A stretch of DNA of 64,000 nucleotides, from NCBI GenBank assembly GCA_010356995.1, contig ML996702.1:726680-790679 (forward strand). Direction: 5' to 3'. Both the position numbers and the translations under genes were made by a program. Below are positions 1 through 64,000 of this stretch, piece by piece (position 1 is the stretch's first letter; the number at the start of each line of letters is the position of its first letter). The notes beneath the pieces are model-generated. The model did no database searches and was not told the origin of the DNA. It saw only the letters and a list, made by a program, of their open reading frames with translations. Source of the DNA: Trichodelitschia bisporula (taxonomy: Eukaryota; Ascomycota; Dothideomycetes; Phaeotrichales; Phaeotrichaceae).

Positions 1-861
1 CGGGTCATACAGCTCCCAGCACACGCGACGCAGGCTCGACGAGACAGCGAACAAAATCTCAGCGTCCGGGTGCCAGGCGTCGAAGAAGGAGCGCTCCGTT
101 GCACCGACCTTGAGTTGGCGGAGGATGATGCGGATGAGCCACATCATTTCCTCGGGGTTCATGGCGAGGTAGAAATGCTGGAAAATCGGGTACTGCTCGT
201 CCTCCTTGCTCACAAAACTCAGCCGATCGAGCATCTCGTTCACCTGCGCGATCGTCATACTCCCCACCTGCGTGCGGATCGGCCGCTTGGAAATAACCTC
301 GTAGCAGCGCAGCGCAAAGTCCCCCGCCGTCTTGCTAGCGTTGCCGCCGGGGACGCGCCAGTTCATCAGCGCGTGCGCATCCTCGCTCGTCTTGTTAATC
401 CCCAGGACGCGGACGAGCAGCTTCCCGATCGTCTTTTCTTTCATGCCGTACATGGCGCGATCACGGTCCTTCTCGGGGATAATGAGTCGAAAGGCGGGGT
501 AGATATCCGGGCCGACCTGCTGGCGCCAGCGGGAGATGAACCGGTCGATAATGCTTCGCTTTGCTTCATGGGGCGTTTGGTTGGCCCGTCCGTGCGGGCC
601 TTGTTTACGGCGAGCGACGACGGGCCCTGGGGCTTTTTTGCGGTTTTCATTAAGGGGGTTGAAGAGCGTGGTGAAGAGCTCGTGGAAGGGGAGGGTTTTG
701 TGGGAGTTGTGCGGGCGGTTGGGGTATCTACTTCGTTAGCTATGGAGGGATTGAGGTGGTTATGCAAACTTTTTGTCTAAATCGGCCTGCATCTCCGCCT
801 CGCCGTACTGAATCCGCTCCTCCTCCACAGCCTCCGCATCCTGCATCGTGACGTCCGGCAT
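1..861 (-). CDS. LIG4: DNA ligase IV (5' part, runs off the left edge)
   Basis: ATP-dependent DNA ligase that seals double-strand breaks in non-homologous end joining, acting in the nucleus with its XRCC4/Lif1 partner. The exons I read are 861-770 and 727-1, separated by a 42-nt intron with a GCTAAC branch site. The N-terminus is acidic and joins to KKYPNRPHNS across the splice. It is followed by the N-terminal DNA-binding domain of the family, including RSIIDRFISRWRQQVGPDIY, GMKEKTIGKLLVRVLGINK, the GDFALRCYEVISKRP segment and MMWLIRIILRQLKVGATE. These match ascomycete LIG4 as I know it. Only about 275 residues are present; the nucleotidyltransferase and BRCT domains lie outside the window. 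The ATG at 861 was chosen because the first exon then starts with the usual short acidic leader; an in-frame ATG at 951 is possible. The gene is divergent from the IF-3 gene, with 196 bp between the starts. Confidence 0.93.
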
Positions 862-1057
862 GGCTGCGATGCTGGTGGTGGGGTTGTAAATAACACGTTC
901 CCCGCATCTCAGGTCAAAGTGGCGCCTAATCGCGTCCGCGCGCGAGCACATGACATTCCCACCCTAAGCGCACAGACATCATCAAGCTTTCCGGAAGCTC
1001 GACTTCAACACCAAAAGCTCCCACGTCTGGTATCTCCACCCCACATCTCCTCCCAAA

Positions 1058-1902
1058 ATGCCCCCCTTCACCCCGCGCCTCGCCCTCTTCCGCGTCTTCA
1101 TCCTCCCCCTCCTCCCCCCCTCCCCACCCTCCCTAACCCTCCACCGCTCCGCAAGCAAATACGCCGAAAAACTCGCGCGCCGCGCCGCAGAGGGGCAATT
1201 ACCGTATGCCCCTTCCCCCCCTCAATTCCCACTACTGACGTCTGTAGATCCAAGCTCCGGCCCCCGCCGACGCTCAAGACCGCCAATGCTCCCCGGTTTC
1301 CGCGCGATGAAGAGATTCATTCCGTGTATATTGGGCTCGTGGATAGGCAAGGCGAGTACCACGACTCGGTCCGACTGCGGGATGTACTCCGCGGACTGGA
1401 CCGGGTGAGCGAGCATTTAGTCATGGTCCAGGAGCCCGAGCCAGGCACCATGGACCTGCCCACCTGCCGCATCTACACCAAAACCGAGTTGCGCGAGAAG
1501 GAGCTAGGCCGTCTGGAAGCGGCAAAACGGCAAGCCAAGACGCAGCGCTCAGGCAAGAAAATCGAATTCGGGTGGGCGATTGCGCCCGCCGATCTAGAAA
1601 TGCGGATTAGGCAGTTTATTGGGTTTCTGAAGGAGGGGCGGAAGGTGGAGGTGCTGCTGGCGCGGAAGAGGGGGGCGCGGAGGGTGGATTTGGAGGAATG
1701 TGAGGGGTTGATTGGGAGGTTGAGGGGGGAGGCGAGGGGGGCGGGGGCGAGGGAGGAGAAGAATCCGGATGGGAAGTTGGGGGTGCATTATTTGATGTTT
1801 TTTGAGGGGAGGGAGGCGAAGGAGGAGAAGGGGAGGGGTAAAGAGGCGATGGTCGGGGAGGATGCTGATTCGGTGAAGCAAGAGTTGCCTCCGGCTATAT
1901 AG
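1058..1902 (+). CDS. Mitochondrial translation initiation factor IF-3-like protein
   Basis: Binds the small mitochondrial ribosomal subunit and helps select the initiator tRNA and start codon. Exons 1058-1203 and 1248-1902 give about 266 residues. The 44-nt intron (GTATGC...CTGTAG) restores the frame and yields LPSKLRPPPTLKTANAPRF. The N-terminus (MPPFTPRLALFRVFILPLL, then RSASKYAEKLARR) is basic and hydrophobic like a mitochondrial presequence. The core resembles the IF-3 fold: the segment from EEIHSVYIGLVD through LRDVLRGLD and HLVMVQEPEPG, then the C-terminal domain with KKIEFGWAIAPADLEMRIRQ and a basic GRKVEVLLARKRGARR stretch. The tail is low-complexity and charged. The family is divergent between fungi (yeast Aim23 is the nearest named relative), so the family call is firmer than any orthology. 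It converges on the uL4m gene downstream. Confidence 0.8.
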
Positions 1903-2176
1903 GTACCCGTTGAACTTCGATGTGAAAACTCAATAGACCGCGCCACATCCCAAAGCGTATGGCAAAGCATCATGCTGCGTGCCGGTTCCATTCTTCCGTT
2001 TCTAAGGAATCCCCGGGAGAATATATGGGTCACTAATGGCAGTCGGGAATCAAGGGGAGTAACCGAGATACCATGACGAAGGAGATGCGATATTTCATCC
2101 CCTGCAGCTACCATATCATATGCGAGTGAAGTACAGTACTCATAACCACAATGTACATATATCTTCGTGTAGCCTT

Positions 2177-3232
2177 CTACGCCTTCGTCGGAGCATCGGT
2201 GGTGCCCATGATGTTCTCAGCATCAACAACCTCATCAGCAGTCTCATCGACAGCCTCAATAGCCCCATCAACAGCCTCATCCACCACCTGCTGCACCGCC
2301 TCCTGCACCCCCGCGGCCTTGCGCCTTACCAGCCTCCGCGGCACCTGCACATCGCTCTGATGTCTCCTCAGCAGCCAATTCAGCGCTTTCTCCTCAACAA
2401 CCACCCTCTTCATCTGCAGCAAATTCTTAACATCAACATCCTTCACCGTCACCGCCCGTCCATCCCTTCCCCCCTTCCTCCCATGCCGTCCCTTCTCCTT
2501 CCCACCCAGCACATCAAACAACGTATCCCGGCGCTCCATCGTAACAAACATACTCCGCCCCCCCTCATGCCCGAGCCCAATCCGCCCAAGCACCTTCCGC
2601 ACATACGCCTCGCGCACCTCCTTCTCCTCAACCGTCTCCATCTCCAGACTATCAACAACAACCAACTCCCCCCTCCGCCAGCGATAACTCAACGCCGTCC
2701 GCCACGCAAGATCATATATCTTCCTATTCAACCCCGTCGCAAAATCCCTCGGCTTGGGCCCAAACGCCACGCCTCCGCCCCGGAGCATAGGACTCTTCTT
2801 ATCCCCCAACCGCGCGCGGCCCGTCCCCTTTTGTGGCCTGATCTTGCGATTCGAACCGTGGACATCGCCGCGCCATTTTGTGGAAGCGGTGCCTTGGCGT
2901 GTAGCGTCGCCTTCGTAGATTACGGCGCGGTGCAGGATGTCCCGCCGGAGGGGGACGCGCAGGTGTGAGGCTGGGTAGGTGAGGAAGCGGAGGGGCTCGA
3001 GGGCGGGGAAGGCGTAGAGCGTGGTTAGGGCGGGGGAGGGGGCGAGATGTGCTGCTACGCGGGGGACGCGGAGGCCGGGGGCGGTGGGGATGCGGGATGC
3101 GAGGGGAGGGCGCGGGATACGCTGAGGGACGGTTGCGGGGGGTGTCGTGGTGGAGGTGGCGGTGGTGGTGAGGGCGCGCGCGGAGAGCTGGCGCTGTGGA
3201 TTAGCGGTGCAGACGGCTTGGGTGAGGAGCAT
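2177..3232 (-). CDS. YML6: Mitochondrial large-subunit ribosomal protein uL4m
   Basis: Structural protein of the mitochondrial large ribosomal subunit, lining the exit tunnel. It reads as a single exon of 351 residues from the ATG at 3232. The reading frame stays open further upstream, but the chosen start gives a typical presequence ([20 protein letters not shown] followed by a Thr-rich stretch). The L4 core is clear: [20 protein letters not shown], the Gly/Arg-rich loop with [20 protein letters not shown] and [16 protein letters not shown], then [20 protein letters not shown]. The C-terminus has a Lys/Arg-rich segment and ends in an Ala/Val/Asp/Glu repeat-like tail ([20 protein letters not shown]) that bacterial L4 lacks. 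It is divergent from the mL38 gene, with 249 bp between the starts. Confidence 0.92.
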
Positions 3233-3481
3233 ACCGAGACTGGCCTCGCACCGGCATTCCGCAGACACAGCGTAACAGAATCCCAAACGCGGGCTGGGGT
3301 TTTTAATCTCGCCATTGTGCCGCTGTGGTGGTGGTGTTGAACAGTCGTCGTTGAAGAACTGAGGTTGCAAATGCTTGGCCCATGCGGCTTCCGCGAAAAA
3401 AGTTTCAAGCCCGGTCCGCCGCGCCCGTCGACCGCACCTCAACACCACGACGGCGTCTATCACGCCTACCACCACAACACA

Positions 3482-4767
3482 ATGGCGGCCGTTCAGCGCA
3501 CACTCGGTGCGGGCTCGAGTCTAGCGCAAAGACCGGCGGCATTGCTCGTCTCTCGCGGATTTACGACGCTCCCGGCGCTGCACGCTGTCGCGCAGCAGCA
3601 GCAAAAGCCCCGGACACCAGCCGAGCTCCTCGATCCGAATCTCGTGTCCACGGTCAGCGAAGAACACCGGCTGATCAAGCACCAAAAGACCATGCCCATC
3701 GGCAGTCGCCGGCGGCGCGCGGCGCTGGGGTCTACGGCTAATATCCCGTTCGAGCAGTTGCCGTACCAGTGCTTCCAAGAAGCGCGGAAAGTCCTCGCTG
3801 CGGACAGGGAGGAGAAGCTCGTACAGATCCAGACGCAGCGGGAGCGGATTGCGCGGTTGGAGGCGCAGGACGAAGCGGTTAGTGGTGGGAAGGCGGAGAA
3901 GAGGAGGCGGCTTGATAGTATGCGGCGGCATTTGGAGGAGCTCAAGATCTGGGCGGATATCAATGATCCTATCGTCAAGAAGAAGTTTGAGGATGGCATG
4001 GGTGCGCTGTCTTGCTTTCTGTGTCTATGATCTGGGCTAATGGCGGCACAGGCGACATGAACAAACCCGTCTACCGCTTCCTGGCCAACCGCAAATGGCA
4101 CTCCTACAAGCGCCCCCTCCTCCTCCAGCGCCTAACCCAAATGAACGTCATACCCGACGTGATCCCGCATCTCGACCCCGTCATGGAAGTCACAGCTACC
4201 TTCGGGCGCCCGATCGTGCCAGGCGACTTCGTCGATTCGCGGCGTAGCGAGCACCCGCCCACGTTGCACGTGCAGCCCTTCACCGCGGGGTCGAAGCTAG
4301 TCACTATCGTCGTCGTCGACGCCGACGTCCCGGATCTGGAAAGGGATAGCTTCGGGTTCCGCTGCCATGCGATATATGCGAACGTCCCTGTTTCCCCGAC
4401 GCAGACGCGCATCGCGCTGCGCGAGGTCGAGAAGAGGGGAGAAGCGGGGCTAGCGTGGCTGCCGCCGTTTGCGCAGAAGGGCAGTCCGTATCACCGGCTC
4501 GCCGTCGTCGTGTTGGAGCAGCCGGAGGGCGTGACGCTGGATGTCGAGGCCCTGCGCGGCGTGCAGCGCGACGGGTTCATCCTGCGCAGTTTTGCGGATA
4601 AGCAGAAGCTAACCGCGGTTGGGGCGACCATGTTCCGTGCGGTGTGGGATGAGGGGACGGCGGGAGTGATGGCGCGGGCGGGGATTGAGGGGGCGGATGT
4701 GGAGTTGAAGCGGAAGAGGGTTGCGCCGTTGCCATATAAGAAGAAGGATGGGGCGCGGTATCGGTAG
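3482..4767 (+). CDS. MRPL35: Mitochondrial large-subunit ribosomal protein mL38 (PEBP-like)
   Basis: Component of the central protuberance of the mitochondrial large ribosomal subunit. Exons 3482-4001 and 4052-4767 encode 411 residues. The 50-nt intron splits a Gly codon in [20 protein letters not shown]. The order is a presequence ([20 protein letters not shown]), a Gln-rich linker, a helical region ([20 protein letters not shown]), and a PEBP-like C-terminal domain. That domain includes [51 protein letters not shown], and the [20 protein letters not shown] block, which is diagnostic for the mL38/MRPL35 family. The C-terminal tail is basic ([19 protein letters not shown]). The ATG sits in a favourable ACAATGG context. 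Confidence 0.93.
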
Positions 4768-4916
4768 TGATGGTGGTGGATGATAGAGGGTGGTTGTAGA
4801 CAGGGTGGGTTGTACATACGTCCTCTTCGGGCAGGCACGAAAACTCTTCACCTCATCGCTCGCAGCACTTGGAACTTCCACACTCACATCGTGCATATCA
4901 CAACCAAGAAGCAACA

Positions 4917-6485
4917 ATGGTCTCCCTCTCGCCCTTCCACCTCGCCGCCGCGCTCGCCATTTCCAAAGCAAAGCCACCAGACATCAGCATCAAAGGTGCG
5001 TACGCCCATCCACCTACACCGTCTTAACACCCGCAGACTTCCTCACCAAACTACGCGCCCACATCATTATCAGCACCAAACCCACCTCTTCCACCTCAAT
5101 GCCTCACTTGGATGTTGTGGGCTTCTGGCAGTCCATGTACGCAGAAGCGCAGGCCGAACTCGTCGCGCTGCGAATACGGGTCCTGCAGCTCGAGCGGGAG
5201 GCCGCCGAACGCCTCGAAGAACCGGAGCGCGAGTGGGAAGCCACCGCCGACCTCGTCCTAGGACCGGCTCCACCCGTCCAAGAGCCGCGAAAAGATAAGC
5301 GTAAGCCCGAAGAAGCAGAGAAGCCAAAGGCAGCGAAGCGTGCACGGGTCGACCTCGATGCCGAGGGCGACCTCGACGCCGAGGTCAAAGAAGAAGTTTA
5401 CACAAGCTTAGGCCAAACGGAACACGGTACGCAGCTTCTGCTTCGCGCACTCCTCTCGTCGCTGACAACCAGCCTCCCGATTTGTCGCGCACCTCTCCTT
5501 AATCGCACGGTACCTGGGCACGAACAACACTCTCGCCCTCGTGCCACACCTCGTGTACGCGTCCACAAATCTCGCACAGCACATCGACACCTTAGCTGGG
5601 AAAATTATCCCCGCCAAGGACGCTGCCATGCTCCCACCTCTCCTCCGTGCCGCAGCTCGCGTCTGGACCGCGCTGCTCACCGGGCTTAGCGCTCTGGCGG
5701 CGGGTACGACGGACGCGGAGAAACAAGCCCACGGCGCTGTGACGCACGCGTACTGTCAAGCATTTGACAGTATGCTTTCAACGCTCATGCGCAGCGCCGC
5801 CGCCCAAGCCGAGAAAGGGAGGAAGCACCCGCTCCCGTCGGCCCTGACGAGGCTCCTTCTCGCGCTGCTCGCGGCCCTCGATCCTGCCCCGTTGGCTGGC
5901 CACCCGGCGCTGTTTGAGGGCATATTGAGCTTGTTGCTCGCCCGTGTGGGCGATCAACTGTTCGTGCTGACTTTCGGGCACGCGCGTGGACGGAGCGTGG
6001 AGGAGGATATTGAGCTCGGGGCTGCGGCGGTGGGCGGGGACGAACCTGGCGCACCGACTGGCGAACCCAAGACTGGCGAGACTGCTGAGAAGTCTGTTGC
6101 GAATGCCAAAGCGCGCGCCTTGCTCCCTTTGCTGACACGCGCGCTCGTCCGTGCTGATGCCTTTCTGCTGCCCGTTGCTGACGGGTCGGATAGGAACGTA
6201 AAGCGCGGCAGAACGGGGAAGGTGCAGACGGGCCGGCTGAAGCAGAAGGGCAAGGGAGGACTGGCGACGGTGACGAGGGAGCGAGTGCAGAGGGCGCTTG
6301 TTGAGGCGGTGTTTGGGGAGGTGAATGGTTTCGGGGGCGGGCTTGGGGATGAGTTTGTGGAGCGGTTGAGAAGGCCGCCGGTTGTTACTTTGCCGGCTGG
6401 ACAGGCTGTGGAGGAGGATGGGGGTTTTTTGGGAGAGGTGTGGAGGTTGGTTGGATGGGAGTGTCTTGGGAGGGAGGAGTGGTGA
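4917..6485 (+). CDS. Uncharacterised fungal protein with coiled coil and nuclear localisation-like signal
   Basis: I do not recognise the family. Exons 4917-4995, 5037-5426 and 5473-6485 (introns of 41 and 46 nt) give 493 residues in one continuous frame. The short N-terminal exon (MVSLSPFHLAAALAISKAKP) leads into a segment with DFLTKLRAHIIISTKPTSS. A charged coiled coil follows at about residues 60-95 (QAELVALRIRVLQLEREAAE), then a basic, NLS-like stretch near residue 115-130 (KDKRKPEEAEKPKAAKRAR). The C-terminal half is helical and Leu/Ala-rich, with TRLLLALLAALDPAPLAGHP and FEGILSLLLARVGDQLFVLT, like an alpha-solenoid. It ends with LGEVWRLVGWECLGREEW. The two splice joins each bridge otherwise closed frames, which supports a real gene. 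No function is proposed. Confidence 0.7.
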
Positions 6486-6900
6486 GGGTGTGAGGTTGGA
6501 GATGGTGGTGTGGTTGTGGAATTTCTATCATCTTTCATTTGAAGGGTTTGATGACCGGTTGAGGCGGAGTTGCTGGCTTTCATGTCGGAAGTGATGGTCG
6601 TGATCGGGGCTATCATGGAGGTGCGGCACCGTTAGCGAACTAACCCCCTCTATATAATCGTGTTAACAGGGTGTTTAGAGGGTTTGACGTCTAAATGTTT
6701 ACTGAATTTATAATCGACTTTTTATATTTGCCTAGGCTAAGAGTAAAGTAAGTATGTCACCGTCAACAATCACGCATGCACAACCAAGATGTGGGTAAGA
6801 CGTAGATTGTGAGTGTGGCGGCTTGGCACAGCGCCAAGCCCTATACAAAACCGGTAATGGTGCGAGCCCGTGGAGCAGCAGAACCGGGTGTCATACCGTG

Positions 6901-7590
6901 ACAATTTCCGTTGCTCTGATACGTACTAGACGTAGAGATGATGGTGCACAGAGGTACGAAAAGAACAGAGTCTTGAGTTCTGTATCTGGTGAAGTAGATG
7001 AAGAGAAGAGAGCGCTAATGTAAGCTAAGCTACAATATATATCCTGCAATCGTTCCTTCCTCCATAATATGCTTAGCACAGGCACCTTCCTTTTCGCCCC
7101 TTTTCCCCACCCTCCACTTCCCCACACCCGGACCACAGTATCCTCTTCCAACTCAACTCTTCCATCACTACTTCATCAGCACCTCACCTTTTGTCCCTCT
7201 TTTGACCACTACATTACCGCACTGTCAAACGCTCCCCTTTCATCACTAGCTGTTGAAAGGGTAGTAATCAACCTACGTGGTACTCTATTCATATATATCT
7301 GGAGCGAAACCTGCAGCCAAACGAGAAGTGCAGGTGCGATTGAGAGGCTGACGCATTTCCTGTGGCTCGAGCACGGTTTGTAGAGGGGATTTTGTTGGTC
7401 ATAGCCGTCGTACAGCTTGTTCATCGACGTGTTGATGGAAAGCAAGCGAATGAAGGCCGGGGCAGTAAAAAGGCATTACACAATGCTTCAGTAAAAAAAC
7501 TTGAGACGCAATTTACCAGCGAGTCGGATAGACTCCATCATAAGGCTGGGAACGGCAAGGCTGATGTAGCGTGGACTGACGCGTGACTAC
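6901..7590 (+). pseudogene. Decayed tandem copy of the C2H2 gene at 7958-8581
   Basis: This stretch is similar over most of its length to the next unit at about 7605-8830. Shared landmarks are the CAATTTCCGTTGCTCTGATA stretch (6901 and 7605), the CTAAGCTACAATA/CTAAGATACAATA block, the TTGAAAGGGT motif (7252 and 8031), CATTTCCTGTGGCTC near 7352 and 8547, and a common downstream tail around 7400-7590. The protein-coding core (about 440 bp, both zinc-binding segments) is missing here, and what remains is interrupted by stops. Several differences between the copies are G-to-A or C-to-T changes, as repeat-induced point mutation would leave. Confidence 0.6.
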
Positions 7591-7906
7591 GTAAAAGTGC
7601 GCCCTCAATTTCCGTTGCTCTGATACGTACTAGACGCAAAGATGATAGTGCATAGAAGGTACGAATAGAACACAGTCTTGAATTTGGTACTTTTTAAAGT
7701 AGAAGAAGAGAAGAGAACGTAAACGTAAGCTAAGATACAATAATCCGTATATGTCCCTCAATCGTTCCTTCCTTCATAATATGTTTGGTACACGCCATCT
7801 AAGGTTAATATCCCTATCATGAAAATCATAGTGAGCTGCTGCTCACCAACCTGCCTTCGGCCATCTCGCCATCCACCTGCCACTTCTAGCACACCGGCCA
7901 CAGTAT

Positions 7907-7935
7907 CCCTTCCCTTCCCTTCCCTTCCCTTCCCA
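7907..7935. repeat. Short (CCCTT)n tract
   Basis: About five tandem CCCTT units lie just upstream of the zinc-finger ORF that starts at 7958. This is a pyrimidine-rich promoter-type tract and a likely site of length polymorphism. Confidence 0.8.
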
Positions 7936-7957
7936 ACTCAGCTCTTCTAACTGAACT

Positions 7958-8581
7958 ATGAGCGTCACTCCTTTCGTCCCTCTTTCGACTTTCTCCGAAT
8001 TCCAGAAACGCCCTCTTTCATCACCGGCTGTTGAAAGGGTGGCCCGCAATCTCAATCCTCCTCGACGACCTCGCTTCTCCCACCCCTCAAATTCACGATG
8101 CCTAAATGAGACTGGTGCTATGACTGGTTCGATAATAACAACGAACTGCGCTACGTTAGTCCCGATGATGCCATTTGAATCAGGGACCGATATTCAAGGC
8201 TTACAGCATGACCTCATCCACATAGAAGCGACAGTCAAATGTCTTCGGTGCAACCGGATGTTCACGACCTACTTCGGCATGATGGTTCACCTTGAAAGCG
8301 GCTGCAACGGAGTGGACATTTACCACCTGAACCATACCGCGGCGGAATGCTATCAGTGGCGCCACTACATGGATTCTGATTCTCGCGACCTAATCTTGGA
8401 GCAGGATTATGTTGCCCATCTCTATCCCTTCAACTGCCCTGAGTGCGTGAGGAGCTTTTCGAAACTGTCGGCCTTGTTTATGTATGTCTGGAGCTATGCC
8501 TGTGATCAAGAGGAAGATGAAGGTGCGATTGGAAAGCTGAAGCATTTCCTGTGGCTCAGGCACGAGGTGGAGTACTATTAA
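7958..8581 (+). CDS. Degenerate C2H2-type zinc-finger protein
   Basis: Single open frame of 207 residues in the accessory island. Two zinc-finger-like segments are visible. One is KCLRCNRMFTTYFGMMVHLE (C-x2-C-x12-H) followed by a Gly-Cys. The other is FNCPECVRSFSKLSALFMYV, where the His expected after LSALF is replaced by Tyr. Between them lies a spacer with NHTAAECYQWRHYMDSDS, and after them a KLKHFLWLRHE tail. This spacing recurs in the genes at 9019-9808 and about 10572-11640, defining a small local family related to the fungal C2H2 group with a HLESG.C motif. The first 70-90 residues do not resemble the N-terminal fingers of the 9019-9808 gene, so the protein may be N-terminally truncated or start later. 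Substrate or DNA target is unknown. Confidence 0.5.
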   Translation: MSVTPFVPLSTFSEFQKRPLSSPAVERVARNLNPPRRPRFSHPSNSRCLNETGAMTGSIITTNCATLVPMMPFESGTDIQGLQHDLIHIEATVKCLRCNRMFTTYFGMMVHLESGCNGVDIYHLNHTAAECYQWRHYMDSDSRDLILEQDYVAHLYPFNCPECVRSFSKLSALFMYVWSYACDQEEDEGAIGKLKHFLWLRHEVEYY

Positions 8582-9018
8582 TAGAGGAGGGTTTGTGGGG
8601 CATGGCCGTCGGGCATGGCCGTCGTGCAGCTTGTTCGTCGACGAGTTTACGGAAAGCAAGCGAATGATAGCAAGGGCAGTTGGAAGTCATTGCAGGTACG
8701 CTCTCACCCCGCGACAAAGTGATTCAGAAGAGACAATGTAAATATAATTTACGCGCGATTCAGAGTCGCTCAATCATAAGGCTGAGCTGCAAGGCTGATA
8801 TAGCCCTGGACTAGCACGTGACTACACGATCTTGCGCACTCCATGTCGACTGCTCCACCATTGTCCACTTCCGTTTGCTCCTTTGGGTATTCTGGTCATC
8901 TAATCCTTTCATTGCCATCAGCTAGCTGCTAGCCTCCCTGCTCGAAATTTCAACGCCATGTCCTCGCTTGACCCAGCAAAATTTTCAGTCCACAAAGCAT
9001 CCGCACCCATCCCCGCCT
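8582..9018. other. Intergenic, tail of the duplicated unit
   Basis: The first part (to about 8830) is the homologous tail of the tandem duplication, including a direct repeat of GGCATGGCCGTCG at 8598 and 8611. Nothing coding is visible in the rest. Confidence 0.5.
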
Positions 9019-9808
9019 CTAATACCTCCCCTCCATCCACGTAACCAGCGCCCTTATGACGTCGCCCTCCATTCCAACCCCACAACCCCCCTCCACATGC
9101 TCAAACAACTCGCTGATCCACGCAAACCACATGAAGCACTCCGGGCACCGGAACGGTTTCTCAGCCCCTACGTTGCGGCCCAGGAGTAGGTCTTCGCGGA
9201 GTGGGGCGTGCAGGAAAGTGCAGTAGTGGTTGCAGATGGCAGCATCGCGATTCAGGGTTCGGAATGTGCATCCGGAAGTGCACAATCCGGACTCCAGGTG
9301 GTGGAGCATGGAGCTATGGGTGGGGTAGGCCTGGGGGCAGCCAAAACAGATGACGGGGCCGGCGGCGTGGGCTGCTTCGTGCTGGAGGGGTTAGATGGAT
9401 ACGAGATGGGGGGGTGGAAGGACTTACTTCGCGCAGCGCGGCCGGCGAGTCACAGTGCCGGTCGCAGCACTGGCAGACATTGAAGGCTATGAGGTGCGAG
9501 TCCCAGTCTTGGGGGAGGTGGAGCGTCGGGCCCAGGGGGCATCGGTGGCATATCCGCATATGACCTGTCAATTGGACATGGAGGCTGAGGGCGCGGGCTG
9601 ACGGGAAGTCCCGCTCGCAGGCGAGGCAGGGATTGTGGGCGGGGGAGTCGTGGATGTGTTGAAGCAGTTGAAAGAGGAGAGAAAATGAGCGGGCGCAGCG
9701 CTCGCAATCGTGAGACTGCATGGTGGTGGATTGATGCATGGTGTCGGGATGGCGGGGGCGGCGGGGGAGGGAAGTGGGATTGACGAGAGAGGGATCGGCA
9801 AGCGACAT
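9019..9808 (-). CDS. Multi-C2H2 zinc-finger protein
   Basis: Exons 9808-9428 and 9381-9019 (46-nt intron, GTAAGT...CTCCAG) encode 247 residues. Successive zinc-binding pairs are visible. They are HDCERCARSFSLLFQLLQHI, NPCLACERDFPSARALSLHV, RICHRCPLGPTLHLPQDWDSH, and CQCCDRHCDSPAALRE, which joins across the splice to HEAAHAAGPVICFGCPQAYP. They are followed by HHLESGLC and a final FRCPECFMWFAWISELFEHV pair. The splice restores a continuous series of fingers, and the same intron position is found in the pseudogene at about 10572-11640, which supports both models. The order resembles the fungal C2H2 family with a HLESG.C motif. It is probably nuclear; target unknown. It is the only copy in the local family with all its zinc ligands apparently intact. 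Confidence 0.7.
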
Positions 9809-10571
9809 GGCGAAAGAAAGTGTCGGGCGGAATGGAGTTGATGAGAAGAAGTGAGAAGGGGGTTGCAGTTCAGATCGATCACTTTCGACGACCCGGAGTG
9901 GCGTTTGTACGGTCGAGGTGATCGCGGGGTCACGGGACTGCGCGTCTTGCGGGAGATGGCGAGGCTTGGGGATTGGATTGGGGAAGGACGCGGGAATTGG
10001 CGTAGGCGAAGCTCAGCTGGAGATTTGTGGTGATGTCTTGAGTGTGCAATGGGACTGAAAAGGTTGGTGTAGGTGGTGGTGGACGTCTGGAAAATGTTGC
10101 TAGTCCCGATATCAACTAACGGGAAGGAGCGACAACGGGCTCTCTTCGACCGCCAACATCAGCCCATTTACCTAGAGGAAAGCTGCCTACAATTGCAACT
10201 GGACAGTACAACGAGAACAAAGATTCTTACGAAGACCACAACGCCTATAAACGACAGACGCCTACCCGATTCTTGACCAGAATATCCCAGCAAAGGAGAG
10301 AATGGAACTTCATCAATCGCAACCCGCCCAGTCAAAAATGCCGGCCGTCAAAGCTGGTATGCAAGCCGAAATGGAACGACAAACACCTGAAAGAAAGAGA
10401 TGATGAACGGCTTCAGGTCCGAAGCCGAAAACTCTAGCGTCGGCTAGCTCCACAGGTTCGACCATCGATGAGGCCCTCGACGGGTGCCCGGGCCGTAAGT
10501 CTCAAACTCCATTGTCGAAACGGCACACTCATAGTTCATCGCTATCCTTATACCCATCGACATACCCGGCG
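9809..10571. other. Intergenic between zinc-finger members
   Basis: I see no convincing coding frame on either strand from 9809 to about 10530. The right-hand end (10530-10571) belongs to the Gly-Tyr-rich tandem repeat described with the pseudogene. Confidence 0.5.
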
Positions 10572-11640
10572 TCATACCCAGCGCGGTACCCATTGCGGTA
10601 CACATCCGTCAGGCCCGAAGACACATTGGAATCGGCTCCTGTCCTCATACCCGTCGCCATACCCATGGTCATACCCAAAGCGATACCCATCGCCATAACC
10701 ATCGTCAGGCTCGGCGTCACAGTCATCGTCAGGCTCGGCCTTACAGACGACGTCGGGCTCGAGAGGCTCGGCCTTACAGACAACATCAGGCTCGGCCTCA
10801 CAGCGGAGTTGGCTCTCCAGCCATGAAACCAGTTGGCACATGGGCTCAGAATGGAGAGTCAGAACGCATGCACCCGACGCAACATGCTGAAAACAGGCCG
10901 GACAGACGCGGGACGTGCCTAGCACATCCCGGACAGCGAAAGGGTAACCCCCGCCGGCCGTCGAGGACCTCCTTCTGGTAGAGCATGTCGTATCTAAAAC
11001 TCCGTTCGATGTAACGATGTCACTGAGACCATGATGCAACGCTCGCGTTCAACTTTAGCTGGTTGCAACCTGATTCGCAATTGCCATCCTCCAGGTGGAT
11101 GATCAGGCCGACGTAGGTGGTGAATGTCCGCTCGCAGCTGACGCACTCGTGCGTCGGTTGGAGATGTGTCCTTTGATGCTGGCTAGTTGAGCTTCATGAT
11201 GGGTTCGTCTAGAGGCAACCTACGTGTCTCACATCCGACTTAGAGGCGAAGTGACGCGTACACTCCGGACACCCAGTTACCAGGTCCATATGTTTGAGAG
11301 AGTCTGCAAGAGGCCACTGCTTTATCCCAGGACATCCATGGCACAACTTCACGCACACCTGGCTGTTGAAATGCCCACTCAGTTCGTCAAGTGAGGCGGC
11401 ATCAAAGGGGCAATACGGACAGGGGATGTGCCCCTTTGAGTTTTTCTTGTGGAGAAAGAGGCCGTGTTCGGTCTTGAAGGTGCGCTTACACTGCGCACAG
11501 TACGGTTTGGGGGCGGGTTCTTGTTTTTTTGGGGGTGGGTTCTTGTTTTTCGGGGGTGGGTTCTTGTTTTTCGGGGGTGGGTTCTTGTTTTTCGGGGGTG
11601 GGTTCTCGTTTTTGGACGGCGGGTTCTAGAGCCAGTTTTT
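10529..11640 (-). pseudogene. Frameshifted C2H2 zinc-finger pseudogene with tandem repeats
   Basis: Read on the minus strand from about 11640. A Pro/Lys-rich 7-residue repeat (KNPPPKN) leads in frame into YCAQCKRTFKTEHGLFLHKK, then CPYCPFDAASLDELSGHF and CPECTRHFASKSDVRH. A GTAGGT...CAAAG intron follows at the same place as in the 9019-9808 gene, then CVSCERTFTTYVGLIIHLED. After ASWSQ there is a TGA, but the same frame continues with RYIERSF and FRCPGCARHVPRLSGLF, as in the family. One base later the frame shifts, and the next frame carries QHVASGACV and a Cys/Glu/Pro repeat (VVCKAEP). A second shift follows inside a Gly-Tyr repeat. No start codon lies in frame upstream of the Pro/Lys repeat because a TAG intervenes. 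Stops plus shifts make this a pseudogene, unless hidden introns exist. Confidence 0.65.
11516..11625. repeat. 21-bp minisatellite encoding KNPPPKN-type repeats
   Basis: About four to five tandem copies of a 21-nt unit (on + strand GTTCTTGTTTTTCGGGGGTGG). The unit length is a multiple of three, so it keeps the frame of the zinc-finger pseudogene on the minus strand. A longer, diverged set of GGGCGGGTTCT motifs continues to about 11690. Confidence 0.85.
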
Positions 11641-11699
11641 GGGCGGGTTCTTGTATTTGGAGGGCGGGTTCTCGGTTCTCGGGGGCCGGTCAGTAACAT

Positions 11700-12326
11700 T
11701 GGAGAGGACGAGAGGGCAAGGAAGTGAAGACGCGACGTGATCGATCGGCTTCGCGTCCTGAGAAAGACGCGTTCGGGTAAACGCGATGAGAACCGGATCA
11801 GCTAGCCTTCCCGGCTCCCCGACTTGGCGTCCCTCAGGAGAGCCGGTGGCCCCGACGCGGCTCTCACGTTATGAGGGCAGGAATTGCGATGCCTTACGGA
11901 GTACCGTAGTAGGCTGAATGAAGTGAAGTCACATGGTGACAAGAACAAGGCAGCAATATGCCCTTCTGGTTTTGCTGGAAGGATCCCGTCCCGTGCTTGT
12001 CCAGAAGCACCCGTAAGAGGGAAACTGCCATCAGTTTGACGGTGTATATGGAGGTACAGCTCGCCGAGCAGATTCGGGATTCCTGTCCTTCTGGTGCAAC
12101 TCTGCACCGAACTCGGAACCTCGTCACAATGATGTGACGTCTTATCGATAAGACTTGCTTCGGTGCCTTGGTGCCTGAATTGCGGAGGGGCTTGTGCTGC
12201 AACACCAACGACGCAGTATCGCGACTCCAATTATCGCTGCAAAGGCAACGTCTTCACCTTCGTCCTCTCCCACGACTTGTACCTTCCCAGATCCCATAGC
12301 TCAACGACAATCCCCTACAGCTCATC
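11700..12326. other. Intergenic upstream of BRE2
   Basis: No gene is visible. The last 100 bp before the BRE2 start are pyrimidine-rich, as in many fungal promoters and 5' UTRs. Confidence 0.5.
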
Positions 12327-14161
12327 ATGTCGGCCCAGTCGACTCCCGCCCGCGGGAACACGCCCACGGCCCCTCCATCGCTCCGCCGCGTCGGCGACGA
12401 AGACCACGCGCCAGCAATCCCCTCACCTCTGAACCCCGCACCTCGTACCGCCTCTAAACCTGCCCTGCGCGAGCCGCGCGAGAAGAAGGACTCGCTTAAG
12501 AAGCGTGAAGCCGCCGCCGCGACGCGTAGCAGTACACCCGCCGACACGGGCTCTAGAGGGAAGAAGGGCGCGAAGGCTGCGGCCGCGGCCTCGCCGTCGC
12601 CCATGCGCTACCAGATTCCCGAGCCGCGCTTCGCAGACTACGATCCGCCCAAGGACCCAGTGTTTGCGAGCCATGAGCCCAATCCGTTTTTTACGCCGAA
12701 TGGAGTCGAGCTGCGGAAGCCGATTGACCAGTACGCTGAGCGCGCAAGTTGAGAGGATCAGGCTGACCATCTAGTGCGGAGAACAAAAAGGCCTACCGCT
12801 ACACCCACGCCATCGCCGATCCCCTCTTCCGCCACAAGCAATTCTACCGCCAAACAGACTCCAAGCCGCAGGGCCCACGCATGAGCGTCGAAGACAGCGA
12901 CAAGCTGACCCACTTCGACGACTCCATGACCATGATCACGAACGAGAAAGGGTGGCGCATGAGCCGCGCCAACGTCTTCGCCCGCGAGGGCAGCTTGTAC
13001 TACGAAGTCAAGGTCGTGCGTGGTATCGCGCCTGACGGGCCTGCACCCACTACGCCTGACTCCCCGCCCGAACCGCACATCCGCATGGGCTGGGCGAGGC
13101 GCGAGGCCCCGCTTGACTCGCCTGTCGGGTTTGATGGGTATAGTTATGGGATTGCGGATATGCGCTGCGCGCCTATGCACCGCTCGCGGCCAGGCAAGTT
13201 CCTGGATAAGCAGAAGACAAAGGGCAAGCCGAAGTCCAAGGCAGCGGCGCGCCAGGAGCCTCCGCCGCCTGAGGATCACATCCGCACGGGCGACGTCATC
13301 GGCCTGCTGATTACGCTGCCGTCGCTGAGCCTGCACCGCAAGGTCGTCGAGGGGATTTATAACCCCGCCGTGGACGTGGACGATGGGTTTACTGACCCCC
13401 CTGGTCCAGCGGCAGATATCATTCGCGACCGCATCCCGGTGCCCTACCGCTCGAACCTGTATTTCGAGCAGTTCGAGTACCAGCCTACTAAGGCGATGGA
13501 GACGTACAACGACCGCAGCCCCATTAACACCATCACTCCGCATCCCAACCACCCTGATGCCGCTCTTCGCACACTCCCGCACTCCTCCATCCGCGTGTAT
13601 AAAAATGGCATTCCGCTTGGGACGGCTTTCGAGGGGTTACTCGCTTTCCTGCCCCCTGCCTCGCTTGTTCCTGCGTCTACCGGGGCGAGGCCGGGGTTCG
13701 ACGATGGCACCATCGGGTATTACCCCGCGGTCAGCATGTTCAGCGGCGGAATCGCAGAGCTCAATTTCGGGCCTGGATTCTGGTTTCCCCCGCCGGAGCT
13801 CGGCATCCGCTCCAGCCGACATCCGCAGGGCGCGCCCGTACCCGCTGATATGCCCGCCACGGGCGCGGACGCGGACGGGGATGGGGATGGCGACATCATG
13901 CTCCCCGACGCACCGACCAGCATCACGAGCCCTATGCACGGCGGACCCCCAGAGCCCAAGAGTGCGGGGGACGAGAAGAGGCGGGTACGGGGCGTGGGCG
14001 AGAGATACAGAGAACAGGTTGCTGAGGACGTGGTCTGGGATTTGGTGGATGAGGTTGATTTTTTTGCGCAGGATGGGGGGTATGCGTATGTGCCTGAGCG
14101 GGATAGTCCCGAGGTTAAGAGGGGGACGGCGAGGGGGGTGGCGAATTTGAGGGATGAGTGA
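12327..14161 (+). CDS. BRE2: COMPASS (Set1 complex) subunit Bre2/Ash2, SPRY domain
   Basis: Subunit of the nuclear COMPASS complex that methylates histone H3 lysine 4; the SPRY domain contacts Set1 and the Rbbp5/Swd1 subunit. Exons 12327-12730 and 12775-14161 (44-nt intron) give 596 residues. The N-terminal 130 residues are Ala/Pro/Ser-rich and disordered-looking. The splice joins PIDHAENKKAYRYTHAIADP. The SPRY region runs through TMITNEKGWRMSRANVFARE, YYEVKVVRG, PHIRMGWARREAPLDSPVGF, DGYSYGIADM and HIRTGDVIGLLITLPSLSLH, and ends near FSGGIAELNFGPGFWFPP. This order is that of fungal Bre2. An insertion between the RPGKFLDKQ and HIRTGDV segments is Lys/Pro-rich. An acidic Asp/Gly stretch (ADADGDGDGDIM) precedes the C-terminal segment. 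Confidence 0.93.
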
Positions 14162-14557
14162 GTTTTTTGGGGGAGTGATGCCTTTTTCTGAGGGATGCTG
14201 ATGGTGTGCGAACTAGGAGGGCGGCGGTTGCAGGCACGGCTGAGGAGGGTAGGGCTGAGGGTGCTGGTGGAGCGAAGGGGGCTGATTGGGTTGATGGGGA
14301 CACGATTGTCGTCCGCTGTCAACGGCTTCTGGAAAGCGGATTAGAATGAACGACTCGCTCGACAAGTTGTCGCCGTTCACTGGCCGCGGGTTTTCCAGCC
14401 CCTGACTACGTTCAGGGGAAGGCTATCACTAGCAGCAGCATCCTCACCATCTCACCCAATGCCCCAATTTCCATGTCAAAAATGCATATGCTCATCACTC
14501 ATCTACCAAATGAAGTCGTACCCAAAACGCCCCCATCCCATGCATCCCCCAAAATGC
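14162..14557. other. Intergenic between convergent BRE2 and GH127 genes
   Basis: 3' flanks of two converging genes; no gene or RNA recognised. Confidence 0.5.
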
Positions 14558-16910
14558 CTAATGCCTCTCATCCTCATCACCCCCCCCATCCCCACCACTC
14601 AAATCAACAACCGGCACCTCTGCCATCCAAACCGGCATACTCCCCACCGGCACAAACCGCACCCCAAAGCTCTCCCCAAGACACTTCCTCCCCAACGGCA
14701 CCGGCCCCGGCACCCCCTTCCACACATCCCATTCAATCTTACACCCCCGCCCCTCAATATAACCCGGCGGTCCCCCCGGCCCCCAAACCGGCAAACTGGG
14801 TCCTCCACCCCTCTCCTTGTAAACAAACGTGCTGGGATCAACAGCCACATTCCACGCGGACCCATTCGTGATGCTCCAATCCCTAACCAGCACCGGCTGT
14901 CCGCCCGCCGCGGCGCCTTGACTGGAGTCGCGGTGGGGGGAGACGGTGACTAGCGGTTTTATGGAGAGGGCGTACAGGAGAGGGCCGTGGTGGAGGGCGA
15001 TGGTGTTGTTGGCGCGCGGCTCAAGGGTGAGGGAGCGGGAGAGGTGGAGGGTGAAGGTTGAGGAGCCGGAGGGGAGGGTGAGGGTGTGCAGGCCGTTGGC
15101 TTCGGGGGAGACGCGCGTGAGGTCGGAGCCGGAGGTTATGCTTGCGGAGGTGGACCAGGTGGGGATGCGCAGGTGGAGGATTAGCGGGGACGAGGCGTTG
15201 ACGGTGTAGGTCAGAACATCGCTGAACGGATAATCCGTAACACACTCCACACTCATCCCATCCACCTCCAACCGACTCGGCCCGAGCAGCGTATGTGCAA
15301 ACCCCCCCTCCATCCGCGCCCAACTCCCCGCCAAAAACTTCGGATACCCCTGCGGATGATTAACCGTACAACACGGATAATTCGGCTCGAGGCCATAAAT
15401 ATTCCCCAGCGGGTTGACATTCCAGTACGGCGTCTCGCCGGTGGGAGAATAGGCCCGCAAATCAGCGGCCCATGCCTGGTTTGGCAGGCTTACGTACTGG
15501 TGGCCCCAGTGGTCGGGGGTCAGGGCTGCGGGCAGCGCGTTGAAGGCGGCTTTTTCGGCGCGGTCGGCGAGGGAGGGGTCGCCGAGGGCGTGGTAGAGGT
15601 AGGTTAGGCTGTAGATTGTTTCGACGGTTGTGCAGAGCTCGGAGCCGTAGTAGGGTCCTAGGCCTTGGAGGCGCTCGTCGGCGAGGATGGTACCGCTGCT
15701 GGAGCCGTGGTGCGTGAAGGTCCAGTCTACGGCGCGGCGGGCGGTGGTTAACTGGGTGGTGTTGGGGGAGAAGCGGTTTATTACGGCGCCGGTTTTGAGG
15801 CCTAGGGTTGGATTAGCGGGAGCTTCATGAGGGGAAGGGGAAAAACACACCCTGGCCGACGTTCACGCCGTGTTCGTAGGGGAAGTTGGCGCGGGTGTAT
15901 TCGAGGGGGACACTATTCAGGTCCTCCTTGATATACACGCCCTCCTGGTACCACGCCGCCCAATCGATCGCGCCCTCGCGCAGCATCTCCAGATTTTCAA
16001 ACAGAATCCCCTCCTGGCCCGCGGGGTCGTTCTCCAGCAGCCAGATCAGCGTAATCATCATATCCGCGACACGCACCCGGCCCCACCCATGATCCTCCTC
16101 ACTCAGCGTATCCCCGCTCTTGAGCAAATACCCCGCCCCGCCATCGTGTAGCATGCTATTCATAAGCTTCACAAACCGATGCAACGGCGGGAGGACCTCC
16201 GCCCTCATGGCGGGCTCAGCCTCGCACAACTGGATACACCCCAAGAAAAACGGATATCTTGCCCAGAAATTCCTCGCCGCCCCCGTCTCCGGGCCTATCC
16301 ACCCATCACTCTGCTGTCTCGCCAACGCCGCGCGTACCGCATCGCGCACTTGGCCCTTCAGTCTCTCATCGTCCAGCCCATACGCCAGTGGCACGAGCCC
16401 GTTGAACCAGTACGGAAACGCCTCGTTGAGCCCGGAGTACTCCTGGTCGCCGCCAAGCCAGGTGCTGTGCGTTACGAAGCGGTAGAAGTCGGCTTCGTGG
16501 CCGGCGAGACCGGAGGCCATGGACTCGAGTTCGGAGCGCAGCCAGCCGAGGGGTTTGATGGTGCCGAGGGGGAGGGGGGTGTAGAGGAGGGGGGTTAGGG
16601 AGTGCTGGGGGGAGGACGGGTCTGCGGATGAGGGGACGGCGGTGAGGAGGCCTGTGAGCTGTTAGCTGTGTGCTTTGTGATAGTGGTGACGAGCCGAAGC
16701 CGAAACCGACGCAGCCTCGCCGCACCGGCCGGCTCAGCTCCAAATGATAAACTTACCCGCCAGCAAGACCCAATACCATCGCACAAGGAAGAATGAAAGC
16801 AGCAAAGCCATGACCAAAACAATGCGCCAACGCCGGTGTCTCTCGCGCCTCTTCCTCTCCTCCCTCCACCCCGCGCCGCCGTCCCCGCCCACACCTTTAA
16901 GCAACGGCAT
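14558..16910 (-). CDS. Membrane-anchored GH127-type glycosidase (DUF1680 family, beta-L-arabinofuranosidase-like)
   Basis: Exons 16910-16757, 16651-15851 and 15801-14558 (introns of 105 and 49 nt) give 732 residues. A basic N-terminal segment (REERKRRERHRRWR) precedes one hydrophobic helix (LVMALLLSFFLVRWYWVLLA). The enzyme is therefore probably a type II membrane protein with its catalytic domain outside the cytosol. The alpha/alpha-barrel family region includes GLAGHEADFYRF, GLNEAFPYWFNGLVPLAYGL and QQSDGWIGPE. Family members use a zinc-thiolate centre with a Glu-x-Cys pair and a Cys-Cys pair. Here these are Glu373-x-Cys375 (SELCTTVE) and Cys462-Cys463 (NYPCCTVNHP), so the active site looks intact. 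Substrate is inferred (beta-linked arabinofuranose); some DUF1680 branches (GH146 and others) act elsewhere. The start is uncertain: an in-frame ATG at 16982 would add an acidic dileucine-type motif (DDERMPLL). Confidence 0.85.
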
Positions 16911-16982
16911 CCGCTCATCGTCACCCCCTCCCCTCCCAACACACAAGGCCGCTCTCCCACAACATCCCCGCGCCTCCCCCAT

Positions 16983-17836
16983 CGGGTTCCGTGCGTGATC
17001 GCACACAGCAGGCGCGGCCTCACGCATATCCGCAATCGTTCCAACGATCCCCAAAACCCACCGGGACCGGGTCGGAACACAGCAAGCACGCGGTAAGCAA
17101 AGCAGTTGAGTAGCACTTAACCTTAGCTCCCAGGAAGAAGGAACCGCTTCCCAGACGAAAATCGTCCAGCAAGCACCTTCTATACTCGCCGGTGCCACAG
17201 CAGGGGTGACAGGGCGCGTGGTTCAACGAGCGCCTCCCGCCGAAACCGCGCCAAGGGTACCCCGCATGGGCGCAGCCCGGTTGTGTGGAGAGACGGGAAG
17301 GCGCGTGCCTTGCATGGCACGGAGCCACCCTGGGGATCGTCACGAGTTGTGCAAGGGCAGGGATGCTCCAGCTCGTGTGCCGCTTTCCCCGGGTGTTCGG
17401 GAATGCGAACTGCCGGATTCAGCAACAGCAGCCAGCGAAGCGGCTCATTCGGAACGTAGCAAGCGCCGGATACAAACCTCATCATCACTTCGGCCCCCGG
17501 GACAGGGGATCCCGATGCGGCAGTCCGTGATGTTTGCTTTCTATTTTAGCCTCTTAGCTGGAAGAAGCAGTCCCAAACTTAGGTATCCATCTTAAGCCTC
17601 CCTAGTCGCCATGCATCCCGTCCGCAGATCGTGACGCAGCGTGACAAACATCGTCAGATCGCAATCGCCCGTTCGTAAGACCACAACCGCCCAAACTCCG
17701 CCCATCGCTCCTAAATGCATCAACCACGACATGCCCTCCGTGCCACCTACCCAACCAACACCAACCGTTGCACCGCACACCACACAGCCCCCCCCCACGC
17801 GCGCTCACCCGGCCCCCAGATCCAACCAATTCCCTC
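16983..17836. other. Intergenic, promoter side of the GH127 gene
   Basis: No gene recognised. Several overlapping open frames on both strands have no protein-like character. The segment 17590-17836 is the 3' flank of the F-box gene. Confidence 0.5.
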
Positions 17837-19660
17837 CTAAAAAATCTCCCCGCCCCCAATATCCCGACTATCCATCGCAAAAATCTCCAGCGTCCGACAC
17901 GCCTCCTCAAACCCCACCACGCGCACCGCCTTCCGCCCCGTCTCCCCATCAACCTCATCCCCAATCTCAAAGCAATGCGTGCCAACACCAATCCACCTCA
18001 GCCCCTCGACCTTGCCTAGCCTGACTCCGATCCCCACGGCGTGCATCTCGACCCCAATCCTGTTGAACAGGTCCCAGAACGGGCCCGACCTTACCAGCAC
18101 CCGCAGCGCCTTGAGCCGCGGCGCCGCGGCCATGAGCGCGGCCGTCGGCTCGAAGCCTGGATCCTCTAAAGCGACGCCCAGCTGCTCGAGCTGCGGGCAG
18201 CTGGCCAGCAACTGCTTGACCGCCGTGATGGAGAGCGGCCACCTATCCGGGAGCAGCAGTTTCTTGATAGTGCAGCCGTGGCGCGTGATCACAGCGGCGA
18301 TGAAGTCAGACGCTGCATTCACGCAGTCCGGCACGGAGAGGGGTGCCGACGCGGGCGATACGGGGCTCGTGGCATCGGAGGGGGCGGGCGTGGGAGGCGT
18401 GGTTTGCGCGGCGCTGACCATGTATATCTCCTCCAGGCCTGAGAAGACGGTTATGGGGGAGGAGGCACCGAAGTTGATCCGGTCGCTGCGGTAGCGCTTT
18501 AGACTCTTGACTGCCTTGAGGTGTTCGGGATCGGCGCGCCAGGTGTTGTCGACGAAGACGGTGGTTGGGTCGGAGCGGTCGATGCCGTTGATCATGGTCA
18601 TGGATTCGAGTTTGGTGAGATCGACTGCGCGTTTGATGACTGAGTCTTCGCGTGCGTAGAGGTTTTTGAAGGAGATGTGCTGCAGTTGCAGTTTGACGCC
18701 TGCGGCTACGCATCGCCCGAAGTAGGAGTGTAGTGACACGCTTGTCTCCCGCTCTTCGCGGATGCGCGCGCTCCACTCTAGTCGCAGATCTTGCAGCTTT
18801 TGTGCGTGTAGGAGGAGGACTGAGACGTCGTCGGGGTAGCATAGGGGATCGATATCGATGAGGTGGAGGTAGAGCAGTGTGGGTATCGCAGGGATGACGA
18901 CCGACGGGCGCGGTATGCGACTCTTGGGGAACTTCAGCGTCAGCGACGTAAGCTGGTGACTCGCGAGGCCCTGATAAACAGTGCTGAGGGGCTTAGTGTT
19001 GAGCTCCCAACTATTCCGTCAGCTCTGCCTCTCGCAAAAGGCGCGACCCCCTCACGCGCAGAAAACGTACCTGAATGCCCTCAAATTAACCATCTTCTCC
19101 ACCGCCGCCTTAACCACAATATTCAACATCATAGTATTATCCGGCACCCTCCCCCTCCGAAAGTCTTCCACATCCACCTCCTTCCACTCCCCACACAACC
19201 TCAACCTCTTCACATACCCCGCATACCCCCTACTCGCCAACCCATCCAACGCCGCCGCAAACGGACTCCCCCCCCCAAACCCCTCCGGCCGTCCGTCCCG
19301 ATACCGCATCTCCGTATAACTCCGCAACGTCACCCGCTCGTACAATCGTGGCAGCGTCATGTAGTAAAGCAACTTGCTCGCGCGCGTCACGCGCGCCAGA
19401 TCACCCAAATCATCTAACTGCTGCCGTCAGCCTCCGTCCTCAGACCTTCAATGCAAACCCACATATCCGAGTATAACATGCACGACCGCCAGCGGCAGGC
19501 CCTTACTCCGCTCCCCGACGCGGTACACGGCCGCCGGACTCGTTGCGGCGACTTGGAGCGGGATCTGGTGCTGGGGCGGGAGGGTGCGCTTGCGCTTATT
19601 CGAGCGTCGCGGTTGCTGCAGTGGAGCGCCGCGTGACGCGGGATTGTTGAGCGCAGACAT
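17837..19660 (-). CDS. F-box / leucine-rich-repeat-like protein
   Basis: Probable substrate receptor of an SCF ubiquitin ligase. Exons 19660-19463, 19420-19071 and 19010-17837 (introns 42 and 60 nt) give 573 residues. A basic disordered leader (RRSNKRKRTLP) is followed by the F-box at about residues 55-98. The F-box is assembled across the first intron: LPLAVVHVILGYQLDDLGDL, then ARVTRASKLLYYMTLPRLYE. The second splice gives FSWELNTKPLSTVYQGLASH and then repeated Leu-rich strands (LTSLTLKF, IPTLLYLHLID, KLQDLRLEW, LKALRVLV), typical of the fungal F-box/LRR family. Both splice joins restore canonical motifs from three different reading frames, which is strong evidence. The target is unknown. 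Confidence 0.8.
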
Positions 19661-19937
19661 GTGGGCTTGCGGATGCGGAAGAATGACGATGTTGTGCTGT
19701 GTTCTGCCGATGCGGTTCTGGGCAGCCTGGTTGTTACGCGCGCTAGCCGGGGGGTGGTTGCGCCGTGCCGATGACCGGGTTTTACGGGGATTAGACGAGC
19801 TCGACTGATGGGCATTACAAGAATAATTGCAGTTCGGAATGCATCTATTGAATCGTTCATATCCATTCCGTAGAACCAGATTCTTACGCCGCCCATAGAG
19901 GACCAGGTCCTTACGCCGCCCACAGAGAACCAGGCCC

Positions 19938-21719
19938 TTAATGCCGCTCCATGAAGAACCAGGGCATCCTCTCTCCAAACGCCGTACTTGGGTATTCGAA
20001 AGGCGGAACAATAACTCCCTCAAACGCCTTGCCTAAGTCGCTCAGATCCCGATCCGAAGCATCGACGGGAAAGATGACCCCGCACTCCCAATTACTACAA
20101 GTCAACTTCAGAGAGGCTTTCGGCTGAGTGAGCCGGCCCCACGCGCTCGACGAGCAGTTCGCACTACCAGCGTACACCCACGCCACCTTCTCCTTGTCCT
20201 TGTTGTGACCACGGGCAAACAACAGCTTGTTGTGGCTAAGCAGCCCGGGACGGGTCGACACATAGTCACGGAATATACCGTGGGGAAATGTCGGCTTTTC
20301 CCAGTAGCTACGCTGAAAGCACACGGTGCCGCCGTTCCTTATTCCACCCCGGCTGCGGGCTACCGTGTCGTGGGTCGGGAAGTAAAGCCGGAAGTGATCT
20401 GAGTGCTTGGACGCAGCGAGGCGAGCCTTTGCTTCGCTAGGCATGGTAAATTTTCCCTGGGCGGCGCGGTAGATGTTGGATATGTACAGATCATCGAGGC
20501 TGCCGATCGAGGAGGCAGCGAAGTCGACTTCAGTATCCTCTGTCTGGAGACCTAGGTTTTTGATGGCCCTCGCCAGACCGGGAAATCCAGTGCGGAGCGC
20601 GTCCACGTCCATGTTGCCGCCGTAAATGCTGTGGACAAAGGCGAGATGGTTGGTCTTTGAGAAATCGAAGTTGAGCACGCCCTTCCAAACCCTTTCTTGG
20701 AGACCTTGCGCCTTAATGAAGTGCAGCAGCTCTTTCCCAAAGAATGTAAGATCGTCCTCCGACTGAAGCACTTCCCCATTTGAAGTCTGTCCGAGGCGCG
20801 GCAGATCGATGAGGAACACGGTGTTTTCCATGATCCCGGTCTCGCCCCAATCGAAATCAAGGAGGTTCGCTGAAGGAACTACAATGCGCATGTGCGTCTC
20901 ATAGAACAACAGCATGAGTTTGGAGTGCATGCATGTGTATGGCCCCATCTGTGGAGGAAAACAGAGTCGAACATTGGGCAAGCCCCAGGCAGCGAGTTCC
21001 CGTGTCGTGTTTTCCCTGTCGAGTGCCGTTTTGCCCTGCATCACCAAGACCATGTTTGTTGTGAGCATATCAAGTTTTGAAAAGAACCACGGAACATCCC
21101 ACATAAAGGCGCTGAAAACAGCCGTCTTGAGTCGCTCCTTAACAAGTACCTCTTCGATTGTAATGTCGTCAGGCGTTGGGTTGGCTGGGTCCCGCGTGCG
21201 CTTGAGGACTCCGTTGGGATATCGGAGGCCCGTTAACGGTGCGCTCGTGCCGTTGTCCAGTGTACGCGTGTCTGCCTTTGCCTTGAAGTTGTTCGGACCA
21301 GTACGAGGCCGCTTGACCTCTAGGTTATCGCGACGCAGCGGCGGCGGAGAGATAGACTTATCACGCTTACGCGCTGCCTGCCGCGCAAGGCGTTCTTCTT
21401 CCATCGCTTTGCGGTCGAGGCCGAGGAGAGGATTCGCTGACAACGAGGGTTTTACTGGCTGCGGGGCCGGTTGCGTCTCTTGAGCGCGCTCAGAGCTCTG
21501 TCGGTGTTAAGAGAGATGGTGCGACGATGGGAGACTTACCTCAGCATGCTGAGAAGCTTCCTCGGCCTGGGCTGTTTGCATGGACAGCTCAATGGCGTAC
21601 CGCAGTTCTTCATCGTGCTGGTCAACCTCCGTGGGTGATTGCAAAGAAAGCTCGATTGCCCGCTTCATCTCCTCATCTTCGGAGTCAGAATCCGAGATAA
21701 CGATCGGCGTTCCCGCCAT
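19938..21719 (-). CDS. TDP1: Tyrosyl-DNA phosphodiesterase 1-like protein with two ubiquitin-interacting motifs
   Basis: Hydrolyses 3'-phosphotyrosyl bonds left by stalled topoisomerase I, a nuclear DNA repair reaction. Exons 21719-21540 and 21497-19938 (42-nt intron) give 579 residues. The first 60 residues carry two UIM-like helices, DEEMKRAIELSLQSP and DEELRYAIELSMQTA. A basic linker follows (QAARKRDKSISPPPLRRDN). The phospholipase D fold has both family half-sites: HSKLMLLFYE (His-x-Lys, lacking the Asp of classical HKD, as in TDP1), and HNKLLFARG followed by YAGSANCSSSAWG. The C-terminal SNWECGVIFP is also family-like. Fungal genomes may contain more than one TDP1-domain paralogue, so strict orthology to yeast Tdp1 is an inference. 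Confidence 0.88.
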
Positions 21720-22343
21720 CGTGGTGTCTCTGCGCTGGGCGTCGCAGTGGTAGTTTGCAGTGAGTGGAGTGGCGGGTTGTAGCGAGCGTGCGGTGGATGC
21801 TTGTCATGAGCGTCGGGTGTCGGAGCTTTGGAATTGTGAAGGGCACGTCATGCCGCGAAGCGTGTCTTACATCTTCACGTTAACACGTGATGAGTTGAAG
21901 GCCGCGTTATCGATAAGATGGTACTGTGGAATTGTCTATGCCGTTCTCACCTTCAGGAGATATCGAGGGTTTAGAGATAGAAGTAATGAGATGTAATGGT
22001 ATCAATGAATGAAACTTGTCGTTCTCTTCATTTTTATATGTAGTATAAAGGTATGAGGAGTGTAGCAAAGATTATCATGATTTTTGCGTTTGAAAGAAGA
22101 TGTTGGGCTACATCTTCTTCGTGATCCTTAGCAGACCCCCTAACCCTCGAAATCTAAACACTTCAAAATGACCCAAGTCCAACTAACGTTGCGGCATCCA
22201 GCCAGGGCAGTTTCCAGCCTTAGAGTATCACCTCGTATCTAGACGAGCTCGGTGACGTCTCCGTCCAACGCATTCGTGCGACCTTTCGTTCGTTTTCCTC
22301 TCCGCTGAGTGCGTCAACATGCCATCCCACTTTGCTTCCGCCA
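21720..22343. other. Intergenic between TDP1 and URM1
   Basis: No gene visible. The middle part (about 21950-22100) is AT-rich. Confidence 0.5.
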
Positions 22344-22765
22344 TCAACCGCCGTGGAGTGTCGAGACGAAGATGATGTTATCCCCCTTCTGGACCGCATA
22401 TTCGCCCTCACCCTCAAGCTCCCAGTCGGCCTCGTTTATCAAAACGAGGATGCCCGGCCGCCTGAGACGTCAGCTATGTGACTGAGCGATAACAGCAACC
22501 TACACAGTATCGTCCAGCACAAAGAGGTCCTTTCTTGGGTCCTTCATGACGTGCTTGCAGAGATACTCCACCAGGAAGTTGATATTTGCAGGTGCTCCGG
22601 AGGCATCTTTGCTAGGCAGCGATATATTGTGTTTCCGCTTGTTGGAGAAGAGCATCTCAAGACCGCCTCTGCAAGAGTTAGATTTGGCGTCACCGGAGGT
22701 GATACGCACGTAAATTCCACAGTTATATCCATGACATCAACGGTCTCAGGCTTAGTTTCGGCCAT
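22344..22765 (-). CDS. URM1: Ubiquitin-related modifier Urm1
   Basis: Sulfur carrier for 2-thiolation of wobble uridine in cytosolic tRNAs, and a ubiquitin-like protein modifier, activated by Uba4. Three exons (22765-22710, 22668-22504, 22461-22344; introns 41 and 42 nt) give 112 residues. The joins read [20 protein letters not shown] and [20 protein letters not shown]. The protein ends in the required C-terminal Gly-Gly (FVSTLHGG), the thiocarboxylate site. An insertion ([16 protein letters not shown]) sits in the loop where filamentous fungi usually have one. The family is short and highly conserved, so identification is secure. It is head-to-head with ELP2, 127 bp apart. Confidence 0.96.
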
Positions 22766-22892
22766 CTTGTATGTGTTCACTCTCTGAGGTTTGGTGCTGG
22801 TCGATCAAAAATTCGGTGACTCTTTCCACGTGACGTCCATGGCCAGCACCCTGACAGCATCTTGCTTCTCCAAGATCAAAACATCGTCAACC

Positions 22893-25326
22893 ATGAAGCC
22901 TAAACTGAAGGTCAAGCACGAATACATCAGTGTGGGTGGAAACCGACACCCTGGTGCCGCCGACTGGGACCAATACAATTACACCGACGTTCTAGCTTTC
23001 GGTGCAGATAACAACATCGCTTTTTGGGAGCCTCTAGTACGTTTTGTCTCCAACATCTGTATTTCTCTCGCGAACTGCCGCCTAGACGCAGCTAATGGAG
23101 TAGGATCCCAAGAAGGAAGGCATATTCCAGCTCCTGTCGGGGCATTCGGCTGCAGTGAACGTAGTCAAATTTTTGCCCGGAGATAATCTTCTCAGCGGAT
23201 CCGATGACAAGACTATCCGACTCTGGCGACTAATTCTAGGCAGTGATGGCATCGGCCTGTTCCGCCCGATCAAATGTGTTGATGCCCACCAGTCCTCAGT
23301 CAAGTGCATGGCAGTCCTCGGCGGGTCTGACATCTTCGTCAGTGGAGCCGCCGACGGGACTGTCCACATATGGAGGCTTGATGGAGACGACATCATTCTC
23401 CTGCAGGCCATCTCTCTCTCCCCCAAATACTTTCCACTCGCCCTTTCCCTCGCACGGCTTGACGACAAGTCGTATGTTCTGGCTGTTGGGGGCACTCGAA
23501 ACTCGATCCAGGTCTACACTTCCAAAAATGACGAATTCAGCTTGGCGGCTACGCTCTCCGGCCATGAAGGCTGGATCCGATCGCTCGCATTTACGAAGGA
23601 GCTCGACTCAGACGATCTCCTGCTCGCCTCTGCCAGCCAGGACCGGTACATCCGGCTCTGGCGAGTCCACCAGGGACTGGACCTCCCCGCAAGCCGCGCC
23701 GCAGATCCAACCCTCGGCATTCTAGGCAAGTCCCTCTCCAACAAAGCCCATCGCTTCGAAGTGAACGAGCAGAAATACTCTGTAACGTTCGAAGCACTTC
23801 TGCTCGGCCACGAAGACTGGATCTTCTCCGCCTCGTGGCACACCTCAGACGGCAAACTGCAGCTCCTCACCGCATCAGCCGACAACTCGCTCTCAATATG
23901 GGAAGTCGACCCGCAGTCTGGTATCTGGATGTCCGTCGCCCGCCTCGGCGATGTCAGCGCGCAAAAGGGCTCAACGACTGCAACCGGCAGCACCGGCGGC
24001 TTTTGGACAGGCCTGTGGTCGCCGGAGGCAGACGCCGTTGTCAGCCTTGGCCGTACGGGCAGCTGGCGGCTCTGGCGGCGGGGCGAGCAGTGGACGCAAG
24101 ACGTTGGTGTAAGTGGCCACACCGGCGAGGTCAAGGCGCTGTCGTTCGCCGGTCACACCTACATGCTGTCGACGGGATTCGACCAGACAACACGCCTGCA
24201 CGCCGAGTGGGAGCGCGATGGTCTTAAGTCGTGGCACGAGTTTTCGCGGCCGCAGATCCATGGGTACGATCTCAACTGTATTGCGTCCGTCGACGGGACG
24301 CGCTTCGTGTCTGGCGCGGACGAGAAGCTGCTTCGCGTGTTTCAGGAGCCGGCCGCGGTGGCAGATATGCTGCACCGACTATGCGACATCGTTCTCCCAG
24401 ATGGCCCACTGCCAGATGCAGCGAACATTCCGGTCCTCGGTCTCTCGAATAAAACCATTGAAGACGCCGCGGACGAGGAAAACCCCACCCCCGCACCGCA
24501 CAAAGCCGTGTATGATCTCTCCCACCCGCCCCTCGAAGACCAGCTTGCCCGGCACATGCTCTGGCCCGAGGTCGAGAAGCTCTACGGCCACGGCTACGAG
24601 ATCTCTGCTGTCGCGGCCAGCGAAGACGGCAGGTTTGTGGCTACGGCCTGTCGTGCGAGCTCCATCGACCACGCCGTCATCCGCCTCTACGACACGAGGG
24701 ACTGGTACGAGATTAAACCGGCCCTGCGCGCGCACTCGCTTACCGTCACGGCGATGGAGTTTTCATACAAGAACGAGTTTCTGCTGTCCGTGGGGCGCGA
24801 CCGGCAGTGGGCGCTGTGGAAGAAGAATAAGCGGGAGGAGTGGGGGCTGGGCTTCTCAAATCCTAAGGCGCATGCACGGATGATTCTGGATGCGGCGTGG
24901 GCGCCTCCGTGTGCTGGTCTGGTGTTTGCGACGGCGGGGAGGGACAAGGTGGTTAAGGTCTGGGAGGTGGGTGATGAGGAGGTGCAGTGCGTGACGACCA
25001 TCACTGCAGAGCATCCCGTCACTGCGGTGGCGTTCCACCACCTGCCGATCTGCGATAGTCCTATTCTAGCCTATGGGCTGGAGACGGGCGGCATTGTGCT
25101 GTGTCGTTTACGGCCATCATCACTGGAGATGATGGTAAGCTTCCAAATGGATGCTTTGCTTGCACCTTCCAAGGCGGTGAATCAACTCGCTTGGAGATTC
25201 GGCAACCTCGGGAACACTTACTTAGCAGCGGCAAGCGACGACACGTCGGTACGAGTTTTCAACGTGGACGTGTGTGCTATTTGCGGGGTAAATCTGGATC
25301 CGGACTATAATTCCGACGATGAGTAA
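22893..25326 (+). CDS. ELP2: Elongator complex subunit ELP2 (WD40 protein)
   Basis: Scaffold subunit of Elongator, which installs the 5-carboxymethyl group on wobble uridine of tRNAs. Exons 22893-23036 and 23104-25326 (67-nt intron) give 788 residues, the usual ELP2 length. The diagnostic N-terminal motif EYISVGGNRHPGAADWDQYN is present. The rest forms two seven-bladed WD40 propellers, with blades such as LLSGHSAAVNVVKFLPGDNL, LSGSDDKTIRLWRL, LLASASQDRYIRLWRVHQGL and FATAGRDKVVKVWEVGDEEV. The linker ALRAHSLTVTAMEFSYKNEF and the C-terminal LAAASDDTSVRVFNVDVCAI are also typical. I chose ATG 22893 because the conserved N-terminus follows closely; an in-frame ATG at 22839 would add 18 residues. 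Confidence 0.95.
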
Positions 25327-25566
25327 ATGTCGTGTAGCAAGCCCACGTGTTGTGGCGTTGTCATTCGTAGGGCGTGGAAGGCTGAGCTAGTCAAGTACAT
25401 GTGCTGAGTTACATAAGAGACATCAGAGCCCCACAAGAGTTTCTGACCTCAAACAAACTCGCGACAAAACATTGCAGAGCGCATTTGCACAGTTCACCTA
25501 TGCCAGATATCACAATGGAGAGACACTATCATTACTACAACCTCGTGGATATTCGCTCCGCCCGCC

Positions 25567-27324
25567 CTACGCAATCCAGTACCACACCTTCTCAATGAAG
25601 TTCTTCGGGATATGCTCCGGCCATACCTCGGCATCCAGCGCCGCCTTGCCACTCCAAATATCAGCCTCAGCCGGGTTGACAAACTTGGTGCGCTTGAAGA
25701 TGCGCCAGAAGAGGTACAGGCCGAAGTAGATGGGAATGCCGATGTAAGCGGTCAGGAAATCGCTGACGGTCCAGTTACCCTTGGTGAACACCTTCCACCC
25801 GTTGAACACGATGATCATGCCAAAGTAGAGCAGCGCAAACCACGCCGTGTACGGCTGGAACTTCGACTTGAACACCACGTCCGTGTCGCGGTTGACGCCC
25901 TGCGCCAGCATGGCGGACCGGAAGCGCAGGTACGCAACGCAGATGCTGCACCAGGTGAAGAGCTGCGCGATGGTGGTCAGGTTCTGGAACCAGATGAAGA
26001 CGTCATTCGCGCCCGTCGACACGCTCATGTATGTCAGCAGCGAGACCGACGCGGTGATGGCGACGCAGTAGTACGGCACGCCCGTCTTGCTGCACTTGAG
26101 CAGGAACTGCGGCGCTTGCTTGATCTGCGCCACGCCGAAGAGGTAGCGCGAGCCGGTGTACAGGAAGGCGTTGGCGGAAGAAGAGGCGGAGGTCAGGATC
26201 ACGGCGTTGATGATGCTTGGGAGCACGGGGATACCAGCGCGGTAGATGGCGATGACCCATGGGGAGGCAGCGGCGCCTACATTGTTAGCACTGACCGTTA
26301 AGACAGGGGGAGGATCCTACCGACACCACCGTTCAACAACCGGTCGTCGTTCGATGGGACCAGGACACCAATGGCCAGGGAACCGAGCACGTAGAAGAAG
26401 AGGATACGCCAGAAGACACGGCGCACCGCCTTGGGGATGTTGCGGCGCGGATCTTCAGCCTCGCCGGCGGCGACGGCGACCATCTCGACACCACCGTAGC
26501 TGAAGGCAGCGTTCACGAGGGTCGAGAACAGACCGAGGAAACGGCCGGTGTCGCCCTTGCCGACGTACTCCTTCATCGCGCCGGGATGCTTCCAGTACCG
26601 GAACCCAAGACGGTCATGCGACGGCCCACCCCCGAGATCGAGGATGAGCGCGAGCAGCAGCAGGCCGACAATGGTTATGATCTTGATACTAGCGAAGATG
26701 AACTCAGCCTCGCCGTAAATGGACACGGCGAAGATGTTCAAGCACACCACCAACACGATGATGATGGTGATCCAGGCCGCCATGTTGATCTCGTCGTTCC
26801 AGAACCCAATGACGATAGCCGCGGCCGAAATCTCAGCGCACAGCGTGATTGCACTCTGGTACCAGTTGTTCCATCCCACGGCGAAGCCCATGGCGGGGTC
26901 GACGTAGCGCGCGCAGTACTGCGGGATCGCACCCGGCAGCGGCAGCCAGGTGGCCATTTCGCCGAGGCACTGCATCATGGCGAAGACGGCGAGGCCGGTG
27001 AAGGAGTATCCGAGCAGGACGGACAGCGGCCCGGCCTTCGCGAACGCAGTGCCGATACCGAGGAAGAGACCTGTGCCGATGGTGCCTCCGAGGGCGATGA
27101 ACTGGATGTGGCGCGATTTGAGCCTTGATGGTCAGCGACGACGGCCAACCAAACGGAAGGACAACTCACCCTCGCTGCACGTAGCCGTACTCCTCGGCCT
27201 GCTGGATGTTGCCATACAAGTCGGCCGCCTCGGCGATGCCAACGCTGCCCTTGCGCATAGGCTGCTCGCCGTGGTGGGCGGGCGTCTCGGCCGCATCGTA
27301 CTCCTGCTTCTCTTTGTCGGACAT
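25567..27324 (-). CDS. Fungal amino acid permease (YAT/APC family)
   Basis: Plasma-membrane proton-coupled amino acid importer. Exons 27324-27170, 27123-26321 and 26276-25567 (introns 46 and 44 nt) give 555 residues. The hydrophilic cytosolic N-terminus ends in EYGYVQRG and joins across the first splice to LKSRHIQFIALGGTIGTGLF, the signature first transmembrane segment of the YAT group. About 12 membrane helices follow, with FSYGGVEMVAVAAGEAEDPR and NIPKAVRRVFWRILFFYVLG as conserved blocks. The second splice gives NGGVGAAASPWVIAIYRAGI. The C-terminus carries WYWIA. Substrate specificity cannot be read from sequence; a broad-range or proline/neutral amino acid role is only a guess. It converges on ELP2. 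Confidence 0.9.
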
Positions 27325-29373
27325 GGTGATGTTGTGGGGAGGTGGGAGGCCAACGGGGACCACCGGTATATGAATGGATATTGGGGACGGGACAGCTACC
27401 CGGTCGTTGCTTGTGGGGGGAGCATGGTGGTACTACCGCTCGGTCCTTATATGCAGGGAAGAAGCGAGCACGCGGGCTCTAGCAGGAAGGGGGGGGTCGC
27501 ATATGGGCGGACAGGCTGAGGCTGGGCTTCGTGAAGGCTGGTTGGTTGATGCGAAGAGCTGCATGCAACGTTGGCGTTTGCCTCTGCGTCGGTGTCTGCC
27601 CCGGTCATTGCGTGGGCTGGAACGCGGGATGGGGAGTGGTCGAGGGCTTCGAATGGCGCTGCGGAGTTATCACGCCTCATACGCGAACGATAACCAGATG
27701 GGTGGATGATCGCACCCGTCAGACGGCGGGACTCGGTATGATTTCGAGTGGACAAATTTCTTTCATCTCCCCACTGCCGTATCTTTCTTTGCGTCGACTG
27801 ATGATTGTCCTGTAGGATCTGGTATCGCGGACGAGCTATCTTTGTCTCTGCCAATCCTGCCAGCGATCCAGCCGTACCAGCCTCGTGCAACACCTCCCGC
27901 ATGAGGCAGACTCAAGCCGCGAGGCACAGCTCGCACGCACTCCTCCTCGGCGCAGGGCAGCGAGATCCGCCCCTCGCGGAAAATTCCAGGCCGAGTATAT
28001 TGCGCATACCCCCCCCCCCAAAACACCACGGCCATCTCACCCGCTTCCGGGCACAGCTCCGGGTGTCGTGTTGTTGATCCCGCACGCGGGATGTGTTCTG
28101 GAAATCTTCTATCGCCTCTCGGCCTATCTCAGTCGATTATCCCGCTTGCCGTCCTGTTATTCGGAGTGGCCGAGTCCAGAGTCTGCAGGTGGGACGGGCC
28201 CGCACGCCAACCCTGCGATCAAGCCGTGACAAGGCCTCCTAGTTACGTGCTTGTTTCGCTGGCCATTCACGGCGCCGAGGCCTATCGCTGGCGCTCGTCC
28301 TGGGCCACAATTTCGCCGACAGTGTAGGCCTAATTTGGACATATCGCCATAATTACCACCGTATGAAGAGCATATCTACGAAGTGTCGCCACTCTCATCC
28401 CACTGTGCATCGCAAAACTCAGATCTCATACCACCAGTTTTATTCCCCATCGTGAACAACCAGCGGCCATCTCCGTCGTGCTCAACTCTCCCCACCTCGC
28501 CTTCATCACCACTCCCGCACCCTACCCTCGTATCCCCCCCCCCCTACCGACCCCGCAATCCACCTCCCCAAACCAGCCTAGCCCACCCCAAAAAAACCCT
28601 CACAAGCACACCCAAGCCCCGCCCTCCCACACCTTAACCGCCTAGCCCCGCATCCCCCACCAGCCACAAAGGGAATGCGCCCCGGCCCGCCTGAAATGCC
28701 ATGATCTCGCCGTGGGGTTTGCTCGTGCCGCGCGTGGGGTACCGCAGTGAACCAGTCTCTGCGCGGCTAGCGCCGGCCGTATTCCCATCAGCCTTGCCCG
28801 GCGCTACGACGCCGATGTGACCCTGCCATCTGGCCCGCGATAAAGCTAGCGAACCGTGTGTCCGCGGCCCTACCGTACCAGTACCGTATACCGTACTGTA
28901 GTTCTAGGTCATGCTAGAATTAATGCAAATGCCACCCGCGCTGGCCTCCCGGTATGACCACGCTGCAGCGATCGGCCGACGGCGGCGATCGAGGCCCCGC
29001 AGACCAGGTGCGCGGTATGTCGGGGGATCATGACGGTGAGATATGCGCGTGCTGCGTGAGGCAGAGAAGGGCAGCTCGAGCTGCAGGCCCGTACCGCAAA
29101 TAGCTGCGTCAGTGCCGCGCCGCTTGGGAACAAGCTGCGGCTCCCAGGTGCACCGGCGCAATGCGGGGGCTTGGCGCGATATGGCAGCGTGCAGTGCGCC
29201 ATTCGAGATTGTGCTGCAACGGCGGTATGCGGGTCTTAGATTTGGGAGAGGTGTTCGCTGTGCAGCTCAAAGAATATACGGATGTACTCCTCAGGAGGAA
29301 AGCCACATATGCGTTGTCATATCAACCGTCGTTATCCTGTAGCATAAGAACCTCATCCTGCGCAAATGTCTTC
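27325..29373. other. Long intergenic tract
   Basis: About 2 kb with no convincing gene on either strand. It includes a C-rich run at about 28009-28022, a pyrimidine-rich, Pro-codon-like tract around 28440-28640, and short GTACCGTA-type repeats near 28873-28900. The nearest 200 bp is the promoter of the amino acid permease. Confidence 0.5.
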
Positions 29374-29615
29374 ATTCCAGCCAAGATCCCCCATTATCAC
29401 GCGAGCAAAGCTGAAAGATACATTCAACGCAGCCAAGATCCCCCATTTTGTCACCAAGCCCGCCAGCAAAACTGAAGGATACATTCATCGCAGCCAAGAT
29501 CCCCCATTTTGTCACCAAGCCCGCGAGCAAACCTGAAAGATACATTCCTCGAAGCCGCGATCCCATTGTCACGTATGCACTCACGCGAGCAAAGCTGAAA
29601 GATACATTCCTCGCT
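29374..29615. repeat. Minisatellite, about 60-bp unit, four copies
   Basis: Four head-to-tail units each contain a CAGCCAAGATCCCCCATT-like core, a GCGAGCAAA(G/A)CTGAAAGATA stretch and a CATTC end. The two central units are about 61 bp and nearly identical; the flanking ones are shortened or altered. There are no spacers, so it is a simple tandem array and not a CRISPR. Confidence 0.85.
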
Positions 29616-29899
29616 ACCTAGCTCCTTCGACGCCAGCCAGCCCTCAGCAACTAGCAGCCGGCCAGACCGCGAAACGCAAACTAGCGCCATGCCACCAACC
29701 CACCCCAGCAGCCGCCTAACGCGCGCCGCGCTTTCGCTTCAGCAGCTAGTAATACGGCCAGTAGCCGAGCTCACGCTGCCCTGGTGCAATCGACTCTGTG
29801 CGACAATTAGCGCCTTGCCAGGTGGTGCGAGCTTCAAACGCTGCGGAGCGCCCGGCGGTGATGACCTGAGTATGTGTCGAGCAATAAACGAGAAGACCC

Positions 29900-32800
29900 T
29901 CAATCGTACGCACCCGTCCCGCCAATCTGGCTTGCAAACGCTGTCGAGATGCTGCGCTCGTCGTCGTCGCGCACCGGCGCCCGGTATGTCGCCTCGTTGC
30001 GCCCGTTTGACTCGACGTACCGCTTGAGTCTGTCCGACTGGCTCAGACTCGCCGGCTTGCTGTCGTTGATGCTCAGCCCTGAGAGGCTGACTCCGCCTTG
30101 CGAGATGCTGCCGTTGAGGTCCGTGAGCTCGCTGACGACAGACTCGCCCGCCACGCTGCCGACGCCGTTGCCCTTCTTGCGCGCCGGGAGCTGCGGCCAA
30201 GATTCCGTGAAGTTGGAGAACATCGGGGGATAGTTGGTTGGCAGTCCGACACCACCGAGCGTGGAATGCACCGACGATACGTCATCCGGAATATAGCCAA
30301 CGATCGAGCTGTTATCCGTGTACTCGGAGCGCGGGCCACGGCCGCGTGTCATGCTGGAGGCGTGTTGGTACGCCATCTGGTAGCGCTGCGGGCCGCGGTA
30401 GCTCTGCTTCGGCCGGCTGAACTGGAGGAGTGAGACCTGAAGGTTGGAGAGTGGACCCTCGACGAGGCAGTTGCGCTCCTTGAAGTGAAGCAGCAGGTAG
30501 TGCCAGAGTGGATGCTTGGACAGGACCTTGGGGTTCCCGAGGATGACCAGACCGTATTTGGCGCGGGTCAGGGCCACGTTGAGGCGGCGAGGATCGCTCA
30601 AGAAGCCGATGCCCTGATGGTCGTTCGAGCGTACGCAGGAGAGCACAATGAAGTCTTTCTCACGGCCCTGGAATGCATCTACGGATGCCACCTCAATTTC
30701 CTTGTAGTTCTCCTTTTTGAACGTGCCGTTGGTCTGCATCGAGCTGACGATGTAGCTGCGCTGCCCTTCGTACGGCGTAATGATGCCGATGTCCTGTGGG
30801 TGCACACCGGCCTTGAAGAAGCGCGTCACGATCTTCTCGACGTTCGTGGCCTCGGTGCGGTTGAGGTACGACGTCCCGGACGCGGATATTTCTTCGTTGC
30901 CGAGGTTGGACCAGAACATCATGGGCGAGTCGGCGACCGGCCACGGGAAGTCAATGTCCTTGCGCAGGCGCTGCTGCATGGTGACGCCGTTTTGCAGCGA
31001 TCCATCGTAGAACATGTTGGACGGGAACTCGGACAAGCAAGGATGCATACGGTACTGTACCTGCAGGCGGATCGGCGCACATCCAAGAATGACGAGACGC
31101 TCGAACAGCGACTGGTTGAGGCCAGCCTTGGCCGCCTTTTTGTTCATGATGACCGGCCCGAGCTGCTGGTGGTCACCAACGAGGACTACCTGCTTGCAGC
31201 CGAGCACGAGGGGGATCATGCACTCGGGTTCAGCCGACTGGGTAGACTCGTCGATGAGCACGGTACGGAATTTGAACTTGGACAGCCGCGGGTCGCCAGC
31301 GCCGACGCACGTGCAGCAGATGACATCCGCATTGCTAAGAATCTCGCGCTCGGCGGCGCGCGTTAGCTGCTTGAACTTCTTCTCGTCCTGGCTCGACAAC
31401 TCGCCGAGCTCGGCCTTAAGCTGGTTGAGTTTGTTGAGCTCGACACTAGTGTCGTTCATGCGGACCTGCTCGTGCAGCGAGAGGAAGCCCACAGGTGACT
31501 CAACATCCTCGCGCGATTTGGCCGTCACACGCACGACCTTGAGTCCGGTGCGGTGGATACGCTCGCAAAGTTGGTCGACCGCGACGTTGGACGGCGCGCA
31601 GACAAGCACCTGGCCACCGTTGATCTTAGCAAGGTGGTAGATGATGGTGGCAGAGGTCACGGTCTTGCCGGTACCCGGCGGCCCCTGGATGAGGGATAGC
31701 GGCTTCTGAAGGACGCTCTTGACAGCATTGATCTGGCTACCGTTGAGCTCCGGGAGCCCTGGGACGCTGAACTTGCGCGGCAGCTGTGTCTTCATCGGCG
31801 CCGCAGCGACCTCGTGGCCGAGCAGGCGGTGGAATATGTAGCCCGACACGCTCATCTCATCAATGGCGAACGTCTTCATTGCGTGCTGCATGCGGTCAAA
31901 CGACGTCGCCTTCCATACGTAGTCCGCCGTGAAATTATGCGTGCATTCGGTGGGCACAGACTTGTGGTCGCCCTTGGTGCGCAGCTCGATCGTGACTTCG
32001 TCCGACTGGTTGTTAGGAATCTTGATGACGTAACCGACACCCTCCCAGTGCGGGCGCAACTCGCCAGTGTAGCGCAGGCGCATCTCATCACCGACGGCCA
32101 GCTTGACATCGCCGAGCTCGAGCTTTGGGAGAACGAAACTCGCGAGATGCTTGTTGTTGAGTCCGTAGTCCCAGCGCACGATGAGCCCGTCTTGGGACTG
32201 GCTCTCCTTGAGCTTGCGGTCGTAGTCAGCCTCGATTTTAACGAGAGGCCCGAACACATTCTGATACTGGTATGCATCGTCGTAGCGCAGAAGCACCGGA
32301 GCCGGCTCGTCATCGACGCCGGCCCCTTTTTCGAGGTCCGCAATGGTCGCATTCGCGTTCTCCTTCCACATTTCTTCAAGCTTGACGATCATCTGCGGGC
32401 TGAGATGGCGAGCGCGCAGCTGTTCCTGATCCGACGGCTGCGCAACGAGCCACGGCAGAAACGAGCGGTCCTCAATGAGGGGCTGCCAGCGGGAGGTGTC
32501 CCAGTTCATGTCCTTGGATGACGGCATCGCCGCGCAAGGCTGGCGACAGAGAAGCACGACGACGGTATCCGACTTGGCCGGGATGAAGCCCAGCAGGAAC
32601 ACGTTCTTAACGCCACAGTTGTAGCACTCCAGAACGGTGTCACCGAGGGACGACGACGGGTGCAGCTGGACTTCCTTGTGACGGGCACGGACAAGGTGGT
32701 TGACGACGTGGGACGAAGAGGTATTGCCGCGCGCGCTGCAGAACCATTTGTTGCAGGCGAGGCACTTAACGACGCTGGACGTGTTGTGGATGCCGCAGTA

Positions 32801-33102
32801 ACTGATCCTTAGCTTGATATCATAGATAGCGTAGATTTACGGGAAACCTACGCGCAGGCGTGTGGCGGCAGCTCGGTCTCTTCCTGCTTCGGCGTTTTAC
32901 CGTTGCGGTCGACGGCCATGCTCGCCATGCTTTCCATGTCGTCGTCGTCGAAAACATCCGTTTCTTCATCGTCGTCCTGCCGGCGGCGGGGGGCAAGGCG
33001 GCCAAAGTTGCCATCGAGAATGCTCTCATCGTCACCGGCGTTGATGTTAGACGTGGAGTCGGAGACCAGATGGTTCCCGAGGTGGGTGAAAGCGCCCTCC
33101 AT
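29900..33102 (-). CDS. UPF1: ATP-dependent RNA helicase UPF1 (nonsense-mediated decay)
   Basis: Superfamily 1 helicase that triggers decay of mRNAs with premature stops, acting at the ribosome in the cytoplasm. Exons 33102-32852 and 32801-29900 (50-nt intron) give 1050 residues. An acidic N-terminus ([20 protein letters not shown]) leads into the Cys/His zinc domain, assembled across the splice as [19 protein letters not shown] and continued by [20 protein letters not shown] and [10 protein letters not shown]. The helicase motifs are all present: [84 protein letters not shown] and [20 protein letters not shown]. The C-terminal tail of about 200 residues is Ser/Gly-rich with some SQ dipeptides. 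It is divergent from IMP4 (241 bp). Confidence 0.97.
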
Positions 33103-33343
33103 GGTGGCGTGGTGGTCAGCGTTGTGTGCAGTTGAAGTACATGGAGGTATTCGTGATGGTGGTGTTGGTGGGATGTCGATGGTTGCGGGATGGTTGGCTG
33201 GTGCGGTGGTTCCTGCAAGTCTGGGCATCGGCGGCAAAAATGGGCCGACAATTTTTACGTTTGATCCCGCCTTCAACGGTCGCTTTGTACGCGGCTTCTG
33301 CACACCGTCTGCACAACCACGGTCTGAACCACCCAACACAATC

Positions 33344-34274
33344 ATGATTGTACGTCCTGCGTCCCTTCAAAGTCCACTGCTAATAGCCTCAGCGCAGGCA
33401 AGCCCGCGAGCGCCGCGACTACATCTACCGGCGTGCCCTCACGCTCCGCGATGCCGAAATCGCGGCCAAACGCTCCAAGCTCAAAGCCGCGCTCGCCAGC
33501 GGCAAACCACTCGACCCCGAAATCGCCAACGACAAGGCCTTGCGAGCCGACTACAAGTTTGATGAGGCGCGCGCAGACCGCAGCGCACAGGATGAGCTGC
33601 AACTCGATGACGAGTACGCGGCTCTGAGCGGCATCCGCGACCCCCGCATTCTTGTCTCCACATCGCGCGACCCGTCATCTCGTCTGTCGACATTCGCCAA
33701 AGAGGTCCGTTTGCTGTTGCCGACGGCCATTCGCCTCAACCGCGGCAACCTTGTGCTGCCGAACCTCGTATCGTCGGCAAAGGCCGCGGACTTGACGGAC
33801 GTGATCTTGCTGCACGAGCACCGTGGCACACCAACGGCACTGACCATCTCGCACCTGCCGCACGGACCGACGGCCTCGTTTTCGCTGCACAACGTCGTCC
33901 TGCGTGCCGACATCCCCAACTCGGCGCGCGGCACGGTCAGCGAGGCCTACCCGCATCTGATCTTCGAGGGCTTCACAACGACGCTGGGCAAGCGCATCGT
34001 GCAAATTTTGAAGCACATCTTCCCACCGCGCGAGAATGGCGCGAAGGTGGGCAACCGCGTGGTGACATTCAAGAACATCGAGGACAGCGTCGAGGTGCGC
34101 CACCACGTCTTCGTCCAGACCGGTCACCAGAGTGTAGAGCTGGCGGAGGTTGGCCCGCGCATGACGATGAAGCTGTTTGAGATTCGCGCCGGGACGCTGG
34201 AGAACAAGGATGGCGACGTGGAGTGGCACCTGAACCAGTACACGCGGACGAGCAAGAAGAAGGACTATCTGTAG
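33344..34274 (+). CDS. IMP4: U3 small nucleolar ribonucleoprotein Imp4 (Brix domain)
   Basis: Component of the SSU processome; with Imp3 and Mpp10 it helps pair U3 snoRNA with pre-rRNA for 18S maturation in the nucleolus. The first coding exon is only 6 nt (33344-33349, Met-Ile), followed by a 43-nt intron (GTACGT...CCTCAG) and exon 33393-34274, giving 295 residues. The join gives MIRRQARERRDYIYRRALTL, the expected Imp4 N-terminus. The Brix domain follows with DPRILVSTSRDPSSRLSTFA, VRLLLPTAIRLNRGN, DLTDVILLHEHRGTPTALTI, SHLPHGPTASFSLHNVVLR, YPHLIFEGFTTTLGKRIVQI and VEVRHHVFVQTGHQSVELAE. The C-terminus is EWHLNQYTRTSKKKDYL. Confidence 0.95.
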
Positions 34275-34846
34275 GCCACGTTGGACGCGCTGCGTTGGGG
34301 CGCTACGTCGGTGCCCGCTACGTCGGGGCCGCTATGCTGTGTGGCTGCTACGTTTGGTGGCTGCTACGCTGCCCGCCCGACCCGGATTCGGCCCTCTGGA
34401 TGATCCTAAACTGAACTCAGATGGATCCATGGCAGGTAGCCTGTTGTCAGATGGATATTGCAGGTGGGATTGGCACCGGGTGGCCTGGTGGCAGAGCACT
34501 GAGGAAAAGGGCACTGGTGGGGATGGACACTGGTGAACTCTGGTAGACACAGGAGATGGGCACTGGAGGGGAATAGACAAAAATAACGGACGACATGATA
34601 CGCCCCAGTAGAAGTACATAGACCATATAGACGCTTCCCCGTCTCAAAAGTGGTCCGCCATCCACCATCAAATCGGTCAAGATGTGTGATGCCAATCACG
34701 TGACTCCATGCAACGTCGACCACCGCGCGCACTCGCCATTCGCGAATCGCACGCCCCCGTCCTTCTGCACCACGTGTCTCGGAAAAGTCGTCTGCCTCGT
34801 CCTCGCCCTCATCCACTCACTCTTTGTCCTTTACACCGCCGCCGCT
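34275..34846. other. Intergenic between IMP4 and SEC28
   Basis: No gene. A short array of imperfect GCTACGTCGG / GCTGCTACG direct repeats lies at about 34301-34370 in the IMP4 3' flank. The last 100 bp are pyrimidine-rich promoter-type sequence. Confidence 0.5.
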
Positions 34847-35815
34847 ATGGATCCGTACTCGGCGGAAGGAGGTACGTCAATTGTTAGGCTCTCTGTATAC
34901 CACTGACCGTCCAGAGCTCGTCAACATCCACAACGCCTTCCACCAGGGCCAATACCAACAAGTCGCCGACTTCGACACCTCGTCCTTCTCCCCCTCCAAC
35001 GCCCTCCCCGCTCGCGTTCTCCAACTCCGCGCCCGCCTCGCGCTCGGACAATACGACGAAGTGCTCGCCGACGTCAAGGGCGAGTCGGAGCCTGACCTCG
35101 CGGCCGTGCAAGTCCTCACCGAATACTTGAAGGGATCCTCCGGCGCCCTGGAGAAGGCGCAGGCCCTCGGCACGAAGGTGCCGGACAACCTCACGGTGCA
35201 GTTGCTGTGCGGAACTGTCCTTGCGGCCGCGGGGCACGTGGACGAGGCGTTGGCGCTGCTGTCGAAACACCAGGGCAGTCTTGACGCCGTCGCGCTCATT
35301 GTGCAGATCCACCTGCAGCAGAACCGGGCGGATCTTGCGGCTAAGGAGGCAGCTCAGGCGCGCAAGTGGGCGCAGGACAGTTTGCTGGTTAATATTGTGG
35401 AGTCGTGGGTAGGCATGCGACAGGTGGGTGCGGTCTACGGGTTTAACAATGGTCGCTGATTTTCTAGGGTGGTGAGAAGTACCAAGCCGCGTATTACGTC
35501 TTCGAGGAACTCGCTCAGGCCGTGGCTACGCAGTCGGTGCAGTCGCTCGTGGGACAGGCTGTGGCGGAGCTGCACTTGGGCCGGCTGCCGGAGGCGGAGG
35601 CGGCGTTTGAGCAGGCGCAGGGGCTTGAGCCGCAGAGCGCGGATGTGCTTGCGAACCTGGTCGTACTGAAAACGATGTTAGGGAAGGATACGGGGGCGCT
35701 GAAGGAGAGTCTGGCTGGCGTCAAGCCGGATCATCGACTGTTGGTTGACTTTGCGGAGAAGAGGGCGGAGTTTGAGCGGGCGTGTGAGCGGTACGCGGTT
35801 AAGTTTGAGCCGTAA
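34847..35815 (+). CDS. SEC28: Coatomer epsilon subunit
   Basis: Epsilon-COP, an alpha-solenoid subunit that stabilises alpha-COP in the COPI coat for Golgi-to-ER transport. Exons 34847-34871, 34915-35423 and 35468-35815 (introns 43 and 44 nt) give 293 residues. The short first exon joins as MDPYSAEGELVNIHNAFHQG. Helical TPR-like repeats follow: ARLALGQYDEVLADVKGESE, NLTVQLLCGTVLAAAGHVDE, ALALLSKHQGSLDAVALIVQ and HLQQNRADLAAKEAAQARKW. The second splice gives GMRQGGEKYQAAYYVFEELA, a conserved epsilon-COP segment, and the end has LEPQSADVLANLVVLKTMLG. The length fits the family. Confidence 0.93.
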
Positions 35816-38800
35816 AAGGCCTGTGGCTAAGTTGAGCTTTGAGCTGTGCACTGCTCGCCCGCAGACGGATATGGGATAGGGTATCACGGCAAGAGTGACT
35901 TGTCCCAGCGCTCATCCCGGAAGCAATCTCTCCCCAAACGGTCACGACAGGAGCTGTCTCTGTCGCCTTCACAAAGTGCTTAGCTTCGCCAGTGTCTGTA
36001 GGAGCAGCAGTTTACGCGATCAATGAACGTATGCCATCGGAATCAAGCACTCCCGAACCTTTTCGGCATTCAGCTCGGCAACCGCCGTAACATGATTCCG
36101 TACCTGATCCACCGGTGCGCAGCTGGGCAGGCCTGCATTGACATCATCTCACGGCACAAGAATCATAGACGTCATACTCTGTTAACCAGGCGAAGGGCGT
36201 CATTTTCTACTGGCTATGCGGTGGGCGTCTTACTCTGCACAGGCGCAACGGGCGTCACGGGCGAAGGCGTGATATCGCCCGGAATACGCATCCTCTGCCG
36301 CTTTCAGCCACCGGCGAGAAGTGCGGGGACAGCGGGGTCCGGCGGGGTAGCTGAACGTGCCCTGCGCTGTTGCCCCGCCATCACCAGCTGCAGCTGCACG
36401 ACGCCTTGCCATAGCGAGCGCCGCGAGCGAGCTGCATAGATCAGGGCATCGTGACGGCAGCGGGGTTGCCGTGGAGTCATCGCGACATGAGATCTTTTTG
36501 CCAGTCGTGGACACAAGCGCGCTTCCCGATTCCTTCCTCACGATGCCGGGGGTCATGGAGCATGATGCATTACCTGGCAGCGTGTTTGCATGAATGATAT
36601 TGTAAGCGGGAAGGTGTTACAGCCCGTACACGATGGGCTAGACCGGGCTGCTGCATGGGCTCACGGGGACAAGTGTCGTTGTTTCGCGATGGTGGGGTTG
36701 GGTGCATGCATGACGGGTTGTCTCGAGCACGGCGGGCCATGCAGTGCGGAGCGGAACGGTTCGAAGGACGATGGAGGACGGTTCGATGCCGGTGGTCATG
36801 GGATCGCGGTGAGGGATGGTGTTCCATCTCAGATGCGAGTCTTCGAATTTGGTTCTGGATGGGCACTTTACTTTGACGTCTAGTTCCAGGATTCTTCCCC
36901 GCGGCTGAGCGGCGCTGCCCGCGATACCCCGCAGTTTCCCACGCGAAGCCGTGCGTTCGTTTATACTGTATCAGGAAAAGGCTGCCAAGGTTCTCCTTCC
37001 TATTTGGTACCATTGGGGATATACGATGCAGTGACAACTGCTACATTGCGAACGGATGGGATATATGTCATTTTTCAACCGGGATATGATACCCATTTTG
37101 GTGGTCGACTATCGGCGGCTGGGTCAGTAAGATTCTTCGCTCACAAGTTGGCCGAAGAAGACTCCATGACATCCGGGTCCAGAACTGACATCTTCCTTCA
37201 ACGTTCATTCAGCCGCAGTATGGAGAGTCATGGTTCGTGAGAGGTCTACTGGGGTAAATAGGATGGCCGGACTCGTTGTTGCTCTATGCCGCTGATCAGT
37301 TGGCCCTAGGACCATAATAAAAAGTCAATTTGGATGTCTAGGTTGCAGAGACGAAATTATATCTTCCGGACTGCTTGGTTTCCAGCGCACTCTCAGCCTC
37401 ATCCGGTAGGTAAAGTTTCGTGGATTAGAAGTTCAATGATTATGAAGAGCTCCTCCGCGTAAGCGGTGATACAAGTAGACAGAGATGGCCCATGATTTCT
37501 GTAGCTGCAGATGTGGCGGTGTTGGAGAAACGTTCTTGCCTAATGTCTTGTGGACTCTCCACCATAAATGACGCATGGCCGACTACGGCTCCAACATCCT
37601 CTCTTTTGTTGCTCGTAGGCGGCGCATTCGTCACCTACACATACTCTGCAACTTTGCCGCTTACTCCATACCATCACTGCTTGAGCGACGAGTTGAGCGT
37701 CAAGTACTCCTCGCGGACACATCTCCGCTCACCCAACCGTAGACCTCTTCCATGGCGATATCAGACGAGGCTCTAAGGCCGGGGGTTCGTTGCGGCTCCT
37801 TTCGTTGACCACACCGCCAAGCTTGCATCGCTTAACTTACGTTCTTCGGCTCACACAACGCCTTGGTCGATCGTTGTGGATTCATCACAGCCCCATTTCC
37901 AAACAGGAGTTGGGACCAAATTGTAGGCGGGTTTGGAGGACCTTGGTGGCGATGGCCGCGTGCCACCAGCCTCTGCCAGTGTTCATTGGCCTCGTGAAGT
38001 AACTACGTACGGGGCGGACGCTCTTTCATGAGGCGACCGCAGCGGCTTCAGATATCGCGAGTTGAAAAGGTTGGGAGTACAGTACGCCTTAGACGAGCGC
38101 TCGCTTGTCGACTGAGGCGCTCCATAGAGTAAGTTCAGGACTGCCTGGCTAGCATCCAGCTCATCCATGCCCCGGCAACGCAACATTCTGCAGAACACGG
38201 ACAATTTGCTGGCAGTGATCTCTGCGACGTGCTTTATTTCATCAAGGCGCAGGCAAAGAGACTTCAAGCTCAGTACCTCCCAGACTTGTACCGTACCGCA
38301 ATACGCACCTTTCTCGCAACCCGGGGCAGACTGGCGCAGGCGGACTCGACGTCGGACGGATTTGGACGATGACGGTTGATGACCAGGCGGCGTTGAAGAG
38401 GCAGACGCCTCACAATGTCGAGATGCTGGTCTCGTGACTGGCATGTGATTTGTGCGTTCCCGAATAATAATGCGGCTCAGCATGACCAGACCGTCCCGAT
38501 GATCTGCTCTCGCTTGCCGGTTCATTGGTTGTCAAACTGAGTCAGCGATGGCATCATTGATAGATATTGCTTTTCGTTCTTGCGCCGACAATATCCTGTT
38601 CGGGACATCCCCTTTCTGATCTTTTCCCCTCACTTCATCTGCTCCCGTTTCAGCAGCCGGTTACCATCGACGTCAGCGGCATGCCGACTCACTTACTCAT
38701 TTACAAGCCCCACGATCGTACGCTGGCTGTTGGCCAGCTTCACAGCAATAACCAGGCGTGGGACACGCAGCACTACCAAGGCAGAACAGGCGCGGGAAAA

Positions 38801-39193
38801 CGCGGGCGGATTTGTGAAAATTTGAGAATGCCGGTGAAGAAACAAAGCACTGCAGCTTGGCCACGTCACATCACTGGGGACGGGGCGTTAGCCAACCGCG
38901 TCTATCCTGTGTGCTCGTCTTCACGGGAGATGGGCGTCGTGCCCATGCGCCGAGAGCGTCTTGTGGATCCCTTCACGCTGCATTGCTGCAGCAGCTCGAC
39001 TGGGGAAGAGGCAGTGCAGGGCGCGAGAGGGATGAGAGCACCCGCATCGACCGGGGCAGAAAGCAGGGAGATAGAGCTCGGCGTCAGTCGCCAGCTCCAG
39101 GTCGCCCTTCCAACACTCTGTTGTTCACCGCGGGCGGGGGAAGGAGGAGGACGATTCCAAAGAGAATAACGGGGGTGTTCAGTATCTCGACCG

Positions 39194-39230
<37 letters not shown>

Positions 39231-40866
39231 TCTTGACCCCCACCCCTGCTCCCCGCCAGCTCATTCTCATCCCCTGCGCCTAGTTCCCTTCCCCCCTCAT
39301 CTGTCCCCCTCCCCGCTCCCACCCCCACAAACACACCGTTAAACAATCCGCTGCTTCCCTCAAGCTTTCAATATCCCCATATTCCCATCTCCCTTCTCCC
39401 AGCTCTCTCAGATTCCCAAACTTCCCAGCTTCAAACCTTCCCACACTTTCTCACCTTCGTCTCCCCATCAACTCTTTCAAACCCAACGCAATCCTCAAGT
39501 CAACGCGTCGCCGGTCCAAACGCCTACCGCCTGCCCTCTATCAACCATCTGCCCACGCTCTACCAGCACTTGGAACCTTTTTTTCTTGTTGCTCCCACAG
39601 TTTGTCGGCAATTTGCCATTCTCCGCAGGACCCGTCGCGAGAGTGTGCACAATGGACGCGTTCAGTCCTGACCACAACACGGATTATCCCACCAGGTACT
39701 TCCGGATTCCCAATCATTTGCGTGACATTCCATTTTTCGCACTTCTCTGCTATTCTCCTTTGCGCTCTGTTTTGGTCTACATCCCGTCTCCTGTTTCTGC
39801 TATTCGCTTCGTTGTTTTCGTCTTCCTTTTCCTTTTCCTTTTTGCCAGTATCTTGGAGTCCCCGTCCGGATTGCCGCACATTGCCCGGGTTGCTCGCACG
39901 GCACGGAAACCTCGCGTGTCTGGACTCGCGCCGTCCCCGACGATCCGTCTGATGTGCAAAGAGGACGACCCGTCTGATGCCAGGGCGACCCGCTGATCTC
40001 AGGGCGACAAGCTCATCTTGGGACTGTCCATCAGGCCGCAGCCGATTGTCAATCGTAAGGAACTCAGGAGAGTGGGCCGCCCGGTCTCAACCGCCGCTGG
40101 ACTGCCGTTTCCGTGGATTGCTGGCCGCTGTCATAGGCTGGCCGGCTTGACTGGCCGTGGCCCGGCTACTAATGCTGGACATCATTTGCTGGCCATTTGC
40201 AGGCCAATTATAGGCATTCGCTCCTGGCCGCTTACTGGCCATCCGTGGCTGGCTACTCAGGTGCTGGCCATGCACGTCTTTGACCGGATTCAGCTGTGTA
40301 ACTGAACAGACTTCCCGTTCTGGCTGAGCCGAGGTCCGTGACTCGAGAGTTTCCGGTCCTTACCGAGTGCTCCAGGTTCTTGCCGAGTACTTGCCCGCAG
40401 GTGCTACCGAGTGCCCGCTCCAGGCCCGGGCTTGCTTCTATGCTGCTGGCCAGGTCATGTCTGGCTGGCCGGTCCGGTCTTGTAACCCCTCCACAGGTCT
40501 GCCCCTTGACATGGAGTCGACGGTGCGCCGCACTCGGGTCGCTTGATTTCGCGATTCCGAGCTGCAACGAGCTGCCCGCTGGATCTGTAGATTGCCGACC
40601 CGGCCATGGAACTGCCCGCTGGGCTTGAGCTGCCCACTGCCGCTGCCGCTGGCCTAAGTCGGACGCCCTCCGTTGGGATCTAACTGTAGCATCCAAAGGC
40701 TCCACCGTCGAGGTCTGGCATCGGCGACTGGCGGTGTATTTTTTCTTCTCTACTCTGACAATGTATCTCGTGTTTGCGATTCGCGATGCCCGCTGGGACC
40801 CCACTAACCCCTTCCTGTAGCACCGACTTTTCTTTTTCTCGTCCGGATTGGTTCCAGGGAATTGCC
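35816..40866. other. Gene-poor region of about 5 kb
   Basis: No gene I can support. The minus strand has one open frame of 180 codons (37983-38525) with a mildly protein-like middle (WEVLSLKSLCLRLDEIKHVA), but no family is recognised. A (TG)17 microsatellite lies at 39196-39229, and a long pyrimidine-rich tract at about 39235-39490. Imperfect CTGGCC-rich repeats occupy 40110-40270, and CCGAGTGC/CCGAGTAC repeats 40350-40420. The right part may hold a long promoter and 5' UTR for the C2H2 factor at 40867. Confidence 0.5.
39196..39229. repeat. (TG)17 microsatellite
   Basis: Seventeen uninterrupted TG dinucleotides, directly followed by a C/T-rich tract. Confidence 0.97.
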
Positions 40867-41993
40867 ATGTGGAGTGACAGCATCCCCACCGAGGGAACCC
40901 CCCAGGACAGTGGCGACTACCACGACTGGTACTATGAGCCAAGCTATGAGACCAACACGGCGTCCGCCGCGCCCTATGGATACCAGTATAACTACTACGT
41001 CCAGATGAACCAGATGAACCGGATGAACCAGATGTACCCCATGTACCCCCCAGCCCCGGTTCCGCAGCGCCCGCTCTCCGTCAACTCGGCGGCGGCCTAC
41101 TCGGCGACGGCCTCGTCGTGCGCCCACCCGCCAAGCAGCTACACGGAACTGACCAGCCCGTCAAGATTGTCGCCTCAGCGGACCGTGAGCCCCACTTATC
41201 CAGAGGTGTATGCCCCGGAATCGTGAGTTTATTTTTTCTGTCTGGCGGACACCGCTGACCCCTCGCAGCCAGGAGATGCCTTCGCCGCAGATGAGCCCAG
41301 TCTCGCAGCCAGCCACGGACCGTAGCGACAGTGTTCCGCGGAGCCACCCGTACTACCAGGCCGGACCGAGCTCGGACGGGTTCTACCACTGCCCCTTTGC
41401 CGCGGCCGAGGGGTGCGGACATGAGCCGAAGGTGCTGAAGTGCGAATACGAGTATGCCAGCCATTTTCTTTTCCTGACTGCGCTAACTCGCCAGCAAATA
41501 CGTCGATTCGCACCTCAAGCCGTTCCGCTGCAAGCACAAGGACTGCTACGAGCTGCAGTTTTCGTCGACGGCGTGCCTGCTGCGCCACGAGCGTGAGGCC
41601 CACGACATGCATGGCCATGAGGAGTCCCTGTGCGAGTTCCCACCTTGCAGCCGCTCGGTTCCGGGACAAGGGTTCCGCCGCTCGTACAACTGCAGGGACC
41701 ACATGTCTCGCTGCCACGACTATGTTGAGGCCCCTTCGGACAAGAAGCGGCGTGGTGTGTCGCAGAGTGCGAAGGCAGTGACGCGCAAGGGCAGGTCTCC
41801 CGGACGCGGACAACAGGTCCGGCGCCTGCAGGCGCAGCTGGACGAGCACCATGCAAACCTGGATGTGATGAACAGGAAGATCCAGGAGGGCAAGAAGTTG
41901 AGCAGCTCGCAGCTGCAAGGCATGCAGCGCGACATTCAGAAGATAATGGAGGTCAACCGACAGCTGGAAGAGCTGCAGCAGTCGATGGGATGA
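40867..41993 (+). CDS. C2H2 zinc-finger transcription factor with C-terminal coiled coil
   Basis: Probable DNA-binding regulator. Exons 40867-41222, 41269-41451 and 41495-41993 (introns 46 and 43 nt) give 345 residues. The N-terminal 120 residues are Tyr/Gln/Pro/Met-rich with a QMNQMNRMNQMYPMYPP repeat, like an activation domain. The second splice makes KCEYDKYVDSHLKPFRC. Two fingers follow: FRCKHKDC with QFSSTACLLRHEREAHDMHG (C-x4-C-x13-H-x4-H), and LCEFPPCSRS with FRRSYNCRDHMSRCHDY. A basic stretch (RKGRSPGRGQQVRR) and a coiled coil (LQAQLDEHHANLDVMNRKIQ, then RDIQKIMEVNRQLEELQQ) complete the protein. The arrangement matches a widespread but largely uncharacterised Pezizomycotina family. 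No target is proposed. An upstream in-frame ATG at 40774 exists. Confidence 0.82.
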
Positions 41994-42624
41994 GTTGAGG
42001 TGAGGCGATGACTGTTGGTTCCCGTCCTGACTGACACGCGGAGGGTGACTTTCCGGTCGTTTTTTTCCTCCGGTCTTTTCTCCTTCTGCCCCGGATTGGA
42101 TGGATTGTGCTGCTGAGCCCCCTTCCCATGGGCTGCCAGCGATACTCATACTCACCGCTGGCGCTGCCCTGCCCGTTGATTGTCTATCCTGGACTTCCGG
42201 GACGCCCGACCCCGCGCCTGGGGATGAAGGAATTGGACGAGCATGTGCCCGCCGGGCATTTTGGACCTCCCTGGATGTGTTTTCCGGTGCATTGCCACGG
42301 ATTGCCGGTCGTTGAGCCACTCCCGGTTGAAGGTTGAGCGTTTGTTATGTTGCATATCGTATGTGTGAAGAATGGATTGAGTGTTTTGATGATTGATGCG
42401 AGTGATTGTGCTGTTTTTTGGTCTCTGACGATGCTATGACGAGACCCTTGGTGACTTAGTGCGGTGATGCTTCATATGAGGGCAAGAGCTTAGGTTGGCT
42501 CGTCCACTCTGCGCTTCCTGTCTGGTGAGAACGTTGTTAGCGTAGGCAGTCGCAAGAAAATCACACCCAGTTGCACGACTGCGATGCTCCAAAAGTGCAA
42601 TTGCTAAACACTCAAAAATGATGC
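41994..42624. other. Intergenic between convergent C2H2 factor and peroxidase
   Basis: 3' flanks only. A long open frame on the minus strand over 41229-42320 is the antisense shadow of the C2H2 gene plus its flank. Confidence 0.5.
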
Positions 42625-43186
42625 CTACTTGCTCAACTCCTCGACAATGTCCTTTTTAATATCTGCAGGTATCTTCATGCTCGAATAGCGCTTCTTAGGC
42701 ACGCCGTCCTTGCCAACGAGGAATTTCTCAAAGTTCCACTTGACACCCTGGATGCCCAACAGGCCCGGCTTCTCGGCCTTGAGCCACGCCCACAACGGGC
42801 TGACATCGTCGCTGCCGTTGACGTTGACTTTGCCGAGCACGGGGAATGTAACGCCGTAGTTGACCTGGCAGAACGTCTGGATCTCATCGTTGGAGCCCGG
42901 GTCCTGGCTGCCGAACTGGTTGCAGGGAAAGCCGAGGATGGTGAACTGGCCTGGGTTGGTTAGCAGGGCATTATGCATGAGGTTGCAGCGCGCAGCGCAA
43001 CGTACCTGGATATTTCTTCTTCATTTCCTGGTACAGCATCTCCAGACCGGCGAACTGCGGCGTGAAGCCGCATTTGCTGGCTGTGTTGACGACGAGCACG
43101 ACTTTTCCCTTCAGCTGGTTGACGTCGAAGGGCTTGCCCTTCTTGTCGAGCGGGGTGAAGTCGTAGATTTTGGTGGCGGAGGACAT
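42625..43186 (-). CDS. Glutathione peroxidase-like thiol peroxidase (Gpx3/Hyr1 type)
   Basis: Reduces hydroperoxides using thioredoxin; yeast Gpx3 also senses peroxide for Yap1. Exons 43186-43006 and 42950-42625 (55-nt intron) give 168 residues. The fold and active site are intact. The peroxidatic Cys39 lies in VVNTASKCGFTPQFAGLEML, Cys70 in ILGFPCNQFGSQDPGSNDEI, and the candidate resolving Cys88 in FCQVNYGVTFPVLGKVNVNG. The catalytic Trp-Asn pair is in GVKWNFEKFLVGKDG. The start at 43186 gives the standard cytosolic form (MSSATKIYDFTPLDKKGKPF). The frame stays open upstream to an ATG at 43453 and would add an 89-residue Ser/Thr/Arg-rich leader containing a 24-nt repeat, so a longer, possibly mitochondrial form is conceivable. 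Confidence 0.93.
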
Positions 43187-43210
43187 GGTGGGGTTGGCGG
43201 TGGATAGTCG

Positions 43211-43275
43211 CGAGGAAGAGGTAAACGGTCGTAACGAGGAAGAGGTATACAGTTCTGACGAGGAAGAGGTGTACG
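43211..43275. repeat. 24-bp tandem repeat upstream of the peroxidase
   Basis: Three copies of CGAGGAAGAGGT start at about 43211, 43235 and 43259, exactly 24 nt apart. On the minus strand, in the peroxidase frame, they would encode YTSSS/FTSSS-type repeats. Confidence 0.85.
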
Positions 43276-44059
43276 TTCGGGAGTGGGATGCGATGCTCGA
43301 GGTGGTGGTGACAGCGGTGGCGGGGTATGCGATGACGAAGTTTGCTGAGAATCTTGCGGAGGTGTCAGCGACAACGACTTTATTTATCGCGCGCGCGCCC
43401 TGCCCCGCAACCCGGGACGAGAAGCACCCGCGCCCCACGTGATGCACAGGCATTGCCACAGGTTTGACGTGCTAGGTCCTGTACGAGTTTTTCGGGCGAT
43501 GGGCTCGAAGCGGATGGCTCGTCTCCCGGTTCGATAAGAGGGCGTTGGGCTCGGACGGATTGTGGCGCGATCTGCACCGCGCCGGGCGAGCGGCGAATCG
43601 AGGCGACCGAGTTGCTATGCACTTCAGCGGCGCGACCGAATTCGGGCGGTGCGAGACATGTACGGGCTGTTGATTGCAAAGCGATTGGACTGCGGATGGT
43701 CGAGACTATGCTTCATTACGAGGGGCGGGCCAAGCGCAATTTAGGGACTGAGACGTCATCGGGCGCGCCGATTTCATCTTTCAGCTCCCAGGGGCGGGTG
43801 CGGCTCGGGCCGTGGGCTGAGTGGTGCATCGGGAGACTGCCGGGTAACGGTGATTCCGCGTAACTGTAGTCACGGGTAACGGTGGCTCCGGGTAACTGTA
43901 GAGCGGACGGTATGGTTTGGTCTCAGTATTTACCCGGTTGTGGGGCGGTCATCAGGCGAGGACTCGACCAGAACGATTAACAAACATTCAGGGTGCTCGC
44001 AATTACAGAACGGCGGATGTAAACGGAATGGCGAATGCCATAAAATTGTCATCGCAGTA
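43276..44059. other. Intergenic between peroxidase and the 44060-45506 gene
   Basis: No gene seen. A small array of GGGTAACGGTG / GGTAACTGTAG direct repeats lies at about 43843-43905. Confidence 0.5.
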
Positions 44060-45506
44060 CTACCAATCCTGCTCAATAACGTACCACTCCCAGCGCTCTG
44101 CTGTATCGGCCTCTCTGAACTTCTCAATTCCACCCTCTACGCCGTTCTCCCCAACCTCCCAAACCCCCGCAAGAATCATCTTTGTCCAGTGCTCCAGCAC
44201 GCGGTATAGCTGCATAGGATGCTTTCCAATGAAGGAATTGTACCCCGCACTAAAGAGGCTATCGTGGACCGCCGTCCTAGCCGACTCTTCAAAATCAATA
44301 CGCTTACCTATCGGGGCCCTATCACTTGCGCGAGCGAACCCAGCGGCCCCTAGCTGGTAAGGCAGAATGAAACTGACACCATCGGCAAACGCATTTTCGT
44401 CTTCGGGCCTGAAGGGGAAAGAATAGAGGCCGGAAGGATACACAATAATTTCTTTGAAAGGGGAACTAAATGTTCCTCCGAGCCCGGCTACTATCGACTC
44501 GCCGCGAAAGAGCAACGTGGGGTTGATGACGTCAGTCCTGTTCGGTATGTTCTTGTAAGGCTGGTCCGCCATTTGGGTCGGCGTCTGAATGGCGATTACT
44601 GGAGCGATGAAAGTGAAGTCTGGAGCTGGGGCGCGAATGAGAAACTCGCGGATAAACGGGTTGTGGATGCCAGCGCTGTCCAGATCTGCTTCGGCGGCCA
44701 GCCATCCATTGGTAGCACCGAGCGACGGACGGCGCACGTTTATGGCGCAGATGAGTTCGCAAAAGGCCGTAAGCGTGCGATCGAGGATGGCGGAGCTGTA
44801 TGGGTGGATAATCCACGGCTTAATGCGATCAGGGGGCGATTCAGGTTCAGAAGCATCGTCAACCGCAGTGCCTTGCCGAGCTCGACCATCTCGACATACG
44901 CATCAAGCAGCGTCTCCAAGGCAGTCCACGGCGTACGGTCGTTAGTGGCGATGTCGAGGTCCCAGAGTGACGGGACCATGAGGGCTGCAAAATTTACGTG
45001 ATCGAACAAGATTCCCAAAGGATGACTAGTAGGGGGCGTGTATTGAGAATATAGAAGGATGTACCAGTCGTGGCCATCATCGTTCTCGCCATCCATATCA
45101 GGCATTTCCTCGAGCTCGAAGAGACGGTCCGGCGTGGTAAGGCCAGGGACATAATAGAACCAACTGTGTTGAAGCTCCACGTCCTCGAAATCATGCGCAC
45201 GCTTTAGAAACTCGACAAGAGACGGTGCAAGACGATGCTCAATGGCTTGTGCGCTTTCCCCAAACGCTCCCACCAGCTGAGTGAAGGCATATTGTTGAAA
45301 TCATGTCCAGCCCCAACCCAAGCGGCTTGATGAATGAAATTGTGCAGGGCGGCGCATCGCTCATAATCGAGCACGCCATTGGAGCTGGGCGGATTTTCGA
45401 GCGTCCCTCGCCATTGCGCGATGGTTGAAAAGTCCATAAGGTGCATGATGAGAATAGCGCTGCGGCCTGGTGCTCGTGGATATGGAGGTTTCGTGAGGTG
45501 GTGCAT
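44060..45506 (-). CDS. Uncharacterised fungal protein, splicing partly unresolved
   Basis: I do not recognise the family. Exon 1 is 45506-45318 (63 codons: MHHLTKPPYPRAPG..., including ALHNFIHQAAW), and a 41-nt intron with a weak GTTGGG donor leads to LVGAFGESAQAIEHRLAPSL in exon 2. Exon 2 runs through HSWFYYVPGLTTPDRLFELE and ALETLLDAYVEMVELGKALR. The downstream coding frame is different and is open from about 44900 to the stop at 44060, with IKPWIIHPYSSAILDRTLTA, CAINVRRPSLGATNGW, FIREFLIRAPAPDFTFIAPV and EHWTKMILAGVWEV. The switch could be a 68-nt intron (GTCGAG...TTAAG), but the donor is poor, so a frameshift is equally possible. No signal peptide or membrane segment is seen. The protein-like composition on both sides argues that this was at least recently a gene. 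Confidence 0.5.
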
Positions 45507-45544
45507 GGTGTTTAAGTTTCAAGTCTTGGGCCGTGCCCTTGCTG

Positions 45545-45660
45545 TCAACAACCTACTTACAATCCCCGCAAAGCCCATCTGGTGAGCAACACTCCCCAAA
45601 TTGTGTGCCGGCATATTTCTTGTTTCCTACAAAGAGAGGCCCACATTCCCCTGTGTTGTT
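45545..45660 (-). pseudogene. Remnant of a chitin-binding type 1 (CBM18/hevein-like) domain
   Basis: The minus strand encodes GECGPLFVGNKKYAGTQFGE followed by CCSPDGLCGD. This is the spacing of a fungal chitin-binding domain (Cys-Gly-Pro, then a Cys-Cys-Ser, then Cys-Gly). The second Cys of the usual pattern, expected in NKKC, is Tyr here, as a single G-to-A change would produce. It is preceded by an acceptor-like ACAACACAG and followed by a good GTAAGT donor, but neither side continues into a recognisable protein. A broken chitinase or lectin-type gene is the likeliest source. The identification rests on one short motif. Confidence 0.42.
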
Positions 45661-47211
45661 GGAAGGTACCAAAAGACTTGGTATCAAAGACTTACACCGT
45701 ACGCTCGGGTGAAATTGATGGCGGTGGCATATGACAACCTCGCCACAGCATTGCGCGACCCAACAGTGGCGTCGGCAAGCAGAAGCCGACTGTGACGCAC
45801 AATTTGTAATGAGTGGCAAAAGGGAACAGGCTGGAAGATCCCAGAGGACAATCACTTGGATATACAAACACAGTGTTTCTCGTTGCTAGAAAATCAATCA
45901 AGTCAATCCTTTCTCACACGTTGCACTGCGAGGCTCACAAAATGAGTTTGACTCCCAAACACCTGGCTCCGAATGCTGGGGTAAGTGCTTCGCAACGCAG
46001 CTAACTCGGCTAACCAGCAGCCACGTTCTCGTTCCAGGGAGCACACCATACAGTTTTGGATCATGGCTTCCGCGTCCTGACAAACGATCCGTGTGTCATA
46101 TACTCCTGACATGTCCAGCGCTAACTGCAATAGCATGTTCGGGTCTTACTTCAATTATCCCAAACAGGATTACAGACGGAATCCAGACCCCGGAAGAGGC
46201 CCCAAGCCAACACGCCAGGATTCGCCAGAAGACAGACATGACCACCTGGCTGAAACGGCGCAATGTCAAAGCTGTCCTGGCGGGCGAGCTCCCTATTGAA
46301 TTCGCTGACGCTGCGGTAGACCCCTGTGACGATTCCATGCTGTCCGACGCATTCTCGATTGATGGGTACGGAAACGTGCAAGAGATCACTTCGGGCTGGG
46401 ACGAGGCGGTGGTCATGGCGACACTGCTAGAGCCGACAACTTCGGGCGTAGCTGGTCCCTTAGCCGTGCCAGCGATTGTCATGCCTGTCCAAACAGGGCG
46501 CCGGATGGATGGATGGACTTTAAGGCTGTGATGATGGTGAATGAAACTCCTCCTTGACCGGGCGCGGTGTTCATTCAAACTGGGAGATAGCGGTAAAGAT
46601 GGGAGCCAGTCCAACGGCATATTTGAATGGAGATCGCGTTCTTACTGAAATGATGCTTGTACCATGTCACGTCCGTTGAAAGGGGGCTCGAAGCCTACTG
46701 CAATAGCTAGTTGTTCGCCGAGAAGTTCGTCGCGTTTGACGATAGCCCAACCATATGTCGTTCAAGAAAAGTTGTGGCCGGGGCGCCTGGGCGTTTCTGT
46801 GAAGGGCAGCCACCACCCTGGCCTACCCTAAGGGCTAACCGAAAAAGTGCTGTCGCCCTACCCCCAGCAAAACGGGAGAGGAGAGGCATTATCATTTTTT
46901 CGAGTGACCCTCAGCCTTCTTGGATGGCCTTACTAGAACTATGTCCATTCGTAGGCCATGGCATGCAGATTACGACCGATCTCGCGGATACTCCGCAGTC
47001 CCGCCTACATCCGTATACGGGCACAACGGGCTGTACGGCGCTGATTTATCGCCAATCACCGCGCGGCTGAACGCCACACATTTGTCAGCCAGGACCCGGT
47101 GCTGCCTCAGCGCTGAGTCCGCGGATGCGCGCGTACTTAAAAACAATCCTGAAGCGCTCAGATCTGCGTAAGATCTGGTCCTCGGATCTGATTGCCGTCG
47201 CCATCACCAAG
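45661..47211. other. Ambiguous region between the chitin-binding remnant and the LtrA gene
   Basis: Both strands have short open frames. On the plus strand, well-formed introns (GTAAGT...CTAACC AGCAG at about 45981-46020, and GTGTGT...GCTAACTGCAATAG at about 46090-46134) would link FDSQTPGSECWG, TVLDHGFRVLTNDP and MFGSYFNYPKQDYRRNP, but I find no start codon. The alternative plus-strand frame at 46091-46531 is also open. I could not choose, so no CDS is called. From 46620 to 47211 nothing is visible except the promoter side of the LtrA gene. Confidence 0.35.
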
Positions 47212-49368
47212 ATGGTCGATTACGATCTGGAAAAGGGCGACCAACAGGGCGGCCACGCGCCCCACTCGCACCATATTCATGGCCATGCTATCCACACAGG
47301 TCGACGGCTGCGCCATTTCCTCCACCCGAACGGCCGCAAGGTGCACGTCGCGTCAACGCCAGACGAGGCTGAGCGCCTCAAGCGGCACCTCAGTGTGACT
47401 GAGCCAGACGGCTTCGACCTGGTGATCCACGGCAGTGAGGACCATGTACGTGGATCGTCTCCGCCTCCGCCTCCGCGGCGTCGCCTCTGACCGTCAGATC
47501 AATGCCCTCCGCGAGAGCCACAACCACCACGAGCAGGCGCGGGAACAGCTGCGCGTGCGTCACGGATCCGACTTCGATCATTTTGAGCAGGTGGTGCGCG
47601 AGCTCGACAAGCTCAGCACCGAGCTGCACATGGTCAGCGAGCATGCCGTGCAGCTGGACGCCAATTTCGAAAAGTACGGGTACAGCGCCCACCTGAGTAA
47701 GTATGCCGTCGACATTCCTCTGGCCGCCTAATTAACGTCCTAGGGACCATCCCGAACAGTGGGCACACCTCGTCTGCATCATCGCTGTACGAGGATCACT
47801 CGGACTCGCATGAGTCGCACCAGGAGCGTCACATGGCGACCAAGAAGCGCGGCGAGCCGATGCTCTTTTGGAAGAAGCCCATTGTGCGGCAGTATTTTCA
47901 TAAGGGCCTGCTGTGGCGCGCACAGGAGGAACAACATGTCGCGTCTTACGAGCTCTTTCTGGATCTCTTCTACGTCGGTATCATCGCTATCGCCGGCGAC
48001 GGCGCCGCTGAGGCGGCTACCGGGGAGGCCCTTCTCCGCTTCGCCATTGTCTTCGTGCTCAGCTGGAAGTTCTGGACGGACCTCACGGCGCTTATTGCAT
48101 GGTTTGACGCCGACGACGTGGTGCGGCGACTTACGGTGCTCTTCACCCTGACGTGCCTTCTCGGCTTCACGACCAACATTGCCGGCTCTTGGGAGACGAC
48201 ATACACGCCGCTAATCGCCTTCTACCTGGCAAGCCGCTGGAGCATGGCGTTGTACTACGTGTGGATGGCTTACCTGATCCCAATGGTACGGCCGGCGATG
48301 ATTTGCTGCGCGCTTGCAGACTTTGTGCCCGGACTGCTCTGGATAGGCAGCATCCAAGTCGAAGAACCTAACCGACAGGCGCTCATCTGGGTGGCACTGT
48401 TCCTCGACATCTTCGGTCCGCCGCTGCTTGTGCTCATGGAGCGCGGCGGCCAGTGGATGGGCAAGCGGGCGAGCGAATGGTCGCGGCGCACTTTCGACTT
48501 CATCCCCGGCGCCAGCATCGAGCATAAAATCGAGCGCACCAACGCATTTGTGGCGCTTGTGTTCGGCTATAGCGTGATTGCGCTACTGTACCAGAGCAGC
48601 GTGCCGGTGGGCATCAACGCCTTCTTCGGCAAAGCGGTGCTGGGGCTGATTCAGGCGTTCACGTTCAACTGGCTGTATTTCGAGATTGACACGTTCAACA
48701 TGCACACGCACGCGATCCGCCGTCACTTCGCCTCCGGTAGGGCCTCCTTTGTACTCGGCGAGTTTCACTGACCAGCAGCACTTGTTTGGCTCGCGGCCCA
48801 CTTGCCATTCGTCATGGCGTTTGTACTCGCAGGCAGCGCGCTCTCCAAGGTTGTTCTCGCGCACGATACGGCGCATGCGCACCCACATGACCTTCGCGAG
48901 CCGTACGACAGCCGGTCGGAGGAGCACCTGCCAGACGGACTGCGCTGGTTCTACTGCGGCGGACTGGCAATTGCGCTAGCGATGACGGGCATTATCTCGT
49001 TAACGCACACATACAGGTCGATCCCGAACGTGCGCCTCGGCAAACCCTACCGCGTCGGCGTGCGCTTTGCCGTAGCAGTCATCATCCTGCTGCTGCCGCT
49101 GGCGCACGGATTAAACAGCCTGGAGCTGGTGGCGACGACGACAGGCCTAGTGGTGCTTGTGCTAGTGATGGAGCTGGCCGGGTCGGCGTGCAGCGGCGAT
49201 ACGTTCTGGGGGTTCTGGAGTACGAGACGGACTTGCATGTACTCAGCACGTTGTCACATCAGCCGCAAGGAACTCGAGGCGAAGGTCAAGAGCGGTGAGC
49301 TGCTCAACGTCGAGGAGGTTGCAAAGCGAGACCAGAGCGGCGAGGTCAAGGAGGGATACGCATTGTAA
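47212..49368 (+). CDS. Low temperature requirement A (LtrA)-family membrane protein
   Basis: Integral membrane protein of unknown biochemical function; the family name comes from a bacterial gene. Exons 47212-47445, 47498-47696, 47744-48736 and 48776-49368 (introns 52, 47 and 39 nt) give 672 residues. The fungal-type hydrophilic N-terminus is His-rich (HAPHSHHIHGHAIHTGRRLR), then HFLHPNGRKVHVASTPDEAE and a charged coiled-coil-like region (LRESHNHHEQAREQLRVRHG). The membrane domain begins with VASYELFLDLFYVGIIAIAG, the LtrA signature, and has about eight to nine hydrophobic segments. The fourth exon may begin at 48779 instead (CAGCAG acceptor), which removes one Ala. The C-terminus is cytosolic-looking (KELEAKVKSGELLNVEEVAK). 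An ATG at 47125 would extend the N-terminus by 29 residues. Confidence 0.82.
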
Positions 49369-49515
49369 TCCCAGTCATTCAGCGCATTATGTTCAAAGAT
49401 ATCATCAGATTAGCGCATCACTTAGCCATTGGTGAGCGCCCGTCTGCACAACTTGTTCCCAGCTCCGCCAGATCCTCCGCAAGTTTCGCCTTCGGTTGAA
49501 GCTCGGCGTCGTTGA

Positions 49516-49956
49516 CTACGGGCGCGGTAGCGGACGCAGAGGCAGGACCTTGGGTTTGATGAACGTAACCGGACCTTGGGCTGTGGCAATCTTAATCTTC
49601 GTGCTCTGGGGCGCTGACTGTTCTTGTTAGCAGAATCCCATCTCTCCGGACGCCTTACCGCAAAGATGCAGTCGATGCAGCGGCCCTCCAGGAGTACCCG
49701 CGTCATCGAACACTCTGCACACACTTCAACGGACGTCTGGTGACCAAGCGCCATTAGAGAAGCCAAGCACTGGTGAGGCATGTCAAGGTATGGCTTAAAG
49801 CCCTGCACCACAGAGGTGTCGTCGTAAACCTTTAAGGTCAGCGTACTGTGCTTCTCTACTTGGATTGCTCACCTTCATGTTGCAGTTGAAACAGAGGCCA
49901 CAGTTGAGGATGCGGACGGCATTGCAGTCGCTGCAGCGAGCGACGTGCTGTGCCAT
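49516..49956 (-). CDS. Small protein with paired CxxC motifs
   Basis: Unrecognised 118-residue protein from three exons (49956-49873, 49829-49659, 49617-49516; introns 43 and 41 nt, each with canonical ends). Four Cys pairs are visible: RCSDCNAV, NCGLCFNCN, VCAECSMTRV and RCIDCIFA, spaced like zinc ribbons or knuckles. Between them lies VYDDTSVVQGFKPYLDMPHQ. The tail (STKIKIATAQGPVTFIKPKV) is basic and Pro-rich (LPLRPLPRP). All three splice joins keep the frame and the Cys pattern, which supports the model even though I cannot name it. It lies alone on the minus strand, divergent from the antiporter (605 bp). Confidence 0.65.
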
Positions 49957-50561
49957 GGTTACGGATGTTGAAGAATGTATGTGGGAAGATTTCGGGGATG
50001 GGGTTGCTTATGCAGTTTCTCAGATGGCGATGAAATGGCTGCTTTTAAATATCCATCTTGGCTACAATGGTGCCCCAGTGAAGCTGGCAGTTGTGTCCCT
50101 CTCGTCTGTAAGCTATGTTCAGTCACCTACCGTACTGTCCCGCCTCGATTCAGCGTCGAGCGAGGTGGAATGGGCCTGCAAAGGATCAACGAGATATCTG
50201 CCATTGTCATCGCGGTCTGGGTTGTCTTTGTTTGAGTTTGCCTCGACTAGCTATTACAGTGCGCTTGCCACGGGTTTTCCACCGGCCATGAGGGCGCTTC
50301 ATCTTGTCGTGAAGCTATTGAGCAGGAGCATGCCGGCGCGTCGACACATCCGTGACGTCAACGCGTTGGACGGGCCTTCGCGAAATCACGAGACCCCAAA
50401 CCGTTGTGGCACCGCCGCCAATTGCCCGCAATTCGAGACGAGCAGCCAGTTCGAGCATAAACAAGCGAAGGAAGAGCTGTTGCGTTATTCGGGCAGCATT
50501 ATCTTCGAGCTAACGTTGTCGAAGACCTTGCCAGCTGAGACAATTGTCGAGGTTGTGACCG
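49957..50561. other. Intergenic, shared promoter region
   Basis: Lies between the divergent CxxC gene and antiporter. A plus-strand open frame that spans part of it (49865-50848) crosses the other two genes and looks spurious. Confidence 0.5.
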
Positions 50562-52091
50562 ATGTCAGATCGGGGCTTCCTCACATACCGCGAGCCAGAC
50601 AGTTCGTCAACCTCAGCGCCAATCCCCAGGCTGACAACCAAAGTTGTGCAACTTCTCGTCCTAATATCGTTTTTTGTCCTGCTGAACGTGGGAGAATGGC
50701 TAGCCAGCAAAGCTTTCCGCGCCGGCCTTATCGGACAGATTGTGGTCGGGCTCGTCTACGGCCGGCCGCTGGCCAACATCCTGGATATCGCCTGGCAGCA
50801 CACCTTCATCGCGCTGGGGTACTTGGGCCTGGTGCTGATCATCGTTGAAGGCAAGTCTCTGCCATCACCGGCACCGCTGACCGAACAGGCTCACTAGCGG
50901 TTCGGCTGGATCTACTCAAGGCAAATTTTGTCCTCAGTGTCTTCGCCGCATGCATCGGCATCCTCGCTCCCATCGGACTCTCGTTCCTTGCGCTTTATCT
51001 CGGCTTCGGCTATGGTATGCCGCCTCGCCATCCCGCCAAGTGCTAACCTCGCAGGGGCTGTCGAGACCTTCATCTGCGGGGCAGCGCTGAGTTCCACATC
51101 CATAGGTAGAGTCATCCCAGTCCCAGATCAAACAACCTCTGACCATTCAGGAACGACGTTCGTCGTCCTCGGCCAGGCGTCGTCCGCCGTCGCCTTCGCT
51201 GACACTAAGGTCGGCAGTGTCCTCATCAGCGCGGCAGTCTTCGATGATGTGGCCGGGCTCGCCATGGCCAGCGTCATTGAGCAGCTGAGCGATGACGCGG
51301 GCCGGCTGGGCTGGCTTATTGGACGACCCATCCTGGCGTCCGTTCTGATGGCCGCGCTGACGCCCCTACTGACCAAATTCGCGTTTGCGCCGCTCTTCCG
51401 TCACCTGGAGCCACCGCGTGGACACTGGGCCAACATGTCACTCATGGTGGGCGTGCTCTGTGCGTTCCTCGCCATCGCCGCGTATGCCGGCACGTCGTTG
51501 CTCTTCGGCGCATTTCTGGCGGGCACATTTCTCGCATACCTGGAGAATGAGCCAGGCAGGTTCATGAAGACGTACGCAAAGTATGTGCTCGACGTGCAAC
51601 AGTATCTTATGCAGCCCATATTCTTCGCCAGTATCGGCTTTGCCATCCCGTTCAAGAGCCTGTGGAGCGGACGGGCCGTCTGGCGTGGGGTTGTGTATGC
51701 GCTGCTCATGGTCATTGGCAAGGTGCTCGTTGGAACTGTGATTCCCCTCTGGGACGTACTGCGGCATAAAGGCACCCTCCGCGAGCGGACCAGTGGTACG
51801 CTCTGGCCGTCGGTCCTCCTTGGCGGGGCCATGGTGGCGCGCGGCGAGATTGGCCTGCTCATCATCCAGATTGGGTTCAACAAGACCGCATACCTCAGCC
51901 AGGACGCGCTCATCACGGCCATCTGGGCCATTCTGCTCAACACCGTCATTGGGCCGGTTGCTGTGGGCTTTTTGGTCAAGTACAAGGCACAGGAGATCGG
52001 CACAAGCCAGTGGGGCATTCAAAAGCACGGCTCTGGTGAACAGTCTGAAGTCTCCGTCAATGCCTCAAATGTCGAAGCTGGAAACGGATGA
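50562..52091 (+). CDS. Na+/H+ antiporter (CPA2-like cation:proton exchanger)
   Basis: Membrane exchanger of Na+ or K+ for H+. Exons 50562-50850, 50889-51014, 51055-51105 and 51151-52091 give 468 residues with about 11-12 transmembrane helices. The first intron is GC-AG type (GCAAGT...CTGACCGAACAG, 38 nt), and the third exon is only 51 nt. The joins read LIIVEGSLAVRLDLLKANFV, YLGFGYGAVETFICGAALSS and STSIGTTFVVLGQASSAVAF. The next segment, VGSVLISAAVFDDVAGLAMA, carries the Asp-Asp pair used for ion transport in this superfamily. Further on are YAGTSLLFGAFLAGTFLAYL and GGAMVARGEIGLLIIQIGFN, both typical. The C-terminus is short, so this is not the long-tailed plasma-membrane Nha1 type. It converges on the MFS gene (157 bp). 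Confidence 0.85.
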
Positions 52092-52248
52092 ATCAGGCCA
52101 CATTCGCCTCAAGTCATTGACTCCTTGGAGCGTTTCGGGATCATCGAGTCCGTTTTGACCAACCCCCCACACACATCCCGCACTCAACCATCCGCAAACG
52201 CCTCTCCCGCCTTGTTCCATCACCGTCCGCCATCACCTACCTGACCAC

Positions 52249-53855
52249 CTACAGCGTCGCCAATCGCGTTGGATTCCATCCCCGCATCGCCTCGCCCCAC
52301 CGCATCAGCACCCACGGAATCGGGATGCACAGCATCGCCAGAAACGCCAGCAGCGAGTTCCCCCACCCCATGCCCAGCCGCGCATACATGGCCGGCGCCG
52401 CGAGCGGCAACAGCGCCGCCATGACTGACCGCGCCACGAGCGTCGCACCCAGCGCCGAGGCGGCATATATGGTGTACGCATCGATGAGGTACACTTGAAT
52501 GGACATCTGATCGTCAGCGCCGTACCTACGAAAGCACCACCTCCAATGCCACTTACAAAAAGCACAGACGCGCCCGCACCCATGAAGCCCGGCCCGATGA
52601 TGGGAACGATCCAGTGAACCCGCGCCTGCGCCGACCACCCGTACCAGAAAAATGCGACCGGGACCAGAAAGCCGGACCAGAACGCCAGAAACATGCGGTC
52701 CTCCGGCAGCATCACACCGTTCTTGGCCCGCCGCCTGACGATCCTGTCGCTGAGCCACGCGAAGAACACTTGCCCAACCACATACCCCACCCCGAGCCCC
52801 AAGAAACTCAAACCGACGATACTCGCTCCGAAGTGATACGTCTCCTCGAAGACGGACGCCAGCGTCGTGATCAGCAGGTAAAAGTATGCGTACACCAGTC
52901 CCATATGCAGCGACGTCGCCAGCACCACCGGCGAAAAGACGAGCATCTTGCACGTGCGCTTAACCGCCCTTTTGAAGTGCTCCGCCGGCGCGAGCTCAGT
53001 GTCGTACTCAGACCGCAGCAGCGGGTTTCCCGTCTCGGCCCGCAGTCGCTCAGCCTTGCGCGCCAGCAGCACGGGCGGGTAAGACTCACGCCAGACGAGC
53101 AGCGACACGATGCAGCACGGCGCCAGCTGCACGGGTCAGCGCTGTAAGGCCCCACCACCAGTACGTACCAGTATTGCAGACAGCCAAAATGCCCACCGCC
53201 ACCCGAGCGCCGCATTCATGAACCCGCCCGCCACGGGCCCGACAACAGGCCCCGCCAGCAGGCCCATAGTCAACATGGCCAGTGCAAATCCGCGCTCCTC
53301 CTGCCGGACCGTGTCGGCGATGATGGCGCCGCCGTTGGTCAGTGGCACGGCGGCGAAGATGCCCTGCACCAGGCGGAAGCCGATTAGCATGTCGAGACTC
53401 GTGGCGAGCGCGCAGGCAATGGTGAAGACTAGGAAGCCGAAGTTGCCGATATGCTGCACGCCGAGCCGGCCGTAGAGCTCGCTTAGCGGTGCGAAGAGTA
53501 GCGGGCCGGTTGCGAGGCCGAGGACGAAGATAGACACGGAGAGTGTCGCGAGTGTCGAGTTGGAGGAGTTGAATTCGGACATCATGCTCGGGACGCCGGG
53601 TGCGAAGATTGAAGACGAGAGCCCGGCGACAAAGGTCACTGTCGAGACGAGCACGATCAGCGTCCATCTGAACAGAGGACTCCAATTGGTTGGCTTGTCT
53701 GGGTCGTCGGGCGAGTCCCAGGTGACGACGTTGAGAGCGACATCTTCGGTGTAGACAGGGGTTTCGATGTCGACGGGCCTTTCGGTACAGAGTGGTTTCT
53801 CGGTACAAAGTTTGCCGGATGTGGACGGCGTGGACGGTGACGATGGCGTAGACAT
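52249..53855 (-). CDS. MFS transporter, DHA1 (drug:H+ antiporter) family
   Basis: Exons 53855-53169, 53126-52557 and 52506-52249 (introns 42 and 50 nt) give 504 residues with about 12 membrane helices. The Ser/Thr/Pro-rich cytosolic leader is followed by VTWDSPDDPDKPTNWSPLFR, the usual fungal DHA1 entry, then FAPGVPSMMSEF, and the motif-A region LLFAPLSELYGRLGVQHIGN. Motif C lies in MLTMGLLAGPVVGPVAGGFM. The first splice gives LSAILLAPCCIVSLLVWRES, and the loop ends with KRTCKMLVFSPVVLATSLHM. The third exon gives MSIQVYLIDAYTIYAASALG. Substrate is unknown; members of this group export toxicants, polyamines or fungal metabolites. The P450 gene stands just upstream on the same strand, which might hint at shared chemistry but is not proof. 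Confidence 0.9.
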
Positions 53856-54203
53856 TTCTGGTGCGTACCCACGCTGCACCCCCTGTATATATCGTGTGCA
53901 TGATGCCCGGGTATTCGGCCACTTAGTGCCTGTGCCATCCCCGCGTTGCTCGGGCCGGGACGAGCACGCTTGAAGTTCCCCCCCAGTCCCCACAAATTCC
54001 CCGCACGACACTGCAATGGCAAATAGGCACAGAGGCAGCTAGCAGCTAGGCAGACACGCCCTGAGGAAGGGAAATGTTCGGCATTAAGTGAGAACTGCAT
54101 GTCTAGGACCGCATATCTATGATCCAATCGCGCATCAATCCCATCACCACCTAATCCAACCTCCACCGCAATCACTCCCCACCATCCAAACATCACCACC
54201 GCA
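53856..54203. other. Intergenic between MFS and P450
   Basis: Promoter of the MFS gene and 3' flank of the P450; nothing else seen. Confidence 0.5.
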
Positions 54204-55892
54204 TCACCGCACGCGCCGCCGCATCCGCACCTTGACATCGCCCTCCATATTTACTATTCCAGAGCCCGCAAACTGCTTGCGCAGCGAAGGAAACGTCTCC
54301 CGTGGCTCGCCGTTCTCACCAATGAACCCGAGCGCCTCAAAGTCAAATGCCAGCAGCAGCATCGCCACGCCAGCGAGCACCTCCTGCTTCGCAAACAGGC
54401 GGCCGGGGCAGATATTCCGGCCGCCGCCAAACGGGAAGAACTTCCCAGCCGATCCCGTCGCCGAAAACACGTCCTTTCCGCTCTCGTCCGTGGTCAGGAA
54501 GCGCTCGGCGTAGAACGTCTCGCATGGCGGCTCGTTCCAGTAGTCCGAGTCACGGTGGCCGGGCCAGGAAGGCATGATGACAAGACTGTTCTTCTCGAGC
54601 CGGAGGTAGCGGCCGTCACCAGTCGGGAGCTCGAGCGTCTCGTGCACGTCGCGTGTGACGAGAACATCGGTGTACAGCCGCAGCATCTCGTGAAACATGC
54701 TCTGCAGCAGTGGCAGCGCGCACAGCCCCGCAATATCAAGCGTCCCATCCGGGCGTTCAACCGAGCGCACCTCCTTCAACAGGCGGCCCAGCAACGTCGG
54801 ATCCCCGTTCGGGTCCAAAATATGCATTATTAGCCAGCCCGTCGCCGGGATCGAGTTGCTCGCCAGCCCAAACATGAAGCCCATGTCCAGCGCAGCGCGC
54901 GCGTGCGTGCTGAACCCGACCTTATCGCTGAGGACCTGACGAGCACGCACGATACGGCTGCCGAACACGGGCTCCCACTTGATGTTCGCGTCATCGGGGT
55001 CGACTGGGTCGTGGCGGCCCTCGGCGTAGAGGCGCTCGTGCCAGCGTACGAAGCTGTCGATGATGCGGTCGCGGATGCGGTGCGCCTTCAGGTTCATGAT
55101 GCGCGGGAGGCCAAGGAAGAGGGAGACCATGACCTTGTCGAACTCGAAAAACTGCTCTTCAAGATCTGGCGTCATCTCCAGCAATGATGTCCCCATGAGC
55201 GCGTTGACAGATGCCTCGAACATGTGCGTGCGCAGCCATTTGTACAGCCCGCCCTCGTAGACACCCCCAGGGCCGTCAAGTTCGCGCGAGTAGCACCCGT
55301 TGAGCACTTCGACGAAGCGCTCTGTCAGCTCACTGACCCGATCCGTCCGCAGCAGCGACTCCATGTTGATGCGCTCTTGCGCGTGGTGCACATTGAAGCC
55401 CCCAGGCCAGTCTTCGTCGCCATCGCGCACGCCCGGGTGTCCATACAGCATGATAGCCTCCTCCTGCGACAAACCCAACGCGCCGCGAACGACCTGGAAG
55501 TTGCCCATCTTGCGGCTCACATGCTTGGTTCTGAACACCGCCTGTATGGCTGACGGCGAGAAGAGGACATGAGCGGTACGGCCACCGAGGGTCAACGTGC
55601 AAGCACCGGTGCTGCGCGGGAACCAACTGAAGAGGTTATTCCAGAACAGGCCAGGCTTCGGGTAGGTGAAGGCGCGCGCCTGGCCGAGGAAGGGTATGAT
55701 GTACGGGATGAGGGGCGGTGAGAGAGGCTTCACCGGCGCGGACGCGTGGGCGGCGAGGAGGTAGTGGTAGCGGGCGGTGGAGTAGGCGTAGGTGAGGAAG
55801 CAGATGCCGACAATGGCCGACGCCAGACCGATGACGACGGCCGCTGGCGTGGGCAGACCAGCGAATGCTGCCTGGAGACTTTCGAGATCCAT
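54204..55892 (-). CDS. Cytochrome P450 monooxygenase, membrane-anchored
   Basis: Haem-thiolate monooxygenase in the ER membrane. It is a single exon of 562 residues, from the ATG that gives a hydrophobic anchor (TPAAVVIGLASAIVGICFLT). The family features are complete: a Pro-rich hinge (APVKPLSPPLIPYIIPFLGQ), the I-helix region GFMFGLASNSIPATGWLIMH, the ExxR motif in SMFHEMLRLYTD, and the haem-binding FPFGGGRNICPGRLFAKQE with the ligand Cys495. The I-helix has Asn-Ser where the usual acid-alcohol (Asp/Glu-Thr) pair sits. That is characteristic of the CYP7/CYP8-like fungal P450s, whose members hydroxylate sterols or rearrange oxidised lipids; this is an inference. The frame is open 101 codons further upstream, but that part has no P450 character. 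Confidence 0.9.
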   Translation of the reverse strand: MDLESLQAAFAGLPTPAAVVIGLASAIVGICFLTYAYSTARYHYLLAAHASAPVKPLSPPLIPYIIPFLGQARAFTYPKPGLFWNNLFSWFPRSTGACTLTLGGRTAHVLFSPSAIQAVFRTKHVSRKMGNFQVVRGALGLSQEEAIMLYGHPGVRDGDEDWPGGFNVHHAQERINMESLLRTDRVSELTERFVEVLNGCYSRELDGPGGVYEGGLYKWLRTHMFEASVNALMGTSLLEMTPDLEEQFFEFDKVMVSLFLGLPRIMNLKAHRIRDRIIDSFVRWHERLYAEGRHDPVDPDDANIKWEPVFGSRIVRARQVLSDKVGFSTHARAALDMGFMFGLASNSIPATGWLIMHILDPNGDPTLLGRLLKEVRSVERPDGTLDIAGLCALPLLQSMFHEMLRLYTDVLVTRDVHETLELPTGDGRYLRLEKNSLVIMPSWPGHRDSDYWNEPPCETFYAERFLTTDESGKDVFSATGSAGKFFPFGGGRNICPGRLFAKQEVLAGVAMLLLAFDFEALGFIGENGEPRETFPSLRKQFAGSGIVNMEGDVKVRMRRRVR

Positions 55893-56711
55893 TGTTGTCT
55901 GCACATTTTGTGAGAGGGACGCGTTGGGGACACTTAAGAGAGGGAGGTTCGAAGAGACGAAGGTCAGCCAGCGGGAGGCCTTACTAGATTTAGCCGCTGA
56001 TTGGTGAGATGGTTTGGCACGGTGATGGCTCGGCCGGTTTGGGACAGGTGAATTGTCCACTCCCGAGCCTCCTTTTCCGTTTCGAACGCCTCCGTGCCGC
56101 TCTCCATCTTCGACTGAGCCTGTGTCCGACGCAGCAAGGCATCTCGTCACACGCACATCATTACTTGCAATTGTATCTGGAATGCCGCGTTGCATCCACT
56201 CGTGCCCGTGCTGTAGTTCTCACTCGGGAATAACTGTTCCGCTGAGATAACATCAGCACAGGCATAGAGTACCTGGATGAGAACTAGCTTTCGAACGCGG
56301 ACTCAACATCCTACATCCTCCAGACAATTGAGATGCGATACAAACCACTGATATTGGCTGGCAGCTCTCCCATTATAGGTCTTGAGGATGTTCCCCTTGT
56401 CCTGCCGCTATCGAAGCAGAACGGTGCGTCCTTGAGGATTGCAAGCCAGTGTGCCAGTTTGAAGCACCTCATCAGCATGTCAACCCGCTAAAGAGAGCGG
56501 CTTTACCGGTAAACCCGAATTCTGGAAAACACGAGAGCAAGTGATATTTATGCGCTGATGTTGACGTTGACGCGGCCAACCTCACACAAGCTGATCAGCC
56601 AAGACTCGTTGTTTCCCTCACCCCACATCGGCATCTCGTACAACTCCATCCTCCATCCACCCTCTCCTCCACCCGCATCCCCACGTCCTTCTCACGTCAC
56701 TCACCATCACC
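55893..56711. other. Intergenic between divergent P450 and PTPA genes
   Basis: No gene seen on either strand. The last 150 bp before 56712 are C/T-rich, as in fungal promoters. Confidence 0.5.
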
Positions 56712-57899
56712 ATGCCTTCCCCCGCCGACGCCGCGCAAAAGCTCCCCGCCCTCATCCCACGTCAGCGCAAACAGCCCGCATCCGAGCCACCACCGCCAAC
56801 CCCGCCTCTCCCCCCACCACCAGAAACGCCCACCTTCACCGTTCCCACCCGCCGCATCCTCTCTCCCCACGACCACGAGCTCTTCCTCGCCTCCCCAACA
56901 TACACTCTCATCCTAGCCTGGATCTTCAATATCGCCGACTCAGTCCGCGCCACCCCCGCCTCCGCCGCCTCCTCCGCGCCACACCCCACCCTTAACACAA
57001 TCCTCAGCATCCTCTCCGATGCACAAAACCTGATCACACAATACCCGCCGCTGGACACAGGCTCCCGCTTTGGCAACCCACAGTTCCGACCATACCTGGC
57101 TGGCGTGACCGGGCAGCTAGACGCATGGCACGCGCGACTCGGTCTTCCCGCTGACGCGGTGCCAGAGGTGCGCACATACCTACAACACGCGCTGGGCAGC
57201 GAGTCGCGCATAGACTACGGGTCAGGACACGAGCTAAACTTCATGCTCTGGCTGCTGTGTCTCAACCGGCTCAACCTGCTCCCGGAGTCCACATTCCCCG
57301 CCCTCGCACTCGTCGTTTTCCCCGCCTACCTGCGGCTCGTGCGCGCGCTGCAGACGACGTACTATCTCGAGCCAGCCGGGTCGCACGGCGTGTGGGGCCT
57401 GGACGATTACCAGTTCCTCCCCTTCCTGTTCGGCGCGTCGCAGCTTGTGCACCACGCGTGGATTACGCCGCGCGCGATACACAGCGAGGTTACGCTGGAG
57501 GAGCACAGTAGGGACTACTTGTACCTAGACCAAGTGCGCTTTGTGAACAGCGTTAAGAACGTGGAGGGGCTGCGGTGGCACTCTCCGATGCTGGACGACA
57601 TTAGTGCGGCGCGGGACTGGGTCAAGATCGAGGCTGGCATGCGCAAGATGTTTGTCAAGGAGGTGCTCGGCAAGCTGCCGGTGATGCAGCACTTTCTGTT
57701 TGGCAGTCTGATTCCCGCTGTTGACGGCATGAGCGTCGACACTGGCGGGGAGCAGGGAGGACACGTGCACGAGCACGAGAACGGGGAGAGCGCGTGGGGC
57801 GACTGCTGCGGGATTCCCGTGCCGAGCAGCATCGGGGCGGCGGAGGAGATGAAGAAGCGCATGGGCGGCGGCGGGTTGCGGCGACTGCCATTCGATTAG
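56712..57899 (+). CDS. Serine/threonine phosphatase 2A activator (PTPA/RRD family)
   Basis: Peptidyl-prolyl isomerase-type chaperone that activates the PP2A catalytic subunit; in yeast the two paralogues are Rrd1 and Rrd2. Single exon, 395 residues. A Pro-rich leader (ASEPPPPTPPLPPPPETPTF) precedes the conserved core: VPTRRILSPHDHELFLASPT, PPLDTGSRFGNPQFRPYLAG, SRIDYGSGHELNFMLWLLCL, EPAGSHGVWGLDDYQFLPFL and FGASQLVHHAWITPRAIHSE. It continues with DYLYLDQVRFVNSVKNVEGL and ends with WGDCCGIPVPSSIGAAEEMK and LRRLPFD. All the PTPA signature blocks are present, so the family is certain; I cannot tell from memory which of the two paralogues it is. The second intergenic boundary is a cluster of 21-bp repeats downstream. 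Confidence 0.93.
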   Translation: MPSPADAAQKLPALIPRQRKQPASEPPPPTPPLPPPPETPTFTVPTRRILSPHDHELFLASPTYTLILAWIFNIADSVRATPASAASSAPHPTLNTILSILSDAQNLITQYPPLDTGSRFGNPQFRPYLAGVTGQLDAWHARLGLPADAVPEVRTYLQHALGSESRIDYGSGHELNFMLWLLCLNRLNLLPESTFPALALVVFPAYLRLVRALQTTYYLEPAGSHGVWGLDDYQFLPFLFGASQLVHHAWITPRAIHSEVTLEEHSRDYLYLDQVRFVNSVKNVEGLRWHSPMLDDISAARDWVKIEAGMRKMFVKEVLGKLPVMQHFLFGSLIPAVDGMSVDTGGEQGGHVHEHENGESAWGDCCGIPVPSSIGAAEEMKKRMGGGGLRRLPFD

Positions 57900-58285
57900 A
57901 ACGACTGCTAGCGAGCGGTTGTCGCTGTCACGCAGTAGTAGTTATTTAGATAGCTCCGTTGCACTAGTTATATAGCAGCAGCTAGTAATATAACAGTAGC
58001 CGCTCAGGCTAACGCTAAGACATCTAATTAGCCGTCTAACGCGTCCCGACGCCGTTTAACCCGACCCGAAGCCGTCTAATCCGTCCCGAAGCCGTCTAAC
58101 CCGTTCGAAACCGTAAAACCCGTTCCGAAGCCGTAAAAACCGTTTGTCACGGTCCTGGCCCAGCTCCCACTCCCTCTTCTCTCCCTAAGTCAACAATCTT
58201 TGACACACTACCAACTGGAAGGTATGGCTCCGTGACATTCATCACAATCCATTAACCTCAACTCGAATAATCACACATCGAAAAA
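57900..58285. other. Intergenic with short tandem repeats
   Basis: Contains the repeat array listed separately and, upstream of it, short CTAGTTATATAGCAGCAGCTAG-type AT-rich near-palindromes at about 57965-57995. Confidence 0.5.
58030..58148. repeat. About 21-bp tandem repeat array
   Basis: Five to six imperfect units around the core CCCGAAGCCGTCTAACCCGT, with substitutions and one or two length variants (CCGTCTAACG, CCGTTTAACC, CCGTAAAACC). It lies in the PTPA 3' flank. Confidence 0.8.
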
Positions 58286-58492
58286 ATGGCAAAGGATATG
58301 TCTGATTCCGCCTCCAAGTGGTCCATGGTGGCCTTAGACACAATCATCAAATATCTCATGTCCACGAAAGAGAGGCAAGAGCGCCTGGCGCAATCGCGCC
58401 CGACCCCAAAAGCAGTCGATAGTGACGAGCTTCGCGCTGAACGGCTGAAGGAGCAGGAGGAAATCCTCGACTACCTTTGGACGCGTGGATAG
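58286..58492 (+). CDS. Possible small protein, 68 residues
   Basis: Complete small open frame with a very favourable start context (GAAAAAATGGCA) and charged, helical composition (LMSTKERQERLAQSRPTPKA, RAERLKEQEEILDYLWTRG). No family recognised, no signal peptide. It could be a genuine short gene or the first exon of a larger one; I found no good downstream join. Confidence 0.3.
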   Translation: MAKDMSDSASKWSMVALDTIIKYLMSTKERQERLAQSRPTPKAVDSDELRAERLKEQEEILDYLWTRG

Positions 58493-59658
58493 GTAGGATG
58501 AGAACCCAGTATGCTTTAGAATCGCGACTAATTCATGGTAGACTGGCTGATGTGAACACGGGCCGTAAGGCACGAAGGCACCAAGCAAGTACTGTCAAGG
58601 CACTCGTGAGGATGGAAGGTATCGTTTGTATCCTGGAAGGGGCCCATCTGTGAGTAGGGCAGGGAGTGAGGGTCAACACCAGGCCTAAGGGCAGTTATTG
58701 ACCGGGGCAGTGGAAGGCGATATGGGACTGCTGTTTGCAGACTGCTGAGGGCCCCGAGACGCTGCTGCCTTCTTTGTCCTTCTCTAAACTTTTCAGAAGC
58801 TTACTTTGCCTGTGACGAGGCCTTGCCTACATCACCTACCCTCCATCCTGCTTTCGCCAACTCTGGCTGCGATTCACAGTTGCAGATACCAACATTTGGT
58901 CCTGAACTCCAGCGGATCGCGCACCATTCTCCCAACGCCGAGGCATTCAAGCTATGTACAGCTAGCGTCAAAGAAGGATCTCAACGTTGAGCAATCAAGT
59001 GGGTGTGCTGTCCCGGGAAGTCAGGGCCACCAATGGTGTAAACGTATTTCAGCAAGAAGGAAAGCACCAGTGGGTTCTTAGGTGCTTAGATAATGCGAAA
59101 AAAACGTCCGACAATGCCGATAGCTGGTGGTCACGGTGGTGTTCAGTCTAGAGTGATGGTGCAGATGAAAGTGGGACTCAAGCAAGTGTAAGCGCAAGCG
59201 CGACCCGTCAGATCCCTGCATGCCGATCCCATCCTACTCAGTTTTGACATCAAGCCGTCAACTCTTGACCTCGGTTTTCAGAGCGATATGACGCTCCACG
59301 TTTGCACTCATTTTGGCTTGCCATGCTGCCGCCCTCCCTCCGCTTCTCGCCCGGCGAGTTCCCACTGGTCCTCCTCCTGGGTTTGGGGGACAGCGTGTCC
59401 CTCGAGATAGGCTGTCGGTGGTCAGGCTGCGCCCCCCGGTGCCGGGACCAGCTGCAGCTGTTACTGGACAGACCGAGAATACCTTTACGCTGTTGTCACA
59501 GCCCCCCCACGGGACTGGAAGCGCCGAGCTCCCCCGCACTGAGTAATCCTACAGCTGAGGGCGAGTCGCTCGCGGACCTGGTTCATTTCCCATCAGCTTT
59601 TCGCCTCTCCAGCATCTCGAAACTGAGCAACAGAGCGTCTTGACAGCTCTGAACCATC
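58493..59658. other. Intergenic, upstream of the NLR gene
   Basis: No gene supported. Open frames over 59302-59643 on both strands look non-coding. Confidence 0.5.
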
Positions 59659-62600
59659 ATGGTACGTATGTTCCTTCGCTACACAGCTCTTGCTCCTTAA
59701 GGCCGATGTATGCCGTTTTCACTCCCATGTGTGGTACAACTGTATTTATTGTATCTGAGCTCTTTCTGTCATCGCCTTTGGCCCTTACTAACTGGGTTCA
59801 GGACAAATTTTGGAACAGACAAAGGCGTAAACATGGCAAGAAACGCGATGAAGCCGGTGACGGGACCGATTCTGGCGCAGCTAATAATCATGTTACACTC
59901 CGTCCCCCCGTCGGCCAGCCCTCCACCGAGCCCAGTGAGCAGCGCGTGCCACGATCATCATTGAGTCCCGGCCCCACAGGCCGCGAGACGGTTGTTCCCA
60001 CATCGCTACCAAACTTGCGCACCCTAACCCTCGTCGCGGCGCCGAGCGGTTCTCCCGCTGTGGATATCATATTCGTTCACGGACTCGGCGGTTCAAGCCA
60101 TGCAACCTGGGCCAAAGGCGGCAACCCGGAGCTCTTCTGGCCAGGTGAATGGCTTCCAAAAGAGCCGGGTATGGAAAAGGCCAGGATTTTCACCTATGGT
60201 TACAACGCGGATTGGCTGTCGACCGAAGCCAACAACCAGACTATTGGGAATTTTGCCATGGACCTACTGGCCTTGATGGCTCGTAGCCGAAATCATGATA
60301 CAGGCGAAAGCCACGAAATCGGAACCGTGCCTATCCTGTTTCTCGCCCACTCAATGGGAGGGTTGGTCGTGAAAAAAGCATACATCGATGCCCTAAATGC
60401 CCAAAGCAACCCAAAATACCTCCGAATCGGCTCCTCCGTCAATGCTATGATCTTTCTGTCGACCCCCCATTTAGGCTCTGACGCGGCCCCATTGCTCGGG
60501 AAGCTCATCTCAGTGTCAGTCGTCCTTTCAGACACCCAGTTTAGGCACAGTCTAGAACGAAATTCGAAGACCTTGGAAACCATTAACAAAGGTTTCCGCC
60601 ACCACACGGGCAAGCTTTTTCTTGCGTCCTTCTGGGAGACTCTGGAGACCCCCTTATTCGCCCAACTGAGCCGCAAGTTTCCGCGCAAGGTTCAGGTCGT
60701 GGACAAAGGCTCGGCTAGACTTATGTGTACCGGGGAAATGTACATGTCCTTGCAAGCCGATCATCATGGTGTTTGCAAATATACCAGCAGGCAAGATTCC
60801 AATTACCTGAAGGTCCTAAACACGATCCGTGATGCACTGGAGGCCAGTGAAGTGAGTCCCTATATTCATTGCTACGTCTAATACTGACTTGGCCCAGTCA
60901 CCTGAAATTGGTCCTCAACCGCCTGAGGATCCTCGGCTAGTCATGGATGGCTCATCCAAAGGTGAGCGTCAAACCTAAGTTACTTTGCAGCCTGACTAAA
61001 TGTCTAAGATTGTGCCCCCAAAGCGACCTGTTTCATTCCCTCTCAACCAAACGAAAACTTCGTCGGCAGGAATGCTGAGCTCGCGAAGGTCCAAGGCCTC
61101 TTCGCAGACAAAACCAACCGAATTTTGGCAATTCACGGCCTCGGCGGACTGTCACTACCAGTTGAACAAATGGCCACTGTTATGGATGACCAGTATTTGT
61201 GGGATACAGCGTTGGAGAAACTCGAATATAAAGAACAAGCAGCGATCAAAAACCACTCGGCAGCTGCGGACGACCCATCAGCCTTTCAAGATATGGTCGA
61301 GGCAGTCAAGAGAAAGAAAGAGGAGTATAAAAAAAAAACTTGGCCCGTTAAAATTGGGAAATATCGCTTTGAGCTACATGAGGTGGCAACAAGCATCGTG
61401 AAGTGGCTGGACAGGTTCAAGGCCGTGGGGGACATTGTTTCAAATGCGAACCCACTTCATTTCGGCCCAGCATGGGCCGGGTTTCGACTTGTTCTTGAGG
61501 TATGGAGGGACATTCGCTGTTCTTCAGATCTAACTGATTTCAAGGTTGCACTTTCAGAACAAAAAGTCATGGCTGCACTTTGCGAAGGCGTCCTCGCTGT
61601 GCTCAACATGATGACCAGGCTGAGGCTCTATAAGAAACATCTTCAAGCCCTACAGGAATCAGATGAACGGACCGCTCTTGCTGGTTCATTCACACAACTG
61701 TACGCACATGTCTTGAGTTTTCTTGCCAAAGCAGCTTTATGCTATGAGCAAAGCGCTCTCCTTCGCATCTGGAATGCCGTTTGGGGACCCGACAAAGTGA
61801 GCAACTTTGAGGAGCAATGTGGCAAACTTGAAGAGAGTGTTGAGAGAGACCTCCACAACTGTGACCGTCAAAAATTCAAGGCCCTAAGCAAGGAGCTGGA
61901 GCAGTTGGAAGTCCTGCGAGAGTCAATCAGCAGCCTGGCATCCAAGATGAATCTAAATGAACTGCTTTACGCCAACGGTGCCGCATTCGACTCATATCAA
62001 GAAGAGGATCAACCAGTGTGCCATGAGAAGACCCGAGTCGGCTTGCTGAGCGAAATTTCGAACTGGGCCAACGCTCCCAGGGCCTCCAGTAAATACATAT
62101 TCTGGCTGAACGGCATTGCTGGGACTGGAAAGTCGACCATCTCTCGTACGGTCTCTCGGGATTTGAAGAAGAAAAATCAGCTTGGAGCAAGCTTCTTCTT
62201 CAAGCGAGGTGAAGGCGACCGCGGCACGGCGAGCAAATTTGTCACTACGATCGCATATCAGCTATGGACCAATCAGTCTGAAGTGTCACCCTTTATTGCA
62301 AAAGCGATGGACGACAACCCGGCCATACTTACAAAGTCACCGAATGATCAGTTCAAGGAGCTCATTTTCCAGCCTCTGTATGAGACCATGGATATTCGGT
62401 CACAGACTTCGATTGTCATTGTGATTGATGCGTTGGATGAGTGTGAAGATGCAGATAAGATTCTCGCTCTCTTGGAACAGGGCAAGGATACGGGTCTGCA
62501 AATATTTCTAACCAGCAGGCCAGAGCTGCCAATTCGCAAAGGATTTAAAAAGAAAATATCGGAAGACGCGCATCAGGACGTTGCTCTCCACGATATCCAG

Positions 62601-64000
62601 GAAGACACAATCCGACACGACATATCCACTGTTTTGGAGCACAAGCTCACAGAAATACGGGAGGACGGCTCATTGCCACCCGACTGGCCGGGTGTTGACA
62701 TGATTCAGAAGTTGGTCGACATGGCAGTTCCGTTGTTCATTTTTGCCGACACCGTGTGCCGTTTCCTTGCTGAAGATATCGTCGATCCCAGCACAGCTTT
62801 GATGATGTTCCTCGACCACAAGAATCATGGCTCTCAGATGGAGCAAACCTACCTTCCCATTTTGGAACGACAGCTTGTACCGCTCAAGGGGAAGGAGTGG
62901 TACCGAGATAAAGTACTGCAAGATTTCCGAAAGATTATTGGTACGATCATTCTCCTTATCGAGCCACTCTCCACTGCCTCGCTTTCGAACTTTCTTGGTG
63001 TTGAAGAACGGGCTATCCGAATCACACTGCAGACACTGCATTCCGTGATCAGGATTCCAGAAGATCAAAACGCCCCAGTAAGGCTTTTCCACCTGTCTTT
63101 CCGCGACTTCCTTGTGGAACCTTGTGCGAAGGATTTTTGGGTGAATGAGCAGGAGACGCATGGGGAACTGGCCGGGAAGTGTCTCGAACTCATGTCTAGA
63201 AGCCTCAAAGAGGACATTTGCAACATCCAGGCAAACCAAGGTCCGGGAAAATTGCGGGCCGAAATCAGCGATGAAACGATAAAAGCGTACTTGCCAGCCG
63301 AAGTCCAGTATGCTTGCCAGTACTGGGTACACCATCTCAAGAACAGCAAAGCACCTTTGTCCTACCAAGGCACAGTACAGGCCTTCCTGCAGGAGCATTT
63401 TTTGCATTGGCTCGAAGCCATGAGCCTGATTGAGAGAATGACAGAGTCCGTCAATGCAGTTAGCACACTGCGGTCGCTTTTCTCGGTATGAGAGCCGCAA
63501 TATTTCATCACAAGTTAGCTAACACAATAGACCGATAGCGGCAAAAACACCGAACTCCAGAGTTTTCTTTCCGATGCAAAAAGTTTTCTCCTAAAGAACT
63601 GGGGGATGATCGAGCATGCGCCGCTCCAAACTTACATTTCCGCGCTTACCTTTGCTCCGGAGAGGAGTGCCATTCGAAAGCAATTCCACACGCAGAAGCC
63701 CCGCTGGATACGCCTGCAACCTAAAGTGCAAGACTGGGATGCGTGTTTTCAGACGCTCGAGGGCCATTCGGGATATGTCAGGGCCGTGGCCTTCTCGCCG
63801 GACGGCAAGCAGCTGGCGTCGGCATCTTCTGACAAGACGGTCAAGCTCTGGGACGCCGGCTCGGGAAAGGCGCTGCAGACGCTCGAGGGCCATTCGGGTT
63901 GGATCTGCGCCGTGGCCTTCTCGCCTGACGGCAAGCAGCTGGCGTCGGCATCTTCTGACAAGACAGTCAAGCTGTGGGACGCCGGCTCGGGAAAGGCGCT
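59659..64000 (+). CDS. Chimeric NLR: SesB-like hydrolase, NB-ARC fragment, NACHT and WD40 (3' end outside window)
   Basis: STAND-type receptor of the sort used by fungi in self/non-self recognition and cell death. Exons: 59659-59661 (just ATG), 59802-60851, 60898-60961, 61009-63485, 63531-64000+. The first intron has a perfect TACTAAC branch and TTCAG acceptor. Residues about 85-350 form a SesB-like alpha/beta-hydrolase (FVHGLGGSSHATWAKGGNPE, nucleophile Ser185 in LAHSMGG, and DHHGVCKY at its end). Next comes NENFVGRNAELAKVQGLFAD and RILAIHGLGG, the start of an NB-ARC domain, which stops inside its P-loop. From about residue 430 a helical NACHT N-terminal domain (PF17100-like) follows, with LWDTALEKL and FGPAWAGFRLVLEVWRDIRC. 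The NACHT P-loop GIAGTGKST is at about residue 741, Walker B is IVIVIDALDECED, and LFHLSFRDFLVEP follows. The WD40 repeats begin at about 63750. All exons join in frame. Confidence 0.82.
63750..64000 (+). repeat. 126-bp WD40-coding direct repeats
   Basis: Two units (63750-63875, and 63876 onward, cut by the window end) of 126 nt, coding for 42-residue WD repeats (TLEGHSG, AVAFSPDGKQLASASSDKTV, KLWDAGSGKAL). They are nearly identical at the nucleotide level and differ mainly around the GYVRAV/GWICAV codons. More copies are expected beyond 64000. Confidence 0.93.

Follow-up and report, generated by a model that had tools for sequence, protein, structure and literature searches.

A possible case of a two-headed NLR receptor made by recombination in the fungus Trichodelitschia bisporula

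The locus and its domains

The window, as the whole stretch of 64,000 nucleotides analysed here is called, lies at the right end of a contig of 790,679 bases in the 25.65-Mb genome of the dothideomycete Trichodelitschia bisporula. Upon splicing and translation, positions 59659-64000 of the forward strand gave a single stop-free frame of 1339 amino acids that is open at the contig end, in agreement with the earlier note, which had read the exons as one continuous frame. Exon 1 (59659..59661) is the start codon alone, with a GT donor directly after it. It is followed by exon 2 (59802..60851), which encodes a leader predicted with low confidence and then a SesB-like alpha/beta hydrolase (DUF676), by exon 3 (60898..60961), a linker, and by exon 4 (61009-61499), whose first part (61009..61151) holds a linker and about 20 first residues of an NB-ARC domain, up to the GLGG of the P-loop, and which runs across a recombination junction to an intron at 61500-61544. 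The next exon (61545-63485) is spliced onward to the last visible one (63531..64000), consisting of a linker and two WD40 repeats and cut by the contig end. Four of the five introns (140, 46, 47 and 45 nt) are GT-AG, those at 60852-60897 and 60962-61008 being among the canonical-ended ones. The in-frame intron 61500..61544 (45 nt, GT at its start and AG at its end) had been overlooked in the earlier exon reading, the frame of which otherwise stands; a coding role for it was rejected, since its 15 residues are absent from 25 of 28 aligned relatives, and they are also absent from the catalogued model P0003. Read by eye, exon 3 may have an alternative in-frame acceptor ending at 60927. The acceptor of intron 2 (60896-60897) is AG in the window and GG in all four copies compared (C30, the left end of C16, C23 and C3), which may use a different in-frame acceptor.

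The first half of the frame matched DUF676 on residues 90-227 with 25.2 bits (Pfam cut-off 20.3), PGAP1 staying under its own cut-off (22.3 bits against 24.3). The nucleophile-elbow serine, in AHSMGG, lies at 60351-60353, and among 63 sequences G186 and G187 were invariant and S184 nearly so. The structure prediction for exon 2 showed a confident alpha/beta fold following about 70 low-confidence residues, and the top Foldseek matches of the hydrolase exon were monoglyceride lipases and other lipases. This half combines the DUF676/PGAP1-type fold with the serine elbow of a SesB-like hydrolase, for which lipase or esterase activity is predicted.

The second half begins with a helical NACHT_N domain (Goodbye-like; also matched by DUF7708) at 61170..61930, split by the intron 61500-61544 and approximate at its end, followed by the NACHT NTPase (NPHP3_N/NACHT) and a helical region at 62050..63485, with an approximate start. 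NACHT_N (PF17100) scored 31.5 bits over profile positions 34-220, just above the cut-off of 30, which only one of eight relatives scanned (P0160) reached; DUF7708 scored 39.2 bits (cut-off 25), NPHP3_N 109.9 (24.8), NACHT 29.2 (26.7) and WD40, over the whole frame, 98.2 (27). The idea that the join had cut NACHT_N short found no support, as the eight relatives also match from profile positions 10-71. All residues invariant in 59 aligned sequences are present in the Walker A (GIAGTGKST) and Walker B (VIDALDECE) motifs, and with both motifs intact this half is a fungal NLR of the NACHT/WD40 kind (STAND NTPase). Its C-terminal repeats are visible as two WD40 units of 126 bp each with 92% matches; the contig ends inside the array at window base 64000, the full C-terminus lying beyond the contig. 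The domain search suggested in the earlier note brought DUF676, NACHT_N, NACHT and WD40 over their cut-offs, NB-ARC not being listed for residues 1-426, and of its "complete set" of NACHT N-terminal domain, NACHT and WD40 the domains hold while the WD40 array is cut by the contig end. In a structure comparison, the P0003 model aligned with the plant NLR NRC2 and with 8bob_C, a maltose-system protein that we take to be MalT; WD40 rows dominate this comparison, and the lack of an MLKL/HeLo-type match for NACHT_N in it carries no weight. No close second copy of the downstream half was found in the genome, where the best other match longer than a few dozen bases is 70% identical (C11). Searched by family, PF17100 gave no match in the genome and none in 14 controls either, which makes this negative uninformative. 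At the left end of C21 (2-250, L036) lies the C-terminus of a further WD40 receptor, which runs inward and matches the tail of P0003 at 87% identity; a broken hydrolase copy is found about 3 kb away.

The junction and the copies of the hydrolase gene

The best named matches of the hydrolase half were 94, 92 and 91% identical, all of them proteins of T. bisporula. The first, P0001 (EJ06DRAFT_534947, C30; SesB-like/NB-ARC/TPR), shares with the window the 5' block, the hydrolase (94% identical), the linker and the start of NB-ARC, but has a complete NB-ARC domain and TPR repeats where the window has another receptor. The stub of about 20 NB-ARC residues up to GLGG, counted on the Pfam NB-ARC stretch of P0001, was recognised because this paralog runs on into an intact NB-ARC; NB-ARC itself was not among the seven Pfam families listed for residues 1-426 (E up to 10). 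The "NB-ARC start" of the earlier note is thus supported through the paralog, although the stub lies below Pfam detection and stops inside the P-loop. The break after GLGG at 61151 leaves neither GKT, nor anything beyond it, nor a Walker B motif, so that the stub could serve as a linker only, and in sequence terms it is best seen as a linker left as a recombination scar.

The junction (61151..61152) was placed by sequence comparison within about 5 bases. All four copies that reach the P-loop (C30, the left end of C16, C23 and C3) read on into GTGKT, and the homology of the window with each of the four ends at 61151. At this point one C is missing, an ACTG is still common to the other copies, and the sequence beyond is unrelated; a role of ACTG as microhomology was dropped as a claim, the original upstream sequence of the NACHT gene not being in hand. 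Merely 18 bases, which are not hydrolase-gene sequence, separate the junction from the ATG at 61170. The possibility that two unrelated loci were joined by the assembler is very remote. In its favour, the contig is in repeated sequence here and breaks off within a WD40 array; against it, the divergence of 4.5-4.9% in exon 2 between the window and the four copies closest to it (C30, the left end of C16, C3 and the end of C6; 95.5% identity to C30) marks the hydrolase of the window as a distinct copy, and the roughly 4 bases common at the join would be too few for an assembler overlap.

The sequence upstream of the start codon (5' block, 58236..59658; putative promoter and 5' UTR) was delimited by a genome sequence search. 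With 58000-61400 as the query, 39 matches were obtained, which were assigned to the window and to 15 further places carrying the block in whole or in part, mostly near contig ends; short matches in C6 (1272911-1273066 and 1306205-1306431) were excluded from the count. Fourteen of the 16 places are no more than 10.5 kb away from the contig end at which they point, the exceptions being C26 and an internal copy in C6. All 11 aligned copies, the window among them, have the start ATG, and 10 have the GTACGT donor, C10 having GCACGT. The window copy carries a net insertion of 83 bp at about 58971-59053, made up of 75 bp and a near-duplicate of 8 bp, AAGAAGGA. None of the 14 other copies spanning the site has this insertion, which resembles a small mobile element or filler sequence.

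What follows the 5' block differs among the places. It leads into an NB-ARC coding stretch in C30, the left end of C16, C23 and C3, and into a truncated hydrolase with a stop in C21 (break near 60402). The hydrolase copy in C10 (L037) jumps to a different DUF676 sequence and is followed by what is presumably a copia-type RNase H fragment. In C19 (L043, about 4159-4575; break near 59500) a PNP-type open frame comes after the block. No Pfam domain was found in this 108-residue fragment, and the label was given because 100 of its residues align at 56% identity with the PNP part of P0213, which has PNP_UDP_1; from sequence, C19 would be a possible instance of a promoter common to different NLR effectors. 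The open frames after the block in C2 and C8 gave nothing recognisable by eye, the C26, internal C6 and C9 copies run into N, and those at the end of C6, in C20 and in C25 end at most 179 bases from the contig end. A scan of ten loci for telomere repeats (at least two TTAGGG units) found none, so that "chromosome end" here refers only to closeness to a contig end, and repeats too can make an assembly break off.

One gene, two genes or a relic

The best explanation, with a probability of roughly 0.55, is a chimeric NLR gene formed by recombination, most likely giving one transcript and one protein, a receptor with one switch and two effectors. The front of a multi-copy hydrolase-NB-ARC-TPR gene, comprising its promoter region, the SesB-like hydrolase and NB-ARC up to GLGG, would have been joined at 61151 to a NACHT_N-NACHT-WD40 gene that no longer has a promoter of its own and has probably lost its N-terminal leader as well. 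The join itself is read from the aligned copies, while the loss of the promoter, and probably of the leader, is deduced from relatives of the downstream half. Among the 120 matches listed for that half, P0003 included, the best alignment begins within the first 60 residues in 96 and deeper in 24. For the 95 listed relatives that align near the start, P0003 excluded, 9 start after M427, 8 have 0-12 extra residues, 8 have 13-40, 27 have 41-48, 8 have 49-59, 33 have 60-131 and 2 have more; at least 27 residues precede M427 in 78 of the 95, and 17 have little or no leader, by gene model or genuinely. As 78 of the 95 have a leader and only 18 bases were kept before the first ATG, the join probably removed the promoter, the original start and, with it, the leader of the NACHT_N gene. 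The N-terminus of P0133, a protein of the same species, is basic, and its alignment with P0003 begins no earlier than residue 154.

The halves may instead be two neighbouring genes, one a truncated fragment of the hydrolase gene and the other a NACHT_N-NACHT-WD40 gene that starts at the ATG 61170 (61170..61172, M427) under a new promoter inside the hydrolase gene, which is considered unlikely. The catalogued model P0003, encoded by the window, has exactly this start and leaves the hydrolase out; the ATG lies just upstream of NACHT_N, the profile start of 34 falls within the 10-71 of the eight relatives, and the 17 listed relatives with little or no leader resemble it. Nevertheless, the 18 non-hydrolase bases before the ATG make two independent genes less likely, no stop codon stands between the halves, the frame being open across 61151, the introns 60852-60897 and 60962-61008 have canonical ends, and the leaders of the 78 listed relatives indicate that M427 is probably not the ancestral start. 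Nor was a hydrolase protein encoded by the window marked among the 115 hydrolase matches, where the 90%-identity clusters could hide one. Before M427 the spliced coding sequence contains 24 ATGs, 10 of them in frame, main start counted, making initiation at M427 on the same message unlikely. A single transcript from hydrolase to WD40 is likely on these sequence features. A join is in frame about one time in three by chance, and the in-frame status alone was thus rejected as evidence of function.

It is likewise doubtful that the locus is a relic, with a genuine join but no expression or no working product, as one of several broken copies near contig ends. The hydrolase gene is indeed broken at different points in C21 and C10, and constraint on the window copy is weakly supported. 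The codons compared were stop-free in the window, C30, the left end of C16, C3, the end of C6 and C23, the truncated C21 copy having an in-frame TGA. The dN/dS values of the window against its four closest copies (0.29-0.44) were above those among these four (0.18-0.24), which, like the start of P0003 at M427, speaks against the chimera as one gene; pairs with C23 gave 0.45-0.50. Over 288 codons for which at least three of the four closest copies had data and all agreed, the window had 7 synonymous private changes and 10 nonsynonymous ones, 4 of the latter also present in C21. With three in four changes nonsynonymous under neutrality, a rule of thumb, the binomial p value was 0.11 for 10 of 17 and 0.02 for 6 of 13 with the four C21-shared changes removed; neutrality is not clearly rejected in this comparison, and weak constraint and relaxation both fit. 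Against a relic stand the 1339 codons with neither stop nor frameshift, the canonical intron ends and the intact NACHT motifs. Repeat-induced point mutation was not supported, the C/G to T/A differences between the window and six copies being about equal both ways in a crude count made regardless of dinucleotide context.

If the chimeric gene is expressed as one protein, transcription would start from the hydrolase promoter, and the second half would probably depend on the promoter of the first. As judged from the families, the WD40 repeats would sense a ligand, upon which NACHT would be released, bind ATP and oligomerise; the NACHT ring would then cluster the NACHT_N helical domain and the hydrolase, and the latter could act on membrane lipids and lead to cell death. 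Modification of membrane lipids has been suggested for sesB-like domains (PMC4986451).

Known receptors and contig ends

The search for the same architecture suggested in the earlier note was made with profiles, and none of 353 proteins among the matches listed (120 of 310, 120 of 2823 and 115 hydrolase matches, P0003 included) combines both halves, the hydrolase being found in 233 and the NACHT_N region in 114. In these proteins the arrangement, which that note did not know from described families, is absent, but NLRs with two consecutive N-terminal effector domains, often including a Goodbye-like one, have already been described, and NACHT_N has been placed in the Goodbye-like class (PMC9815663, PMC10197012). 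With DUF676 and NACHT_N in one frame before one NTPase, the window is like these receptors as they are described in general; by that description, only the window has a second nucleotide-binding remnant between the effectors (PMC9815663, PMC10197012). The hydrolase-stub-NACHT_N-NACHT-WD40 order is a variation on such double-effector NLRs. The NACHT_N/NACHT/WD40 receptors of Botrytis, Pseudogymnoascus and Cladophialophora, and P0133, have 33-53% identity among the matches listed (P0003 aside) and, like the window, intact Walker motifs and, in many cases, WD40 repeats. Many of them have a basic or Ser/Pro-rich leader, whereas the hydrolase of the window is found in none of the 120 listed. HET-E/HNWD of Podospora likewise combine NACHT with highly similar WD40 repeats but have an N-terminal HET domain in the place of DUF676 and NACHT_N; the 7 Pfam families listed for the first half and the 16 for the second do not include HET, which sets the window apart from HNWD. 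No publication on the window locus was found among the papers listed, as judged by title.

Pairs of NLRs with a near-identical NOD and a different N-terminal domain are given in Table 2 of Dyrka et al. 2014 (PMC4986451) and show N-terminal domain swapping as in the window. In that table the swap is inferred from protein similarity, whereas the join in the window can be located to a few bases, and a piece of the donor gene's switch domain is still in place. Protein comparisons have led to the view that fungal NLR architectures arise via repeated domain fusion (PMC4986451); here, the donor gene in several copies, the remaining piece of its switch domain and the join, resolved to a few bases, can all be seen in a single genome. 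Expression as one protein would make it possible to ask directly whether a lipase-like effector and a helical membrane-type one can both be driven by a single NTPase ring.

A wider and tentative reading is that chromosome ends are a site of immune-receptor swapping, at which the 5' block, with promoter, start codon and effector, recombines with the NLR module beyond the break, and different receptors might in this way arise under one promoter. The block fronts hydrolase-NB-ARC(-TPR) at four contig ends, hydrolase-stub-NACHT_N-NACHT-WD40 in the window and the PNP-type frame in C19, the last being a hint of module swapping, and the breaks after it fall at different positions among the window, C19 and the other copies. 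HET-domain genes have been described as clustering near telomeres in Neurospora (PMC10684091). Elsewhere in the same genome, P0133 (NACHT_N type) and P0213 (PNP_UDP_1; on C11) differ in their N-termini and share NACHT-WD40 with 59% identity over P0133 266-958, an apparent further N-terminal swap at the sequence level, of the kind that Dyrka et al. 2014 described by comparing proteins (PMC4986451).
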